Source: Domibacillus indicus (GTDB taxonomy: Bacteria; Bacillota; Bacilli; Bacillales; Domibacillaceae). From it: a stretch of DNA of 64,000 nucleotides. Made by a program: the position numbers and the translations under genes. Below, piece after piece: positions 1-64,000 of the stretch (its first letter is position 1; each line of letters begins with the position of its first letter). Location of the stretch: assembly GCF_000970685.1 (NCBI RefSeq), contig NZ_LAJB01000003.1:186001-250000 (forward strand), written 5' to 3'. The notes below the pieces were generated by a model. The model was given only the letters and a program-made list of their open reading frames with translations, was not told the DNA's origin and made no database searches.

Positions 1-619
1 ACGCCGGCATAACAAGCGGGAAGGTGATGTTACGGAAACGCTGCCATGGGTTGGCGCCATCGATTTCCGCCGCTTCAAGCAAGTCTTTCGGCACATTTTC
101 CAGATATGCAATATAGATAATCATAATGTAACCAGCCATCTGCCAGCTCATCAGGATCACCATTCCCCAGAATCCCGTTTGCGAATCGGAAAGCCAGCCC
201 TGCAGCCACTCAATGCCTGTTGCCCGGCCAATCGCATCAAACGCTTTTGTAAAAATAAACTGCCAGATAAAGCCGAGAATCAATCCGCCGATCAGGTTTG
301 GCATAAAAAAGATCGTCCGCAGCACATTCTTGGATTTAATGTAGGATGTAACAAGCATGGCGAGGCCGAGCCCCATAATGTTGATCACAATAACAGAAGC
401 AATGGAGAATTTAAACGTGAACCAGAGTGAATTTAAAAAGCTTTGATCGCTGAACAGCTCGATATAGTTTTTAACGCCGATAAATTCAGCCGCGTTCACT
501 CCGTCCCAGTCTGTAAATGAGTACACAATGCCATAAATCAAGGGCAGCAGCACAACGGTTCCAAGCGCAAACAGAACAGGCGCCAGGAAAAGCCAAAACG
601 CAAAATCTTTGTTTCTCAT
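1..619 (-). CDS. Carbohydrate ABC transporter permease, MalF/UgpA family (3' end beyond window)
   Basis: Reading from the ATG at 619 toward the window edge gives about 206 residues of a binding-protein-dependent sugar permease. The N-terminus begins MRNKDFAFWLFLAPVLF and several hydrophobic segments follow. Near the edge lies the EAA loop (EAAEIDGANPWQRF), which contacts the ATPase in this family. The reading frame is open to base 1, so the C-terminal third is missing. It lies downstream of the sugar-binding lipoprotein gene on the same strand, separated by a hairpin, which is the usual layout binding protein then permease. The partner permease and any further genes would be outside the window. 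The substrate is not readable from sequence. The family call is firm. Confidence 0.92.
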   Translation of the reverse strand, partial: MRNKDFAFWLFLAPVLFALGTVVLLPLIYGIVYSFTDWDGVNAAEFIGVKNYIELFSDQSFLNSLWFTFKFSIASVIVINIMGLGLAMLVTSYIKSKNVLRTIFFMPNLIGGLILGFIWQFIFTKAFDAIGRATGIEWLQGWLSDSQTGFWGMVILMSWQMAGYIMIIYIAYLENVPKDLLEAAEIDGANPWQRFRNITFPLVMPA

Positions 620-654
620 GCTGGTTAAACCTCGTTTCAGTTTAATTTAGGGAA

Positions 655-694
655 AGAAAAAGATAACAGAGCAGAAAGCCCGTTATCTTTTTCT
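655..694 (-). terminator. Hairpin between binding-protein and permease genes (leaky terminator)
   Basis: A 13-bp inverted repeat (AGAAAAAGATAAC and its complement) flanks a 14-base loop just after the lipoprotein stop codon and before the permease. A T-rich run follows in the minus direction. In binding-protein operons such a stem usually trims transcription or protects the upstream mRNA, so the binding protein is made in excess. Confidence 0.65.
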
Positions 695-706
695 GTTTTC
701 AGTGGC

Positions 707-1999
707 TTACTGGCGCGCTTTTTTCCAGTCATCTTTTGCTGCTTGAATTGCTTCTTCCCATGAAGCTTCGCCAGCAAGGTATTTTTGAAGATGCGCGCCT
801 AAGATATCGCTCCAGCCTACAGGGTAGCCAAGGAATACCCAGCCCTGTGTGTTGCCTGCTTCTGCATATTCATAAATGGTTTTTGAAAGCGGATCGGCAA
901 CTTTGTCTGCATCATATCCTTCATAAGCCGGAATAAATTTAAATTGCGTCAACACCGCTTCTTTTCCTTCATCAGAAGTGTAAAGCCAGTCAAGGAAGTC
1001 TTTTGCAGCCTGCTGTTCTTCTTCTTCGGCGTTTTTATTGACCGCCCAGTACTGTGGAACACCAACCGGCATTTTCATTTCGCCGTCTACTGGAATCGGG
1101 AAGATGCCGACATTTTCAGCAAGTTCCGGGTCCATCTGCTCGATCGTTGGATATACCCAGTTTCCTTGCTTGATCATTGCCACACGGCCTGTTGAAAACA
1201 GCTCTTCTACCTGCTGTGAATAGTCAAGGCTCAAGACCGGCTGTACAGAGTATTTATTTTGCAGGTCAATATACTCTTTGTATTGATCCGCTTTTGTAAA
1301 TGGCGTTTCTTTTGCTTCAAACGCTTTCATCACACTTCCTTCGAAGTCATCTGCCATGAAAGAGTTAGAGCCGTGGTTTCCTTCTGTCCATTTTTCCTTG
1401 CCTGCAAAAGCGAACACAGCATCAATACCAAGCTCGTCCTTTTTGCTGTCAAGCGTTTCAACGACTTTTGTCAAGTCTTCCATTGACTTGATAGACTCGG
1501 CATCTACGCCGGCTTCCTCAAAAATCTGTTTATTATAAACAAATCCGTATCCTTCCTGGTTATAAGGAAGACCCAGCACCTGCTCACCTTCCGTTACGCT
1601 TTCTAATGTACCGTCAAGTGCCGCTCCGGCCGCTTCTGTATCACTTACGTCTATTAATCTGTCGCGATATTGCTGTACATCAACCGCTCCATTGATATTG
1701 AAGATAGCCGGCTCGTCGCCCGAAGCGAATTTTGATTTCAGCGCTGAAGCATAGTCGTTACCGCCGCCGACTGTTTCAACCTTAATATCAACATCCGGAT
1801 TTTGTTCCTCATACTGCTTGGCAAGCTCTTCAAACTGTTCCTTGAACTCTACCTTAAACTGAAAGATATCTACAACTGTTTGATCGCCGCTTCCGCCGCC
1901 GGAGCCTCCTGATGCGTTCTCATCTTTTTCAGCTGTGGAACAGCCGGCAAGGCCAAGTAACAATGCGGATGAAAGTACCAATGCTTTTTTCTTAAACAC
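707..1999 (-). CDS. Sugar ABC transporter substrate-binding lipoprotein (family 1)
   Basis: This is a 430-residue extracellular solute-binding protein. A lipoprotein signal peptide is visible: MFKKKALVLSSALLLGLAGC, with lipobox LAGC and lipidated Cys20, followed by a Ser/Gly-rich linker. The mature part has the length and pattern of bacterial family-1 carbohydrate-binding proteins (MsmE/MalE type), for example the region ending DWLYTSDEGKEAV. It would capture a sugar outside the membrane and deliver it to the permease encoded downstream. It has its own sigma-A-type promoter with overlapping cre and LacI-type operators upstream, so carbon catabolite control is likely. The ligand cannot be named from sequence alone. 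Confidence 0.9.
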   Translation of the reverse strand: MFKKKALVLSSALLLGLAGCSTAEKDENASGGSGGGSGDQTVVDIFQFKVEFKEQFEELAKQYEEQNPDVDIKVETVGGGNDYASALKSKFASGDEPAIFNINGAVDVQQYRDRLIDVSDTEAAGAALDGTLESVTEGEQVLGLPYNQEGYGFVYNKQIFEEAGVDAESIKSMEDLTKVVETLDSKKDELGIDAVFAFAGKEKWTEGNHGSNSFMADDFEGSVMKAFEAKETPFTKADQYKEYIDLQNKYSVQPVLSLDYSQQVEELFSTGRVAMIKQGNWVYPTIEQMDPELAENVGIFPIPVDGEMKMPVGVPQYWAVNKNAEEEEQQAAKDFLDWLYTSDEGKEAVLTQFKFIPAYEGYDADKVADPLSKTIYEYAEAGNTQGWVFLGYPVGWSDILGAHLQKYLAGEASWEEAIQAAKDDWKKARQ

Positions 2000-2041
2000 G
2001 TCATCTACCCCTTTGCAGTCTTTTTAGTTTAGGTTGAAACC

Positions 2042-2055
2042 GGTAATCGCTTTCA
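2042..2055 (-). promoter_or_regulatory. Candidate cre (CcpA) site
   Basis: TGAAAGCGATTACC on the minus strand fits the catabolite-responsive element consensus TGWAANCGNTNWCA at all but the last base. It lies just downstream of the -10 box of the binding-protein promoter, a position where CcpA represses. Confidence 0.6.
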
Positions 2056-2067
2056 ACTTCTGAAACA

Positions 2068-2097
2068 ACTATAACACCGCTTTCATGAAAACGTCAA
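2068..2097 (-). promoter_or_regulatory. Sigma-A promoter of the sugar transporter genes
   Basis: TTGACG (2092-2097) and TATAGT (2068-2073) are separated by 18 bases on the minus strand, about 70 bases before the lipoprotein start codon. The spacer contains TGAAAGCGGTGTTA, a second weaker cre-like sequence. Confidence 0.65.
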
Positions 2098-2107
2098 CAC
2101 TTTTTGA

Positions 2108-2213
2108 GAAATCGTTTGCATATTTTTTGTAAAGCCTTTCATCACATATGTATCAACCATTTAATTCCTTGTATATACAACGAAATATTCGGAATCTTTA
2201 CGCAAACGATTGC
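2108..2213. promoter_or_regulatory. LacI-family operator candidates upstream of the sugar transporter
   Basis: GCAAACGATTGC at 2202-2213 is a near-perfect palindrome centred on CG, the signature of LacI-family operators. A related half-matching sequence, GAAATCGTTTGC, sits at 2108-2119. The spacing would allow looping by a dimer of dimers. No LacI-family gene is in the window, so the regulator would be encoded elsewhere. Confidence 0.5.
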
Positions 2214-2228
2214 TCTCTTTTTCACATA

Positions 2229-2257
2229 TAAAATAACAGCCTGAATCGGCTGTTATC
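2229..2257 (-). terminator. Terminator of the oxidoreductase gene
   Basis: ATAACAGCC and GGCTGTTAT flank a 6-base loop followed by TTTATAT in the minus direction, directly after the stop codon of the oxidoreductase gene. Confidence 0.75.
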
Positions 2258-2263
2258 TATTAT

Positions 2264-3307
2264 TCATCGCAGCTTTTTGAATAATTCAATTGTCCTTTTT
2301 TCCCGGCTGCTTTCAAGGGCCGCCTCAATAATCCGCGCTGTCTTGATGCCATCTTCTCCTGCTACCGAGCACGGTTTTCCGTTGCGAATGCATTCGTACA
2401 CTTCCCGGTAATAATGGCGGTAGTCGCCGGGAAGGGTTACAATTTTTTCACTTCCGCTGCTTGTATAAAGAGTTCCATACTGGTCAATTGAATCCATTCC
2501 CCAATCGGGGCCATCCGGCAGGCTTCCTGCCAGCAATTCCGCCTCCTGCGGGTCTTCCCCTTTTTTCATAAACGTTCCCTGGCTGCCGTGCACTTTGTAT
2601 TTAGAGCCCTGTTCAAAAGACAGCATGCTGCTGTGCAGAGTAACCCGCTTTGTTCCATATGTTAAAATAAGATGAAAATAATCATCGACAATGGCTTCCG
2701 GCCGCTGTTTTTGGATGTCCGCCGTTATGCTGTCCGGCATACCGAACAGTGCCAATGCCTGATCAATTAAATGGGCACCAAGGTCATAAAGAACACCCGA
2801 AGCAGGCTTGTTTTCTTCCCGCCAGCCCTTGGCCACGGCTGGCTCAAACCGGTCATAGTGAGCTTCATAGAAATAAATATCACCGAGCTTCCCTTCATCT
2901 ATCAGCTTCTTTACTGTCAGAAAGTTCCCATCGTAACGGCGATTCTGAAATACGCTCAGCATCACGCCATGTTCTCTGGCGCAGGCAGTCAGCTCTTCTG
3001 CTTCCTTTGACGTCGGCACCATCGGTTTTTCCAGCACGATGTGTTTTCCTGCCTGAAGCGCTTTTTTGGTTATATCAAAATGAAGGCTGCTTGGCGTCGT
3101 CACGACAATAAGCTCTACGTCATCCCGTTTGATAACCTCGTCAATTGCTTGCTCCACATCCGTATCCGGCAGGTTCTTTTTTACTTTTTCTTCATTAGAA
3201 GACAGTACACAAACAACCTCGAATTCTTCCATTGTTTTTAAAAAAGGGGAATGAAAAGTAGACCCTGAAAAACCATATCCAATGATCGCTGTACCGATTG
3301 GCTTCAT
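2264..3307 (-). CDS. Gfo/Idh/MocA-family oxidoreductase, IolW (YvaA)-like
   Basis: This is a 347-residue NAD(P)-dependent oxidoreductase. The N-terminal Rossmann fold starts at IIGYGFSGSTFHSPF, a form typical of the YvaA/IolW branch (scyllo-inositol dehydrogenase). The EKP motif that carries the catalytic lysine is at residues 93-95, and the conserved GAHLID histidine is at 179. It is monocistronic with its own terminator and lies upstream of the sugar transporter. A role in inositol or other polyol/sugar oxidation is likely, but the substrate of this large family cannot be read from the sequence. The family call is firm and the subfamily moderate. Confidence 0.85.
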   Translation of the reverse strand: MKPIGTAIIGYGFSGSTFHSPFLKTMEEFEVVCVLSSNEEKVKKNLPDTDVEQAIDEVIKRDDVELIVVTTPSSLHFDITKKALQAGKHIVLEKPMVPTSKEAEELTACAREHGVMLSVFQNRRYDGNFLTVKKLIDEGKLGDIYFYEAHYDRFEPAVAKGWREENKPASGVLYDLGAHLIDQALALFGMPDSITADIQKQRPEAIVDDYFHLILTYGTKRVTLHSSMLSFEQGSKYKVHGSQGTFMKKGEDPQEAELLAGSLPDGPDWGMDSIDQYGTLYTSSGSEKIVTLPGDYRHYYREVYECIRNGKPCSVAGEDGIKTARIIEAALESSREKRTIELFKKLR

Positions 3308-3471
3308 AAATTTACGTCTCCTTTACCTTCAATTTCCTATTTAATATATTCCCCGATTTTTTTCCTGCTCAAACAAAGCGTATTCAATCTATTTGCCGGG
3401 TGATACATTTAGTATAATGGGGTAGAATAAGAGAAAGAACCTTTTTACTATTTTTGAGGGGATTGACATAA

Positions 3472-5085
3472 ATGGCTCGAAATGATTACCGGGCAATGCT
3501 TTCTAAACGAATGGAAAAAGAATTTTCCGGCTGGTTTGAACAAGAGCATATTCAAGAGAAGGATTTGTACCGCTTTCTTCATACTATGAAAGGGACTGCC
3601 GGTACAATCGGACTAGATGAGATGTCTTCCTTTTGCTCTTCACAGCTGGAAAATCTATCCGACACTAGCGAAACGTTAATTCCGGTTCGTTCGTTAAAAA
3701 ATTTCATTTCGCTGATGAGAAGCTTTTTTCACAGTAATGAAGAAAATGCAGTTTTAGAAGAAGAAATCGAAGAAGTCCCTGTTTCTATTGAGGAAAACGG
3801 CTCTTTTGTTTTAATTATTGATGAAGATGCCGAGTTTGCCTCCTATATAAAAGAGACGCTCGAGGAAAACGGTGTACAGGCTGTTATCGCATTAACCGGC
3901 AAACGGGGTGTAGAGCTGTTTTATACGCTTCAGCCTCATATGGTTATTATGGATGCGCAGCTGCCGGATATGAATGGCTTTGATATTTTAACGCAGATTA
4001 ACGATATTGCCAGAAGCCGACATGTGCCGATTACCCTGGTCAGCGTAGATGGACGGGCTGAAAATTTCAGCAAAGCCTATGAAATGGGCGCGATGGACTT
4101 TATTCCAAAGCCAATTAACATAAACGTTTTCATTCCTTACGTCTCTAATAGGTTAAAATACAGGTCTGCCATCTGGCAGTCCGCTTTAACCGATGAACTG
4201 ACAGGTGCCGGAAACCGCCGGCAATTTACACAGACTCTTTCTCAAATGTCAGCTCTGGCTGAACGTAAGCGGCATACATATTCGCTCGTTATGCTGGATT
4301 TGGATCATTTCAAAAAAATAAACGATCAGTATGGACACCCTGCCGGCGATGAAGTTTTGCGAAGCTTCAGCTCGCTCGTTTTAAGAATGAAGCGGGAAAC
4401 AGATTATTTCTTCCGATACGGCGGTGAAGAATTCGCTTTGCTTTTGGCGGATACCATTCCAGCAGAAGCGATTGTTTTAATTGAACGGATTCGCTCAAAA
4501 TTTGCGGAAACCGCTTTTACTATTCCGCCTTTTGATCCGTTTCACGTAACATTTTCAGCGGGCGTGTCCGAGTATCGAATTGATGAAGCGACCGTCTTAA
4601 ACGAAGCGGATCAAGCACTTTATAAAGCCAAGCGAAACGGGCGGAACCAGTCTGTTGTTTACGCTCTTGACAGCGGCGATGTAAAACGTCATTTAAACAT
4701 TATGATTGTCGATGATGACCTGCTTGTGCGAAAAATGCTGTCGAAACAATTCGCCGGATGGAAACCAAATGAAATTGACGTTCTCATTCATGAATATCCC
4801 GATGGTATCTCTTTTTTGGAATCAGATTGGTACAAGCCGGATGAAAATTATATGATTCTTTTAGATGGCATCATGCCGAAAATGGACGGGCTTGAAGTGC
4901 TGACCAATGTCCGGAAACGGTTTCCGGATGACAATATTGTCATTTCCATGCTGACAGCACGTACAAATGAAGCAGATATTGTCCTGGCTTTAAAAAGCGG
5001 AGCAGATGATTACATTGTGAAGCCATTTCATCCTCAGGAAGTGGTGGCCCGGGTACAGCGCCTGACAAAGAGGATGTTTAAATGA
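3472..5085 (+). CDS. Hpt-REC-GGDEF-REC protein (phosphorelay-linked diguanylate cyclase)
   Basis: This 537-residue soluble protein has four signalling modules. An Hpt domain (about 1-85) carries the phosphoacceptor His37 in HTMKGTAGTIGL. A first receiver (about 112-225) has Asp161 in MDAQLPDMNG. A GGDEF domain (about 240-395) has an intact GGEEF active site at 317-321 and an RxxD product-inhibition site (RETD, 308-311). A second receiver (about 408-535) has Asp465 in LLDGIMPKMDG and Lys517 in IVKPF. It should therefore make cyclic-di-GMP under phosphorelay control. The ATG follows a GAGGGG ribosome site. Its TGA overlaps the next ATG (ATGA), so the genes are translationally coupled. The Hpt domain is the natural partner of the hybrid kinase encoded at 11071-13926. 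Confidence 0.9.
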   Translation: MARNDYRAMLSKRMEKEFSGWFEQEHIQEKDLYRFLHTMKGTAGTIGLDEMSSFCSSQLENLSDTSETLIPVRSLKNFISLMRSFFHSNEENAVLEEEIEEVPVSIEENGSFVLIIDEDAEFASYIKETLEENGVQAVIALTGKRGVELFYTLQPHMVIMDAQLPDMNGFDILTQINDIARSRHVPITLVSVDGRAENFSKAYEMGAMDFIPKPININVFIPYVSNRLKYRSAIWQSALTDELTGAGNRRQFTQTLSQMSALAERKRHTYSLVMLDLDHFKKINDQYGHPAGDEVLRSFSSLVLRMKRETDYFFRYGGEEFALLLADTIPAEAIVLIERIRSKFAETAFTIPPFDPFHVTFSAGVSEYRIDEATVLNEADQALYKAKRNGRNQSVVYALDSGDVKRHLNIMIVDDDLLVRKMLSKQFAGWKPNEIDVLIHEYPDGISFLESDWYKPDENYMILLDGIMPKMDGLEVLTNVRKRFPDDNIVISMLTARTNEADIVLALKSGADDYIVKPFHPQEVVARVQRLTKRMFK

Positions 5086-6131
5086 CCCTTTCCTTTTTCC
5101 TGCTGCTGACTGCTTCTCTCTTTCTTTTGCAAATTGTGCTTCTCTGTTATCTGGTGATCCGCAAAAAAAGGCGGCAGCGCTACGAGGAAGAAGTAGAAAG
5201 CCAGTATAACCATTTAGTGGAGCCGTTCAGTTCTTATATGATGGAGCCATCTGATGTGCGCTTTTTTTATGCTATTCGTTCAATCAAGCACCAGGAAGTG
5301 GTACTGGAGCGGTTATTAAATGGCTATGTAGCCTTTACAAAAGAAGCGCACTCTTCACCTTTAGTGAAACAGCTGTCTGAAAGATTTTTAACAGAGCCGT
5401 ACCGCCAAAGATTGAACCGGCGTAACTGGGCAAAGCGGATAAACACCCTCCATTATATTGAAGACTTCCATATGGTTTCCCTGTCTCCCGTTTTGCTGGA
5501 GCAGCTTGCCATCTCGAATAAACTGGATGCTGAAACCCGGCAGCTTATCCGGACTCTTGCTTCATTGGATGAAACAAAAGTGCTCACCGAATTGAGCCGA
5601 TTTTCAAATGCGCCTCTCCGGCTGTATGCGGATGTTTTCAGCCGTTTAAAAAAAGAGACTGCAGTGAAAGAAATCCAATCCGCGCTCGAGAGTACGGATT
5701 TATCCCTGAAACATGCAGCGCTGATTTTTGTCGGACAGTCCGGGTCCCTTGCTTTTCTTCCCGCTGTTGAAAAAGAGCTGGCAGTCCCGCATGCTGAAAC
5801 AAGAATTCAAGCGCTTAAAGCTATTTTCCGGCTTGAATATATGTCTGATCCCGACTTGCTGGCCCCCTTTTTCAAATCAGAAATCTGGGCGGAGCGAATG
5901 TTTGCTGCGCGTATAGCCGGCATTTTACAGCTTTCCAGATATAAAGAAACACTGGGCATACTGTTGGGAGACTCTGTTTGGTGGGTTCGCTATTCTGCGG
6001 CTGAAGCCTTTACGCACTTTTCAGATGGAGATTTACTCCTTGCCCACTTAGCCGAAAATCACCCTGACCGCTATGGACGGGATATGGCTGCACAGTGGCA
6101 GATCTACCAGCCTGGAGGTGCCAGACAATGA
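5082..6131 (+). CDS. Membrane-anchored HEAT-repeat protein of the glycosyltransferase operon
   Basis: This 349-residue protein has one N-terminal transmembrane helix (about residues 3-26, followed by RKKRRQR, which predicts a cytoplasmic body). An alpha-helical remainder follows. From about residue 195 the helices fall into HEAT-like repeats, for example SLKHAALIFVGQ and VWWVRYSAAEAF. It has no catalytic motif that I can see. ATGA overlaps join it to both the upstream diguanylate cyclase and the downstream glycosyltransferase, which implies a stoichiometric partner. I infer a scaffold or a regulator of the synthase, since the glycosyltransferase itself has no PilZ domain. The function is not established. 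Confidence 0.8.
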   Translation: MTLSFFLLLTASLFLLQIVLLCYLVIRKKRRQRYEEEVESQYNHLVEPFSSYMMEPSDVRFFYAIRSIKHQEVVLERLLNGYVAFTKEAHSSPLVKQLSERFLTEPYRQRLNRRNWAKRINTLHYIEDFHMVSLSPVLLEQLAISNKLDAETRQLIRTLASLDETKVLTELSRFSNAPLRLYADVFSRLKKETAVKEIQSALESTDLSLKHAALIFVGQSGSLAFLPAVEKELAVPHAETRIQALKAIFRLEYMSDPDLLAPFFKSEIWAERMFAARIAGILQLSRYKETLGILLGDSVWWVRYSAAEAFTHFSDGDLLLAHLAENHPDRYGRDMAAQWQIYQPGGARQ

Positions 6132-7525
6132 ACATCGTTTTCCTTATTCTTTCTTACGTAACAATTATTTATATGTTGATTTCCAGCTTGAGCTATGTGG
6201 TCCTTTTTTTGCTTGCTTTCCGCAAAGTACACCGGGAAAGCGAGCTGGACCGCCGCGAGCTGACAGAAGATATTGCCGGGAGCGAGCGGACATACCCTGT
6301 TTCCATTCTGGTTCCGGCTTATAATGAAGAAGTAGGGGTTGTCAGTACAGTCCGGTCTCTTCTTGCTCTGGAATACCCTGAAAAAGAGATTATTGTGATT
6401 GATGACGGCTCTAAAGACCAGACCTCGGCCCGAATGATTGAAGAATTTCAAATGACTGAAATTCCGTTCGCCGTTCGGGCTTATCTGGAGACAGCCGAAG
6501 TAAAAGCCATTTACCAGTCTGCTATTTTCCCGTATATCCGCCTTATTAAGAAAGCAAATGGCGGAAAAGCGGATGCATTGAACGCGGGGATTAATTTATC
6601 CTCTTATCCTTATTTCTGTGCTATTGACGGGGATTCAATTTTAGAGAATGATGCACTTTTAAAAACAATGCGGCCGATTATTGAGTCAGACGGCCAGATT
6701 ATTGTAACAGGAGGCTCGGTCCGCATCGCAAACGGATCGACCATTTCAAGAAGCAAGGTAGAAGCGATTGACCTGCCGCGGCATCCAGTTGTCCTTATGC
6801 AGATTATCGAGTACTTCCGCGCTTTTTTGATCGGCCGTCTGGCTTTAAGCCGAATGAATATTTTATTGATTGTTTCCGGTGCTTTCGGTGTTTTTCATAA
6901 AGAACGGGTGATCCGCGCCGGCGGCTACAACAAAAAAACGGTCGGCGAGGACATGGAGCTTGTGGTGCGTCTGCACAGGCTGCTGAAGGAAGAAAAATCA
7001 AAGCAGCGAATTGAATACGTTCCGGACCCTGTTTGCTGGACAGAAGCACCCGAATCACTTGAGGTTTTGCGCTCACAGCGAATCCGCTGGCAGCGAGGAT
7101 TGTTCGAGACGCTCTGGACGCACAAAAAAATGATGCTCAATCCGTCATACGGCTCGGTAGGACTGGTGTCTATGCCTTACTTTTTATTTGTGGAACTGCT
7201 CGGGGCCATTTTTGAATTCTGCGGTTATTTTCTTATTTTCGGCGGCTTTTTCTTTTCATTGATTGATCCGAAAATTGCCGGCATTTTGTTTTTGGTTACG
7301 ATTTTTTACGGATCGCTTATTTCTGCCCTGGCCGTTCTTTTGGAAGAATTAACGCTTCATAAATATCCAAAGGTTTCTCATTTAATCCGCTTGTACGGCT
7401 GGGCACTGACAGAAGCTTTTTGGTATCGTCCGCTTATGGTTATTTGGCGGATTCAAGGGATTTTTGCGGCTTTCCGAAAAAAACAGCATTGGGGCGATAT
7501 GAAGCGGAAAGGAATCTCGACTTAA
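6128..7525 (+). CDS. Processive family-2 glycosyltransferase (exopolysaccharide synthase-like)
   Basis: The ATG at 6128 is chosen because GGAGGT lies 8 bases before it and it overlaps the previous stop codon; this gives 465 residues. An N-terminal membrane segment (about 4-32) is followed by a GT-A domain with Asp92-Asp93 (DDGS), Asp167/Asp169 (AIDGDS), the acceptor-site GED (273-275) and QRIRW (317-321). This D,D,D,QxxRW set marks processive synthases of the cellulose, poly-N-acetylglucosamine and hyaluronan type. Further membrane helices cluster at about 345-405. There is no PilZ domain. The product polymer is unknown. Together with the diguanylate cyclase and the glycosidase-like protein it suggests a secreted polysaccharide. 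Confidence 0.88.
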   Translation: MNIVFLILSYVTIIYMLISSLSYVVLFLLAFRKVHRESELDRRELTEDIAGSERTYPVSILVPAYNEEVGVVSTVRSLLALEYPEKEIIVIDDGSKDQTSARMIEEFQMTEIPFAVRAYLETAEVKAIYQSAIFPYIRLIKKANGGKADALNAGINLSSYPYFCAIDGDSILENDALLKTMRPIIESDGQIIVTGGSVRIANGSTISRSKVEAIDLPRHPVVLMQIIEYFRAFLIGRLALSRMNILLIVSGAFGVFHKERVIRAGGYNKKTVGEDMELVVRLHRLLKEEKSKQRIEYVPDPVCWTEAPESLEVLRSQRIRWQRGLFETLWTHKKMMLNPSYGSVGLVSMPYFLFVELLGAIFEFCGYFLIFGGFFFSLIDPKIAGILFLVTIFYGSLISALAVLLEELTLHKYPKVSHLIRLYGWALTEAFWYRPLMVIWRIQGIFAAFRKKQHWGDMKRKGIST

Positions 7526-7546
7526 ACAACATGGAGGTAGGCTGAA

Positions 7547-7897
7547 TTGAAAAAGATTTTAGTAGCGGATGATGAAGACATTCTGCGTATGTTAATTGTG
7601 GATACACTTGAAGATGATTTTGATATTACTGAAGCGGAAGACGGACAAGAAGCGCTTAATTGTGCCCGGACGCAGACATATGACTTGATCATCCTTGATT
7701 ATATGATGCCCCATTTAACAGGAATGGAAGTATTGGAAACAATCCGCAAAGACGGAAATTCAACTCCCGTGCTAATGCTTACAGCGAAAGCCCAGGAAGC
7801 AGACCGGGAGCTGGCCATGTCGCACGGAGCCGATTACTTTATGGCAAAACCGTTTAGCCCGATGGAATTACTGTCTCTCGTAGAAACGATTCTTTAA
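7547..7897 (+). CDS. Stand-alone CheY-like response regulator
   Basis: This 116-residue protein consists only of a receiver domain: acidic pocket Asp8-Asp9, phosphoacceptor Asp51 (LDYMMP), Thr in LTAKA and Lys in AKPFSP. The start is a TTG with GGAGGT 8 bases upstream. It has no output domain, so it acts by protein contact or as a phosphate shuttle or sink. As the last gene of the diguanylate cyclase and glycosyltransferase operon, it probably exchanges phosphate with the Hpt domain of the first gene and may control the synthase complex. Confidence 0.88.
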   Translation: MKKILVADDEDILRMLIVDTLEDDFDITEAEDGQEALNCARTQTYDLIILDYMMPHLTGMEVLETIRKDGNSTPVLMLTAKAQEADRELAMSHGADYFMAKPFSPMELLSLVETIL

Positions 7898-7902
7898 TGA
7901 GA

Positions 7903-7940
7903 AAGCGGGCAGCTCCCCTGAAGAGCCGCCCGCTTGTTTT
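7903..7940. terminator. Bidirectional terminator between convergent operons
   Basis: AAGCGGGC-AGCTC pairs with GAGC-CGCCCGCTT, followed by TTTTTATT on the plus side and an A/T-rich run on the minus side. It separates the converging receiver gene and the glycosidase-like gene. Confidence 0.8.
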
Positions 7941-10900
7941 TATTGGTCTTCTTGTTTAAACCGGTCTTGAAGCAGATAATAGGATTTTTTCAATCTTTCT
8001 CTTGAAGAAACGTCCCCGTTCCACGATTCCCATTTGTACATGTTCATTTTCGGAACAGCATTGCCTGATGAAGCGGGCAGTGTTGACTCTTCTCCAAAAG
8101 AGGCGCCAATCCCAATGCCTTTTATTGTTTCTTCCGCCTCGATTCCTTCCTTGAAAATATCTCCCGCTGCTTTCAGGCTGCTCGGGTCCTTCACATTTAA
8201 TAACAGCCATGGAATACGGATTTCGATATTCCCTGTTTCGTTATCCACATAGTAATCGGATAAAGAATCATACTCAGACGATTTTGGATTGCCATTGCCA
8301 AACCGCATGACTCCCGTTTCATAATAATCAAACGGAAGCACTTCATCTGTATCCGGACGGGTGATTTCTTTATTCAGGGCCAGGCGGACCGGGTTAAAGT
8401 CGCTGCTGTTGTTCGCCGGCTTTTCAGGCACCGGCTTCAGCATCGGAACGTCAAATCCATACTGGTACAAGAAAGTATCATAATAAGCATTTACCTGGAG
8501 GGTGCCTTTGTTTTTTCCATCGAATGAAAGAACAAAGTCAATATCATTCGAAGCAAATGACAGGCCATCCTCTTTCTCGCTTCCAATGGCTGGATGCACA
8601 TCGAAATAAAACTCCGGCATCCGGCCATTGGACATTTTCGAGCGGATATACAGATAGCGCTCATCATGTGTGACATACAGGCTGTCGTTTCCCTTGTAAA
8701 ACGGCTGAATGTCCTCCCAGTCTTTTATATCCCCGTCTGTTTTAATACGGAGGCGGTCAAAACTTAAGAGCCCGAACTGCTGCTCATTTGTCTGGGCGTT
8801 GGACCAGTACGGACGCCGTTCTGGATCATCAAGGTCCATCGTATTCCAGGTCCGCTTAAACCACTCATCCTGCCAGGTAAAAACAAGGCCGCCCATCATC
8901 CCTTCAGCCAGAATATCATCATACATATGAATAAGCCCTTCTCCCTGCTGCTGCTCGCTTATAAAGCCCTGGTTCAGCCCAAAGGTATTGCGGTGCGTCA
9001 TGCCGCGTGAAGCAGGAAGGCCAAACTCTGCAATCAAAACCGGCATGTCATGTGCCTCGCGGAGATCATGCAGGTACCCGGCATAGCTGTTGTTTTCACC
9101 TCGGAAATCCTTATACGTTACATACTTTTCTTCTAAATTCAAAAAGTCAGGGTAATACGGATACACATGGTACGAAGCAAACAGCGGGGTTTCCCTTTTC
9201 GGCTTGATCGTATTCGGATTAACCGATACCAGGTCTTCCTGCTCCTGCGGTTCAGCCGGATGCTCCAGCAGGTCTGTTGTTACCCAGTTTGTAAAGCTCA
9301 TCGGCCGTGTCCACTTATAGGTGTCAGCTTCATATTTCATCATTGTATCCATTTGCTCGGCCAGCCAGATTTCCATCGGCTCCGCTTTTTCTGTGCGGAC
9401 AAACTCGCCGTCATATTGGGCAAGGCCGGCGTATTTCGTTTTCATATTGTCGACCATATACGGATACCACTCAATCCCGAGCATCCAGCCAATGACATAC
9501 GGTGATATATCCGCCCGGTAAACACCTGACGCATGGCCTGTCCGTTTTTGGATATCGGCATTGCCATGAATCACATCGGCGAGCCGTTTCATTTCCGCTT
9601 GAAATTCTTTCGTGATTTCCGGTGTAAAAGCATCAAGTGTCTTTTCTAACGGCTCCTCGTCAATCCACACACCATGAAAAACATAAATCGGCGAATCCGC
9701 ATGCTCTTCATTATACCGTTTCAGCGCATTGTAAAAGCCAGGCGGGTGAAGTGTGTAAACACGAATCGTATTGGCATTCATTTCGCCAATTTGAGTCAGC
9801 CAGTCATAGTATTCCGATTCGGAAATGGCTGCTTCACCAGGAAATGCCCCCGGTTTCCCCATGCCGATATTAACACCTCTTACCGTCATCGTTTTCCATT
9901 TGCCATCTTCATATACGTCAAAGCGGTCTCCATTTAAGCGGGCGGTATAGGAAAGACCGTTTTTTTCCGCGGCAGGTACAGAAACTGCTTCTTCCTCGTC
10001 CGCTTTTTTCTCCATCGATAAAATGCCTTTCATCAGCGGCACGTACGTTTTCCAGAAAAACGCCTGCTCCGGATAAAGAGCGGAAGGCGTAATAAAGGCC
10101 CGCATCGAGGCGAAGCCGGCATATTTATAGATAGAGGATACTTCCGCTGTATCAGCAAAATCTCCGGCAAAATAAAAAAGGTCCGACTGTTCATACGAAT
10201 AATGGGTCACTGCCGGAAAAGAAAGCGGAATGCCTTCTTTCTCTAATAGCTCTTTTCCTTTTTTCGATAAATCCCATTGATAATGAGCCCAAATATCCTG
10301 TTTATTTTCCGGCACGGTTATGTCAAACCAGTAGGTGTATGGAACACCTTTTTCCAGGCCGGTTATCTGCTTCCCTTCCTCTGTAAACTCCATTGTCAGC
10401 TGTGCTTTGTTTGCATATCCTTCTTCTTCCGAAAGCACAATGACTTTTTCTTTTTCTTCATTCACAAGCACAAAGCCGGGCCCCTCAAATGCCCACTTCT
10501 TTCCTTCTGCTTCATATAATGAAAAAATGTCCGCTGTCAGCTCTTCATTTTCTTTACTTAACTCTCCAAAAGCGCGCCCTGTCCAGCCAGTCGGATTCGT
10601 ATGCAAAAAAGAAGCCGCATCATTTTTCACTTCCGCTTTTGTTGGAGAAGCAAATGTGTTGAATTCCATAATCAATGTCGTTGGATGGTCGGCTGTCTGC
10701 TGCTTTATCGCTTCCCATTCATCCAATTGAAGGCCGCCGTATACAAGGTTGTTTTCTTCGTCATATACCCCGTATGTGTCAGCCGCATAAATCAGGTCTG
10801 CTCCTTCAAGACTTTCAGGCAGCGCTCTTTCTTTTTCCTTCTTTTCAGGAAAATAACCGTAATAGTCATTTTCACCGCCGAAGGAAGCAAAGCGCAAATG

Positions 10901-11071
10901 CTCCAGCACCCAGGAGAGAGCACGGTGCTCTCTCTTATTGTCTGTTGGTACGGTTTTATCCAAAATAACCACTTTGTCCGCCCTTGTGCCGCCAAGCTCC
11001 CACATAATGCGGGGCAGCAAAAGCAGTAAAGCAATTCCCAGGAGCACAAACCACTTTTTCTTTGCTTTCAT
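7940..11071 (-). CDS. Membrane-anchored glycoside-hydrolase-like protein with C-terminal CBM9-like domain
   Basis: This 1043-residue protein has an N-terminal membrane anchor (about 7-25), then an extracytoplasmic region of about 350 residues that I do not recognise. From about 380 to 770 a clan-A glycosidase-like barrel is visible: TIRVYTLHPPGF at 435-446, Glu534 in GWMLGIEWYP at the acid/base position, and Glu682 in IAEFGLP at the nucleophile position. From about 775 to 990 a family-9-like carbohydrate-binding or DOMON-type beta domain follows (DGDIKDWEDI, then DERYLYIRSKM). It probably trims, transfers or binds the polymer made by the convergent glycosyltransferase operon. Its start codon overlaps the stop of the hybrid kinase gene by one base. 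The exact family and activity are uncertain. Confidence 0.78.
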   Translation of the reverse strand: MKAKKKWFVLLGIALLLLLPRIMWELGGTRADKVVILDKTVPTDNKREHRALSWVLEHLRFASFGGENDYYGYFPEKKEKERALPESLEGADLIYAADTYGVYDEENNLVYGGLQLDEWEAIKQQTADHPTTLIMEFNTFASPTKAEVKNDAASFLHTNPTGWTGRAFGELSKENEELTADIFSLYEAEGKKWAFEGPGFVLVNEEKEKVIVLSEEEGYANKAQLTMEFTEEGKQITGLEKGVPYTYWFDITVPENKQDIWAHYQWDLSKKGKELLEKEGIPLSFPAVTHYSYEQSDLFYFAGDFADTAEVSSIYKYAGFASMRAFITPSALYPEQAFFWKTYVPLMKGILSMEKKADEEEAVSVPAAEKNGLSYTARLNGDRFDVYEDGKWKTMTVRGVNIGMGKPGAFPGEAAISESEYYDWLTQIGEMNANTIRVYTLHPPGFYNALKRYNEEHADSPIYVFHGVWIDEEPLEKTLDAFTPEITKEFQAEMKRLADVIHGNADIQKRTGHASGVYRADISPYVIGWMLGIEWYPYMVDNMKTKYAGLAQYDGEFVRTEKAEPMEIWLAEQMDTMMKYEADTYKWTRPMSFTNWVTTDLLEHPAEPQEQEDLVSVNPNTIKPKRETPLFASYHVYPYYPDFLNLEEKYVTYKDFRGENNSYAGYLHDLREAHDMPVLIAEFGLPASRGMTHRNTFGLNQGFISEQQQGEGLIHMYDDILAEGMMGGLVFTWQDEWFKRTWNTMDLDDPERRPYWSNAQTNEQQFGLLSFDRLRIKTDGDIKDWEDIQPFYKGNDSLYVTHDERYLYIRSKMSNGRMPEFYFDVHPAIGSEKEDGLSFASNDIDFVLSFDGKNKGTLQVNAYYDTFLYQYGFDVPMLKPVPEKPANNSSDFNPVRLALNKEITRPDTDEVLPFDYYETGVMRFGNGNPKSSEYDSLSDYYVDNETGNIEIRIPWLLLNVKDPSSLKAAGDIFKEGIEAEETIKGIGIGASFGEESTLPASSGNAVPKMNMYKWESWNGDVSSRERLKKSYYLLQDRFKQEDQ

Positions 11072-13926
11072 TATGAATCAGAACCTTTCTCTGGATAGAA
11101 AATAACTCCCTGCTGCTTTGGCTCAGTTAAAAATCCAAGAACTGCCTGCGATAATTGGTTAGGCGGATACGGTTTCGTTAAGTAATGATCGATCTGGGTC
11201 AGCTTTCCTGAATCTTCATTTTGATCGAGGGCTGAAGAAATAATGATCGGAATATCGCGCGTGCTTGTTTCTTTTTTTAGCAGTTCCACCAGATCCCAGC
11301 CATTCAGGTCATCTCCAAGCATAATATCAATGACCATTCCAACGAGCGGGGTACGCTTCGCTTCTTCAAAGGCTTCGGATGGATCGAGATGATAAATAAC
11401 CGTAAAACCATTCATTTTTAATTCTTCAGATAACAAAAGAGCAAGGCTCATATCATCTTCCACAATCATCACCGAAGGGCTGTTTTCTGTTCCTTCAGGA
11501 CGAATGAGCCGGCTTGGGCCGGAAGAAAGAAGCGGCAGAGAAACGCATACTGTCGTTCCTTTACCCTCTTCTGATTCAATGGTAATCGTTCCATTGTGCT
11601 TTTCGATAATTTCCCGGCAAATTGCCAGCCCCAGTCCCGTTCCGCCAATTTTCCTCCGAGCGCTGTTATCAATCCGCTGGAACTTGCTGAACAGCTTCGG
11701 CACAGCTTCGGCTGGAATGCCGATCCCTTCATCTTTCACAGAAACAAGGAGCTGGTTTTCTTTATTGGAAAGAGTCAGCGTAACATGGCCGCCGTCCGGT
11801 GAAAACTTAATCGCGTTGCCAAGAATATTCGTTAACACCTGGGCAAGGCGCTCCTTATCTCCTTTAACGCGGACGTCAGCCGCTTCATCCACGACAACAA
11901 GGGAATGGCTGTTTTCCGACCGGAAGCGGGTAACTGCTTCAACAGCCAGCTCATTCATCTGAAATTCTTCCATTTGATACACCTGGCTGCCCGATTCCAT
12001 TCGCTGCAAATCTAAAAAGTCATTAATTAAGTTTGTCAGCCTGTTCGCTTCTTTGTAGATTGTTTCTAAGTATTTTTTTTGCTTTTCTGGTTTCAGCTGC
12101 TTGTGAAGCAGCAGCTCCGTAAAACCAAGGACGCTTGAAAGCGGCGTACGGAGCTCATGGCTGACCGTGCTGACCAGCTCTGTTTTCATCTGGTCAATCT
12201 CATATTCTTTCGTAATATCCCGATGAACAAAGATCGTACCTGTTTTTTCTCCCTCTATGAAAACAGGAGCGCTATACACATCAATTACGCGTTCAGACGG
12301 TCCTAAAATTTTGTAACGGTATTCCTGGATGCCATCCTCTTCCTGCGAAAGGCAGCTTTCCAAAAAGCTTTTCATTTTTTGAGGCTCGTCGGTTTGCTCA
12401 GCCAGGTGATCGATCCATTGCTTCTTTTCAACTATTTCATCAAGGCACACTGCATCCCAGCCAACAATAAAACAGAATGCTTCATTGCGCTGCAGCATAC
12501 GTCCATCCACGCCGACAAATTGAATGCCTTCATTAATGTTATTGACGATCCGCTCATTAAGCACCCGCTCTTTCACGTTGCGGTCATACAGCTGAATACG
12601 CTCAATAGCCAGAGAAATACGCTTTAACAAGCCATACAGGTCTTTCTGTTCCTGTGGAGAAAAAGCATGGCCAATTCTCGCTCCGCCGAATAAAGCTGTC
12701 ATCTGCCCGGCTGCGCTGCTTACTCCGGCAAAATATTCATAAACATAAACCGTTTCTGAAGCAAGCCCTTTTTCCTGCACAGCCTCTCTTTTTAACGTAA
12801 AAAAAGAGTCCTCCTTCAGCCGCTGGTCAATATAATCAATCCGGCGTGCTGAAAACTCGTCAAACATCGATTTTGTTACACCCTTGAGCTTATGTTCTCC
12901 GCTGTCGCGAATCCAAAACAAGCCCAGATCTAACCCGTATACTTCGTCAAGATAATCAAGTACACTATCGGCAAGTTCCTGTTTGTTAAGAGAAAAAGAC
13001 AGAACATGATTTAAATCATTATAGCGCTGCAGCCGTTCTTTCGTTTGGTTCGTCTCGCGGAGTGATTCCTCGATTTTCTCCTGGTGTTCCTGAAGCTCTT
13101 CCTGCTGCATAACCAATTCTTCATTCTGGGCTGTGAGTTCTTCTTCTTTTTCCTGTATGGTCCGGATCATGGAGCCAAATGAAGAAAATAGCACACCGAT
13201 TTCATCATTTTGCTTTATCGGCAGTAATGAAAAGCTTTTGCCGGACGCGAAATCATCAGCTGCTTTTCTCATATTTTCAAGCGGCCTTACGATTTCCTTC
13301 ATCATCCGCCAGATCAAATAAGAAATAAAAACGAATAACAAAAAAATAAATATGATCATCACAAGCGTAAATTGATACGCCTGCTGAAGCATTTCTCTTG
13401 ACAGCACTTCCAGCCGATCATCAATATCTGTTTTATACTGCTGTGCATATTCCATAAATTGATTTACAGAATCGGTCAGGCCGCTGCTTGACAATACTCT
13501 CAGCGCTTCATAATCATTGTTTTCCACCATTTCAATTGTGGCAGGCAGCGTCTCTCTTTCATATGCAGCCATGAAATCTGCAAGTTCTTCTGTCAGCTGC
13601 TGCTCTTGTGAATTTAACTGAATATTTTTCAATTCACTCAGTGATCCGTTTACCTGCTCAATATCTTCATAAACGCGGGCAAGCTCTTTCTCATTTTGAA
13701 AGGCGACATACCCTCTTGCCCGGAAAAACATATCATTCAGTGAATCCCGCAGTGTTTCCAATTTCGCTTGCTTTTCAAACAGTGCTTCCCTCTTGAACCT
13801 CAGCTCTTCCTGCGAATCTTTCATATAAATAAAGGCCCCCGCCCCTGCTGCTGTCAAAAGAAATAAAATCGATAATGACAAAAGCAAATACCGGCGCCGA
13901 ATGCCAGATGTTATATCTATGCCCAT
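11071..13926 (-). CDS. Hybrid sensor histidine kinase (4-helix sensor, HAMP, GAF, PAS, HisKA, HATPase, REC)
   Basis: The ATG at 13926 follows GGGAGGAAAC and gives 951 residues; a longer frame upstream lacks a ribosome site. A first membrane helix (about 13-35) and a helical extracellular domain lead to a second helix at about 186-206. A HAMP domain (about 207-260) and a glutamine-rich coiled coil (260-300) follow. Then come a GAF-like domain (about 305-445), a PAS-like domain (about 455-575), HisKA with His590 (SHELRTP), an ATPase domain with DEGIGIP and GGTGLGL, and a C-terminal receiver with Asp867 (VIDIML). A hybrid kinase needs an Hpt protein, and one is encoded in the convergent operon. 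It is co-transcribed with the glycosidase-like gene. Confidence 0.9.
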   Translation of the reverse strand: MGIDITSGIRRRYLLLSLSILFLLTAAGAGAFIYMKDSQEELRFKREALFEKQAKLETLRDSLNDMFFRARGYVAFQNEKELARVYEDIEQVNGSLSELKNIQLNSQEQQLTEELADFMAAYERETLPATIEMVENNDYEALRVLSSSGLTDSVNQFMEYAQQYKTDIDDRLEVLSREMLQQAYQFTLVMIIFIFLLFVFISYLIWRMMKEIVRPLENMRKAADDFASGKSFSLLPIKQNDEIGVLFSSFGSMIRTIQEKEEELTAQNEELVMQQEELQEHQEKIEESLRETNQTKERLQRYNDLNHVLSFSLNKQELADSVLDYLDEVYGLDLGLFWIRDSGEHKLKGVTKSMFDEFSARRIDYIDQRLKEDSFFTLKREAVQEKGLASETVYVYEYFAGVSSAAGQMTALFGGARIGHAFSPQEQKDLYGLLKRISLAIERIQLYDRNVKERVLNERIVNNINEGIQFVGVDGRMLQRNEAFCFIVGWDAVCLDEIVEKKQWIDHLAEQTDEPQKMKSFLESCLSQEEDGIQEYRYKILGPSERVIDVYSAPVFIEGEKTGTIFVHRDITKEYEIDQMKTELVSTVSHELRTPLSSVLGFTELLLHKQLKPEKQKKYLETIYKEANRLTNLINDFLDLQRMESGSQVYQMEEFQMNELAVEAVTRFRSENSHSLVVVDEAADVRVKGDKERLAQVLTNILGNAIKFSPDGGHVTLTLSNKENQLLVSVKDEGIGIPAEAVPKLFSKFQRIDNSARRKIGGTGLGLAICREIIEKHNGTITIESEEGKGTTVCVSLPLLSSGPSRLIRPEGTENSPSVMIVEDDMSLALLLSEELKMNGFTVIYHLDPSEAFEEAKRTPLVGMVIDIMLGDDLNGWDLVELLKKETSTRDIPIIISSALDQNEDSGKLTQIDHYLTKPYPPNQLSQAVLGFLTEPKQQGVIFYPEKGSDS

Positions 13927-13956
13927 ATGTTTCCTCCCTTTCAATTCCATATTTTT

Positions 13957-13985
13957 ATTATAGACTGTTAGATTAGTAACGAAAA
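13957..13985 (-). promoter_or_regulatory. Probable promoter of the hybrid kinase operon
   Basis: A consensus TATAAT (13957-13962) lies 30 bases before the kinase start codon. The -35 region 17 bases upstream (TTTTCG) is weak, so an activator may be needed. Confidence 0.4.
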
Positions 13986-13989
13986 GAAA

Positions 13990-14016
13990 TAAAAAAACCC
14001 GCTGCTTGAGCGGGTT
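13990..14016 (-). terminator. Terminator of the rodA gene
   Basis: AACCCGCT pairs with AGCGGGTT around a 5-base loop, followed by seven T residues on the minus strand. The stem begins in the rodA stop codon. Confidence 0.85.
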
Positions 14017-15184
14017 ACGATTGGTCAGAGGAAAACATATAGTGGCGTTCATTGTATGTGATGGAAAAAATAAGCGCCAGCGCCAGCATATTTCCCATCA
14101 TGGCACTGCCTCCGTAGCTGATAAAAGGCAGTGGAATTCCGGTGATCGGCAGCAGGCCGATTGTCATACCGATATTTTGAAAAGCATGGAAGGTAATCAT
14201 CGCAATAACTCCCGCACACATGTAAGAATAATAGGGAGTATTTGTATTTAATCCTAGTTTTGTAATGTGGTAGATTAGCACGAAAAAAAGACTTACGACG
14301 ATCGAAGCACCAATAAACCCATACTCTTCTCCGATAACGCTGAAAATAAAGTCGGTATGGCTCTCCGGCAGGTAAACCTCCCGGTAGCCAAAGCCTTTGC
14401 CCATCGTCTGGCCGGAGCCAATTGCAAGCAGCGACCGGGTCAGGTGAAAGCCGATTGAGCTTTCATAGTTATACGGGTCAAGCCACGAATAAATACGGTC
14501 AAACTGATACTGCCTGACCCCGAGATATTTTTCTAAAACCGCCGGCTGCCAGAGCACCATATAAAAAACAAATGCAATGAGGGCGGCGGCCCCGCTGAAA
14601 AGCGGAAGCAGGATTTTCCATGTAATACCTGAAACAAAAATCATGCCAAGCAGGATGGAAATAAGAACAAGTGAGGTTCCAAGGTCCTGCCGGATGACCA
14701 GAGCAAGCGGAATGGCCGTAATGGCACCCAGCTTCAGCAGAAGCATCCAGTCGCTCCGAATGGTTTTAATTGGATTTTTAGAATGATGATTCACCATTAC
14801 ACGTGATAAAGTTAAAATTAAAAAAACCTTCATAAATTCCGATGGCTGGATCGACCCGATTCCCGGGAGCACGAACCAGTTTTTGGCCCCATTGATTGTC
14901 GGGGCGATAGAGGACGGCGCGACGATTAAAAAGATAAGCAGCAAAAGGCCAAATCCATATAAATACCAGGCCATGCTATGAAACTGATCAGAATCGACAC
15001 GGATAAATAAAGCAATAATTCCTATTCCGACTGCGTACCAGACAATCTGCCGGACCACGAAGTTCGTATCATATTGACCGGTCGTCTGCGCACTGTAAAT
15101 CGCCGCACAGCTGACAACAAACAGCATAAGCAAGATTAAAATCAACCCGTAGTCAATTCGGCTTGATTGTTGTTGAGAATTCAT
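14015..15184 (-). CDS. rodA: RodA/FtsW-family peptidoglycan glycosyltransferase (SEDS), probably RodA
   Basis: This 389-residue integral membrane protein has about ten helices. SEDS-family signatures are visible: a TINGAKNWF-like loop, QPSEFMK, the conserved RQDLGTSLV region, PESHTDFIFSVIGEEYG and, near the C-terminus, FISYGGSAMMGN. SEDS proteins polymerise lipid II into glycan strands with a partner class B PBP. The sequence resembles RodA (elongation) more than FtsW or SpoVE, but paralogues are common in Bacillaceae and the choice is moderate. It is a single-gene unit with its own promoter and terminator. Confidence 0.85.
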   Translation of the reverse strand: MNSQQQSSRIDYGLILILLMLFVVSCAAIYSAQTTGQYDTNFVVRQIVWYAVGIGIIALFIRVDSDQFHSMAWYLYGFGLLLLIFLIVAPSSIAPTINGAKNWFVLPGIGSIQPSEFMKVFLILTLSRVMVNHHSKNPIKTIRSDWMLLLKLGAITAIPLALVIRQDLGTSLVLISILLGMIFVSGITWKILLPLFSGAAALIAFVFYMVLWQPAVLEKYLGVRQYQFDRIYSWLDPYNYESSIGFHLTRSLLAIGSGQTMGKGFGYREVYLPESHTDFIFSVIGEEYGFIGASIVVSLFFVLIYHITKLGLNTNTPYYSYMCAGVIAMITFHAFQNIGMTIGLLPITGIPLPFISYGGSAMMGNMLALALIFSITYNERHYMFSSDQS

Positions 15185-15221
15185 GTTAATTCCTCTTTCT
15201 ACTAAAAATAGACCAATTCTT

Positions 15222-15249
15222 ATTATAACGTTATTGTCTTATTGTACAA
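15222..15249 (-). promoter_or_regulatory. Sigma-A promoter of rodA
   Basis: TTGTAC (15244-15249) and TATAAT (15222-15227) are 16 bases apart on the minus strand, 37 bases before the start codon. AGAGGA precedes the ATG. Confidence 0.65.
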
Positions 15250-15398
15250 CAGTCAAACGATTCAGAAACAAGAAATCTCCGCAGGACCATGGTAGAATAA
15301 CTTGAACAGGATATCCCGCTTCTTCTTTTATTTCCGGCTTTGCCGGGTTTTACAAGGAGCCTATTACCATAATTGCGAAACAGGAAAGGAAGTTTTTA

Positions 15399-15719
15399 AT
15401 GGAAGCAATCAAAACAAACGAACAATTAGAAGAGATTATTGCCGGAAGCGAGCCGGCTATCATTAAATTCTTTGCCGGCTGGTGTCCGGATTGTACAAGA
15501 ATGGATATGTTTATTGATGATATTATTGCGGACTACGGACAATACCGCTGGTTTGAATTAAACCGCGATGACTTTCCCGATGCAGCGCAAAAATATGATG
15601 TGATGGGGATCCCGAGCCTGCTGTTATTCCAAAATGGCGAAAAACTGGCGCATCTGCACAGTGCCAATGCGAAATCTCCCGAAGAAGTACGCGACTACTT
15701 GAGCAGCCTTCCCGTTTAA
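15399..15719 (+). CDS. Thioredoxin-like protein with CPDC active site
   Basis: This 106-residue protein has the thioredoxin fold pattern: KFFAGWCPDCTRMD contains the redox pair Cys29 and Cys32, and MGIPSLLLF carries the cis-proline. The CPDC dipeptide differs from the CGPC of housekeeping thioredoxin, so it is more likely a specialised reductase or a YtpP/YdbP-type thioredoxin. There is no signal peptide, so it is cytoplasmic. AGGAAAGGA precedes the ATG. It is flanked by rodA (divergent) and a shared terminator with the CobW gene. Confidence 0.88.
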   Translation: MEAIKTNEQLEEIIAGSEPAIIKFFAGWCPDCTRMDMFIDDIIADYGQYRWFELNRDDFPDAAQKYDVMGIPSLLLFQNGEKLAHLHSANAKSPEEVRDYLSSLPV

Positions 15720-15723
15720 TACA

Positions 15724-15756
15724 AAAAGCCGTCCGCCAAAAGGCGGACGGCTTTTA
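15724..15756. terminator. Bidirectional terminator
   Basis: A 14-bp perfect stem (AAAAGCCGTCCGCC with its complement) and a 4-base loop lie between the convergent thioredoxin-like and CobW genes, with T and A runs on both sides. Confidence 0.88.
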
Positions 15757-16665
15757 AAAAATCCCTTCCAGCTTATTTAACTGCTGCTTGAGCATTTCCT
15801 CGTCCAGTCCGTCTCCGATCACAACCATAACGGCCGGCCTCTTCATCGGCTGCGGCTGAAAAAACGGCACACCGTATGCATATTGAAACAGCTCAGGCCG
15901 TTCACCTGAATCTTCGAATTTTACAAATCCTTTCATTCTCAGCACAGAATCCGAAAGCTGCTCTGCCCATTTGATAAAAGCGGCACGAGGCACATGATTT
16001 ACAAATTCATAAGCAAAGGTTCGAATATGCAGGTGGTGGCGGGCATGATGAGTTTCGCCTCCTGCTGATCCTCCGCCGAATGTAATGCCGCCTTCCATCT
16101 GGCCAAATGTCATAACCCGCAGATCCACATTTTTATTTAATGAGCGAATTTCCCGTTTTACCTGCTCCGCTTGTTCTTTGGTTACAAGGTCTGTTTTTGT
16201 GAGCGCTGCTGTATCACTCCAGCGCGCCTGGTCTTCCATCAGCTTCCGATGGGCAATGGGCAGCCGGTCCCGCTCCAGCCAGCGGACAGAATCTACAAGC
16301 GTAATAATCCCTTTTACATCCAGCTGCATGGAAATAAGAGGAGAGGTGCAGGCGTCCAGCACTTCCATAGGATGTGCAGCGCCGGTCGTTTCAATATAAA
16401 TAACATCTGGACGGTGCTCGCGGTAAAGCGTCAGCAGCTCTACTTCTATTTCATCCTTAATTGTGCAGCAAATGCATCCATTCAGCATATCACGTACTGT
16501 CGTCTGATCCCCGAGTACAGCTGAATCAACTGAGAGGGAGCCAATTTCATTCATCAGGACCGCTGCTTTTCTTCCTGCCGCCTTTTCCTGCTCTAATAGT
16601 TGAAGCAATAAAGTCGTTTTTCCGCTTCCGAGAAAACCGCCAATAATATAAAGCTCTGTTTTCAT
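15754..16665 (-). CDS. CobW/P47K (G3E) GTPase, probable zinc metallochaperone
   Basis: This 303-residue G3E GTPase has Walker A GGFLGSGKTT at the N-terminus, the metal-binding GCICC motif (CxCC class) near residue 64, ETTGAAHP and the base-specificity TKTD. The C-terminal CobW domain begins near residue 215 and contains a His-rich stretch (HHARHHLH). CxCC-type members include the zinc chaperones YciC/ZagA/ZNG1. A sequence closely resembling a Zur box lies just upstream, which supports a zinc-limitation role. The protein is shorter than ZagA. The exact client protein is unknown. Confidence 0.88.
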   Translation of the reverse strand: MKTELYIIGGFLGSGKTTLLLQLLEQEKAAGRKAAVLMNEIGSLSVDSAVLGDQTTVRDMLNGCICCTIKDEIEVELLTLYREHRPDVIYIETTGAAHPMEVLDACTSPLISMQLDVKGIITLVDSVRWLERDRLPIAHRKLMEDQARWSDTAALTKTDLVTKEQAEQVKREIRSLNKNVDLRVMTFGQMEGGITFGGGSAGGETHHARHHLHIRTFAYEFVNHVPRAAFIKWAEQLSDSVLRMKGFVKFEDSGERPELFQYAYGVPFFQPQPMKRPAVMVVIGDGLDEEMLKQQLNKLEGIF

Positions 16666-16682
16666 TTTTTCCTGCCTTTCTT

Positions 16683-16703
16683 AAAACATAATAGTTCCGA
16701 TTT
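16683..16703 (-). promoter_or_regulatory. Candidate Zur box upstream of the CobW GTPase gene
   Basis: The 21 bases on the minus strand run AAATCGGAACTATTATGTTT plus a final T. They match the Bacillus Zur consensus (AAATCGTAAT-N-ATTACGATTT) at all but four positions. The site lies 17 bases upstream of the start codon, where repressor binding would block transcription. Confidence 0.55.
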
Positions 16704-16746
16704 ATTTCCTGCTTTATATTTTACCTGTTTCTATTGTTTTTGCCAT

Positions 16747-16776
16747 AAAAAAAAGCAGGAGGGTCAGCTCCCGCTT
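16747..16776 (-). terminator. Terminator of the small ORF
   Basis: AAGCGGGAG and CTCCTGCTT pair with one G-T wobble, followed by eight T residues on the minus strand, directly after the small ORF. Confidence 0.75.
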
Positions 16777-16910
16777 TACGTAAGTTTCATAACCGCTGCT
16801 AATTTTTCGGCAATAAGCATCATAAGGGCCTCTAAGTTTGTATCCCGCTGTTCACCATGCGCGTGCATTTCCTGCATGGCTTCAAGCAATGCCTGCTGTT
16901 CCTGGGACAT
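16776..16910 (-). CDS. Small unknown protein, 44 residues
   Basis: An ATG at 16910 preceded by AAAGGAG opens a 44-codon frame starting MSQEQQALLEAMQEMHAHGE and ending AAVMKLT. It is highly charged and predicted entirely helical. A clean terminator follows its stop codon, and the spacing of ribosome site, frame and terminator is what supports it as a real gene. I do not recognise the family. It lies between the CobW gene and the HxlR gene, both on the same strand, but appears to be its own transcription unit or the tail of the HxlR unit. Confidence 0.6.
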   Translation of the reverse strand: MSQEQQALLEAMQEMHAHGEQRDTNLEALMMLIAEKLAAVMKLT

Positions 16911-16991
16911 TGTGTTTCTCCTTTAATCAAGATATCTACCCGTCCCTTTCCCGGTGCACAGCCTGCTAAACCGATACAAAAGCCTTAATTT

Positions 16992-17306
16992 TCACACATG
17001 TTCCTCAACTTCCACCCAATCATGGGCCCAATGCTCAATTTCGTTAATTACCGCTTTAAGCGCCCGGCCTTTTTCAGTTAATGTATATTCAACCCGTACG
17101 GGCACTTCTGCGTATACTTTTCTTGTCACAATTCCTTCTTCCTCCAGCTCTTTCAGCCGCTCTGTAAGCAGCTTGCCGCTGATCGGAAACCCGGCTTTAA
17201 TTTCAGAAAAGCGCTGTGGTCCATTTAAAAGCTGTTTAATAACAAGGCCTGTCCACCGTTTCCCTAAAAGCTGCATCGCTTTTTCTACTCTTGGACAAAG
17301 CTCCAT
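16992..17306 (-). CDS. HxlR/DUF24-family regulator, YodB/CatR-like with N-terminal Cys
   Basis: This 104-residue winged-helix protein has the HxlR pattern: LLGKRWTGLVIKQLL, then GPQRFSEIK, the recognition region ISGKLLTERLKELEEEGIV and the wing VRVEYTLTEKG. A single conserved cysteine sits at position 4 (MELCPRV), equivalent to the redox-sensing Cys of B. subtilis YodB and CatR, which respond to quinones and diamide. It is divergently transcribed from a nitroreductase gene, the usual target of such repressors. A palindromic site in the shared intergenic region is a plausible operator. Confidence 0.88.
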   Translation of the reverse strand: MELCPRVEKAMQLLGKRWTGLVIKQLLNGPQRFSEIKAGFPISGKLLTERLKELEEEGIVTRKVYAEVPVRVEYTLTEKGRALKAVINEIEHWAHDWVEVEEHV

Positions 17307-17322
17307 ACTCCTTCACCTCTTT

Positions 17323-17339
17323 TGTATTCCTAGTATACA
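17323..17339. promoter_or_regulatory. Candidate HxlR-type operator overlapping the regulator's -10 box
   Basis: TGTAT-N7-ATACA forms a dyad of 5-base arms. On the minus strand it overlaps TATACT, a likely extended -10 box (TG just before it) for the regulator gene. This placement suits autoregulation. Confidence 0.45.
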
Positions 17340-17387
17340 CCATTTTTTTTAAGATTAACATCTTTCCACTTTTTAAAACATAGTTAC

Positions 17388-17416
17388 TTGACTTATTAAA
17401 AACGTTTTTTTATATT
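17388..17416 (+). promoter_or_regulatory. Sigma-A promoter of the nitroreductase gene
   Basis: TTGACT (17388-17393) and TATATT (17411-17416) are 17 bases apart, 45 bases upstream of the start codon. Confidence 0.7.
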
Positions 17417-17461
17417 AGGTTTCGAAAGGTAACACAAATAAAATGAAACGAGGTACTGTTA

Positions 17462-18076
17462 ATGTCAAATATTTCTACAAAAGCAGATTTTTACACAGCT
17501 GTTGAAAACCGCCGTTCTTATTATGCCATTTCAAAAGACCCTGTGGCTTCTGACGAAAGAATTCAAGAGATCGTGGAATTTGCTGTTAAGCATGTGCCAA
17601 CTTCATTTAATTCCCAGAGTGGCCGTGTGGTCGTTCTTCTTGGAGAACAGCATGACAGGCTATGGGACATTACAACCGAAACCTTAAAAGCCATTGTTCC
17701 GGAAGAAAGCTTTGCTTCTACACAGGAAAAAATGGATTCATTTCAGGCTGGATATGGAACCCTGCTGTTTTTTGAGGATCAATCGATTGTCCGCAGCCTG
17801 CAGGAGCAGTTTCCCCTTTATGCGGAAAATTTCCCAGTCTGGTCCAATCAGTCTTCAGGAATGCTTCAATTTACCATCTGGACAGCGCTTGAAACAGAAG
17901 GATTTGGCGCTACGCTTCAGCACTATAACCCGCTGATTGATGAAAAGGCAGCGGCTGAATGGAACATTCCGGAAGACTGGAAGCTGATTGCCCAGATGCC
18001 GTTCGGCAAGCCAGCAGCGCCAGCCGGCGATAAAGAATTTGCGCCGCTCGAAGACCGCGTGAAAATTTACAAGTAA
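17462..18076 (+). CDS. Nitroreductase-family FMN oxidoreductase (Frm2/Hbn1-like)
   Basis: This is a 204-residue protein of the FMN-dependent nitroreductase superfamily. The N-terminal RRSYYAISK binds the FMN phosphate, and PTSFNSQSGRVVVL is characteristic of the Frm2/Hbn1-like branch. The C-terminal part GFGATLQHYNP followed by WKLIAQMPFGKP is also typical. It probably reduces quinones or nitro compounds with NAD(P)H in the cytoplasm. Divergent placement from a Cys4-containing HxlR repressor suggests induction by electrophiles. The natural substrate is unknown. Confidence 0.87.
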   Translation: MSNISTKADFYTAVENRRSYYAISKDPVASDERIQEIVEFAVKHVPTSFNSQSGRVVVLLGEQHDRLWDITTETLKAIVPEESFASTQEKMDSFQAGYGTLLFFEDQSIVRSLQEQFPLYAENFPVWSNQSSGMLQFTIWTALETEGFGATLQHYNPLIDEKAAAEWNIPEDWKLIAQMPFGKPAAPAGDKEFAPLEDRVKIYK

Positions 18077-18098
18077 TCCATATTCCCGTTTACCAAAG

Positions 18099-18136
18099 AA
18101 GCGCGGGCTTTTCCTAACCGGAAAGCCCGCGCTTTC
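18099..18136 (+). terminator. Hairpin after the nitroreductase gene
   Basis: AAGCGCGGGCTTT and its complement form a strong GC-rich stem with a short loop. The T run after it is weak, so it may be a pause or 3'-protecting structure as much as a terminator. Confidence 0.55.
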
Positions 18137-18780
18137 ATTCTGTCAAAAAAGAGAGTCGTCAAGAAGATATTCCGTTTTTGAACTAAAATTGTCTTCTTTT
18201 TATGCACTATCTTCTAAAAGCAGTGTCAGGGGCTGCAGTCTGCCCTTTGTGTTTTTAAAAAAGCAGGAGTGAAAAAGCATATGCGTTCTTCTCTTTCTCA
18301 TTCAGAAAAGAAAATCAACCGGGCGTTACCAGCTGAATTTCCCTCCCCGCCAGGGGCGACAGGTGCAAGGCGCAGACTTCTGCGGAACTGGCAGACAGGT
18401 GAGGTCCGGCTTTGCCGCGCAAATGCCGCCTTTTCTACGCCTGGGCTAAGCCCGGTGCGCTCTCCGTCTTGCTGAAGGCCTGGACGTTCACAAATAGGTT
18501 GAATTTAATCTAAAGGAGATATAGACAGTATCTTATTTCAACAGAGTGAAGCGCAGACTTTTCCCAACTGGAAAGCCGTGTTTTTTAAAATAAGCACAAG
18601 TCCCCTCCTCAATGGTGGAGCTTTCCTGTTTTACAGCTTAAAAATCGCTGGTACCTTTGGAGTAAATATAAGAAAGCAAACCAACCGCCAGAAAGTTATT
18701 CATAGCAGCAAGCAAAAAAAATTAAAAAATTTATCAAATTGACATGTACCTGACATAATTCTCGGGTAAAATGAAATCAT
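18137..18780. other. Gene-poor stretch with decayed terminator-like copy
   Basis: No convincing gene was found in this stretch. A GC-rich block at about 18320-18490 allows a short plus frame, but that frame has no family resemblance and no good ribosome site. At 18547-18580 a sequence (GCGCAGACTTTTCCCAACTGG and on) looks like a degenerate copy of the hairpin at 18099-18136. The segment just before 18780 holds the likely promoter region of the next gene, with TTGACA at about 18739 and TAAAAT at about 18767, spaced too widely for a standard promoter. Confidence 0.5.
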
Positions 18781-18810
18781 CTAGTAAAGGAATACACAGG
18801 AGGAAGAATT

Positions 18811-19269
18811 ATGAAGAAGAAAACAATGTCATATGTTATGACCGGCGCTCTATCGATTACGATTTTAAGCGGTGTTTCCTCTTCTCCAGTTCAAGCCGCT
18901 TCCCCGCAGCTTATTAAAGAACAGGCGGCCCTGCCTGTTACACGATCCGGAACAAAAAATTTTGCTGACGTAATTGCCGAACAGGCAGCGGCGCTCGGCA
19001 TTCATATTGAAGGCGATGACCTGGAGACAGCAGCCAGAAAAGTAAGGCTGGCAAAGCTGCAAAATCAAGCAGCAGCGCTTGGCATCGAAACGGCTGGGAA
19101 GGAAGAAAAAGCCCTTCGTCTTGAGGTGAAAAAAACGCACGAAGCGCATGTACATACCGTAGCTGATTATTTTGGCATCCAAACGGACGGGCAGCGTACA
19201 AAGGATATTATTGCTGCCATTTCCGAAATAAACCCTGCAGCGGGTGAACAGCTAAATGGATTTTACTAA
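18811..19269 (+). CDS. Small secreted protein with an internal helical repeat
   Basis: This 152-residue protein has a clear Sec signal peptide (MKKKTMSYVMTGALSITIL, cleavage near VQAA-SP at about residue 30). The mature part contains two related helical units, one starting IAEQAAALGIHIEGDD and one starting QNQAAALGIETAGKEE. A third weaker unit may lie in HTVADYFGIQTDG. I do not recognise the family. AGGAGGAAG precedes the ATG and a terminator follows, so it is a single-gene unit. A role at the cell surface or in the medium is inferred only from the signal peptide. Confidence 0.8.
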   Translation: MKKKTMSYVMTGALSITILSGVSSSPVQAASPQLIKEQAALPVTRSGTKNFADVIAEQAAALGIHIEGDDLETAARKVRLAKLQNQAAALGIETAGKEEKALRLEVKKTHEAHVHTVADYFGIQTDGQRTKDIIAAISEINPAAGEQLNGFY

Positions 19270-19296
19270 AACCGGCCGGGTCAGGCCGGTTTTTTG
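19269..19296 (+). terminator. Terminator of the secreted-protein gene
   Basis: AACCGGCC and GGCCGGTT flank a 6-base loop followed by a T run, directly after the stop codon. Confidence 0.88.
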
Positions 19297-19373
19297 TCGA
19301 ACCTATTTTTTTATATAATATAACAGTCAGCTGGAAGTGCGAAAAACGCAGCTGAAGGGAAAGGAAGTATGTT

Positions 19374-20060
19374 ATGCAGACCATTTTAATTGCAGAGGAC
19401 GAACCGGCAATCAGCCAGGTATTAAAAGTGTATCTGGCTAAAGCCGGCTTCGGAGTAGTTCAGGCATTTACCGGCACGGAAGCGATTGAAAAATTCCACC
19501 GGGAATCCCCTTCCCTCGTTCTGCTTGATGTGATGATGCCCGGCAAGGACGGCTGGGCTGTTTTAAAGGAAATCCGGTCAGCCGGCCGCTGTCCGGTTAT
19601 TATGCTCACCGCCCTTAATGATGTGAATTACCGGCTGGATGGATTAAACGGCGGCGCTGATGATTATATTTCAAAGCCTTTTATTGCCGACGAGGTTGTT
19701 GCACGCGTTCGGGCCGTGCTGCGCCGCTCAGAAGAACCGCAGCAGGCCAGTGAGAGGGTCAGCCATTATGGCAGTCTGACGATTGATTTTACTGCCCACC
19801 GGATTACACTGGGCGGGAAAGAAATCACTCTGACGCCCCGCGACTTATCTCTTCTGTTATTTCTGGCTTCCTCGCCTAACCGAACCTTTACCCGCGACCA
19901 GCTGCTCGATGAAGTGTGGGGGCAGGATTACGATGGAAGCGACCGGGCTGTTGATTTATCAGTAAAACGAATACGTAAAGCGCTTGTCAAATGGCCATCA
20001 GCTGAAGGGGAGATTAAAACATTGCGCGGATTGGGGTATCAATTTGTTGTTGAAGAGTAA
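19374..20060 (+). CDS. OmpR/PhoB-family response regulator
   Basis: This 228-residue protein has an N-terminal receiver (acidic Glu8/Asp9/Glu10, phosphoacceptor Asp in LLDVMMPG near residue 51, Lys in ISKPF) and a C-terminal winged-helix DNA-binding domain (LTPRDLSLLLFLASSPNRTFTRDQLLDEVWG, read in pieces, and GLGYQF at the end). It is a transcription factor for the adjacent kinase, whose start lies inside its 3' end, so the two are translationally coupled. The regulon cannot be read from the window. Confidence 0.92.
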   Translation: MQTILIAEDEPAISQVLKVYLAKAGFGVVQAFTGTEAIEKFHRESPSLVLLDVMMPGKDGWAVLKEIRSAGRCPVIMLTALNDVNYRLDGLNGGADDYISKPFIADEVVARVRAVLRRSEEPQQASERVSHYGSLTIDFTAHRITLGGKEITLTPRDLSLLLFLASSPNRTFTRDQLLDEVWGQDYDGSDRAVDLSVKRIRKALVKWPSAEGEIKTLRGLGYQFVVEE

Positions 20061-21480
20061 AACAAGGCGCATTTCACTGCTTCGCTACTGGACAACCCGC
20101 TATGCGGTTACACTGGCGGTGGGCCTGCTTGTGCTTGCCCTGCTTTCCGTTGTCTGGATCCGGCACACCACACTTGAGAACCGGCTGGATGTGTCAGAGT
20201 TTTTAGCTGCCGAATTGGCCGGCCGAATTGCCGGAAGCCAGCAGGATGAAAACGGCCGTACCGAGTCCGCTTACCTGGACCAGGATATGCTTGAGGCGCG
20301 GGACGAGCTTATGAAAATGGAGTCTCCCCCTTCTATTTTTATTACAGACGCAGGAGGCAATATTTTATCTTCCGGCGATCAGGATTTATACACCGAGAGC
20401 TCTTTCCCTTCTGCCGTACTGGAAAAAAACAGTGATGTTCAGACCTTTTCCGGCTTGAATAGCGGTACTCTTGTTTACTTAATAAAAAAGCCCATTATCG
20501 TTGATGATGTAATATTTGGCTGGGTTGTCATGCTTCAGCCGGAAGATGAATTCGCCGACCTTAATGATGAGTATCGTCTGCTTGCCCTGCTTATTCTCGG
20601 AAGCGGCCTGCTTGGCTGGGCAGCCATTTATATTTTATCCCGGCGCCTTTCCCGGCCGATCAGCGCTGCCGCAGCAGCCGCAAAAGAGATACGAAACGGC
20701 AATTACAGTGTTTCTCTTATTCCATCGCGGGCGAAAGAGCAGGAAGTGTACGACCTGGTGACCTCATTTAATGATATGGCAGTGCGGCTGGAGCAGCTTG
20801 AATCTATCCGTGCTGAACTTTTAGCGGGTGTCACTCATGAGCTGAAAACACCGGTCACCTCTATCAGCGGCCTGCTTCAGGCAGTAAAGGATGATGTGGT
20901 GTCAGGCGAGGAAGCAAAAGAATTCATTACGATTTCTTTGAATGAAACAGAACGAATGAAAACGATGATTAACGATTTACTGGAATTTAATACGTTTGCA
21001 GCCAATGCACTGCCCGTTTCAACTGCTCCTCATGAGTTAAATGAGCTGACACGCACGATTGTCCACGACTGGGACCTGGCACGTAATCCCGATGACATTC
21101 CCGTTTGTTTCCAGGCGTTTGAACGAGAATTGATCGTACTGACCGATCCAGACCGGTTCCGGCAAATTATGATGAATCTTTTGAATAACGCCGCTCACGC
21201 AATTGAAAGCAAAGGCCGGATGACCGTAACTGTCCGAAATGAAGATTCCCATGCGTTGATTGATGTAGCAGATACGGGAATCGGGATACCAGAATCAGAA
21301 AAAACCTTGATTTTTGAACGCTTTTACCGGGGAGAAAACAAAAAGTACAAAGTCCGCGGCCTTGGCCTGGGGCTGCCATTCAGCCAGCTGCTTGCCCGGG
21401 CGATGGAAGGCGATTTAGAACTAAAAGAAACGTCTCCACTCGGCACAACGTTTACCTTAAAAATAAAAAAACAGGACTGA
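20047..21480 (+). CDS. Two-component sensor histidine kinase
   Basis: No ATG sits near the end of the regulator gene. In-frame TTG codons at 20044, 20047 and 20050 lie 6-12 bases after TTGGGGT, and I take 20047 (477 residues). A membrane helix at about 15-37, an extracellular domain of about 120 residues and a second helix near 185-205 precede a HAMP domain. HisKA has GVTHELKTPVT, and the ATPase domain has NLLNNAAHA, DTGIGIP and GLGLGLPFS. It partners the OmpR-type regulator that overlaps it. The signal is unknown. Confidence 0.9.
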   Translation: MLKSKTRRISLLRYWTTRYAVTLAVGLLVLALLSVVWIRHTTLENRLDVSEFLAAELAGRIAGSQQDENGRTESAYLDQDMLEARDELMKMESPPSIFITDAGGNILSSGDQDLYTESSFPSAVLEKNSDVQTFSGLNSGTLVYLIKKPIIVDDVIFGWVVMLQPEDEFADLNDEYRLLALLILGSGLLGWAAIYILSRRLSRPISAAAAAAKEIRNGNYSVSLIPSRAKEQEVYDLVTSFNDMAVRLEQLESIRAELLAGVTHELKTPVTSISGLLQAVKDDVVSGEEAKEFITISLNETERMKTMINDLLEFNTFAANALPVSTAPHELNELTRTIVHDWDLARNPDDIPVCFQAFERELIVLTDPDRFRQIMMNLLNNAAHAIESKGRMTVTVRNEDSHALIDVADTGIGIPESEKTLIFERFYRGENKKYKVRGLGLGLPFSQLLARAMEGDLELKETSPLGTTFTLKIKKQD

Positions 21481-21508
21481 TGCTTTCGGCATCAGTCCTG
21501 TTTTTTTT
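21471..21508. terminator. Bidirectional terminator
   Basis: A 13-bp perfect stem (ACAGGACTGATGC with its complement) and a 5-base loop, flanked by A and T runs, separate the kinase gene from the convergent siderophore-binding protein gene. Confidence 0.92.
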
Positions 21509-22478
21509 ATTCAGCAATTCCTTTTTCAATTTCTTCTGCTTGAGCAAGCACAGATTGAAGTCCGCCGCCTGACAAGTACCAAACATTTGGATCTAGATAA
21601 ATAACATTGTCATTTTTAACCGCTTTTGTGCCTTTTACAAGATCGTTTTCTACTACTTGTTTTACAGAAGATTCTCCTTCACCCTGTGCTACTACCGCGC
21701 CGCGGTCCACAACAAACAAGTAATCCGGGTCTTTTTCAACAAGGTACTCAAATGAAATGCTTTGTCCGTGTGTAGATACTTCAAGGTTTTCATCAACTGC
21801 TTTTACGCCGAATACATCATGAATAATCCCAAAGCGTGAAGCCGGTCCGTATGCACTGATTTTGCCTTCGTTCGCTAAAATAACAAGACCATTTTTCTCC
21901 ATTGATGAAGCTTTTTCGTTTAGCGCCGCGATCTTTTCATCAATTGCTGCCAATTTTTCTTCTACTTCTGCTTCTTTATCAAAAACCTGGCCGACTGTTG
22001 TTGCGTTTTTCTTGAATGACTCCATGTAGTTTGCTGTATCTACACCAAGATAAATCGTTGGCGCAATTTCCGCAAATTGATCATACAAATCCATTTGACG
22101 GCCTGAAATAATGATTAAGTCCGGAGCCAATTCATTGATTTTTTCAAAATCCGGCTCTTTTAAGCTTCCTGCATTTTCATACTTTTCATCTTCAAATTGT
22201 GATAAATAGTCCGGAATATTTTCTTTTGGAAGAGCAACCGGCTCAATGCCAAGCTCCGCCATTGTATCCAGCGTACCGAAATCAAAAACAACTACTTTTT
22301 CCGGGTTGACCGGTACCGTTGTTTCGCCAAGCTCATGCTTCACTGTTACTTCCGCCGGCTTTTCCTTGCTTTCCGCCGGTTCTGCTGCACTGTCTTCACT
22401 GGCTGTAGATGATGAACCGCATGCTGCTGCGATCATTGCAAATAACGCCATGATTACGAATAATAAATGTTTTTTCAT
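21507..22478 (-). CDS. yclQ: Iron-siderophore ABC transporter substrate-binding lipoprotein, YclQ-like
   Basis: Starting at the ATG at 22478, 8 bases after AAAGGAG, gives 323 residues; an upstream in-frame ATG at 22514 overlaps the ATPase gene and lacks a ribosome site. The lipobox ends AMIAAAC (Cys20). A Ser/Glu-rich linker precedes a class III siderophore-binding fold (VVVFDFGTLDTMAELGIEPV, then APDLIIISGRQ). Gene order permease-permease-ATPase-binding protein and all four lengths match B. subtilis yclNOPQ, the petrobactin uptake system. Ligand identity is inferred from that match. Confidence 0.85.
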   Translation of the reverse strand: MKKHLLFVIMALFAMIAAACGSSSTASEDSAAEPAESKEKPAEVTVKHELGETTVPVNPEKVVVFDFGTLDTMAELGIEPVALPKENIPDYLSQFEDEKYENAGSLKEPDFEKINELAPDLIIISGRQMDLYDQFAEIAPTIYLGVDTANYMESFKKNATTVGQVFDKEAEVEEKLAAIDEKIAALNEKASSMEKNGLVILANEGKISAYGPASRFGIIHDVFGVKAVDENLEVSTHGQSISFEYLVEKDPDYLFVVDRGAVVAQGEGESSVKQVVENDLVKGTKAVKNDNVIYLDPNVWYLSGGGLQSVLAQAEEIEKGIAE

Positions 22479-22495
22479 CATTTCTTCTCCTTTTA

Positions 22496-23254
22496 TCAGC
22501 TGAAATATACGCATATTTTTTGATTATTGATTTCTTGAATGGACATGTCCATTCCATACACCTGCTTTAATGTCAGGCTGGTAATGATTTCATTGACTGT
22601 TCCCTGCGCCTCAATTTTCCCGTCTTTCAGGGCAACGATGTAGTCAGAGTAAACAGAAGCAAAATTAATATCGTGGATAACAATTAAAATTGTTTTGCCC
22701 AGGTCGTCAGCAAGTTTGCGCAGCACTTTCATAATTTGGACAGAATGCTTCATATCCAAATTGTTAAGCGGCTCATCAAGTAAAATGTACTCTGTATCCT
22801 GCGCAATCGTCATGGCGATAAAAGCACGCTGCTTTTGGCCGCCCGACAGCTGGTCCAGGTAGCGGTCCTGCAAATCTTCAAGCTCCATATAGCGAATCGC
22901 TTCATCTATGTAAACCTGGTCTTCTTTTGTCAGCTTTCCCTGTGAGTAAGGAAAGCGGCCAAATGAAACAAGGTCACGAACCGACAGACGCAGGCTTAAA
23001 TGATTGGATTGTTTTAAAATGGCAATCTTTTTTGCCAGATCCCGGTTTTTCGTTTCTTTAATTTTTTGCCCGTCAATTAACACTTCTCCTGTGTCCGCAC
23101 TCATCAGGCGGCTGATAATGGACAAAAGTGTACTTTTCCCGGCACCATTTGGACCGATAAACGACGTGATTTTGCTCTTTTGAATATTCACCGAGACATT
23201 ATCAACAACTGCTTTTAATCCGTATGATTTTGAGATGGACTGCACTTCTACCAT
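22496..23254 (-). CDS. yclP: Iron-siderophore ABC transporter ATP-binding protein, YclP-like
   Basis: This 252-residue ABC ATPase has Walker A GPNGAGKST, Q-loop LKQSNH, signature LSGGQKQR, Walker B EYILLDEP and the switch His in IVIHD. It belongs to the FecE/FepC class. Its start overlaps the stop of the second permease gene and its stop precedes the binding-protein gene, consistent with a single operon. It powers ferric-siderophore import at the cytoplasmic face. Confidence 0.9.
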   Translation of the reverse strand: MVEVQSISKSYGLKAVVDNVSVNIQKSKITSFIGPNGAGKSTLLSIISRLMSADTGEVLIDGQKIKETKNRDLAKKIAILKQSNHLSLRLSVRDLVSFGRFPYSQGKLTKEDQVYIDEAIRYMELEDLQDRYLDQLSGGQKQRAFIAMTIAQDTEYILLDEPLNNLDMKHSVQIMKVLRKLADDLGKTILIVIHDINFASVYSDYIVALKDGKIEAQGTVNEIITSLTLKQVYGMDMSIQEINNQKICVYFS

Positions 23255-24201
23255 TATTTTTTACTCTCCCTTAACAATAAGTATATAAAGTAAACACCGC
23301 CGACAAAGTTAATAATGACACTGAGCTGCGTTGAAAACGTAAAAACATGCTCAACGAGTATTTGGCCGCCTGCCAGTGCGACAACTGACACAAGCGCTGA
23401 AGCAAAAATCAATACAGAGTGCTTATATGTTTTAAACATTTCATAGGCAACATTCACAACAAGCAGGCCAAGAAAGGTAATCGGGCCGACAAGCGCAGTC
23501 GCAACTGAAATTAAAATGGAAATGATAACAAGCAGCCGCTTGACTGTGTAATCGTAATCTACGCCAAGATTAATGGCTGTTTCTTTTCCAAGCGAAAGTA
23601 CATCCAGGTACTTTACAAATTTCATCAAATATAGAAGCGCCGCCGCTGTAATGATTGCCGCCATAATCAGCACTTCTGTTTGAATATTGTTAAAGCTCGC
23701 AAACATCCGGTCCTGGATAATTTGAAACTCATTCGGGTCAATCAGCACCTGCATGAACGATGTAAAGCTTCCGAAAAACGTACCGAAAATCAATCCAAGC
23801 AGCAGCAGAAAGTAAATGCTCTGCCCTTCCCGCCGGAACAGGAGCCGGTATAAAATAAGCGCGAAAACAACCATAAAGCCAATGGATATCGCAAAGTTTA
23901 CCTGCTTGTTCATAACGGTCAGGCTGGTGGAGCCGAGGAAAAATACAAGCGTTGTCTGCACAAGCATGTAAAGCGAGTCAAGCCCGATAATGCTCGGAGT
24001 TAAAATCCGGTTATTCGTAACAGTTTGAAACAGGAGCGTCGCAACGGCAATGACCGTACCCGTTAAGCAGATTGCCGCTATTTTTTCGGCACGCCTTGGC
24101 AGAGCATAGTCCCAGTTCGGACCAAGCTCGATAAACATATATCCGGCAATGAAGGCGGCCGCCAGTACAATTAATATGATCAGTTTGCTTTTCTCACGCA
24201 T
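23254..24201 (-). CDS. yclO: Iron-siderophore ABC transporter permease, YclO-like
   Basis: This 315-residue membrane protein of the FecCD family has about nine helices and the family loop GPITFLGLLVVNVAYEMF near residue 240. It forms a heterodimer with the permease encoded just upstream, whose 3' end it overlaps by 8 bases. Its length equals that of B. subtilis YclO. Confidence 0.88.
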   Translation of the reverse strand: MREKSKLIILIVLAAAFIAGYMFIELGPNWDYALPRRAEKIAAICLTGTVIAVATLLFQTVTNNRILTPSIIGLDSLYMLVQTTLVFFLGSTSLTVMNKQVNFAISIGFMVVFALILYRLLFRREGQSIYFLLLLGLIFGTFFGSFTSFMQVLIDPNEFQIIQDRMFASFNNIQTEVLIMAAIITAAALLYLMKFVKYLDVLSLGKETAINLGVDYDYTVKRLLVIISILISVATALVGPITFLGLLVVNVAYEMFKTYKHSVLIFASALVSVVALAGGQILVEHVFTFSTQLSVIINFVGGVYFIYLLLRESKK

Positions 24202-25144
24202 AATCCCGTCTCCTCATCAGCAAGTAAATAAAAATCCCGCTCCCTATGACACCGACCGTTAAACCGATTGGAATTTCATAAGGGAAAATGATGATTCGCC
24301 CGAGAATATCGCAGAATAAAATAAAGACCGCGCCAAGCAATGCTGTATCAGACAAGCTGTTTTTTAAATTATCCCCCCGGTAAATAGAAACAATATTCGG
24401 CACGACAAGACCGAGAAAGGGGATAAGCCCTACTGTGAGCACAACCAGCGTAGTGGATAATGCCACGATAATCAGCCCGACATTCACAGCCTGCTTATAA
24501 TTTAAGCCAAGGTTCTTCGCAAAGTCTTCGCCAAGGCCGGCAATGGTAAACCGGTCAGCAAATATGTATGCAACCACAACGAGTGGAATACTGATGTAAA
24601 GCATTTCATAGCGTCCTGCTGTAATCATGGAAAAATCTCCTTGCAGCCAGGCCGACATGTTTTGAATTAAATCATGCTTATACGCAAAAAACGTTGTGAT
24701 CGAGCTGATAATGTTTCCAAACATCAACCCGACAAGCGGTATAAAAATGGGATCTTTCATTTTAATCCGGTCGAGGATATTCATAAACAAAAACGTGCCG
24801 GCAAGCGAGAAAACAAACGCCACTATCATTTTTTCCAATGGACTGGCGGATGTAAACACAATAAGCGCGATCAAAATGCCGAACCGGGCCGAATCCATCG
24901 TTCCAGCCGTTGTGGGAGAAACGAATTTGTTACGGCTCAGCTGCTGCATAATAAAACCGCTGATGCTGAGTGTTACGCCGGCAATTAAAATACTGATCAG
25001 CCGCGGAATCCGGCTCTGCCAGAAGATTTGTGTTTGGTGGTCATCAAACCGGAACAAATCAAGCGGCGAAATATCGGTCACGCCGACAAATAAAGATGCA
25101 AAAGATAACGCAATGAGCAGTAGAACCAAGTAACGTTTTTTCAT
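24194..25144 (-). CDS. yclN: Iron-siderophore ABC transporter permease, YclN-like
   Basis: This 316-residue FecCD-family permease is the first gene of the four-gene siderophore operon. The GLIPFLGLVVPNIVSIYRG loop is the ATPase contact region, and the N-terminal TLSISGFIMQQLSRNKFVSP is typical of the family. A Fur-box-like sequence lies about 45 bases upstream, suggesting repression when iron is plentiful. Confidence 0.88.
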   Translation of the reverse strand: MKKRYLVLLLIALSFASLFVGVTDISPLDLFRFDDHQTQIFWQSRIPRLISILIAGVTLSISGFIMQQLSRNKFVSPTTAGTMDSARFGILIALIVFTSASPLEKMIVAFVFSLAGTFLFMNILDRIKMKDPIFIPLVGLMFGNIISSITTFFAYKHDLIQNMSAWLQGDFSMITAGRYEMLYISIPLVVVAYIFADRFTIAGLGEDFAKNLGLNYKQAVNVGLIIVALSTTLVVLTVGLIPFLGLVVPNIVSIYRGDNLKNSLSDTALLGAVFILFCDILGRIIIFPYEIPIGLTVGVIGSGIFIYLLMRRRDYA

Positions 25145-25187
25145 AATATGTCCTAACCTTTATATTGCTGCTGTTCAAACAGTGATA

Positions 25188-25206
25188 GAGAGATTCATTC
25201 TCAATT
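25188..25206. promoter_or_regulatory. Candidate Fur box of the siderophore transporter operon
   Basis: TTGAGAATGAATCTC on the minus strand resembles the TGATAATNATTATCA Fur core with several mismatches. The location upstream of yclN fits, but the match is weaker than the boxes at 25740-25790. Confidence 0.45.
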
Positions 25207-25404
25207 GAGCACAAAAATTTAAATGCTAATTAAGAATCAGCATCCCTTTACAATACCTTAAGACGAACGCAAACCGGTTGTCCGTAAATATATGAAAAAG
25301 CTTCTGCTTCAATAGCTCATTGAGCCATGAATCACTTCTTCTCTAGCAGCTTTTCTACTTTATTGTAAAGGAAAGAACTCGCTGTTGCAAGGGGACATGG
25401 CCAG

Positions 25405-25716
25405 TTAAACAATTGCAGATGATGAAACTTCTGTGAATGTTTCATTGGCGAAATCAATAATGTATTCAGGTTTTTCGCGTTTTTCCCGGTGTCCCGCAAC
25501 ATGGATCGGGCTTTTTTTCCACGCCTTGTACGTTTCTTCTGATTCCCAGCGAATCACAATGATTACTTTTTCCTCTTCTTTATTGCGCGACCGAACGTAA
25601 ATCTGCTTATCAATAAAGCCATCCATATCGGCCATCGCATTTTTCCCCTGGAAGTTTTCTACAACCAGATGAGATGTTCCCGGCTTTACAGTAATGGTTT
25701 TCATTTCAACAAACAT
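25405..25716 (-). CDS. hmoA: Haem-degrading monooxygenase, IsdG/HmoA family
   Basis: This 103-residue protein has the antibiotic-biosynthesis-monooxygenase fold. The segment RWESEETYKAWKKSPIHVAG aligns with the IsdG region that holds the catalytic Trp and the haem-ligating His. The Asn near the N-terminus of staphylococcal IsdG is not obvious here, so the exact chemistry may differ. The protein would release iron from haem in the cytoplasm. A consensus promoter with a Fur box filling its spacer precedes the gene, and the siderophore transporter lies downstream on the same strand, which supports an iron-acquisition role. Confidence 0.82.
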   Translation of the reverse strand: MFVEMKTITVKPGTSHLVVENFQGKNAMADMDGFIDKQIYVRSRNKEEEKVIIVIRWESEETYKAWKKSPIHVAGHREKREKPEYIIDFANETFTEVSSSAIV

Positions 25717-25739
25717 ACTCTCGCTCCTTTCTTTTTAAA

Positions 25740-25754
25740 TGAGAATCATTTTCA
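25740..25754. promoter_or_regulatory. Second Fur-box-like site upstream of hmoA
   Basis: TGAGAATCATTTTCA differs from the TGATAATNATTATCA core at two positions and lies just downstream of the -10 box. Confidence 0.6.
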
Positions 25755-25761
25755 CCTCTCC

Positions 25762-25790
25762 ATTATATTGATAATGATTTTCATTGTCAA
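25762..25790 (-). promoter_or_regulatory. Consensus promoter of hmoA with embedded Fur box
   Basis: On the minus strand TTGACA (25785-25790) and TATAAT (25762-25767) are exactly 17 bases apart. The spacer and -35 box contain GATAATGATTTTCATTGTC on the plus strand, which matches the 19-base Fur box at 16 positions. Fur binding here would occlude RNA polymerase. Confidence 0.85.
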
Positions 25791-25802
25791 CATTTTTTTA
25801 GG

Positions 25803-25914
25803 CCCACAGGATGTGGGTCACAAAGGCGTTGCGGCAGGACGCCGCGTTTTTAGCCTTTGTTCTTTGCTGCAGGATGTGGGTCACAAAGGCGTTGCGGCAA
25901 GAGCCGCGTCTTTA
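25803..25914. repeat. Two tandem copies of a short hairpin repeat (family 2)
   Basis: Two units begin at 25807 and 25870 with CAGGATGTGGGTCACAAAGG and continue GCGTTGCGGCA, ending GCCGCG. Each unit contains two small inverted repeats: CCCACA-GGA-TGTGGG (complete in the first unit) and GCGGC-AGGAC-GCCGC. Related units in inverted orientation are found at 57788-57951. The units do not code for protein. Confidence 0.85.
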
Positions 25915-25999
25915 TCCATTCACCATTCGGCTTTTTGTTTTTCATCTGTCTCCTTTATCGATTATGATAGAACCATAGAGAAAAAAAGGAGCTAATGCT

Positions 26000-28126
26000 G
26001 TGAATAACCAACCATTTATCACTCGATCATGGAAACTTATTTTACTTTTATGGCTGGCTGCTGCTGTTATATTCGGCTTTTTCGCCACCAAACTTCCATC
26101 CAAGCTTGAAGGCGACGGCTTTCGGACGGATGGTGATTATGAGACTGTGCAGCAGGAGCTGCATGATACATTCCATTTTCCAGAAAACACGCTGCTTGTT
26201 TTGTTTGAGAAGGAAAAAACAGCTTCAGCCGATGAGTTCCGGTCTACGATCGAGTCGGTTTTAAATGAGATCGATGAGGCCGTTTCTCCTTCTTCAATTG
26301 ATTCACCGCTTCAAAACAAGGAGTGGATCAAAGAGGATATAGCATATGCAGCGGTTCACTTCGATGATGCCTCTCTTTCAATGGACCCTGTTATTCAAAG
26401 AGTACGCTCGATTCTTGAACAAGAGAAGGGCATATCTCTTACAGGCGGGCCCGTCATCTCGAAAGATATCAACAAGGCGAGCCAGGACGATCTAAAGCGA
26501 GCCGAGCTGATCGGACTGCCAGTTGCTCTTCTTGTTCTTCTGCTGGCGCTCGGCACCGTTACAGCATCGCTCCTGCCGCTGGTTATTGGCGGGGTTACGA
26601 TTGTCGTCGGGTTCGGGATTTTGTCGTTTATTGCTGACTCGGTTGATCTGGCTATCTTCATTTTGAACATTGCCCCAATGCTTGGCCTGGCACTGTCGAT
26701 TGACTTTTCTCTTTTATTTATTAATCGTTACAAAGAAGAACGCGCCAGCGGCAGAACGATTGATCAAGCTCTTCAGATTACCCAGTCAAAAGCAGGCCAC
26801 TCTATATTATTTTCTGCTCTTTGTGTTTTTATCGGGCTCGGTTCCGTACTCCTGATCGACATTGATATTTTTAAAAATGTAGCTGTCGGCGGGATGACTG
26901 TTATTGCTCTTGCCGTCATTGCGTCTATGACCTTGCTGCCGGCTATGCTTAAGCTGCTCGGTGACCGTATTGACAAGGGGCGGATTCTCCGCATAAACCG
27001 GGATACTTCCAGCCGCTGGCGGAGATTTGCCGGCTTTGTTATGAAGCGGCCGGCGCTGATTGCCCTGCTCGCACTCGTTATTCTCGGTCTTGGTATTATT
27101 CCTGTTAAAAATATGAGCCTGGCTATTCCCGCGGCAGACTCGCTGCCCGTCACCTTTGAATCGAGAACAGCGTATGACAAAATTGAGAAGGAATTTATGC
27201 AGAATTCGGCTTCAACCGTTTACGCTGTAGCCGAAAGAAAAGATGGCTGGCTGAATGAAGACGGACTGGCTGCTATGAAAGAATTAGAAAACCAGTTTAA
27301 ACAGGAAAAAGCGGTCAGCGAAGTGGAAACACTGTTTTCCATCAGCGGACAAACCGACCCGGCAAAGCTTGCTGCCGCTCTTCAAAACCCGCAGGCATCC
27401 GCCGGGCTGCAGCCGGCTGTTGATGCGTTTATAAAAGAAAACAAGCTGCTTATACCGGTTTCACTTAATGCAGAGGCCGATTCCGAATCAGCGCAGGCCA
27501 TTGTTCGCAGCTGGAGCGCGGACAGCTGGCCGGTGGAAATTTTATTCGGCGGGCAGCCAAAGTTTAACCAGGAGCTGTACGATGAAATTTTTGATAAAGT
27601 CATTCCTGTTCTGTCGGTTATTTTAATTTCAACCTTTTTCATTTTAATGGCGGCCTTCCGTTCGATTATTATTCCGCTTAAAGCGATTTTAATGAACATA
27701 ATCAGCCTGGCAGCTACTTTTGGCATTCTTGTCTGGCTGTTTCAAGGCGGCCATCTCGGACTTGACCCGGCTGATATATCGCTCATTCTGCCGGTGCTTG
27801 TATTCAGCCTGGTGTTCGGCCTCAGCATGGACTATGAAGTGTTTCTTATTTCCCGCATTCGTGAGTATTATCTCGAAACACGTGATAATACGTACGCAAC
27901 CGTGGAGGGACTTTCAAGCACCAGTAAAATTATTACATCGGCTGCATTAATTATGATTGTGATTACCGGCGCCTTCGCTTTTACCGGTGTCGTGCCAGTA
28001 AAGCAGATTGGGATTGGCATTGCCGTGGCTATCGCCCTTGATGCCACAATTGTCCGGCTGCTGCTTGTGCCAAGCTTAATGAAGCTGCTCGGAGCCGCAA
28101 ACTGGTGGATGCCGTTTAAACGATAA
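26000..28126 (+). CDS. MMPL-family (RND-like) membrane transporter, YdfJ-like
   Basis: This 708-residue transporter starts with GTG preceded by AAAAGGAG. Each half has one helix, a large extracytoplasmic loop and five further helices. The GLALSIDFSLLFINRYKEE motif in the first half and FGLSMDYEVFLISRIREYY in the second are the MMPL proton-relay signatures. It resembles B. subtilis YdfJ/YdgH. MMPL pumps export lipids or hydrophobic compounds using proton motive force. The substrate is unknown. It is a single-gene unit. Confidence 0.9.
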   Translation: MNNQPFITRSWKLILLLWLAAAVIFGFFATKLPSKLEGDGFRTDGDYETVQQELHDTFHFPENTLLVLFEKEKTASADEFRSTIESVLNEIDEAVSPSSIDSPLQNKEWIKEDIAYAAVHFDDASLSMDPVIQRVRSILEQEKGISLTGGPVISKDINKASQDDLKRAELIGLPVALLVLLLALGTVTASLLPLVIGGVTIVVGFGILSFIADSVDLAIFILNIAPMLGLALSIDFSLLFINRYKEERASGRTIDQALQITQSKAGHSILFSALCVFIGLGSVLLIDIDIFKNVAVGGMTVIALAVIASMTLLPAMLKLLGDRIDKGRILRINRDTSSRWRRFAGFVMKRPALIALLALVILGLGIIPVKNMSLAIPAADSLPVTFESRTAYDKIEKEFMQNSASTVYAVAERKDGWLNEDGLAAMKELENQFKQEKAVSEVETLFSISGQTDPAKLAAALQNPQASAGLQPAVDAFIKENKLLIPVSLNAEADSESAQAIVRSWSADSWPVEILFGGQPKFNQELYDEIFDKVIPVLSVILISTFFILMAAFRSIIIPLKAILMNIISLAATFGILVWLFQGGHLGLDPADISLILPVLVFSLVFGLSMDYEVFLISRIREYYLETRDNTYATVEGLSSTSKIITSAALIMIVITGAFAFTGVVPVKQIGIGIAVAIALDATIVRLLLVPSLMKLLGAANWWMPFKR

Positions 28127-28170
28127 CAAACAAAACAGCAGCCTTTCATACGAGGGCTGCCGTTTTGTTA
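28127..28170. terminator. Hairpin between the convergent MMPL and Hsp20 genes
   Basis: AACAAAAC-A-GCAGCC pairs with GGCTGC-C-GTTTTGTT around an 11-base loop. A/T-rich arms give it terminator character in both directions. Confidence 0.65.
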
Positions 28171-28191
28171 AAAAGACCTTTTCGGATCTGC

Positions 28192-28635
28192 TTATTCGAT
28201 TTCAATTTTTGTTTCTTCCTGTTTTCCTTTTGGAATAATGATTCTCAGCAGACCGTCTGTAAAGGCCGCTTTTGCTTTTCCGGCTCCAGGAGTACAGGGC
28301 AGGGCAACGGTTCTTTCATACTTCTGAAACGATTGATTTTTGAAAACAAGCACTTCCTCGTTGTTTTCAGCAGTAGTGGAGACGGCATGTTCTACACTGA
28401 TCTTCAGCTGTCCATTTCTCAGCATTTTGATTTCTATCTGGTCCTTTTTACAATCCGGCAGCTCTGCCTCGACCACAATATGAGCTCCTGTCTCGTAACA
28501 GAGCACTGAAAACGGCTGGCTGAAAAGCGGTTCAAGATGATCAATTGATTCCCCTAAAAAAGAATCCACCACTTTCAATAAATCCGGAAAAGAATTTTGA
28601 ATCATTTCAGGCAGATTCTTTTTATCAAAATCCAT
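28192..28635 (-). CDS. Small heat-shock protein, Hsp20/alpha-crystallin family
   Basis: The ATG at 28635 follows GGGAGAG and gives 147 residues; a longer frame upstream lacks a ribosome site. The alpha-crystallin domain (about 45-147) includes HIVVEAELPDCKKDQIEIKM, and near the C-terminus the conserved AxxxDGLLRI motif reads AAFTDGLLRIIIPK. It could be an ATP-independent holdase or, as for CotM/CotP in Bacillus, a spore-associated Hsp20. The sequence does not decide between these. Confidence 0.85.
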   Translation of the reverse strand: MDFDKKNLPEMIQNSFPDLLKVVDSFLGESIDHLEPLFSQPFSVLCYETGAHIVVEAELPDCKKDQIEIKMLRNGQLKISVEHAVSTTAENNEEVLVFKNQSFQKYERTVALPCTPGAGKAKAAFTDGLLRIIIPKGKQEETKIEIE

Positions 28636-28804
28636 TATTTTTCTCTCCCTTGCTCTTTTTAACACTCTATGCACCAAAATGGGGAAAGGACCATTTTTTT
28701 AGAAAGCACCTTTTGTTTTTTCCCTGCATAAACTAATGGCAACAAAGAGATCGCTCATCTTTGTTAACCTATCTGCCTCTTATACCTTTGCTGTTATTGT
28801 ATGT

Positions 28805-28839
28805 AACCACTTTTTCGTAGAGAGTGGTTCTTTTTTTTT
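28805..28839 (+). terminator. Orphan plus-strand terminator
   Basis: AACCACT and AGTGGTT flank an 11-base loop followed by C and nine T residues on the plus strand. Both neighbouring genes are on the minus strand, so no annotated plus transcript ends here. A second stem (AACAAAGA with TCTTTGTT, 28743-28768) precedes it. Together they may mark a small RNA. Confidence 0.5.
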
Positions 28840-28846
28840 ACAAAAC

Positions 28847-29680
28847 TCAACAGCTGAAGCTGGAGCCCTTTATTAATTCATCCGCTGTTTTTTGGTATAT
28901 TTCATTTGCTTTTAAAGGACCCTGGGAGGCATTAAAAGAATCCACAATTTGAAAGCCGATGCAATAGCCGATCCATTTCGGAAAATGGCGGCTGCCTTTG
29001 CCGTATAAAAATTCATTGCATGCTTCTTTTTCTTTTATCAATAAGGACGGAACGAAAACCGATTCCCAAATTTTTGACGTTTTCTCAAATGAATAAAGCC
29101 GGGACCATGGAGCGAGCCACGTTTCTCCATATAGTTCTTTCACCGCAAATTCCGCCAGGCCTTCAAGAACAAGAATGTCTTTTAAACACAAACCGGCCTC
29201 TTCTTTGTTTAAAAACGCCAGCCGGCATAAATGGTTGTATTCGTGAGCCAATAACGCCTTTATTTCTTCTTCCGGCAAATCCGGCGAAACAAATAAAAAA
29301 ATGGTGTTTTTGAAAGCTGCTCCATTTTTCTTCACTTTGTTTTCAGCAGACAGAGCCTGGCGGATCGGAAAAATGATGACTGCCGCCTCGGGACCCGCCC
29401 ACCTCCTTTTCAACCGCTGATATTCCTTATCCGCCAGCTCCCACAGCCCGCTTTTCTCCATCCTGTCAACGACCCGCTCAATACCTTTCCATTCTTCTGG
29501 TTCAAACAGGCCATATGAAAGTAAAAAATAATGAAGCTCTTCCGGGCTGCTGTCAGGCAATGTTTGTTGAAGCGGGGAGCATAATGCTTCAGTTTGAAGA
29601 AAGTAAGAGTCTTTGCCTCTTTCTTTTTGACATTCTTCTATAAACTGGCGGAGCCAGATCCGGCTGTTTAAAACAGGCAC
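28847..29680 (-). CDS. DUF2268 (YjaZ-like) putative zinc peptidase
   Basis: I use the GTG at 29680, which follows AAAGGGGGGAG, giving 277 residues; a GTG at 29701 has no ribosome site. The HEYNH motif near residue 180 (ALLAHEYNHLCRL) and a downstream LEGLAEFAV fit a gluzincin-type active site (HExxH plus Glu). DUF2268 proteins include B. subtilis YjaZ and are predicted Zn-dependent proteases of unknown target. It has no signal peptide. It is alone between intergenic regions. Confidence 0.82.
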   Translation of the reverse strand: MPVLNSRIWLRQFIEECQKERGKDSYFLQTEALCSPLQQTLPDSSPEELHYFLLSYGLFEPEEWKGIERVVDRMEKSGLWELADKEYQRLKRRWAGPEAAVIIFPIRQALSAENKVKKNGAAFKNTIFLFVSPDLPEEEIKALLAHEYNHLCRLAFLNKEEAGLCLKDILVLEGLAEFAVKELYGETWLAPWSRLYSFEKTSKIWESVFVPSLLIKEKEACNEFLYGKGSRHFPKWIGYCIGFQIVDSFNASQGPLKANEIYQKTADELIKGSSFSC

Positions 29681-29857
29681 GCTCTCCCCCCTTTTTTCCA
29701 CTCAGTGACTTTCAATTTATATGTACGATTCTTCTTTTTATTAATTGAAAGCAGATAACCCTTCCATATGAATAATTGATATTCATAGACTTTTCGCTTA
29801 TCCAAAAACTCGGCTTCCGCATAAACTAGTATAAATACGGTCGAAAGGAGGAAGAAT

Positions 29858-30130
29858 ATGTCTCAACCAAACTTTTATCGGCTTTGCTCTCAGCATGTTG
29901 GAAGAACGGTTAAAATTACCTGCCATGATGGAAAAGTGCATACAGGAAGAATTACTCGTGTAACGAGAGGGCACGTTTGGCTTATGCCTTCTGGAGGGCC
30001 GGGCGGCTTTGGATACGGTTTTTACGGAGGGTATAGATACGGCGGCTTCGGATACAGGTACGGCTTTGGCTATCCTATTGCCCTCGCAGCAATCGCCGGC
30101 TTTGCTTTAGGCGCTGCTTTGTTCTGGTAA
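29858..30130 (+). CDS. Small protein with LSm-like N-terminus, Gly/Tyr-rich centre and hydrophobic C-terminus
   Basis: This 90-residue protein is preceded by AAAGGAGGA. Residues 1-43 resemble an LSm/SH3-like beta fold (GRTVKITCHDGKVHTGRI, then GHVWLMP). Residues 44-72 are almost only Gly, Tyr, Phe and Arg (GGPGGFGYGFYGG and on). Residues 73-90 are a hydrophobic helix ending ALFW. Gly/Tyr-rich small proteins in Bacillus are often spore-coat or membrane associated, but I do not recognise this family. It has its own terminator. Confidence 0.8.
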   Translation: MSQPNFYRLCSQHVGRTVKITCHDGKVHTGRITRVTRGHVWLMPSGGPGGFGYGFYGGYRYGGFGYRYGFGYPIALAAIAGFALGAALFW

Positions 30131-30159
30131 GAGAATTGCAGGCTATGCAGCTCAACAAT

Positions 30160-30188
30160 TGCCATCATTCCTTGAATGGTGGCCTTTT
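30160..30188 (+). terminator. Terminator of the Gly/Tyr-rich protein gene
   Basis: GCCATCATT and AATGGTGGC flank a 5-base loop followed by CTTTTT on the plus strand. Confidence 0.75.
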
Positions 30189-30268
30189 TGTGCCAGCCTG
30201 TACTTTTACATATTTTCTTCTCAGCCGCGTATGATTTAAAAGGTATCTTTAACTCATTGGGAGGAATT

Positions 30269-30730
30269 ATGAATATATATCAAACACATGACTATGAAAT
30301 TATTGCGAAGTTAAGCCAGTCCGTTCACGACATACATGCGAAATTGTATCCCGACTTTTTCAAAGAGTATCAGCCTCATATCATAAAAGCTTTTTTTAAA
30401 AGCATGATAAACGCAGATAATTTTGCTTTTTTTGTTGCCGAAGACCGCCTTGAGCCGGTCGGCTACGCCTGGATTGAAACAAGGCTTTATCCTGAAACAG
30501 CTTTCAGCAAGCCACTGGCCTCTGTATACGTGCACCAGTTAAGCGTTATCGAGACACATAGAGGGAAAGGGTTCGGCTCGGGCTTAATGAAGAGGATTTA
30601 TTCTTTTGCTAAAAACAGAAATATCCACCTGGTGGAGCTTGAATACTGGACGGATAACACGCCGGCCAAAAAGTTTTACCAAAACCAGCATTTTCAATAT
30701 TCGAGAGAATCGGTTTTTAAACGGCTGTGA
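30269..30730 (+). CDS. GNAT-family N-acetyltransferase
   Basis: The ATG at 30269 follows TGGGAGGAAT and gives 153 residues; an upstream frame has no ribosome site. The acetyl-CoA-binding motif A is visible as VHQLSVIETHRGKGFGSGLM, followed by the beta-bulge region VELEYWTDNTPAKKFYQNQHF. The substrate is not predictable. It is a single-gene unit. Confidence 0.88.
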   Translation: MNIYQTHDYEIIAKLSQSVHDIHAKLYPDFFKEYQPHIIKAFFKSMINADNFAFFVAEDRLEPVGYAWIETRLYPETAFSKPLASVYVHQLSVIETHRGKGFGSGLMKRIYSFAKNRNIHLVELEYWTDNTPAKKFYQNQHFQYSRESVFKRL

Positions 30731-30869
30731 GAAGCGCAATTCCATACAAGCCTTACCCTGGCACTCTTTGATTTTGGCTGCTACCATACAAAATCCCCGC
30801 TTTCATGCAGACCTTTAAGACGGATGCCAGGCTGCAGCGGGGAATAACCAATTTATATTTGAAGTAAGT

Positions 30870-31211
30870 TTAGCGGGGAGAATTGAAAATAGATCCCAGC
30901 TGCCTTAGTGTATGAATCCCATTTGATATTTCTCCGGCATGGGCAAAAATTTGATTTAAGTTTGACCACATGCTGGGGCGCTGGTAATTTCCGTACGCCA
31001 TAGGAGGATAACTCTCCGGGAAATAATAAGGCTCCTGCCTCAATCCAGAATGGCGGTAAGGGGTGAAGGGCTGAACTCCGTATGATGGAGGAAAAAAGCC
31101 TTCTTCTTGCTGATACGGCTGCGCATAGGGCGGGTAAGCTTGTTCAGGTGGATAAAAGCCCGGATACCCTTGATACGGCTCAGGTCCAGGAGTCGGAGGA
31201 TAAAATGGCAT
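30870..31211 (-). CDS. YppG-like Pro/Tyr-rich protein
   Basis: This 113-residue protein is dominated by Pro, Tyr, Gln and Phe (PFYPPTPGPEPYQGYPG at the N-terminus) and ends with a more ordinary segment, SMWSNLNQIFAHAGEISNG. This composition and the C-terminal pattern resemble the YppG family of Bacillus, thought to be spore-associated. AGGAGGTGA precedes the ATG. Its function is not established. Confidence 0.75.
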   Translation of the reverse strand: MPFYPPTPGPEPYQGYPGFYPPEQAYPPYAQPYQQEEGFFPPSYGVQPFTPYRHSGLRQEPYYFPESYPPMAYGNYQRPSMWSNLNQIFAHAGEISNGIHTLRQLGSIFNSPR

Positions 31212-31352
31212 GGTCTGGTCACCTCCTGTTCATTTATTTTTTCCAAATTCATCCACCATTATTTTCTTTGAAAAGGACTGCATCCTTCCCGGCTTGTTCC
31301 TTTTATCTTATGTAAAAAGCCAAAAAGTGACGATGACAAACTCCCCAGGCAA

Positions 31353-31383
31353 AATAAAAAGAGGAAGTAAGCCCTCCTCTTAT
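31353..31383 (-). terminator. Terminator of hflX
   Basis: AAGAGGA and TCCTCTT flank a 9-base loop followed by TTTATTTT on the minus strand. The stem begins at the hflX stop codon. Confidence 0.8.
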
Positions 31384-32648
31384 TTAACAACAAATGATTT
31401 GTATTTTTCATAATCGTTCCGGCGGCATTCAACGGTTAGTTTCGTTCCATCCTCTTCATACTTTGTTTCAAGAACGGCTGCGTGCTCATTAAAATATGAA
31501 ACAAGCTCGCCTTCATCAAACGGAATCAACAGCGTACACCGTACGTAATCGCTGAATAAATGGCGCTTCAGCACCCCGGTTAATTGGTCTATTCCAATCC
31601 GTTCTTTAGCGGATAAATAAACAGAATCGCCCGCTGCCTGCGGATATTCAACACCGGCCAGATCCGCTTTATTATACGCGTAGATAACCGGCAGTTCTTT
31701 TGCACCGATATCAGCAAGCGTTTTTTCTGTCACATCCATCATGGTTTCAAATTCTGGACTCGACACATCGACTACATGAACAAGTACGTCCGCTTCTGCT
31801 GCTTCCTCGAGAGTTGAACGAAATGCTTTGACCAGATGATGGGGCAGTTTATTAACAAATCCAACTGTATCGGCAAGCAGAAATTCTTTTTTATCCGGCA
31901 GTTCAATGCTGCGGACCGATGTATCCAGCGTTGCAAACAGCATATCCTTTTCAAGCACTTCCGAGCCGCCTCCTCCATAAGTCTGGAGCATGGCATTCAT
32001 GACTGTTGATTTCCCCGCATTGGTATAACCGACCAGGGCGGCAACCGGAACATTATTTTTTTGGCGCTGTCTCCGCTGCACGGTCCGCTGCTCAGAAATC
32101 TTCGCCAGCTCCTTGCGCAGGTAAGCAATCTTTGATTCAATTTTGCGGCGGTCGAGCTCAAGCTTCGTTTCACCGGCACCGCGGTTTTTAAAGCCAGAGC
32201 CGCCGCCCTGCCTGCCCAGCGCCACATACGTACCGACCAGCCGGGGCAGCATGTATTGCAGCCGGGCCATTTCAACCTGCAGCTGCGCCTCTTTTGTTTT
32301 TGCCCGGCGGCCGAATATATCCAGAATCAGCATTGTCCGGTCGATGACCTCACAATCAAGGTCTTTTTCAAGGTTGCGGATTTGCGACGGCGACAGTTCA
32401 CTGTCAAAAATAACGACGTCTGCCTCCATATGTTCAACAAGATTTTTCAACTCTTCTACTTTCCCGGTTCCCATATAAAGCGCTGGGTGAACGCGCGGTA
32501 AATTTTGCGTAAGCTCGCCCTTCACTTCAATTCCACACGCTTCTGCCAGGTTTTTTAATTCTTCCATTGAGTAAAAAAAATCCTCGCCGCTGTCTGTATT
32601 AACACCAGCGGTAATTCCCTTTAACTGTTCTGTTTTTGTATCGTTCAT
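31380..32648 (-). CDS. hflX: Ribosome-splitting GTPase HflX
   Basis: This 422-residue protein has the HflX N-terminal domain (VHPALYMGTGKVEEL, then SELSPSQIRNLE), a helical linker with GRQGGGSGFKNRGAGETKLE, and a TRAFAC GTPase domain: Walker A GYTNAGKST, G3 DTVGF and G4 NKAD. HflX splits stalled or hibernating 70S ribosomes after heat or antibiotic stress. A sigma-B-like promoter, a sigma-A-like promoter and a leader hairpin lie upstream, so stress control is plausible. The gene is monocistronic. Confidence 0.95.
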   Translation of the reverse strand: MNDTKTEQLKGITAGVNTDSGEDFFYSMEELKNLAEACGIEVKGELTQNLPRVHPALYMGTGKVEELKNLVEHMEADVVIFDSELSPSQIRNLEKDLDCEVIDRTMLILDIFGRRAKTKEAQLQVEMARLQYMLPRLVGTYVALGRQGGGSGFKNRGAGETKLELDRRKIESKIAYLRKELAKISEQRTVQRRQRQKNNVPVAALVGYTNAGKSTVMNAMLQTYGGGGSEVLEKDMLFATLDTSVRSIELPDKKEFLLADTVGFVNKLPHHLVKAFRSTLEEAAEADVLVHVVDVSSPEFETMMDVTEKTLADIGAKELPVIYAYNKADLAGVEYPQAAGDSVYLSAKERIGIDQLTGVLKRHLFSDYVRCTLLIPFDEGELVSYFNEHAAVLETKYEEDGTKLTVECRRNDYEKYKSFVVK

Positions 32649-32664
32649 ATAAACCTCCGTTATG

Positions 32665-32695
32665 AAAAAACCGCAGACTCTCCGCCTGCGGTTTT
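32665..32695 (-). terminator. Leader hairpin/attenuator immediately upstream of hflX
   Basis: AAAACCGCAG and CTGCGGTTTT flank a 9-base loop, and six T residues follow on the minus strand, only about 8 bases before the hflX ribosome site (CGGAGG). It has the form of an intrinsic terminator within the 5' leader. Confidence 0.7.
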
Positions 32696-32708
32696 CTTTC
32701 GTGCTGTT

Positions 32709-32738
32709 ATTTTAGCATGCCGGCTTTCTGTAAATCAA
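32709..32738 (-). promoter_or_regulatory. Sigma-A-like promoter of hflX
   Basis: TTGATT (32733-32738) and TAAAAT (32709-32714) are 18 bases apart on the minus strand, with TGC just before the -10 box (extended -10). Confidence 0.6.
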
Positions 32739-32826
32739 ACGCAGCCAATAACTGTTCTTTTATTAAATTTTACGTTTTGGGGAATACTCGTACTGCAATC
32801 ATTTTTAATTTACGCTTACTTGTATT

Positions 32827-32851
32827 TTACCCGCTGCGGTACTTGTTAAAC
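32827..32851 (-). promoter_or_regulatory. Sigma-B-like promoter upstream of hflX
   Basis: GTTTAA (32846-32851) and GGGTAA (32827-32832) are separated by 13 bases on the minus strand, fitting the sigma-B consensus GTTTAA-N12-14-GGGTAT with one mismatch. The start site would lie about 170 bases upstream of hflX. Confidence 0.6.
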
Positions 32852-32876
32852 AAAAAAACGAAGACATCAGTCTTCG
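32852..32876 (-). terminator. Minus-strand terminator upstream of the hflX promoters
   Basis: CGAAGAC and GTCTTCG flank a short loop followed by seven T residues on the minus strand. It would insulate hflX from transcription arriving from the uppP side. Confidence 0.8.
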
Positions 32877-32939
32877 TTTCAGCGTACAGACAAAGTCATT
32901 TATTTCATAATTGAACAAATGATTTTACATACTGTTTCT

Positions 32940-33372
32940 CAAAAAAGCGTATGAGAACAGCGCTTGATCCAAGCAAGAAATGGCGGCATTCGCGGGGCTG
33001 CGCGTTCCATGGGGCAGGCGCTGAGCTCGTCTTCGCCTGCCGGCTCCAGCGATCTCAGCTGCCCGCTGGTCCCATAGGAGTCTACGCCCCACGCCTGCCG
33101 CCTTTGCCGGGAGGGAAAAACAGTAAAGTAACATTTGATTTTCTTCTTTCTTCATAAGGAACAAGTCGCCATCGTTCCTTCAGTGTCTCTTCTTTTCTGA
33201 AAAGGAACGGACGGAGGGGTGGCGGCGAAGACTCCCGCAGGACGAGCGGACGGGCTGAAACAGGCAGCGCAAAGCGATGGCTGGTTCAGCGTTCGCCCTG
33301 CAGGAAAGCGAAGCCGCCAGCCTGCAGCCCACTATCCTGTTTTTCAAAAGAATTCTTACAGGACAGTAAACA
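32940..33372. repeat. Composite GC-rich dispersed repeat, copy A (family 1)
   Basis: This is a non-coding block with two hairpin modules. The left part (about 32948-33125) contains GGCATTCGCGGGG and a long inverted repeat (GGGCAGGCGCTGAG against CTCAGCTGCCC). The right part (about 33195-33345) contains ACTCCCGCAGGACGAGCGGA and ends AGCCTGCAGCCCA, with GCAGGACGAGCG pairing against CGTTCGCCCTGC. Both parts recur at 53650-53925. Short frames cross it, but they are incidental. Confidence 0.85.
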
Positions 33373-33423
33373 GCCCATGGAATAAGCTTCATTCAACTTC
33401 TATAGTTTGTCGACAGTCTTCGT

Positions 33424-34245
33424 TTAAAGAAAAACAAAATAAATGACAGCCGCCAGTACAATGCGGTAAATGGCAAATGGAACCAGCTTTATACGGTTAA
33501 TAAGCCGCAGGAAAAATTTAATTGAAATCAGCGCAAATAGAAATGCGCTGACAAATCCGACGATAAAAAATGGCATAGCATCCATTGTGAAGTATTGCCA
33601 GTTTTTCAATAGCGATATAAAGCTCGCACCCGCCATAATCGGAACTGCCATGATAAACGTAAAATCTGAAGCAGCCCGGTGGCTCATCCCCATCAGCACA
33701 CCACCGGAAATGGTTGCTCCAGAACGAGAAAACCCTGGCCAAAGTGATAAGCATTGAATCAATCCAACAGAGAGAGCCTGCTTGTACGTAATTTGATCGA
33801 CCGTTTCAACTGTTCGTTTGTTTCTTCCAATCCAATCAGCTGCAATCATCCAAAACGCACCAATCACAAGCCCGATCAATACTGTTTCTGTTGAAAATAA
33901 GTATTCATCAATTAAATCTTCAAACAGCACTCCCAGTATCCCGGCTGGCAGCAAGCCAACAATAACATGCGTCAGCTTAAGCCGGCCTCCTTGTCCCCTT
34001 GTTTCTTTTTTTAATCCTAATAAATCAATAAACCTGTTTCGAAACACCACTACAACGGCTAAAATTGAGCCCAGCTGAATAACAATTTTAAAAGTATTCG
34101 CTGCGTATTTCCCCAGAAACTCATGTGACCGCAGCCACATTTCATCAACAATAATCATATGTCCCGTAGACGAGACCGGCGCGAATTCAGTGAGGCCTTC
34201 GACAAGACCCAGAATAACCGCTTTTAATAGAGTGATAAAATCCAT
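33424..34245 (-). CDS. uppP: Undecaprenyl-diphosphatase UppP (BacA)
   Basis: This 273-residue membrane protein has the BacA/UppP signatures LVEGLTEFAPVSSTGHMI (residues 14-31) and LSLWPGFSRSGATISGG (second re-entrant region). It recycles undecaprenyl pyrophosphate to the monophosphate carrier for peptidoglycan and other polymers; overproduction gives bacitracin resistance in this family. It is a single-gene unit next to a dispersed repeat. Confidence 0.95.
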   Translation of the reverse strand: MDFITLLKAVILGLVEGLTEFAPVSSTGHMIIVDEMWLRSHEFLGKYAANTFKIVIQLGSILAVVVVFRNRFIDLLGLKKETRGQGGRLKLTHVIVGLLPAGILGVLFEDLIDEYLFSTETVLIGLVIGAFWMIAADWIGRNKRTVETVDQITYKQALSVGLIQCLSLWPGFSRSGATISGGVLMGMSHRAASDFTFIMAVPIMAGASFISLLKNWQYFTMDAMPFFIVGFVSAFLFALISIKFFLRLINRIKLVPFAIYRIVLAAVIYFVFL

Positions 34246-34310
34246 TTTCGTTCTCCTTCATCTGATTTCCACTCTTTAAAGTAGCACACTTTTCACTATA
34301 CGCCAATCGT

Positions 34311-34592
34311 TTACTGTTTAGACTTTATTTCTTCGAGAAGAAGCAAAGCGGCTTCCCTGCTTAAGTGAATTCCGCCGCTAAATGACCGGCACTCTGCGGA
34401 TCTGATTCCCGAGAGGCAGCATACTGTTTTGCCTCCGGCCGGCCCGGCTAGTTTTTCTATAATAATTTCTTCCTGCCCAAGTGTAACGAGCATATGATCC
34501 TCCGGTTGAATACCAAGCTTTCTTCGTGCAAATTTCGGCAATACTACTCTTCCCTGTCCATCTACTACTCGCTTAGCTGTTACCTGAATCAT
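34311..34592 (-). CDS. AbrB/SpoVT-family transition-state-type regulator
   Basis: This 93-residue protein has an N-terminal SpoVT-AbrB domain (about 3-48): KRVVDGQGRVVLPKFARRKLGI and the second strand HMLVTLGQEEIIIEK. The C-terminal half (about 50-93) is Cys/Gly-containing and ends in a helix; I do not recognise it. AbrB-fold proteins bind DNA as dimers or tetramers and often act in the exponential-to-stationary transition. The target genes are unknown. Confidence 0.83.
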   Translation of the reverse strand: MIQVTAKRVVDGQGRVVLPKFARRKLGIQPEDHMLVTLGQEEIIIEKLAGPAGGKTVCCLSGIRSAECRSFSGGIHLSREAALLLLEEIKSKQ

Positions 34593-35087
34593 ATTTCACC
34601 TCTTTTCCCGGGATATTTACACTATCTTATAATCTTTTTCGATAATCAAAATAAAAAAACTCAATATAATATAGGTTAAAATACCTGTTAATCTATTTAC
34701 CCAACATGACTTCGATCACGATTAAGGTGAATTTTACGCCTTCTTTCTCCTTAACTAAAGAACCAGCTTTATTTTTCTCTATTTTTTAACACCATTCTTA
34801 AAAGATATCTTTTTCAGACGACTTAAAATTGTAAAAGCCTGCAGACAGTATTCAGCTGGATTTACACCTGCAGGCTTTTGGTTGTAACGATAGCCCACTT
34901 TATCTGTTCTTCTCCAGCTGCAATGGCAGCTGACCGCTTCTGTTTCCACTCTGGCAATAAATTCACTTATATGAAAGGCTTCCATAAAAATATAAACTTC
35001 CTTGCTCTACAACTTTGCAGATGGATAACCTGCCAGTACCCGGGACTTGTTTTTCTCTGTCACTTATACAAAGGCCGCCTAGAATAA
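34593..35087. other. Gene-poor stretch with a large hairpin
   Basis: I find no convincing gene here. AAAAGCCTGCAG (34833-34844) pairs with CTGCAGGCTTTT (34868-34879) around a 23-base loop and could be a bidirectional terminator, although no gene clearly ends at it. The rest is A/T-rich spacer leading to the tnrA control region. Confidence 0.6.
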
Positions 35088-35104
35088 TGTTATGTTTCAT
35101 TACA
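35088..35104. promoter_or_regulatory. TnrA/GlnR box 1
   Basis: TGTTATGTTTCATTACA fits TGTNA-N7-TNACA at every defined base, upstream of tnrA itself. Confidence 0.85.
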
Positions 35105-35116
35105 CAAAAATATAAA

Positions 35117-35133
35117 TGTAATAAAACATAACA
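35117..35133. promoter_or_regulatory. TnrA/GlnR box 2
   Basis: TGTAATAAAACATAACA fits TGTNA-N7-TNACA at every defined base. It lies 9 bases upstream of the -35 box, a position suitable for activation by TnrA, and about 29 bases (centre to centre) from box 1. Confidence 0.85.
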
Positions 35134-35141
35134 TAATTTCG

Positions 35142-35170
35142 TTACATAATTATCAGAAATGATATATAAT
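35142..35170 (+). promoter_or_regulatory. Sigma-A promoter of tnrA
   Basis: TTACAT (35142-35147) and TATAAT (35165-35170) are 17 bases apart, about 30 bases upstream of the start codon. Confidence 0.7.
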
Positions 35171-35199
35171 GTGAATGTATCCCATTTCGAGGTGATCTT

Positions 35200-35526
35200 A
35201 TGACGGAAGAAGAAAAAAGTTACAAAACAAAAAAAGTCATTACGATCGGCATTGTGAGTGAGCTGACCGGCCTGTCCGAGCGTCAAATCCGCTATTATGA
35301 AGAGCGGCAGCTTATTTTTCCTGACCGCTCCGAGCGCGGGACACGAAAATATTCCTTCGGGGATGTAGAAACACTAATGGATATTGCCAATCAGATGGAA
35401 GATGGCGTACGAACGTTTGAGATCAGGCAGGAAATGAAGAAAAAACCGGATCAGGAAAAATTAAAGCGCAGCATGATCAAAGGCCAGTTAAATGCCCGGT
35501 TTGGTATCCAAAACAAATTTAAATAA
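35200..35526 (+). CDS. tnrA: Nitrogen regulator TnrA (MerR family)
   Basis: This 108-residue MerR-type protein has [20 protein letters not shown] and [19 protein letters not shown], closely matching B. subtilis TnrA. The C-terminal tail [14 protein letters not shown] is the region through which feedback-inhibited glutamine synthetase controls TnrA. It is not followed by glnA, which argues against GlnR. TnrA activates or represses nitrogen genes during glutamine limitation. Two matching TnrA boxes upstream indicate autoregulation. The ribosome site is GAGGTGATC. Confidence 0.92.
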
Positions 35527-35563
35527 AAGAATTCCCGAAAATTCGATTTTCGGGAATTCTTTT
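35526..35563 (+). terminator. Terminator of tnrA
   Basis: A 15-bp perfect stem (AAGAATTCCCGAAAA with its complement) and a 5-base loop, followed by TTTTA, lie directly after the stop codon. Confidence 0.9.
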
Positions 35564-35660
35564 ATGCACCTATTTATTATTTTCTTCGTTTTTTCACATT
35601 CCATTTTCTTTACTCATATACAAATAAAGAAAATAAAAAGATAAAGAAGGAGGTATTGAA

Positions 35661-37508
35661 GTGAAACGGCATCAAAGATACGTCCTGGCCCTTCTGCTGG
35701 ATTCCTTTATCATCTTTCTTGCCGTCGCGAGTTCCTGCTTTGTTTTTTACCAGGCGACCGAAAGGATAAACGTATCCGGAGCCCTTTATATTTTCTTTCT
35801 GTTATGGAGCACTTTAATTGCCGGGTTTCACTTGTTTCACCACTACCGCCATTTATGGCGCTTTGCGAGTATGGGCGAAACAAAAGTCATCGGAAAAAGC
35901 TTTGCCTTTACGTTTGCCGCAGCCGGCTTTATTCACTATGAGCTTTCCCACTGGAATGCAGTAAATATCCCCCCCTCTCTTCTTTTTACAGCCTGGTCTG
36001 TCACATTATTGGCTTTTTTGCTTGTGCGCCTTCTTTTATGGTCTTTTAATGAAAACAAAGGGATATTTAACAAGAAAGGAAAAAGAACACTGATTATCGG
36101 TGCCGGCAGTGCAGGCATCCTCGTCGTAAAAGAACTGAAAAAATCTACCAATCCTTTTTTTTACCCTGTTGCCTTTATCGATGATGACCCTGAAAAAATC
36201 GGCCTCCAGGTTCGAAATATGCCCGTTGCCGGCACAAGCCAGGATATTGAAAAGGTGATTAACAAATACAATATTGAGCTCGTCATTATTGCCACTCCAT
36301 CTGCCTCGGGAAAGCAAATTACGAAAATTTTAAAAACGTGCCAAAAAAGCGGTGTCGATGTAAAAATCCTGCCCCGCCTTACGGATATTATTAACGGCCG
36401 CATTACACTGAATACAATCCGTGAAGTAAACGTGGAAGACCTGCTCGGCCGTCCTCCCATTCAGTTAGACATCCCGGCCATCGCTCATTATATACAAGGG
36501 AAAACGATTTTAGTCACCGGCGCAGGCGGGTCGATCGGTTCTGAGATATGCAGGCAGGTTTCAGCTTTCAAACCAAAAAACCTTCTTTTGCTTGGCCATG
36601 GAGAAACCAGTATTTATACAATTGAAAAAGAACTTGAACAATTATATCCACATCTGCCCGTAAAAGCATTGATTGCCGATATTGAAGATAAAAACCGCAT
36701 AAAGCAAATTTTTTCTGCTTATCGTCCTGAAGTTGTTTTCCATGCAGCCGCCCACAAACATGTGCCATTAATGGAAGCCAATCCGGCTGAAGCAGTTAAG
36801 ACGAACATATTTGGCACGAAAAATCTGGCAGAATGCGCCCACCATTATAAAGCGGAACGATACGTCCAGATCTCTACGGATAAAGCAGTGAACCCAGCCA
36901 GTGTTATGGGCGTAACAAAAAGAATAGCCGAACTGATTATCCAAACGATGAATCAGCAAAGCAGCACAGACTTTGTCGCGGTTCGTTTTGGAAATGTATT
37001 GGGCAGCAGAGGCAGTGTTATTCCCTTATTTAAAAAACAAATTAAAAATGGAGGCCCTGTAACGGTCACACACCCGGATATGACCCGCTATTTTATGACC
37101 ATTCCCGAAGCAGTACAGCTTGTGATTCAAGCAGGGGCATTGGCCGAGGGAGGGGAGATCTTCATTCTGGATATGGGCAGTCCCGTAAAAATTAGTGAAT
37201 TGGCCCGAAATTTAATTACACTGTCCGGCTTGACTCCCGGCCAGGACATTTCTATTTCTTATACAGGCATACGGCCGGGCGAAAAGCTGTACGAAGAACT
37301 ATTTACACATGAAGAAGGAAGCCTCGCATCCAGACACGAGCTCATTTTCGTTACAAAGCCGGCCGATCCGGCCGAAATCAATCTTCCGCTTTTCATCAGC
37401 CGGCTGGAAAACCTCGTTTATTCACCTGAAGATGCGCAGGCTGATCTGGAGATCAAAAAGCTTCTCAAGGAAATAGTGCCCGCGTATCAGATTAATCATT
37501 TTTCATGA
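35661..37508 (+). CDS. Polysaccharide biosynthesis nucleotide-sugar dehydratase, CapD/PglF/EpsC family
   Basis: This 615-residue protein has four N-terminal membrane helices (about 5-130), a CoA-binding-like Rossmann domain (TLIIGAGSAGILVVKEL at about 143-159), and a C-terminal extended SDR domain with GAGGSIGSEICRQ (about 285-297). In place of the classical YxxxK catalytic residues it has the family-typical QISTDKAVNPASVMGVTKR. Members are UDP-GlcNAc 4,6-dehydratases (PglF, CapD, B. subtilis EpsC). It probably supplies a 4-keto-6-deoxy sugar for a surface glycan. A PglD-like acetyltransferase gene converges on it, but the expected aminotransferase is absent here. Confidence 0.9.
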   Translation: MKRHQRYVLALLLDSFIIFLAVASSCFVFYQATERINVSGALYIFFLLWSTLIAGFHLFHHYRHLWRFASMGETKVIGKSFAFTFAAAGFIHYELSHWNAVNIPPSLLFTAWSVTLLAFLLVRLLLWSFNENKGIFNKKGKRTLIIGAGSAGILVVKELKKSTNPFFYPVAFIDDDPEKIGLQVRNMPVAGTSQDIEKVINKYNIELVIIATPSASGKQITKILKTCQKSGVDVKILPRLTDIINGRITLNTIREVNVEDLLGRPPIQLDIPAIAHYIQGKTILVTGAGGSIGSEICRQVSAFKPKNLLLLGHGETSIYTIEKELEQLYPHLPVKALIADIEDKNRIKQIFSAYRPEVVFHAAAHKHVPLMEANPAEAVKTNIFGTKNLAECAHHYKAERYVQISTDKAVNPASVMGVTKRIAELIIQTMNQQSSTDFVAVRFGNVLGSRGSVIPLFKKQIKNGGPVTVTHPDMTRYFMTIPEAVQLVIQAGALAEGGEIFILDMGSPVKISELARNLITLSGLTPGQDISISYTGIRPGEKLYEELFTHEEGSLASRHELIFVTKPADPAEINLPLFISRLENLVYSPEDAQADLEIKKLLKEIVPAYQINHFS

Positions 37509-37518
37509 TATATTCCTA

Positions 37519-37551
37519 CAGAAAAAACCGCTTTTTTCTCTTTTAAGAAAA
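37519..37551 (-). terminator. Probable terminator of the acetyltransferase gene
   Basis: On the minus strand GCTTTTCTT can pair with AAGAGAAAA...AGC and is followed by TTTTTTC. The stem is A/T-rich and imperfect. Confidence 0.5.
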
Positions 37552-38202
37552 GCAGCTGTCTTCTTGTTTTCTGGACCGGATTGTTCTCGCAGGTGTGCCG
37601 TACGCTACACAATAAGGCTCTATGTTTTGTAAAACAGTAGAGCCTGCTCCGATAACGGTATGTTCACCAATGCGGATAGAATGAATAACGTTCGCTCCCA
37701 GCGCAATAACGGCACTGTTGCCAATTTGAACATTTCTGCCGAGCGTGGCTCCTGGCGCGACACTCACATAGTCTCCTAAAATACAGTCATGGTCAACCGA
37801 GGATTTCGTATTAATAATACAGTGTTCGCCAATAATAGCATTGCGGTTAATGACCGCACCGGCCATTATAACCGTTCCATCCCCTACCTTCACATCACTG
37901 CTGATGCACGAGGCGGGATGAATCGATGAGATAAACAAAAAGTTAGGAACCAGGGTCCGGATAGCCTGGACCATCTTTTTTCGGCTCCCATTATCTTCAA
38001 TGGCAACAATTCCTCCGTAGATGTGCTTATTCATTTGCGACAGCACGCTTTCTGTTCCAAGAACCCGGTATCCATAAATAATCGTGTTAACAGGACGGAC
38101 TGGATCAAGGATTCCGCATATAGAATACTTCTTCTCTTTTTCGATCGCATCTATTAAAACACTGGCATGGCCTCCTGTACCAATAATAATGATTTTTTTC
38201 AA
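37543..38202 (-). CDS. PglD/NeuD-family sugar acyltransferase (left-handed beta-helix)
   Basis: I place the start at the TTG at 38202, 8 bases after GGGG in GGGGTGATC, giving 219 residues; a GTG at 38211 lies inside that ribosome site. The N-terminal Rossmann-like part (IIIIGTGGHASVLIDAI) and the C-terminal hexapeptide repeats (VGDGTVIMAGAVINRNAIIG and on) define the PglD/NeuD/EpsM-type family, which N- or O-acetylates nucleotide-linked amino sugars using acetyl-CoA. It converges on the PglF-like gene, consistent with a shared deoxyaminosugar pathway. Confidence 0.87.
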   Translation of the reverse strand: MKKIIIIGTGGHASVLIDAIEKEKKYSICGILDPVRPVNTIIYGYRVLGTESVLSQMNKHIYGGIVAIEDNGSRKKMVQAIRTLVPNFLFISSIHPASCISSDVKVGDGTVIMAGAVINRNAIIGEHCIINTKSSVDHDCILGDYVSVAPGATLGRNVQIGNSAVIALGANVIHSIRIGEHTVIGAGSTVLQNIEPYCVAYGTPARTIRSRKQEDSCFS

Positions 38203-38211
38203 TTTGATCAC

Positions 38212-38492
38212 CCCGGCTATTCAATTCTCTCTCCGATTGCTTGGCCTTAGAGACAATTCAGTATTCCCATGTGCACCGCAGGCTTTTGCCAGATAAGCAG
38301 GCAGACATTCCTCAGGGATAAGCCACTTTTTCAAATATATCCTCCTTCACTGTATGCCGGCCCTTTTCTTTCAATGACTTTCTTCTTCAGGTGACGATAC
38401 CTCCAAAAAAGAAGCCGCTGCCAGAGAGGAGTTTTCTGTGCACCGGCGGTTTTATTTCATTCTGAATACATAGGAACTATTTAACACAAAAC
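38212..38492. other. Spacer between the acetyltransferase gene and ssrA
   Basis: No gene, RNA or clear repeat was recognised in this 280-base stretch. A GCCGCTGCC/GGCGG pairing near 38410-38450 is too weak to call. Confidence 0.5.
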
Positions 38493-38525
38493 AAAAAGCC
38501 CTGCGAATATCGCAAGGCTTTTTTT
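38493..38525 (-). terminator. Terminator of ssrA
   Basis: On the minus strand AAAAGCC-TTGCG pairs with CGCAG-GGCTTTT (one mismatch) around a short loop, followed by a T run. Confidence 0.8.
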
Positions 38526-38542
38526 CTGCTCCATAGCAAGTA

Positions 38543-38901
38543 TGGAGACGGCGGGAGTCGAACCCGCGTCCAAAGATAACGGCACCTGAGCATCTACGGG
38601 TGTAGCTATGCTATTTCGGTCTCACTGACCCGCCTGCCGCATAGCAGGCCGTCGAATCAGCCAGCCTGATTAATCTCTTCCTTCATCCCCAGGCGTAGGA
38701 ATCCGGCGTAGTCCGCTCGAAGTGAGCCCCTTACCCGACTGCACGGACAACAGCGGGAGGAGCACAGGCTAACCTAAATTAGGCAGCTTGTAGTTGAGTT
38801 TGTTGTTTGCCAGTTATTATAGGCAAGTGCGTTTTGACAGAGCCGGCCCTCTGACCCGCAGCCCAGGCTCGAACTATCCCTGTCGAATCCGTAACGTCCC
38901 C
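38543..38901 (-). ncRNA. ssrA: Transfer-messenger RNA (tmRNA)
   Basis: The 359-base RNA starts GGGGACGTTACGGATTCGAC and ends with the tRNA-like TTCGACTCCCGCCGTCTCCA. The acceptor stem GGGGACG/CGTCTCC and the TTCGA loop are intact, and the CCA end is not encoded. The tag reading frame (38779-38811, minus) starts at the resume codon GGC and encodes GKQQTQLQAA followed by TAA. The last three residues are QAA instead of the usual LAA. It lies directly downstream of smpB, its protein partner, on the same strand, as in B. subtilis. Confidence 0.96.
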
Positions 38902-39051
38902 GGATTAAAATTAAACAGGATATTCTCGTTATAAGAACATTGCCTGACAGGATATAAGTGTTCAAAGCATGGTTTGCTTCTGATTAGATAGATAACTCAA
39001 CTTCTATACTAATTTGAAGACACGAGATATTACCGCGTCAGTCTATTTAAA

Positions 39052-39080
39052 ATAATATCACATTCTAGACTTTTAATCAA
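39052..39080 (-). promoter_or_regulatory. Candidate promoter of ssrA in the 3' end of smpB
   Basis: TTGATT (39075-39080) and TATTAT (39052-39057) are 17 bases apart on the minus strand, overlapping the smpB stop codon. It lies about 150 bases before the mature tmRNA 5' end and so would require a processed leader. Confidence 0.45.
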
Positions 39081-39544
39081 CCTTTTTGCCGGTCGCGGAA
39101 TGCCCGCTCAATATCACGCTTCGCTTCTTTCTGTTTTAAATCTTCGCGTTTATCATATTTCTTTTTCCCTTTTGCAAGACCGATTAACAGCTTGGCATAG
39201 CCGTCTTTTAAGTAAAGCTTCAGCGGCACAATCGAATAGCCCGCTTCCTTCGTTTCTCCAATTAACGTGTTAATCTGCTTCCGGTGCAAAAGAAGCTTTC
39301 TTGTGCGAAGCGGCTCATGGTTATGAATATTCCCCTGCTCGTACGGGCTGATATGCATATTGTGAACGAAAAGCTCGCCGTTCCGGATGCGGGCGAATGA
39401 ATCCTTTAAATTCACACGCCCCGCACGGATCGCTTTAATTTCGGTTCCTAGCAGCACCAGGCCGGCTTCGTACGTTTCTTCAATAAAATAGTCGTGGCGC
39501 GCTTTTTTATTTTGCGCGACCACTTTTCCTTCTCCCTTTGGCAT
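39077..39544 (-). CDS. smpB: SsrA-binding protein SmpB
   Basis: This 155-residue protein has the SmpB beta-barrel ([38 protein letters not shown]) and the basic C-terminal tail ([20 protein letters not shown]) that enters the empty mRNA channel of stalled ribosomes. It delivers Ala-tmRNA for trans-translation. It lies 18 bases downstream of rnr, with which it is probably co-transcribed, and upstream of ssrA. Confidence 0.96.
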
Positions 39545-39562
39545 TAGCAGTTCCTCACTTTC

Positions 39563-41929
39563 TTACCTGCGCTTCTTATTCTTGGCAATTCCTTCGTAAA
39601 ATTTACGTTTTTTCTTTTTCTTTGGCGGCTGGTTCGACCATTCGCCGCCCCCGCCGTCTTTCATATCCGGCCGCGCCGGTTTTCTTGCCGTTCTGTCTTC
39701 CTTTTTAAGCGCCTGTGCTTTTTTGCCGCGCCCGCGCGGTTTTTTTTCAGCTGCTCCATCTGTACGCTTAGGACGCTGGCGCTGCTTTTTCATGCCGACA
39801 ATTTCAAAATCAACAGATTGTTCTTCCTTGTTGACATCACGGACACGAATCGTAATTTCGTCCCCAATGCGGAAAACATTGCCGGTGCGCTCTCCTATCA
39901 TAGCAAAATGGCGTTCGTCGTAGCGATAATAATCATCTGTCATGTAGGAAACATGCACGAGCCCTTCAATTGTGTTTTCAAGCGCCACAAACATCCCAAA
40001 GTTTGTGACTGAGCTGATGACACCGTCGTATTCTTCGCCGATTTTATCAAGCATAAATTCCGCTTTTTTCAGTTCGTCTGTATCCCGCTCAGCGTCGACC
40101 GCCCGGCGTTCCATGCTTGATGTATGGTCCGCGATTTCCGGCAGGCGCGCGTTCCACTTTTCCTGCGTAGCCGGTGATACATCTCCCTGAATTAAATAAG
40201 TGCGGATTAACCGGTGAACAATCAAATCCGGGTACCGGCGGATTGGCGAGGTAAAATGTGTGTAAAATTCAGTCGCCAGGCCAAAATGTCCGAGGCTGTT
40301 CGCATTGTATTTCGCCTGCTGCATGGAACGCAGCATAACCGTTGAAATAACGGTTTCTTCCGGTGTATCTTTTACCCCTTCAATAATTTCCTGAAGCGCC
40401 CTTGGATGCACCGAATTTGCCGTTCCTTTGACATTGAGTCCGAAATTCGTTAAAAATTCAAAGAAGCGCTGCAGTTTGTCTTCTTTCGGGTCTTCGTGAA
40501 TACGGTAAAGAAACGGAATGTCCATCCAGTGGAAATGCTCGGCTACTGTTTCGTTGGCCGCAAGCATAAATTCTTCAATCAGCTTTTCACCGACGGAACG
40601 TTCACGAATAACCACATTGGTTGGATGGCCGTCTTCATCGACAAGGACTTTTGCTTCTTTGAAATCAAAGTCAATCGCCCCGCGGTCGGTCCGTTTTTGC
40701 CGCAGGATTGCCGCCAGCTCTTCCATTTCTTCAAAAAGCGGCACAAGCGGCCTGTACTTTTCACGAAGCTCTTCATCTTTATCCACCAGGATTCTGTTTA
40801 CATCTGAATAGGTCATCCGTTCGGTTGTCCGAATCACGCTGTCAAAAATTTCGTGGCTCACTACTTCACCGGACCGGTTAATTTCCATTTCGCAGGACAT
40901 CGTTAACCGGTCGACCTTTGGATTTAACGAGCAGATGCCATTTGACAGCCGGTGCGGGATCATGGGAATAACCCGGTCCACTAAATAAACGCTTGTGCCG
41001 CGCTCGTACGCTTCACGGTCGATAGGAGAACCTTCCGTGGCATAATGGCTGACATCGGCGATGTGAACACCCAGTTTATAATTGCCGTTTTCAAGCTTTG
41101 TCACCGTCACGGCATCATCCAGGTCTTTTGCATCGGCGCCGTCAATCGTTACAATTACCTCATCGCGGAGGTCCCGCCGGCCTTCAATGTCCTTTGGATC
41201 GATTTGTTCCGGCACCGCATTGGCCTGATCAAGCACTTCTTCGGGGAATTCCTGGGGCAGTCCATGCTTGTAAATAATCGACATAATGTCGACTCCCGGA
41301 TCATTTTTATGCCCGATAATTTCTTTAATTTCACCTTCTGCGGCCTGTCTTCCTTCCGGCCAGCGCGTAATATGGACAACGACTTTATGGCCATCAACCG
41401 CTCCGGCTGTTTTTTCCTTGGGGATAAAAATATCAGCCGTAAATTTTTTATCATCGGTTTCCACAAAACCGAAGCTTTTTTGGTCGATAAATGTTCCGAC
41501 CACATCGGTTTGTCCGCGCTCAAGGATGCGGATAACCGTACCTTCCCGGCGCGTTCCATTCTGGTCTTCTTTCGTAACCCGCACGAGTGCCACATCGCCG
41601 TTCAGCGCGCCTTTTGTTTCATGCGGTGGAATAAAAACATCATCCACGCCCTGCTCATCGGGGATCAAAAACGCAAACCCTTTTGCATGGCCGGATATTT
41701 TCCCGCGGACAAGGTTCATCTTTTCAGGAAGCCCGTACCGGTTCGCGCGGGTCCGGACAACAAGACCGCGCTCTTCCATGTACACAAGTGATTTGACGAA
41801 ATCACGAAAGCCTTCCGATCCTTCGATGCCCATTGCTTCTTCAAGCTCCTGGACGGTCAGCGGCTTGTACGATTCTTCTTTCATATACGTTAATAATCGG
41901 TCGACGATTTTTTCTATGTGCTGGTCCAT
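39563..41929 (-). CDS. rnr: Ribonuclease R
   Basis: This 788-residue 3'-5' exoribonuclease has an N-terminal winged helix, cold-shock domains (about 80-220), the RNB catalytic domain with [14 protein letters not shown] (metal-binding aspartates), an S1 domain near 645-725 ([16 protein letters not shown]) and a Lys-rich C-terminal tail of about 60 residues. RNase R degrades structured RNA and non-stop mRNA together with SmpB and tmRNA, which are encoded just downstream. Confidence 0.96.
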
Positions 41930-41955
41930 TTGGAACCCGCCTCCTTTTACAAAGG

Positions 41956-42702
41956 TTAAACCGTCCAGTCAAGCGTTTCAAGAAAAGCGAGAATATCTGC
42001 ATGCAGCTGCTCTTTTTCTTTATCAAGTGTAATCACATGACCGGACTGTTCATACCATTTCAATTGTTTTTCATCGGTTTCCACACCTTCAAAAATAACA
42101 TTGGCGCTGTCCGGATCAATCATTTTGTCCTGGCGTGCCTGCACGACAAAAACCGGAGCATAAATGTGGTCAATATGGCCGCGGACATCCTGTACAAGAT
42201 CCCGGAGCGCGTTCAGTGTTTTCATCGGTGTTTGTTTAAATGCTTCCATTTCTTTTTCAATAACATCTTCGGTTTTTCCTTCAAACTTTTTAAAACCGCG
42301 CGCATACTCCACTACCCCTTTGTACATGGTCTGCTCATCTTTCATTGACATGGGGGCACACATAGGGATAATACCCTTTACTGGTTTAGTATAACCGAGT
42401 TTCAGCCCAAAAACACCGCCGAGCGACAGTCCGCACACGGCAATTTCTTCATAACCGAGTTCAAGAAGGTGGTTGTAGCCGTCCTCTACATCCTTCCACC
42501 AGTCTTCCGGTCCTGTTTTCACAAGCTCTTCTGGCGGGACAGCGTGACCTTTATAGTGGGGTGCATGTGAGGTATATCCATTTTTCTCAAGAAAACGGCC
42601 AATCATGCGCACGTCTGATGAATTCCCGGTGAACCCATGCAGAAGAAGAACGGCGCGTTTTCCTGCTTCAAATGTAAATGGCTGTGGCAGTGTTAGTTTC
42701 AT
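41956..42702 (-). CDS. est: Carboxylesterase Est (YvaK)
   Basis: The ATG at 42702 follows AAAGGAAAGG and gives 248 residues, the length of B. subtilis YvaK. The alpha/beta-hydrolase features are the oxyanion region [13 protein letters not shown], the nucleophile Ser in CGLSLGG (near residue 93), Asp in DKMIDPDSA and His in QSGHVITLD. It hydrolyses short-chain esters; a physiological role is not known. It lies in the conserved secG-est-rnr-smpB string. Confidence 0.93.
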
Positions 42703-42738
42703 GTTATATCTTTCCTTTCCTTTAACATCCTGCAAACG

Positions 42739-42773
42739 AAAAAAAGACGATTCAGCTGAATCGCCTTTTTTTA
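42739..42773 (-). terminator. Terminator between secG and est
   Basis: GCGATTCAG and CTGAATCGT form a stem (one G-T pair) flanked by A and T runs, directly after the secG stop codon. Confidence 0.8.
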
Positions 42774-43010
42774 TTATAAACCAAAATAAGAAAGTGCAAT
42801 GGTTAAAACGAAAAACAGCACGGATAAAACGATCGTTAAGCGATGCAGCACAAGATCAATGCCGCGCGCTTTCTGTTTTCCGAATAATTGCTCTGCACCG
42901 CCGGAAATGGCACCGGAAAGGCCTGCGCTTTTCCCTGATTGCAGCAAAACAACCGCGATAAGCGAAATAGCTACAATAACGAGCAGCACAATAAGCACTG
43001 TATGCAACAT
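42774..43010 (-). CDS. secG: Preprotein translocase subunit SecG
   Basis: The ATG at 43010 follows GGGGGTT and gives 78 residues. The two membrane helices and the linking motif [20 protein letters not shown] are typical of SecG, the accessory subunit of the SecYEG channel. It has its own promoter downstream of the eno terminator. Confidence 0.95.
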
Positions 43011-43050
43011 AGTATTAACCCCCATTAAAAACGAACTTCTAGATATAACG

Positions 43051-43079
43051 ATTGTATCATATTTCCTGATTATGCGCAA
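43051..43079 (-). promoter_or_regulatory. Sigma-A promoter of secG
   Basis: TTGCGC (43074-43079) and TACAAT (43051-43056) are 17 bases apart on the minus strand, 40 bases before the start codon. Confidence 0.65.
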
Positions 43080-43106
43080 AAAAGCCCGGCGGCCGCCGGG
43101 CTTTTT
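43079..43106 (-). terminator. Terminator of the glycolytic operon after eno
   Basis: AAAGCCCGGCGG and its complement form a perfect GC-rich palindrome ending in a T run, 10 bases after the eno stop codon. Confidence 0.9.
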
Positions 43107-43114
43107 ATGCATAA

Positions 43115-46730
<3,616 letters not shown>

Positions 46731-46744
46731 CTACTTCTTATGAA

Positions 46745-47926
46745 TTACTTGTCGTCCAGTGCAGTTACGCCTGGAAGCTCTTTGCCTTCCATAAACTCAA
46801 GGCTGGCTCCGCCGCCCGTTGAAATATGGCTCATTTTATCAGCAAGATCGAACTTTTCAACAGCCGCCGCCGAATCGCCGCCGCCGATAACAGAATACGC
46901 ATCGGAATCAGCCAGTGCCTGTGCCACACCTCGTGTTCCTTTCGAAAACTTATCAAGTTCGAATACACCCATTGGGCCATTCCAGATAACAAGTTTTGAA
47001 TTTTTAATTGTTTCTGCATAAAGCTCGATTGTTTTCGGGCCGATATCAAGAGCTTCCCAATCAGCCGGAATCTGGTCGATTGGCACGATTTTTGTATTCG
47101 CATGCTCACCGAAATCATCTGCTACCGTAACATCAACCGGCATTAAGAACTTCACGCCTTTTTCTTCGGCTTTTTTCATAAATTCTTTGGCCAGGTCCAT
47201 TTTATCTTCTTCTAAAAGAGATTTTCCAATTTCATGCCCAAGTGCTTTCACAAACGTATATGCAAGACCGCCGCCGATGATCAAGTTATCTACTTTATCA
47301 AGCAGGTGATCAATTACACCGATTTTGTCTCTTACTTTCGCACCGCCAACAATTGCTGTAAACGGACGATCTGGCTCAGACAACGCTTTTCCAAGCACGT
47401 CCAGTTCTTTTTGCATCAAGAAGCCGGAAGCAGATGGAAGAAGATGAGCAATACCTTCTGTTGAAGCGTGAGCACGGTGAGCCGCACCGAACGCATCATT
47501 TACATAGATATCTGCAAGCGAAGCAAATTCTTTTGCCAGCTCCTGATCATTCTTTTCTTCTCCCGGATAGAAACGGACATTTTCAAGAAGAAGAATGTCG
47601 CCTTCTTTCATGCCGGAAATCGCTTCTTTCACACTGTCGCCGTATGCTTCGTCTACTTTGGCGATTTGTTTGCCTGTAAGCTCAGCCAGGCGGCGGCCAG
47701 CTTCAGTCAGGCGCATGTCTTCGTTTACTTCTCCTTTTGGACGGCCAAGGTGGCTTGCCAGAAGAACGATGGCTCCCTGTTCAGACAGGTACTCAATTGT
47801 CGGAATCGCAGCACGAATCCGTGTGTCATCCGTAATTTTGCCGTCCTGCATCGGAACATTGAAATCAACGCGGCAAAATACGCGTTTTCCTTTCAGCTCC
47901 AGATCCTTAATCGTTTTTTTGTTCAT
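46745..47926 (-). CDS. pgk: Phosphoglycerate kinase
   Basis: This 393-residue two-domain kinase has the N-terminal signature [16 protein letters not shown], the substrate-binding ASHLGRPKG, the hinge region and the ATP-binding C-terminal [12 protein letters not shown]. It makes ATP and 3-phosphoglycerate. A hairpin and a separate promoter lie between gapA and pgk, so its expression can be set apart from that of gapA. Confidence 0.98.
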
Positions 47927-47974
47927 TGAGCAGACCTCCCAGTGTAATTAAAAAGCATGAAACGGTTTAAACAC

Positions 47975-48008
47975 AAAAAAAGGGAGCGGGGATTCAATCC
48001 CGCTCCCC
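47975..48008 (-). terminator. Hairpin between gapA and pgk
   Basis: GGGAGCGGG and CCCGCTCCC flank an 8-base loop, followed by seven T residues on the minus strand. It looks like a partial terminator that ends most gapA mRNA. Confidence 0.85.
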
Positions 48009-48021
48009 GTTTCACCTTTTC

Positions 48022-48050
48022 ATTATAGATGGTGAACTATTGATTTCCAA
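48022..48050 (-). promoter_or_regulatory. Sigma-A promoter of pgk, upstream of the hairpin
   Basis: TTGGAA (48045-48050) and TATAAT (48022-48027) are 17 bases apart on the minus strand. RNA from it would meet the hairpin at 47975-48008 within its first bases. Confidence 0.65.
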
Positions 48051-48078
48051 GCTATAGCCTGAAAAACAGCTTGTTTAA

Positions 48079-50179
<2,101 letters not shown>

Positions 50180-50216
50180 ATCCTGCGCTCCTCTTCGGTC
50201 TCTTGGGGTTGTTTTT

Positions 50217-50243
50217 GTCCCAAGTAAAACGTCGAACGTCCCA
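50217..50243. promoter_or_regulatory. Candidate CggR operator (direct repeat)
   Basis: TGGGAC occurs twice on the minus strand, at 50238-50243 and 50217-50222, exactly 21 bases apart. This resembles the CGGGAC direct repeat of the B. subtilis CggR operator, here located downstream of the promoter where it would block elongation or clearance. Confidence 0.65.
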
Positions 50244-50279
50244 CCCGGTTGAAAAAAATTTTTCCCTGCTTACAGACTT

Positions 50280-50308
50280 ATTGTAGCAGGGCATTATTTA
50301 AAAATCAA
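50280..50308 (-). promoter_or_regulatory. Sigma-A promoter of cggR-gapA
   Basis: TTGATT (50303-50308) and TACAAT (50280-50285) are 17 bases apart on the minus strand, with TGC before the -10 box. The -35 box lies just after the glutaredoxin-like gene. Confidence 0.75.
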
Positions 50309-50321
50309 CGAAAAGAGCCCG

Positions 50322-50579
50322 TTATTTTTTTAAATTGTTTGTTAACTTTTCTTTCAGCTTTGTAAACAAGGCAGCATAATCTACCTGGCCATAAGCGATA
50401 ACCTCACCGGACGCTTCCACAACAGGTATCATTAGCCCGTATTCCTCCATCCATTCATCTTTTTCTTCAATATTCCGCTCCATGACTACAAGGCCGAGCT
50501 CTTCAGCAGCTATATTTACAATCAGCCAGGCGTCCTCACATAAATGGCAGCCCTGCCTTGTATAAAAATAAACCTTCAT
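50322..50579 (-). CDS. Glutaredoxin-like protein
   Basis: This 85-residue protein has a thioredoxin-fold active site GCHLCEDA (Cys10 and Cys13) and a cis-Pro in LMIPVVE. It is cytoplasmic and resembles the DUF836/glutaredoxin-like proteins often found beside rpoN and cggR in Bacillaceae. The client is unknown. It follows rpoN by 10 bases and is probably co-transcribed with it. Confidence 0.88.
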   Translation of the reverse strand: MKVYFYTRQGCHLCEDAWLIVNIAAEELGLVVMERNIEEKDEWMEEYGLMIPVVEASGEVIAYGQVDYAALFTKLKEKLTNNLKK

Positions 50580-50589
50580 TTTTTCTCCT

Positions 50590-51924
50590 TTATTCGTATC
50601 GTCTCCTCTTGGATGAAGAGGGGATATTTAATTGTTCTCTATATTTTGCCACAGTTCTTCTTGAAACGCTTATGCCTTCTTCGAGAAGCGCTGAACAAAT
50701 CGCCTGGTCTGAGAGGGGCTTTCGCTTATCTTCCGCCGAGACAAGGGTTTGAATACGTGATTTCACTTGATTAGAAGAAGCCGTTTCGCCGGTTGTTTGA
50801 GAAGCTGCCATGCCGGATGGAAAAAAGGATTTCAGCTCACAGGTGCCAAACGGCGTCTGCATGTATTTTCCGCGTACTGTCCGGCTGACTGTAGATTCAT
50901 GAACCGACAGCTCATCGGCAATTTCTTTCATCGTCAGCGGCTGCAGCGCATCCGGTCCCTGAAAGAAAAAGGCCCGCTGTTTCTCAACGATTTTAAGAGC
51001 CACACGCTCGATAGTCTGCCGCCGCTGTTCAAGACTTCTCATCAGCCATTGATAATCCTTCTCCTGCTCCCGTATGAACCGCTTTATTTCTTTGTCTTCG
51101 TAGGAAGACATTTCGTTAAAGTATTTCTTTTCAAACACCACTTTTGGAAGATCATCATCCAGCAGGTGAACTTCAATAAAATTGCCGGCAACTGCTACAC
51201 TGACATCCGGGCGCACGTAACAGGAGGATGAGTTGTGCTGAAAGGAAGCACCGGGCTTTGGGTTTAAGGTTTTAATAAAGTCCGCTGCCTGCTGAATGTC
51301 CTTCAGCTCCACGCCAAGCTGCCTGGCGAGCGGCTTCCACGTTTTATTCGCAAACTCGGTAAAATGGCGGCGAAGAATGACTTCAGCCAAAAAGGGAGCA
51401 TCCAGCCGCCGCTCCACTTGCAAAAGCAGGCATTCCTGCAGGCTGCCTGCCCCGACTCCTGCCGGCTCCATCCACTTGATCATATTCAGCATTACCTGGA
51501 TTTCTCCTTCGCTTTCACCAAGCAGTTCAGCCGCTTCCCTCCGGCCAATGGCCATATAGCCATTTTCGTCCATATTATTTAATAAAAAATGTAAAATGCG
51601 CTTTTGGACCGCAGTCAGTTTTTTTAATTGAAATTGCGCCTGCACGTAATCAGTTATTGTATAAGAAGAATCGGCTATGTGCTCAATCCAATTTTTCTCT
51701 TCGGGCGGCCCTTCTTTTGAACGAGAACGCTCTTTTTTATAAAGCGCTTTCAAATCAGGCGCCTCTAACTGGATGAATGGGTTTTCAGCGGACTTGGTTT
51801 CTAGAAATGCCGCCAGCTCTTGCGCCGAGTATTGAAGCAGTGTAATTGCCTGGGTTAATTCCTGGGTCATCGCAAGCTTCATTGTTTGCTGCTGCCACAG
51901 ACCCGGCTTCATCTGCATATTCAT
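50590..51924 (-). CDS. rpoN: RNA polymerase sigma-54 factor (SigL/RpoN)
   Basis: This 444-residue factor has the Gln/Leu-rich region I (LAMTQELTQAITLLQYSAQELAAF, contacted by activators), the core-binding region, the HTH VHESTVSRTVRGKYM, and the RpoN box as SRRTVAKYREQL near the C-terminus. In Bacillus SigL drives genes for levan, arginine, branched-chain and acetoin use with bEBP activators. Its position between clpP and cggR matches related genomes. Confidence 0.96.
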   Translation of the reverse strand: MNMQMKPGLWQQQTMKLAMTQELTQAITLLQYSAQELAAFLETKSAENPFIQLEAPDLKALYKKERSRSKEGPPEEKNWIEHIADSSYTITDYVQAQFQLKKLTAVQKRILHFLLNNMDENGYMAIGRREAAELLGESEGEIQVMLNMIKWMEPAGVGAGSLQECLLLQVERRLDAPFLAEVILRRHFTEFANKTWKPLARQLGVELKDIQQAADFIKTLNPKPGASFQHNSSSCYVRPDVSVAVAGNFIEVHLLDDDLPKVVFEKKYFNEMSSYEDKEIKRFIREQEKDYQWLMRSLEQRRQTIERVALKIVEKQRAFFFQGPDALQPLTMKEIADELSVHESTVSRTVRGKYMQTPFGTCELKSFFPSGMAASQTTGETASSNQVKSRIQTLVSAEDKRKPLSDQAICSALLEEGISVSRRTVAKYREQLNIPSSSKRRRYE

Positions 51925-51965
51925 CGCATCTCCCCCTTGCTGTTATTATACAGACTGTGGGCATG

Positions 51966-51994
51966 AAAAAAAAGACCCGCTTTCGCAGGTCTTT
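51966..51994 (-). terminator. Terminator of clpP
   Basis: AAAGACC-TGC and GCG-GGTCTTT flank GAAA, followed by a run of T residues on the minus strand. Confidence 0.85.
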
Positions 51995-52000
51995 GGTGTC

Positions 52001-52606
52001 TTACTTTTCTTCTTTGTTTGTTACTTCGTTGCGTGTCACAATATGATCAACCAGGCCGTACTCTTTCGCACGTTCTGCTGTCATAAAGTTGTCGCGGTCT
52101 GTGTCGCGCGCGATAACTTCAAGCGGCTGGCCTGTACGCTCAGACAGGATGCCGTTTAATTTTTCGCGAAGGAATAAAATACGTTTTGCGGCGATTTCAA
52201 TTTCAGTCGCCTGTCCCTGCGCTCCGCCAAGCGGCTGGTGAATCATAACTTCACTGTTTGGAAGGGCGTAGCGCTTGCCTTTTGTACCGGCTGCAAGAAG
52301 GAACGCACCCATTGATGCAGCCATCCCGATGCAGATTGTCTGTACGTCCGGCTTAATAAACTGCATTGTATCGTAAATCGCCATACCTGCCGTAATGCTG
52401 CCGCCAGGGCTGTTAATATAGATAGAGATGTCTTTCTCCGGGTTTTCCGCTTCAAGGAACAAAAGCTGGGCAACGATTGAGTTTGCCACATTATCATCAA
52501 TGCCGCTTCCAAGCATAATGATGCGGTCTTTTAGCAAACGGGAATAAATGTCGTACGCGCGTTCACCGCGGTTTGTTTGTTCAATAACTGTAGGAATTAA
52601 ATTCAT
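52001..52606 (-). CDS. clpP: ATP-dependent Clp protease proteolytic subunit
   Basis: The ATG at 52606 follows AAGGAGG and gives 201 residues. The catalytic triad is Ser98 (GMAASMG), His123 (MIHQPLGG) and Asp172 (DRDNFM). ClpP works with ClpX, ClpC or ClpE to degrade misfolded, regulatory and tmRNA-tagged proteins. A CtsR-box-like repeat overlaps the -35 box of its promoter. Confidence 0.97.
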
Positions 52607-52637
52607 ACTGCATTTCCTCCTTAATGAATAACTGTAT

Positions 52638-52666
52638 TGTATAACCATCATACAATTCAAGGTCAA
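52638..52666 (-). promoter_or_regulatory. Sigma-A promoter of clpP
   Basis: TTGACC (52661-52666) and TATACA (52638-52643) are 17 bases apart on the minus strand. Confidence 0.7.
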
Positions 52667-52677
52667 TGAAGGTCAAA
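52661..52677. promoter_or_regulatory. CtsR box overlapping the clpP -35 region
   Basis: GGTCAAT-GAA-GGTCAAA is the tandem heptad of the CtsR consensus (RGTCAAA-NAN-RGTCAAA) with one mismatch. Binding would mask the -35 box, as in B. subtilis class III heat-shock control. Confidence 0.85.
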
Positions 52678-52775
52678 CATTATGCTTTCTGTCCTGTACG
52701 TTTTCTTCTTTCCCCTGCGAAAATCCTGCTAAACAGGCCGCTTTTTCTTTTCAAGAATATTTTCTAAAAAAGCTA

Positions 52776-52804
52776 TTGCATTTCTTTCAAATTTACTCTA
52801 TAAT
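52776..52804 (+). promoter_or_regulatory. Promoter of the tRNA-Arg gene
   Basis: TTGCAT (52776-52781) and TATAAT (52799-52804) are 17 bases apart, about 25 bases upstream of the tRNA. Confidence 0.75.
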
Positions 52805-52828
52805 CTTAAATTGTACTGTAAATCACAT

Positions 52829-52900
52829 GTCCTCGTGGTGCAACGGATAGCACGCAAGCCTCCGAAGCTTGAAATGCAGGTTCGATTCCTGCCGAGGACG
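52829..52900 (+). tRNA. tRNA-Arg (anticodon CCG)
   Basis: The 72-base gene folds as a cloverleaf with acceptor stem GTCCTCG/CGAGGAC, anticodon stem CAAGC/GCTTG with loop CTCCGAA (anticodon CCG) and T arm GCAGGTTCGATTCCTGC. The CCA end is not encoded. It is a lone tRNA with its own promoter and terminator. Confidence 0.95.
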
Positions 52901-52906
52901 TACCAG

Positions 52907-52941
52907 AAACCAGCGGCTTTTTTTAAAGCCGCTGGTTTTTA
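52907..52941 (+). terminator. Terminator of the tRNA-Arg gene
   Basis: AAACCAGCGGCTTT and AAAGCCGCTGGTTT flank a 4-base loop, followed by TTTATT on the plus strand. Confidence 0.9.
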
Positions 52942-53010
52942 TTATGTCCTGCTTCCTTTCTTTTCTTACATTTTGCCTGTTCCCTTTACTCTCCAGGATG
53001 AAAAGGAAAA

Positions 53011-53436
53011 TTAATTATCAAATACGGTAAACATCCCTGTCAGATGGGGAGCGTGGTTTTTAAATCCAAACTTCTCGTAAAAAGCATCTTTACCTTCTGA
53101 TGCAAACAGTCCGCCAAAAGTTCCGTTACGCTTTTTGATGTAAGCAAGTAAATACTTTAGGATTTCTTTTCCTAACCCTAAATTTTGATAAGCAGGTAGA
53201 GCAGCTACATCTTGGATATAAAAAAACATAATGTCATCCCCAACTATGCGCCCCATTCCAACAGGTTCATCATTGACTGTTGCCACAACCCAATAAAGAG
53301 AATTATTTAATGAACCTCTGGATACTTCTGTATTAATATTGCCCCAGCCAACTGATCCCCATAGAAACCTGTGTTCCGAGACAGATGGTATACGTTCTTG
53401 GATTTTATAATTTGCGTTTGTTATATTAACCATCAT
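53011..53436 (-). CDS. GNAT-family N-acetyltransferase
   Basis: This 141-residue protein has motif A as IQDVAALPAYQNLGLGKEIL and the following helix, typical of GNAT acetyltransferases, with ASEGKDAFYEKFGFKNH at the C-terminal side. ATG codons at 53436 and 53433 are both possible, and neither has a strong ribosome site. It sits between the tRNA-Arg gene and a dispersed repeat in a stretch that otherwise matches the core gene order, so it may be an insertion. The substrate is unknown. Confidence 0.82.
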   Translation of the reverse strand: MMVNITNANYKIQERIPSVSEHRFLWGSVGWGNINTEVSRGSLNNSLYWVVATVNDEPVGMGRIVGDDIMFFYIQDVAALPAYQNLGLGKEILKYLLAYIKKRNGTFGGLFASEGKDAFYEKFGFKNHAPHLTGMFTVFDN

Positions 53437-53649
53437 ACTTTCTTATGGAATTGGCGGTTAACCTTTACGTTGCCGCCTATTTAATTGTTTTTAGCGGACT
53501 CCACGGCACTCACACCTTTCAAATAGATTATTACCTATATTCTGTATCTTATTGAACCTTCCTGCCCCGTTCATTGAAGAAGAAACTCTATCTCTTTCCA
53601 GCTTGTAGACAATGTCATTTACTAATTAGTTGACCAAATAACTTTACAT

Positions 53650-53925
53650 ACGGCCCCCAGAAAAAACGCAAAGGAACAGCGCTTAGCCCTGGTAAGCAAA
53701 GCGGCATTCGCGGGAAAGAAAGTCCTATTATTTGTTTTTTCCTGAAACGGAACGGGCGGAGGGCTGGCTGCGGAGACTCCCGCAGGACGAGCGGACGGAC
53801 TGAAACAGGCAGCGTGAAGCGGTAGCTGGTCCAGCGTTCGCCCTGCCGGAAAGCGAAGCCGCCAGCCTGCAGCCCATTACACTGCTTTTTAAAAAGAATT
53901 CTTACATGATCGAAAACGGCGAAGA
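53650..53925. repeat. Composite GC-rich dispersed repeat, copy B (family 1)
   Basis: The right part repeats copy A nearly base for base: ACTCCCGCAGGACGAGCGGA, then CTGAAACAGGCAGCG, CAGCGTTCGCCCTGC, GAAAGCGAAGCCGCCAGCCT and AAAGAATTCTTACA. The left part keeps AACAGCGCTT and GCGGCATTCGCGGG but is shortened; the central GC-rich hairpin of copy A is absent. The orientation is the same as copy A. The remainder of the 53437-54055 gap holds no gene I can support. Confidence 0.85.
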
Positions 53926-54055
53926 CAAAAGCGTTGTTTCACTTCTGTTGTTCAAAGAATGACAGTATTTTCAGGCCTTTTTTATTAAGTTCATCAGATT
54001 GACTCCTAACCGCATAAAAGCACCCCGCCAATATGGCAGGGCGCTTCATCGTTTC

Positions 54056-54319
54056 TTATGACCATTCTTCCTGTTCAACAAGCGAAGCCATTGTTTCAAC
54101 AGCTTCTTCGCTGTCACGGCCTTCTGCGCTGATTGTTACTTCTTCTCCGTTGCTGAGCGCAAAGCTCATAATTCCCATAATGCTTTTGGCATTAATTTTT
54201 TTGCCGTCTTTTTCAAGAAAAATTTCCGAATTAAACCGGTTGGCCTCCTGCACAAATAATGCGGCTGGTCTTGCCTGTAAACCGGATTTTAACTTTACGC
54301 TTACCGTTTTTTCTGCCAT
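54056..54319 (-). CDS. crh: Catabolite repression HPr-like protein Crh
   Basis: The ATG at 54319 gives 87 residues. The HPr fold is clear, but the PTS phosphoacceptor His15 is replaced by Gln15 (SGLQARPAA), while the regulatory Ser46 (KSIMGIM) is kept. That combination defines Crh: phosphorylated on Ser46 by HPr kinase, it is a CcpA corepressor and has no PTS role. It is the last gene of the yvcI-rapZ-yvcK-whiA-crh cluster. Confidence 0.95.
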   Translation of the reverse strand: MAEKTVSVKLKSGLQARPAALFVQEANRFNSEIFLEKDGKKINAKSIMGIMSFALSNGEEVTISAEGRDSEEAVETMASLVEQEEWS

Positions 54320-54336
54320 GTCCGCCACTTCCTTTT

Positions 54337-55290
54337 TTATTTTTCCAGAGCCATTTCGCCGGCTCGTAGTTTGTCTGCGATTTCATCTATTTTACGCAGG
54401 CGATGATTGATGCCTGATTTACTGATCGCAGTGCCTGAAACCATTTCACCAAGCTCTTTTAAGGTCACATCCTGATGGAGAACACGGAGCTCAGCAATCT
54501 CACGCAGCCGGTCCGGCAAAATGCCAAGGCCAACCGTTTCATCAATAAACTTTATATTTTCGACCTGGCGCAAAGCCGCACCGATCGTTTTATTCAAGTT
54601 TGCAGTTTCACAGTTTACAAGCCGGTTGACCGAGTTTCTCATATCACGGACAATCCGGACATCCTCGAACCTCATCAGCGCGTTATGGGCCCCTGCAATA
54701 TTAAAGAAATCCGAAATTTTTTCCGCTTCTTTTAAATACGTAATAAACCCTTTTTTCCGTTCCAGTGTTTTTGCATTTAAGCCAAACATATTCATCAGTG
54801 AGCACAGCGCTTCATTATGCTCCTGATACAAAGAAAACACTTCCAGATGATAAGAAGACGTTTCGGGATTATTGACGGATCCGCCCGCTAAAAATGCTCC
54901 GCGTAAATAGGAGCGCCGGCAGCAGTCCCTGGCAGTAATACGGCTGGAAATATGATGGACAAATGAAAATCCTTCTTCAATAATACCAAGGTGATCGAGA
55001 ATGGTCTGAGCGTTTTCTTTTAGCCGTACAATATACACATTGTTTTTTTTCAAACGCATTTTTTTGCGGACAAGCAATTCAACAGCCGCGTCGAAATTGC
55101 GCTTAATTAACACATAAATACGCCTTGCGATAGCCGCATTTTCTGTTTGAATGTTTACGACAAGCTGCCGGTTAGAAAAAGACAGGGAGCCGTTCATTCG
55201 AATAAGTGCGGATAATTCTGCTTTCGCGCAGCAGCCATCTGTATCAATCGTTGTTAGTTCTTTTTTTGTTTCTGATGCAAAAGACATCAT
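54337..55290 (-). CDS. whiA: DNA-binding protein WhiA
   Basis: This 317-residue protein has the WhiA N-terminal LAGLIDADG-like domain (starting at [12 protein letters not shown], with [20 protein letters not shown]) and the C-terminal HTH ([27 protein letters not shown], read in parts). In Bacillus WhiA influences cell division and chromosome segregation. ATG codons at 55290 and 55287 are both served by GAGAGGAG. The gene is in the conserved order between yvcK and crh. Confidence 0.95.
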
Positions 55291-55315
55291 TATCTACTCC
55301 TCTCATGATGTCCGC

Positions 55316-56278
55316 TTACCGTTTCGGGATGAGACGTACTAGTATTTCAGCGACCTTCGCCGTATTGTGGCGGATTGTGGAGTTTTCAAAGGTGAGAATA
55401 TCATCAAAAATAGCATCCAGGCCCAGCTCTTTTAATTTATCCACATCATAAATGACCGGTTTCGCCATTTCTTCCTTGTAAAGCTCCTGTATGTCGGCTG
55501 GAACAGGCTCTTTATTTACTAATATCGTATCCATAAACGCACACTTCATATGATCATAAATAGCCCGTACATGGTCCGAGGCAGTGAAATCAAGTGTTTC
55601 ACCCGCCTGTGTCATTAAATTGCAAATATAGACCTTTTTTGCGCTGGATATGCATACTTCTTCCCCAATTCCCGGAACAAGCAAGTTTGGAAGAATGCTC
55701 GTATAGAGACTTCCCGGTCCAAGAATAATCATGTCCGCTTCCCGGATCGAACGGATGGTTTCAGGAAGCGGCTCAATTTTGCCAGGCGTTAAAAATACAC
55801 GCCGGATTTTTTTGCCCGAATACGGAATTTTCGATTCTCCCGAAACAATGGTGCCATCTTCCATTTCCGCATGCAGAATCACACTTTGATTGGCCGCCGG
55901 CAGCACTTTTCCACGAACGTTTAACACTTTGCTCATCTCCTGCACGGCATGCCCAAAATCGCCAGTAATAGAAGAAAGCGCCGCAATCATCAAATTGCCA
56001 AGCGCATGCCCGGACAATTCATTGTTTGTTGAAAATCGATGCTGAAACAACGATTCAAGCAATGGCTCTACATCGGACAGCGCAGCAAGAACATTTCGAA
56101 TATCACCCGGGGGCGGAATATTTAATTCTGTCCGCAGCCTTCCTGAACTGCCCCCATCATCGGCAACTGTGACAATCGCAGTCAAGTCAATCGGATGGCG
56201 CTTGAGTCCCCGCAGCAAAACGGACAGGCCGGTTCCGCCTCCAATGATGACTACTTTCGGCTGTGACGCGGCAGTCAT
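55316..56278 (-). CDS. yvcK: YvcK (GlmR) family protein, gluconeogenesis and cell-wall factor
   Basis: This 320-residue CofD-like protein has [14 protein letters not shown] at the N-terminus and [13 protein letters not shown], typical of YvcK/MgfK. In B. subtilis it binds UDP-GlcNAc and supports cell-wall precursor synthesis during growth on gluconeogenic carbon sources (alias GlmR). Its start overlaps the rapZ stop by 4 bases. Confidence 0.95.
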
Positions 56279-57159
56279 GCCTTCGCAGCCTTTCGTTTAT
56301 CGATATCACGATGAGTGACACGTGTTTTGTAGCCGTCTTTAAAATAGTTGGCCAAATACTCCGCTAAAGCAACAGAGCGATGCTGGCCTCCCGTACAGCC
56401 AATGGCGATTACAAGCTGCGATTTCCCTTCCATTTTGTAATGGGGAAGCATAAACGCAAGCAAATCCGTCACTTTCTCCAGGAATTTTTGCGTATCGTTC
56501 CATTTCATTACATACTCGGACACATCAGGCTCCAGGCCGGTTCTTGGACGCATGTGTTCGATATAATGGGGGTTAGGCAAAAAACGCACATCAAAAACAA
56601 GGTCTGCATCAATCGGCAAGCCATGCTTAAAGCCAAAGGACATCACATTTACTGTAAACGAAGCCTGCTTATTGGGCGAAAATTCTTTCATGATGCTTTC
56701 CCGCAAATCTTTAGGCTTCATCTCTGACGTATTTAAAATCATATTGGCCCGGCCGCGTAAATCATTTAAAAGCTCGCGTTCCTGATGAATGCCGTCAAGC
56801 GGCCGGTCATCTCGCGATAGTGGATGTGTGCGCCGCGTCTCTTTATACCGGCGTACAAGCACCTCATCCTCTGCATCCAGGAACAGGACGCGCGGGGCAG
56901 TGTTCAGCGTTTCAGCCGCCTCATCAAGTGCTGTCTGCAAATGGTCAAAAAATTCACGCCCGCGCATATCCATTACGATTGCCACTTTTTTCAGCTTTTG
57001 GCCTGAATCCTTCATAAGCGCCAAAAACGGCTGCAGCAGCGTTGGGGGCAAATTATCCATGCAGTAAAAGCCAAGGTCCTCAAAGCTTTGAACAGCTACG
57101 GTTTTACCTGCTCCGGACATGCCTGTGATAATAACAAGCTGTACGTCATTCGCCATCAT
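56275..57159 (-). CDS. rapZ: RapZ/YvcJ nucleotide-binding protein
   Basis: This 294-residue P-loop protein has Walker A GMSGAGKT (13-20), [11 protein letters not shown] and the C-terminal [18 protein letters not shown]. In E. coli RapZ controls glmS through small RNAs; in B. subtilis YvcJ hydrolyses GTP and affects competence. It sits between yvcI and yvcK in the conserved cluster. Confidence 0.95.
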
Positions 57160-57179
57160 TCATTCTCCTTTCTCTCTGT

Positions 57180-57638
57180 TCAGCTTGGGTCAAGACGGTA
57201 AGAAATCAATTCAAAATCCGGAGTATAGGTAAACGCCCCGTATAAAATTCCTGTTCCATGCACCATATACTCCAGCAAGTGACGGTCTCCCTCCGCCATT
57301 GGAAGCTCTTTTAACTCTTCAACAGGCTTCCAGTACAAGTCGCCTTCTCTCGTTACAGTTAATGGGCTGCCATCTGCCTGATCGGCGAAAAAAGTAAACA
57401 TCATCCATTCATCCATTACTTTTTCGCCTTCTTTAATAATGAATGTGAAAATTCCTTTTACATTCGGATTCCGCAGGTAAAGACCTGTTTCCTCCCGGTA
57501 TTCCCGAATGACCGCATCTCTGACGGATTCACCCGGCTCCATTTTTCCACCGGGCGCCACCCACCAGTTTCGGCGGGGCTTTTGCATTAAAAGCACCTGT
57601 CCATCTCTCATCAACACACAATTTGTGACACGCTGCAC
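57180..57638 (-). CDS. yvcI: NUDIX hydrolase YvcI
   Basis: This 152-residue protein has an intact Nudix box (GKMEPGESVRDAVIREYREETGLYL read in two parts, with REYREETG coordinating metal). It hydrolyses nucleoside diphosphates linked to another moiety; the substrate is unknown. It is the first gene of the rapZ-yvcK-whiA-crh cluster, 20 bases before rapZ. Confidence 0.92.
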   Translation of the reverse strand: MQRVTNCVLMRDGQVLLMQKPRRNWWVAPGGKMEPGESVRDAVIREYREETGLYLRNPNVKGIFTFIIKEGEKVMDEWMMFTFFADQADGSPLTVTREGDLYWKPVEELKELPMAEGDRHLLEYMVHGTGILYGAFTYTPDFELISYRLDPS

Positions 57639-57787
57639 AATGACACCCCCATTAAACTGCCAACAGATATTTCCTTTATTATAAAGCTACACTGGAAGAA
57701 GTGCAACGCTGCCGGGTGTTTTTTATGATTAAAGTCTTAACTGCACCATGCTGCAGCATCTTTATAACCCCCAAAAGAAAGCTAAAA

Positions 57788-57951
57788 ACGCTGCATCCTC
57801 TGGCAGCACTTTTGTGACCCGGGAAATCATAAAAGAACAAAGGCTAAGAATGCGACGTCCTGTGGCAACGCCTTCGTGACCCTCCCGAGGAACAAAAGCT
57901 AGAACGCCACGTCCTGTGGCAACGCCTTCGTGACCCACATCCTGTGGGCCT
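57788..57951. repeat. Inverted copies of the short hairpin repeat (family 2)
   Basis: Three units lie between trxB and yvcI: a degenerate one at about 57790-57820 (GCATCCTCTGGCAGCACTTT) and two good ones at about 57852-57881 and 57905-57949 that share ACGTCCTGTGGCAACGCCTT. The last unit continues CACATCCTGTGGGCC. They are the reverse complement of the units at 25803-25914. No gene is present in the rest of the 57639-58078 gap. Confidence 0.82.
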
Positions 57952-57954
57952 CAT

Positions 57955-57989
57955 AAAAAAAAGCGCCCGGTGTTTGAAACACCGGACGC
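57955..57989 (-). terminator. Terminator of trxB
   Basis: GCGTCCGGTGTT and AACACCGGGCGC form a stem with one mismatch, followed by eight T residues on the minus strand. Confidence 0.85.
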
Positions 57990-58078
57990 ATGTAAAAAAG
58001 CTGCAGGGGGCAGTTTGATTACAGTTCTACTATACCACCCGCATATTTCAAAATGATGACGAACATATAAAAATCTGA

Positions 58079-59092
<1,014 letters not shown>

Positions 59093-59132
59093 TTATCGTA
59101 CTTAATTTCAGTTATTACGTCTATTATTCTGC

Positions 59133-60644
59133 TCAAAAAAGGTGCTCACGAATAAACTTCGCATACTTTCTTACCGTAGAAGCCGATACACTGTATTTTT
59201 CCCCGGCTTCTGCCTGGCTAAACGATTCCCCGCGCAGTTTCCGCCAGACATATTCCATTGCCGCTGCGAGGCCGGCCGGCTTTGAAAGAGCGGCTTTCTG
59301 ATACTGCAGCTCAAGAAAAACCGAAAACCACATAAGAAACAGGCCCGCTTCCTCCGGACCAAGCGGCCGAAAATGGCGATACAGAACAAGGGCTGTTTCA
59401 TGCGCAAGGCGCGTGTTCATTTCCGTTAAAAGCGAGCTGTCCACCGGCATTCCGAGAATATCAGCCATGTAAATTTTTTCATGCGGCTGCAAATGGTCAA
59501 TATCACAAAAATCAGGATGGGTCATCACTTCTTTATGATCGCCTGCAAGCGACAGCAAAAAAATTCCAAACAAACGCTCTTCTTCGCGCTCCCCATTCAA
59601 ATATCCGGTGATTGCCTCGGGATTGCGCTCTATGTCACTTTCAGCTCTGGCAGAATTCCACGGCTCAAGACCTTCTTTTTCCGGACTTTCCCGGAGAACC
59701 TGCTTCCAGGCAGACCTTGCTGTTTGCGGCCGTCCTGTATAATGGGCGGCGTATGCCAGCCAGTAGTAAAATCCTGTATCTCCTTCGAATCCGCTTTTCT
59801 GCAGTTTTTTCAGCCAGCGGTATGCCTCTTCATAACGCCCGATTAAAGCAAACGTGGCCCCGATTTTAAACTGCTGGTCCGGAATAAGCGGCTGGATTTT
59901 CGCCAGCTTATCCGCTAGATCATTAAGAGAGTCCTGCTTCTTTTCATAAAAATAAAAAACGATTTTGTTGCAGAGCGCGTGCAGATTGCCGGTGTTGCGT
60001 TCCAGCACATCTTCAAGCACATTGTGTGCTTTTTCCGACTGGCCCAGGTAGAAATACGCCAGGGCAAGATTGTTGTAGGCTGCCCAAAAGTCCGGGTATT
60101 TTTCCACTGTTTTTTCCAGGTGAGAGGCTGCTTTTGCAAAATGACCGCTTTCAAGCAGATAGCGTGATTGTTCCTGCATCTCCATCATATCATCCTGCTC
60201 TGATAAATCATCAAATGCTTCTTCACTGTCGAGAGTGATTAAATCAAGCAGGTCCTCGGCATCTTCTTTGTATTCGCCCTGTTTGTCTGACTCTAAATAC
60301 TTCTGTGCATGGCGGAACGCTTCTTTAAAGGAACCAAGGTGCGCATAATTATTTGCCAGAAAATAGTGGCATTCCGTCATTTGGGGATCAAGATCATCCA
60401 GTACGAAATGAAGCAGGCCATTCGACTGTTCATAATGCCCTAGCTCGGTTTCTACAATCGCCAGCTGGCAGGCGATAATGGGTTCCAGCGGCTCGAGATC
60501 CATTGCCCGCGAAAAATACTTTTTCGCTTTTAAAAGCTCTCTTTTTTCGAGTGCTTTCATTCCTTTTATATAATAAAACTCTCCTGTCGGAAAAAAGGAG
60601 ACAATGTTCTCTTTTTGTTTCCGGCGAATTGAGTCATTTTCCAT
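59133..60644 (-). CDS. TPR-repeat protein, YvcD-like, with C-terminal HTH-like segment
   Basis: This 503-residue protein is built of tetratricopeptide repeats, for example KGMKALEKRELLKAKKYFSR at the N-terminus and NNLALAYFYLGQSEKAHNVL near 195. The C-terminus ends with SFSQAEAGEKYSVSASTVRK, a likely helix-turn-helix. It has no signal peptide. It corresponds in position to B. subtilis YvcD between his and trxB genes. The function is unknown; TPR domains imply protein partners. Confidence 0.85.
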   Translation of the reverse strand: MENDSIRRKQKENIVSFFPTGEFYYIKGMKALEKRELLKAKKYFSRAMDLEPLEPIIACQLAIVETELGHYEQSNGLLHFVLDDLDPQMTECHYFLANNYAHLGSFKEAFRHAQKYLESDKQGEYKEDAEDLLDLITLDSEEAFDDLSEQDDMMEMQEQSRYLLESGHFAKAASHLEKTVEKYPDFWAAYNNLALAYFYLGQSEKAHNVLEDVLERNTGNLHALCNKIVFYFYEKKQDSLNDLADKLAKIQPLIPDQQFKIGATFALIGRYEEAYRWLKKLQKSGFEGDTGFYYWLAYAAHYTGRPQTARSAWKQVLRESPEKEGLEPWNSARAESDIERNPEAITGYLNGEREEERLFGIFLLSLAGDHKEVMTHPDFCDIDHLQPHEKIYMADILGMPVDSSLLTEMNTRLAHETALVLYRHFRPLGPEEAGLFLMWFSVFLELQYQKAALSKPAGLAAAMEYVWRKLRGESFSQAEAGEKYSVSASTVRKYAKFIREHLF

Positions 60645-60713
60645 GAAAATCCTCCGTGCGTTCTAAATGTTTAACTTATGTAGTATATCACACGTATTCA
60701 CAGAAAAATAGAT

Positions 60714-60743
60714 AAAAAGCCGGACCAAAAATGGGCCGGCTTT
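60714..60743 (-). terminator. Terminator of the histidine operon
   Basis: AAAGCCGGCCC and GGTCCGGCTTT pair with a bulge, followed by a T run on the minus strand, just after hisI. Confidence 0.8.
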
Positions 60744-60746
60744 CTA

Positions 60747-61376
60747 TTACTCTTTGTTTTTTCCTTCATGTCTGCGTGCAAGGACAGACAGGACATCATC
60801 CAGCGCCAGATCCTGCTCACGCAGCAGGACAAGCAGATGGTATAAAAGATCTGCTGCTTCCCATTGAAGCTCTTCCTTGTCGCGGTTTTTCGCGGCAATG
60901 ATCACTTCTGCCGCTTCTTCGCCGACTTTTTTCAAAATTTTATCGACACCTTTTTCAAACAGGTATGTCGTATATGCCCCTTCCGGACGATTTTGCTCGC
61001 GGTCGGCAATCACCTGCTCCAGCTGCTGCAAAATAGAATATGGCAATGACGCACTGTCTTCTCCGTAAAACGGTTCATCAAAACAGCTTGTTGTACCACG
61101 GTGGCAGGCAGGGCCGGCCGGCTCTACTTTAACAACGATGGCATCTTTATCGCAGTCAAACTGCATGGAGACGACTTTCTGTTTGTTTCCGCTTGTTGCC
61201 CCTTTGTTCCAGAGTTCCTGGCGGGACCGGCTGTAAAACCAGGTTTCCCCTGTTTCCATCGTTTTTTGAAGAGATTCTTTGTTCATATAAGCGAGCGTTA
61301 GTACTTCATACGTAGTCGCATCCTGCACAATGGCAGGAACGAGCCCTTTTTCATCAAATTTCACTTCGTCAATCAT
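60747..61376 (-). CDS. hisI: Bifunctional phosphoribosyl-AMP cyclohydrolase / phosphoribosyl-ATP pyrophosphatase (HisIE)
   Basis: This 209-residue fusion carries the HisI cyclohydrolase domain (about 1-110, with [20 protein letters not shown] holding metal ligands) and the HisE pyrophosphatase domain (about 112-209, [19 protein letters not shown]). It catalyses steps 2 and 3 of histidine synthesis. It is the last gene of the operon; its start overlaps the hisF stop by 4 bases. Confidence 0.96.
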
Positions 61377-62131
61377 CTGACGTTCACCTCTGCATTTCGC
61401 AAAAATTGTTTTACCTCTCCAACGCCCGTTTCTTTATAGTGAAAAATAGAAGCGGCAAGCGCTGCATCGGCTTTCGCTTTTGTAAACACATCCATAAAAT
61501 GCTCCGCATTCCCTGCGCCGCCTGAAGCAATCACTGGAACGGAGACAGCCTCGCCGACCGCTTTTGTCAGCGCAATATCGAAGCCCTGCTTGCTTCCGTC
61601 TTCATCCATGCTTGTCAGCAAAATTTCACCGGCTCCGCGTTCAACCGCTTCTTTCGCCCAGTCAATGACTGTCCGCTCTGTCGGTGTGCGCCCGCCGTGT
61701 GTATAAACACGCCATGTGCCAATGGATTCATCGTATTTTGCATCAATCGCAATGACAATACACTGCGATCCAAAAAAGGCAGCTCCTTCGCTGATTAAAT
61801 CTGGATTGTTTACAGCCGCTGTATTTAATGATACTTTATCTGCGCCCGCACGTAAAATACGTTTCATGTCTTCAAGTGCGTTAATGCCGCCGCCGACCGT
61901 AAAAGGAATCGCCAGCTCTGAAGCCACGGCCTGGACAACATCGACCATTGTTTTTCTTCCTTCCACTGATGCGGAAATATCCAGGAAAACTAATTCGTCT
62001 GCCCCCTGCTCATCATAAACGCGGGCAAGCTCGACCGGGTCCCCCGCATCACGCAGTTCGACAAATTGAATGCCTTTGACAACCCGTCCTTCTTTTACAT
62101 CAAGGCACGGGATAATCCGTTTTGTCATCAT
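61373..62131 (-). CDS. hisF: Imidazole glycerol phosphate synthase cyclase subunit
   Basis: This 252-residue TIM barrel has [13 protein letters not shown] with catalytic Asp near 11, [20 protein letters not shown] with the second catalytic Asp near 130, and phosphate-binding [11 protein letters not shown]. With HisH it makes imidazole glycerol phosphate and AICAR. Stop and start codons overlap with hisA and hisI. Confidence 0.97.
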
Positions 62132-62859
62132 TCGCCTGCCACCTCCAGCGCTTCTTTAACGGTAAAGCGGCCCGTGTAAATGGACTTCCCGCAGATCGCA
62201 CCGGACAGTCCATCCTGCTTCCATTCAGCCAGCTCACGCAGATCATCCAGTGAACTGACACCGCCTGAAGCAATAACACTTTTGCCGGTTGCACGGGCAA
62301 GTTCAGCTGTTGCTTCCGTATTTGGGCCTGACAGCATGCCGTCATTGGCAATATCAGTGAAAATAAATGTTTCTGCGCCAGCTTCAGCAAATTCCTTTGC
62401 AAGGTCAACCGCTTTGACAGAAGAGGTTTCAAGCCAGCCATGGGTTGCTACATAGCCGTTTTTCGCATCAAGCCCAATGGCAATTTTACTTCCATATGTA
62501 CGAAGCCAGCTCTTAACAAGTTCCGGCTCTTTCACTGCGAGACTGCCAATAATAACCCGGTCTACCCCATTATCCAAATAATGCTTCACGTCTTCCTCCG
62601 TCCGGATACCGCCGCCGATCTGGACTTTTGCATCAAGCTCCCGGGCTGCCTGGATAACATACTGGTCATTTACACGCTGACCGTCCTTTGCACCGTCAAG
62701 GTCCACCATATGAATCCACTCCGCACCCTGCTCTACGAACGATTTTGCCATATCAAACGGTGAATCCCCGTAGACCGTTTCCTGGTCATAATCTCCCTGC
62801 ACAAGGCGGACGCATTTGCCGCCGCGCATGTCGATTGCCGGGTAAATTGTAAAACTCAT
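62128..62859 (-). CDS. hisA: Phosphoribosylformimino-5-aminoimidazole carboxamide ribotide isomerase
   Basis: This 243-residue TIM barrel has [18 protein letters not shown] with catalytic Asp8, [14 protein letters not shown] with the second catalytic Asp and [11 protein letters not shown] near the C-terminus. It performs the Amadori isomerisation of histidine synthesis. It overlaps hisH and hisF by 4 bases each. Confidence 0.97.
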
Positions 62860-63494
62860 AGTATTTCCTCCGATCGTTCCATCGCTTTTGCAAAGTTTGT
62901 TAACAGCTGCATTCCGGTTGCACTGCTTTTTTCCGGGTGGAACTGCATGCCGGATACGTTATCCTGCCCGACAACGGCCGGTACCGGCACCCCGTATTCC
63001 GCACTGGCGAGAAGAGCGCTGTCCTCCACTCCATCCGCATAGTACGAATGAACAAAATAAACATAGCCGTCTTCAATTCCTTCAAGTACAGGCGCATCCT
63101 GGTGAAAATGCAGCTTGTTCCAGCCCATATGCGGCACCTTCAGCCGGTCGCCACTTTGATCGCGGTCCGGAATACGGACAATGCGGCCTTTTAACAGTCC
63201 AAGGCCTTCAAACAAGCCGTTTTCTTCGCTTTCTTCAAATAAAAGCTGCATTCCGAGGCAAATGCCTAAAAGCGGACGGCCGCTTTCGACGTACTGATAA
63301 ATAAACTGGTCAAGCTCTTTTTCACGAAGGCGAGCCATTGCATCTTTAAATGCGCCGACGCCCGGCAGGATAACGCCTATTGTGCTGTTTAATTCTTCCG
63401 GTGATTCACTAATGATATAAGGGATGCCAATCCGCTCCAGCGCCTTGGACACGCTGAACAGATTGCCCATGCCATAATCGATAATGCCGATCAT
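62856..63494 (-). CDS. hisH: Imidazole glycerol phosphate synthase glutaminase subunit
   Basis: This 212-residue class I glutamine amidotransferase has the nucleophile Cys in [17 protein letters not shown], and the His and Glu of the triad in [12 protein letters not shown]. It supplies ammonia to HisF. Its start immediately follows hisB. Confidence 0.97.
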
Positions 63495-64000
63495 TTACAA
63501 CATCCCCTTCGTTGATGGTACACCCTTTACACGCGGGTCAATCGTGACCGCCTCATCAATCGCGCGGGCCATTGCTTTAAAGACCGCTTCAATCATGTGG
63601 TGCGTATTCGTCCCATAGTGAATGATCACATGCAGATTTATGCGGGCTTCCAGAGCAAATTTCCATAAAAATTCATGCACAAGCTCTGTGTCAAACGTGC
63701 CGACTTTTTGAGAAGGAAAGTCCGCTCCGCGAATTTCAAAATGCGGGCGGTTGCTTAAGTCCACCACTACCTGCGCCAGTGTATCATCCATTGGCACAAA
63801 GAAATTTCCATACCGTTTAATGCCTTTTTTATCCCCAAGTGCTTCTTTTAACGCCATGCCAAGCACAATGCCGATGTCTTCTGTTGTATGGTGATCGTCG
63901 ACCTCCACATCGCCGTCTGCTTTTACCGTTAAATCAAAGTGGCCGTGGCGCGTAAACAAATCGAGCATATGATCCATGAACGGCACGCCTGTTTTTATAT
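63495..64000 (-). CDS. hisB: Imidazoleglycerol-phosphate dehydratase (5' end beyond window)
   Basis: The frame is open to the window edge, giving about 168 residues of HisB. Metal-binding histidine motifs are visible: [17 protein letters not shown] and [16 protein letters not shown]. An internal ATG at 63986 is not the start, because the reading frame continues upstream with family-like sequence ([14 protein letters not shown]). It dehydrates imidazole glycerol phosphate. It belongs to the hisB-H-A-F-I operon. Confidence 0.95.

What the first reader, a model, noticed from the sequence alone, without database searches (positions are those of the whole stretch)
3472..13926. Candidate phosphorelay plus cyclic-di-GMP controlled exopolysaccharide module
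Two converging operons encode all parts of a relay and a polymer synthase. One encodes a hybrid kinase (His590, Asp867) and a surface glycosidase-like protein. The other encodes an Hpt-REC-GGDEF-REC protein (His37, Asp161, intact GGEEF, Asp465), a HEAT-repeat membrane protein, a processive glycosyltransferase and a lone CheY-like receiver. The Hpt domain fused to a diguanylate cyclase supplies the shuttle that a hybrid kinase requires, so signal, second messenger and synthase appear to be wired together. I know no described Bacillus system with this exact set; it differs from ydaJKLMN and epsA-O.
Basis: partly seen in the sequence, partly recalled or inferred. Interest (0 to 1): 0.78.

Follow-up and report, generated by a model that had tools for sequence, protein, structure and literature searches.

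The report
Phosphorelay-gated c-di-GMP polysaccharide synthase module
A bacterium that is probably a Domibacillus carries a six-gene unit, found in whole or part in many relatives of Bacillus, that appears to pass an outside signal along a phosphate relay into an enzyme making cyclic-di-GMP and so to switch on a membrane polysaccharide synthase; the unit is real, but how it works is inferred from sequence only.

Summary
In detail: all six genes, coordinates and named residues are present. (1) Kinase, lone receiver and Hpt-REC-GGDEF-REC cyclase travel together: of 40 fetched loci of the kinase family, 40 have the receiver beside the kinase, 37 the cyclase; Hpt His and C-terminal receiver Asp are kept in 47 of 47 kinase-linked cyclases. 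(2) In 14 of the 40, all six genes lie on one strand in one order. (3) In 39 of 80 glycosidase-anchored loci kinase, receiver and Hpt are missing; in 34 of these (one GT2 clade) the cyclase is replaced by a degenerate GGDEF-REC that lost its active site but keeps the c-di-GMP inhibitory-site residues (31 of 34), its receiver Asp changed to Asn (31). This suggests c-di-GMP read-out at the synthase, as by YdaK, PssE, PelD. (4) The glycosidase-like protein has a GH-A-type barrel. Against: 18 of 40 kinase loci show no HEAT plus GT2 in the fetched stretch, 10 of them in genomes without the glycosidase gene; five kinase-less regulators keep the receiver Asp and lack the GGDEF; phosphotransfer, cyclase activity, polymer untested. 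New variant of a known kind.

The parts
3472..5085 (+). Hpt-REC-GGDEF-REC diguanylate cyclase, 537 aa; Hpt His37, REC1 Asp161, inhibitory-site positions Arg308/Asp311/Arg339, GGEEF 317-321, REC2 Asp465
5082..6131 (+). HEAT-repeat protein, 349 aa; one hydrophobic segment (8-26), the rest a helical solenoid in the model (pLDDT 94.6)
6128..7525 (+). processive-type GT2 glycosyltransferase, 465 aa from ATG 6128 (the listed ORF opens at GTG 6095); DGS, DGDS, GEDM, QxxRW motifs and several hydrophobic segments
7547..7897 (+). single-domain CheY-like receiver, 116 aa, Asp51, TTG start behind ggaggt
7903..7935 (.). imperfect inverted repeat between the converging operons, possibly a shared terminator
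7940..11071 (-). 1043-aa membrane-anchored glycosidase-like protein: N domain about 30-370, GH-A-type barrel about 385-785 with invariant Glu534 and Glu682, C-terminal beta domain about 786-1040
11071..13926 (-). hybrid histidine kinase, 951 aa: two hydrophobic segments, CHASE3-like, HAMP, PAS-like, HisKA (His590), HATPase, REC (Asp867); 1-bp overlap with the glycosidase start

Best explanation
The module is a phosphorelay-gated, c-di-GMP-controlled polysaccharide synthase. Inferred flow: the membrane hybrid kinase senses an unknown signal, phosphorylates itself on His590, passes the phosphate to its own receiver (Asp867), then to the Hpt histidine (His37) of the cyclase and on to the cyclase's C-terminal receiver (Asp465); the lone receiver is a second acceptor (a sink, or a Spo0F-like bypass where the kinase lacks a receiver). 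Phosphorylation sets the GGEEF cyclase. Cyclase and HEAT protein sit with the GT2 synthase at the membrane, and c-di-GMP bound at a GGDEF inhibitory site in that complex switches the synthase on. The anchored GH-A-type protein trims, branches or releases the polymer outside. Shown by sequence and models: gene content, domains, conserved residues, gene linkage, the folds of the GH-like and HEAT proteins, the degenerate GGDEF with inhibitory-site residues in the short form. Inferred: every phosphotransfer step, cyclase activity, the read-out, the complex, the polymer, the signal.
For: Triad linkage: receiver in 40 of 40, Hpt-cyclase in 37 of 40 fetched kinase loci. Kinase-linked cyclases: Hpt His 49/49, REC2 Asp 49/49, GG[DE]EF 47/49, REC1 Asp 44/49, RxxD 43/49; without two duplicates 47/47, 47/47, 46/47, 42/47, 41/47. 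One-strand six-gene order in 14 of 40 loci and in 2 of the 80 named loci. In the 80 glycosidase-anchored loci the same 13 have kinase and lone receiver; 11 of these 13 have the cyclase against 3 of 67. GT2-linked regulators keep the Hpt His in 32 of 32 kinase loci against 1 of 42 others. Own genome: one Hpt besides the CheA-like one. Short form, 34 loci of one GT2 clade: N-terminal part is a GGDEF relative (17 rows: hhalign 98%, E 2.7e-13; PDB profile search ranks cyclases first, DosC E 5e-9); inhibitory-site R, D, R in 31, RNR in 2, one cut; phospho-Asp is Asn in 31, Ser in 2, Asp in 1; active-site motif lost. Fold: GH157 first, then GH2- and GH5-type enzymes. Precedents, passages read: PssE (PMC4125290), YdaK (PMC5422440), PelD (PMC7112168), the CdgK-CdgS relay to a cyclase (PMC9927289).
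Against: No HEAT plus GT2 in the fetched stretch in 18 of 40 kinase loci (some stretches are short or end in a GT2 piece), 10 of the 18 in genomes without the glycosidase gene; 33 kinase genomes lack the glycosidase gene and 32 the reverse. Three kinase loci of one genus have no cyclase; three kinases lack the receiver though the Hpt is kept. L230 has an Hpt-cyclase in a genome without a kinase hit and L083 keeps the Hpt His without a kinase in its stretch. One genome (L064 = L191) has AGDQF for GGDEF. Five of 39 kinase-less regulators keep the receiver Asp and have no GGDEF counterpart, and 9 of 42 regulators in kinase-less loci keep that Asp, so Asp loss does not simply follow kinase loss. 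The GT2 tree needs 7 kinase changes and gives 3 independent pairs on supported branches, 5 on all: no significance possible. Inhibitory-site residues in an active cyclase usually mean feedback inhibition. The GT2 has no Pfam c-di-GMP-binding domain, and two PilZ proteins elsewhere in the genome could be the readers.
Confidence: 0.58

Rival explanations
1. The triad is a general signalling cassette that feeds the cellular c-di-GMP pool (other matrix genes, flagella); its place beside the synthase is loose, and the synthase answers to another regulator.
For: No HEAT plus GT2 in the fetched stretch in 18 of 40 kinase loci, 10 of these in genomes without the glycosidase gene; 33 of 141 kinase genomes lack it; the cyclase architecture in 5 of 398 genomes of the phylum, two of them outside the order with the full triad, one distant genome with the cyclase and no kinase in the stretch; 14 GGDEF and 10 EAL matches in the own genome.
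Against: 108 of 397 genomes have both genes; 22 of 40 loci have HEAT and GT2 in the stretch, 14 with all six on one strand in one order; the short form keeps a GGDEF-REC relative in the same slot next to HEAT.
Confidence: 0.2
2. Phosphorylation, not c-di-GMP, is the switch: the phosphorylated C-terminal or lone receiver docks on the HEAT scaffold and opens the synthase; the GGDEF domain is secondary.
For: REC2 Asp is kept in 49 of 49 kinase-linked cyclases; five kinase-less regulators keep that Asp and have no GGDEF counterpart; HEAT solenoids commonly dock proteins (fold match; role recalled); one genome has AGDQF.
Against: GG[DE]EF intact in 46 of 47 distinct kinase-linked cyclases; in the 34-locus short-form clade the receiver lost its Asp in 33 while inhibitory-site residues stay in 31.
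Confidence: 0.14
3. The GT2 makes a cell-envelope or spore polymer, or a glycolipid head group, rather than a released exopolysaccharide; the GH-like protein remodels the envelope.
For: GT2 is far below the PgaC/IcaA cut-off (134.7 vs 422.3 bits) and only distantly like hyaluronan synthase; the GH-like protein has no Pfam or NCBIfam name, no PDB sequence match, and one N-terminal hydrophobic segment that would anchor it.
Against: QxxRW-type motifs and several hydrophobic segments are those of processive synthases (recalled rule); glycosidase plus c-di-GMP receptor plus GT is the pattern of pss, yda and pel loci (PMC4125290, PMC13274460, PMC7112168, passages).
Confidence: 0.08

Closest known systems
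B. subtilis ydaJKLMN (YdaK receptor) and Listeria pssA-E (PssE receptor)
   Same: c-di-GMP-controlled polysaccharide synthase locus with a glycosidase and a degenerate-GGDEF inhibitory-site receptor (PMC5422440, PMC13274460, PMC4125290, passages read); the short form here has the same logic
   Different: the regulator here has no hydrophobic segment in the window and is fused to a receiver; there is a HEAT protein; the window form has an active-looking cyclase with Hpt and two receivers, plus hybrid kinase and lone receiver
B. cereus pelDEADAFG
   Same: [quoted passage not shown] PMC7112168, passages)
   Different: regulating cyclase CdgF and phosphodiesterase CdgE are separate genes; no phosphorelay is described in the passages read; part-by-part comparison was not made
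Anabaena CdgK-CdgS
   Same: HK to REC to Hpt to REC-GGDEF relay raising c-di-GMP, with in vitro transfer within the kinase shown (PMC9927289, passages)
   Different: there the Hpt is on the kinase; here it is on the cyclase, with a second receiver after GGDEF; CdgS controls cell size, not a synthase
PleD, WspR, DgcR and other REC-GGDEF cyclases
   Same: receiver-gated cyclases; PDB profile hits
   Different: no Hpt and no C-terminal receiver (recalled architecture)
E. coli NfrB-DgcJ
   Same: local pairing of one cyclase with one polysaccharide synthase (PMC8669469, abstract read)
   Different: c-di-GMP is read by an MshEN domain of the glycosyltransferase itself; no phosphorelay in the abstract

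Membership tests
Hpt domain (PF01627) | match to the family and HxxKG-type phospho-His | tested here: met
   24.2 bits vs cut-off 24.6, 27.2 and over it in the genome scan; 30 of 36 A6 members at E<=0.01; His in 49 of 49 kinase-linked cyclases
Diguanylate cyclase | GG[DE]EF active site | tested here: met
   GGEEF 317-321; 46 of 47 distinct kinase-linked relatives
Diguanylate cyclase | synthesis of c-di-GMP | not testable with these tools
   needs the purified protein
Multistep phosphorelay | HK-His, REC-Asp, Hpt-His, REC-Asp all present and linked | tested here: met
   three relatives lack the kinase receiver
Multistep phosphorelay | phosphotransfer between them | not testable with these tools
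   needs purified proteins
ydaJKLMN / pss operons | membrane-bound degenerate-GGDEF receptor (membrane part of PssE recalled) | tested here: not met
   window protein has intact GGEEF and no hydrophobic segment; short-form relatives are degenerate and REC-fused; their hydrophobicity was not computed
ydaJKLMN / pss operons | c-di-GMP inhibitory-site residues in the locus regulator | tested here: met
   R308, D311, R339 in the window; 31 of 34 short-form clade members, 31 of all 39
PNAG synthase PgaC/IcaA | score above family cut-off | tested here: not met
   134.7 vs 422.3 bits
pel locus | Pel parts PelD, PelE, PelA, PelF, PelG | not tested
   no search for the Pel parts was made
Glycoside hydrolase clan GH-A | (beta/alpha)8 barrel with Glu at the ends of strands 4 and 7 (rule recalled) | tested here: met
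   model pLDDT 85.8, Glu534 just after strand 526-532 and Glu682 in strand 678-683, both invariant in 39 rows; best PDB fold hits GH157, GH2- and GH5-type (a deacetylase ranks 9th)
Glycoside hydrolase clan GH-A | catalytic activity on a polysaccharide | not testable with these tools
   no assay; no sequence match in the PDB at E<=1

The most novel reading that the evidence does not exclude
One structural slot in a polysaccharide-synthase complex is filled either by a c-di-GMP maker or by a c-di-GMP reader.
Probability: 0.3. Interest if true: 0.8.

Novelty: new variant of a known kind. Interest (0 to 1): 0.6.

Why it matters
If true, it gives Bacillales a widespread polysaccharide system (547 places encoding a relative of the glycosidase-like protein were confirmed in one capped scan) with a defined signal chain from a membrane kinase to a synthase, and a natural comparison (long against short form) for how an enzyme that makes a second messenger turns into one that only senses it. 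Each step can be tested with purified proteins.

Tried and rejected
Considered and set aside: that the set is a chance cluster (linkage); that it is a ydaJKLMN, pss or pel locus (regulator differs; not every part was tested); that the GT2 is PgaC/IcaA (fails the cut-off). Led nowhere: the glycosidase-like protein against PDB sequences (0 hits at E<=1); the viral fold library (four hits at E<=0.001, low TM-scores); an independent-pair test on the GT2 tree (too few pairs). Ten paper searches listed no paper whose title or abstract start describes this set; several lists were capped (20 of 268, 20 of 49, 12 of 15, 15 of 95, 15 of 21). 'Hpt-REC-GGDEF', 'REC-GGDEF-REC', 'Hpt-GGDEF' and 'GGDEF-REC' gave no paper. 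The library lacks most subscription journals and holds no preprints. Seven papers were opened: six by passages, one by abstract.

Rows dropped or chosen: 40 of the 141 kinase genomes were fetched, picked by hand to spread over genera, not at random. L186 and L191 are taken as duplicates of L063 and L064 because of equal contig lengths; they are and left out. L103 is left out of alignment A3 because its matched stretch holds a stop. A4 holds 17 of the 39 kinase-less regulators, A6 36 of the 52 cyclases, A7 14 GT2 and A8 28 HEAT proteins, chosen for spread. Two 605-608-aa kinases (L105, L118) in the 57 rows I take for non-members. The ORF of L090 is cut at its start. The Fisher values ignore relatedness.

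Full report
Where it is. The window is contig C23:186001-250000 of a 3.6 Mb genome. By GT2 its nearest named rows are Domibacillus tundrae, iocasae and enclensis, so it is most likely a Domibacillus; the genome itself is unnamed.

Observation. All six genes and the named residues are at the stated places. Cyclase and HEAT genes overlap by 4 bp; GT2 most likely starts at 6128 with a 4-bp overlap and a ggaggt; the lone receiver starts at a TTG behind ggaggt; kinase and glycosidase genes overlap by 1 bp. Each group is packed as an operon would be; no transcript data were seen. Between the two groups lies an imperfect inverted repeat.

The cyclase. It is Hpt-REC-GGDEF-REC. The Hpt match of the window protein is borderline, but 30 of the 36 cyclases of A6 hit the family at E<=0.01. 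Of 52 aligned cyclases (window plus 51 found in 120 loci), 49 lie in loci with the kinase: Hpt His 49, REC2 Asp 49, GG[DE]EF 47, REC1 Asp 44, RxxD 43. Without the two duplicates: 47, 47, 46, 42 and 41 of 47. The other three have no kinase in the stretch: Hpt His in 1, REC1 Asp in 0, GG[DE]EF in 1, REC2 Asp in 3. That REC2 rather than REC1 is the essential acceptor is my inference.

The kinase. His590 is kept in 57 of 57 aligned rows; Asp867 in 52, with 5 gaps: two short rows that I take for non-members, and L204, L211 and L216, true relatives without a receiver. There the lone receiver could stand in, like Spo0F (recalled analogy). The lone receiver's Asp is kept in 50 of 50 rows. The own genome has two Hpt domains, this one and one in a 686-aa frame that I take for CheA, and two frames with both HisKA and receiver hits; kinases of other HisKA types were not sought.

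Linkage. The kinase sensor region was found in 141 of 397 genomes of the order. I fetched 40 of these 141, picked by hand to spread over genera. The lone receiver lies beside the kinase in 40 of 40; the Hpt-cyclase is in 37 of 40 (in L215 split over two frames; absent in L184, L185, L187, one genus); HEAT and GT2 are in 22 of 40; all six on one strand in the order cyclase-HEAT-GT2-glycosidase-receiver-kinase in 14 of 40. Of the 18 without HEAT plus GT2, some stretches are short (L183, L184) and L217 ends in a GT2 piece; 10 of the 18 lie in genomes without the glycosidase gene. In the window and the five named Domibacillus long-form loci the receiver instead follows GT2, with the glycosidase between it and the kinase. 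Genome-level counts: both 108, kinase only 33, glycosidase only 32, neither 224 of 397, at fixed E-value limits and without correction for phylogeny.

Named relatives. Of these 80 loci: 39 regulator-HEAT-GT2-glycosidase without kinase, 11 with all six, 3 with cyclase but no kinase, 12 with HEAT and GT2 only, 12 with the glycosidase alone, 3 other partial sets. Some loci end at contig edges, and a partner can lie further off: the contig of L062, counted as glycosidase alone, has by length and position the same module about 40 kb on (L206), so these are minimum counts.

Kinase-less regulators. Of the 39, 34 belong to one GT2 clade of 35 rows (SH-aLRT 99). In these 34 the N-terminal part is a GGDEF relative: profile comparison of 17 with the long-form GGDEF gives 98% and E 2.7e-13, and the PDB profile search ranks cyclases first (DosC E 5e-9), although Pfam itself sees GGDEF over cut-off in only 2 of 10 regulators scanned, two of these ten from outside the clade. 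The GGDEF motif is absent in all 39. The inhibitory-site positions (R, D, R; PleD numbering R359, D362, R390 recalled) read RDR in 31 of 34, RNR in 2, one is cut; the receiver Asp is Asn in 31, Ser in 2, Asp in 1. In A4 the three positions are among only seven invariant columns; simple counting gives about 5e-5, which ignores relatedness. This looks like a c-di-GMP receptor with an idle receiver, as PssE, YdaK and PelD are receptors (passages). The five regulators outside the clade (L092, L101, L109, L111, L131) keep the receiver Asp and have no counterpart of the GGDEF: they fit phospho-control better and speak against a single rule. Five of the 39 loci have a separate GGDEF gene close by, two of them with an intact motif.

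Tree. On the GT2 tree of 88 rows (quick method) the kinase needs 7 changes and the Hpt 4. Regulators in kinase loci keep the Hpt His in 32 of 32 and GG[DE]EF in 31 of 32; in kinase-less loci 1 of 42 and 1 of 42, but the REC2 Asp in 9 of 42. Independent pairs: 3 on supported branches, 5 on all; in those sampled the Hpt never went the other way, but significance cannot be reached.

Glycosidase-like protein. The model from 39 sequences has mean pLDDT 85.8. Foldseek's best PDB hits are GH157 laminarinase chains, then mostly GH2- and GH5-type enzymes, with a deacetylase (Agd3) ninth; whole-length TM-scores are low. Glu534 and Glu682 sit where clan GH-A enzymes have acid/base and nucleophile (rule recalled) and are invariant in 39 sequences. 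One hydrophobic segment (8-26) would anchor it. The substrate is unknown.

HEAT protein. pLDDT 94.6: a long N-terminal helix and a helical solenoid; PDB fold hits are HEAT/alpha-Rep proteins, armadillo designs and PP2A scaffolds. A docking platform between regulator and GT2 is inference.

GT2. DGS, DGDS, GEDM and QRxRW are invariant in 14 sequences. It is below the PgaC/IcaA cut-off; the longest solved sequence match is hyaluronan synthase. The sugar is unknown.

Wider spread. In 398 genomes of the phylum the cyclase profile matched at E<=1e-110 in 5: the own genome, G005, two of another family of the class with kinase and receiver beside it, and one of another class with no kinase in the stretch. 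G005 has the cyclase but no kinase hit. The own genome also has 14 GGDEF, 10 EAL and 2 PilZ matches, so other makers and readers exist.

Mechanism. Best reading: kinase to its receiver to Hpt to REC2, cyclase gated, c-di-GMP read at a GGDEF inhibitory site in the synthase complex. Shown: parts, linkage, conserved residues, folds. Not shown: any transfer, synthesis, binding, complex or polymer. Main weakness: the triad is separable from the synthase.

Novelty. Ten searches of the held library listed no paper that by title or abstract start describes the set or an Hpt-REC-GGDEF-REC protein (several lists capped; most subscription papers and all preprints missing). c-di-GMP-read synthases are known; the Hpt built into the cyclase, the trailing receiver and the maker/reader swap in one gene slot are the features I did not find described. 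New variant of a known kind.

Noticed in passing
L094 (titled Arthrobacter beigongshangensis REN13): The contig carries a short-form module whose GT2 groups inside Bacillales, so the assembly may be mislabelled or contaminated.
   Followed up: no
L059/L095 and L060/L084: Domibacillus aminovorans and D. mangrovi carry both the long and the short form in one genome.
   Followed up: partly
L231 (G002:C1:2720000-2739900): The N domain of the glycosidase-like protein stands alone (357 aa) after GT2, while several genomes have proteins that match only from about residue 369 on: the N domain may work separately.
   Followed up: no
L188 (G349): Cyclase-HEAT-GT2 occurs twice in tandem; the first cyclase copy has lost the REC1 Asp and the RxxD.
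   Followed up: no
L184, L185, L187: One genus keeps kinase and lone receiver without the cyclase, beside two conserved proteins of about 615 and 380 aa.
   Followed up: no
L204, L211, L216: Kinases of the family that end before the receiver domain although the Hpt-cyclase is kept.
   Followed up: partly
L233 (G020:C19:1-19900): A shorter kinase frame (538 aa) of the family lies between the lone receiver and the Hpt-cyclase, in a different order from the other loci.
   Followed up: no
   Followed up: partly
window 25803-25869 and 57883-57948; 38540-38901: Two Bacillaceae-1 RNAs and a tmRNA gene.
   Followed up: no
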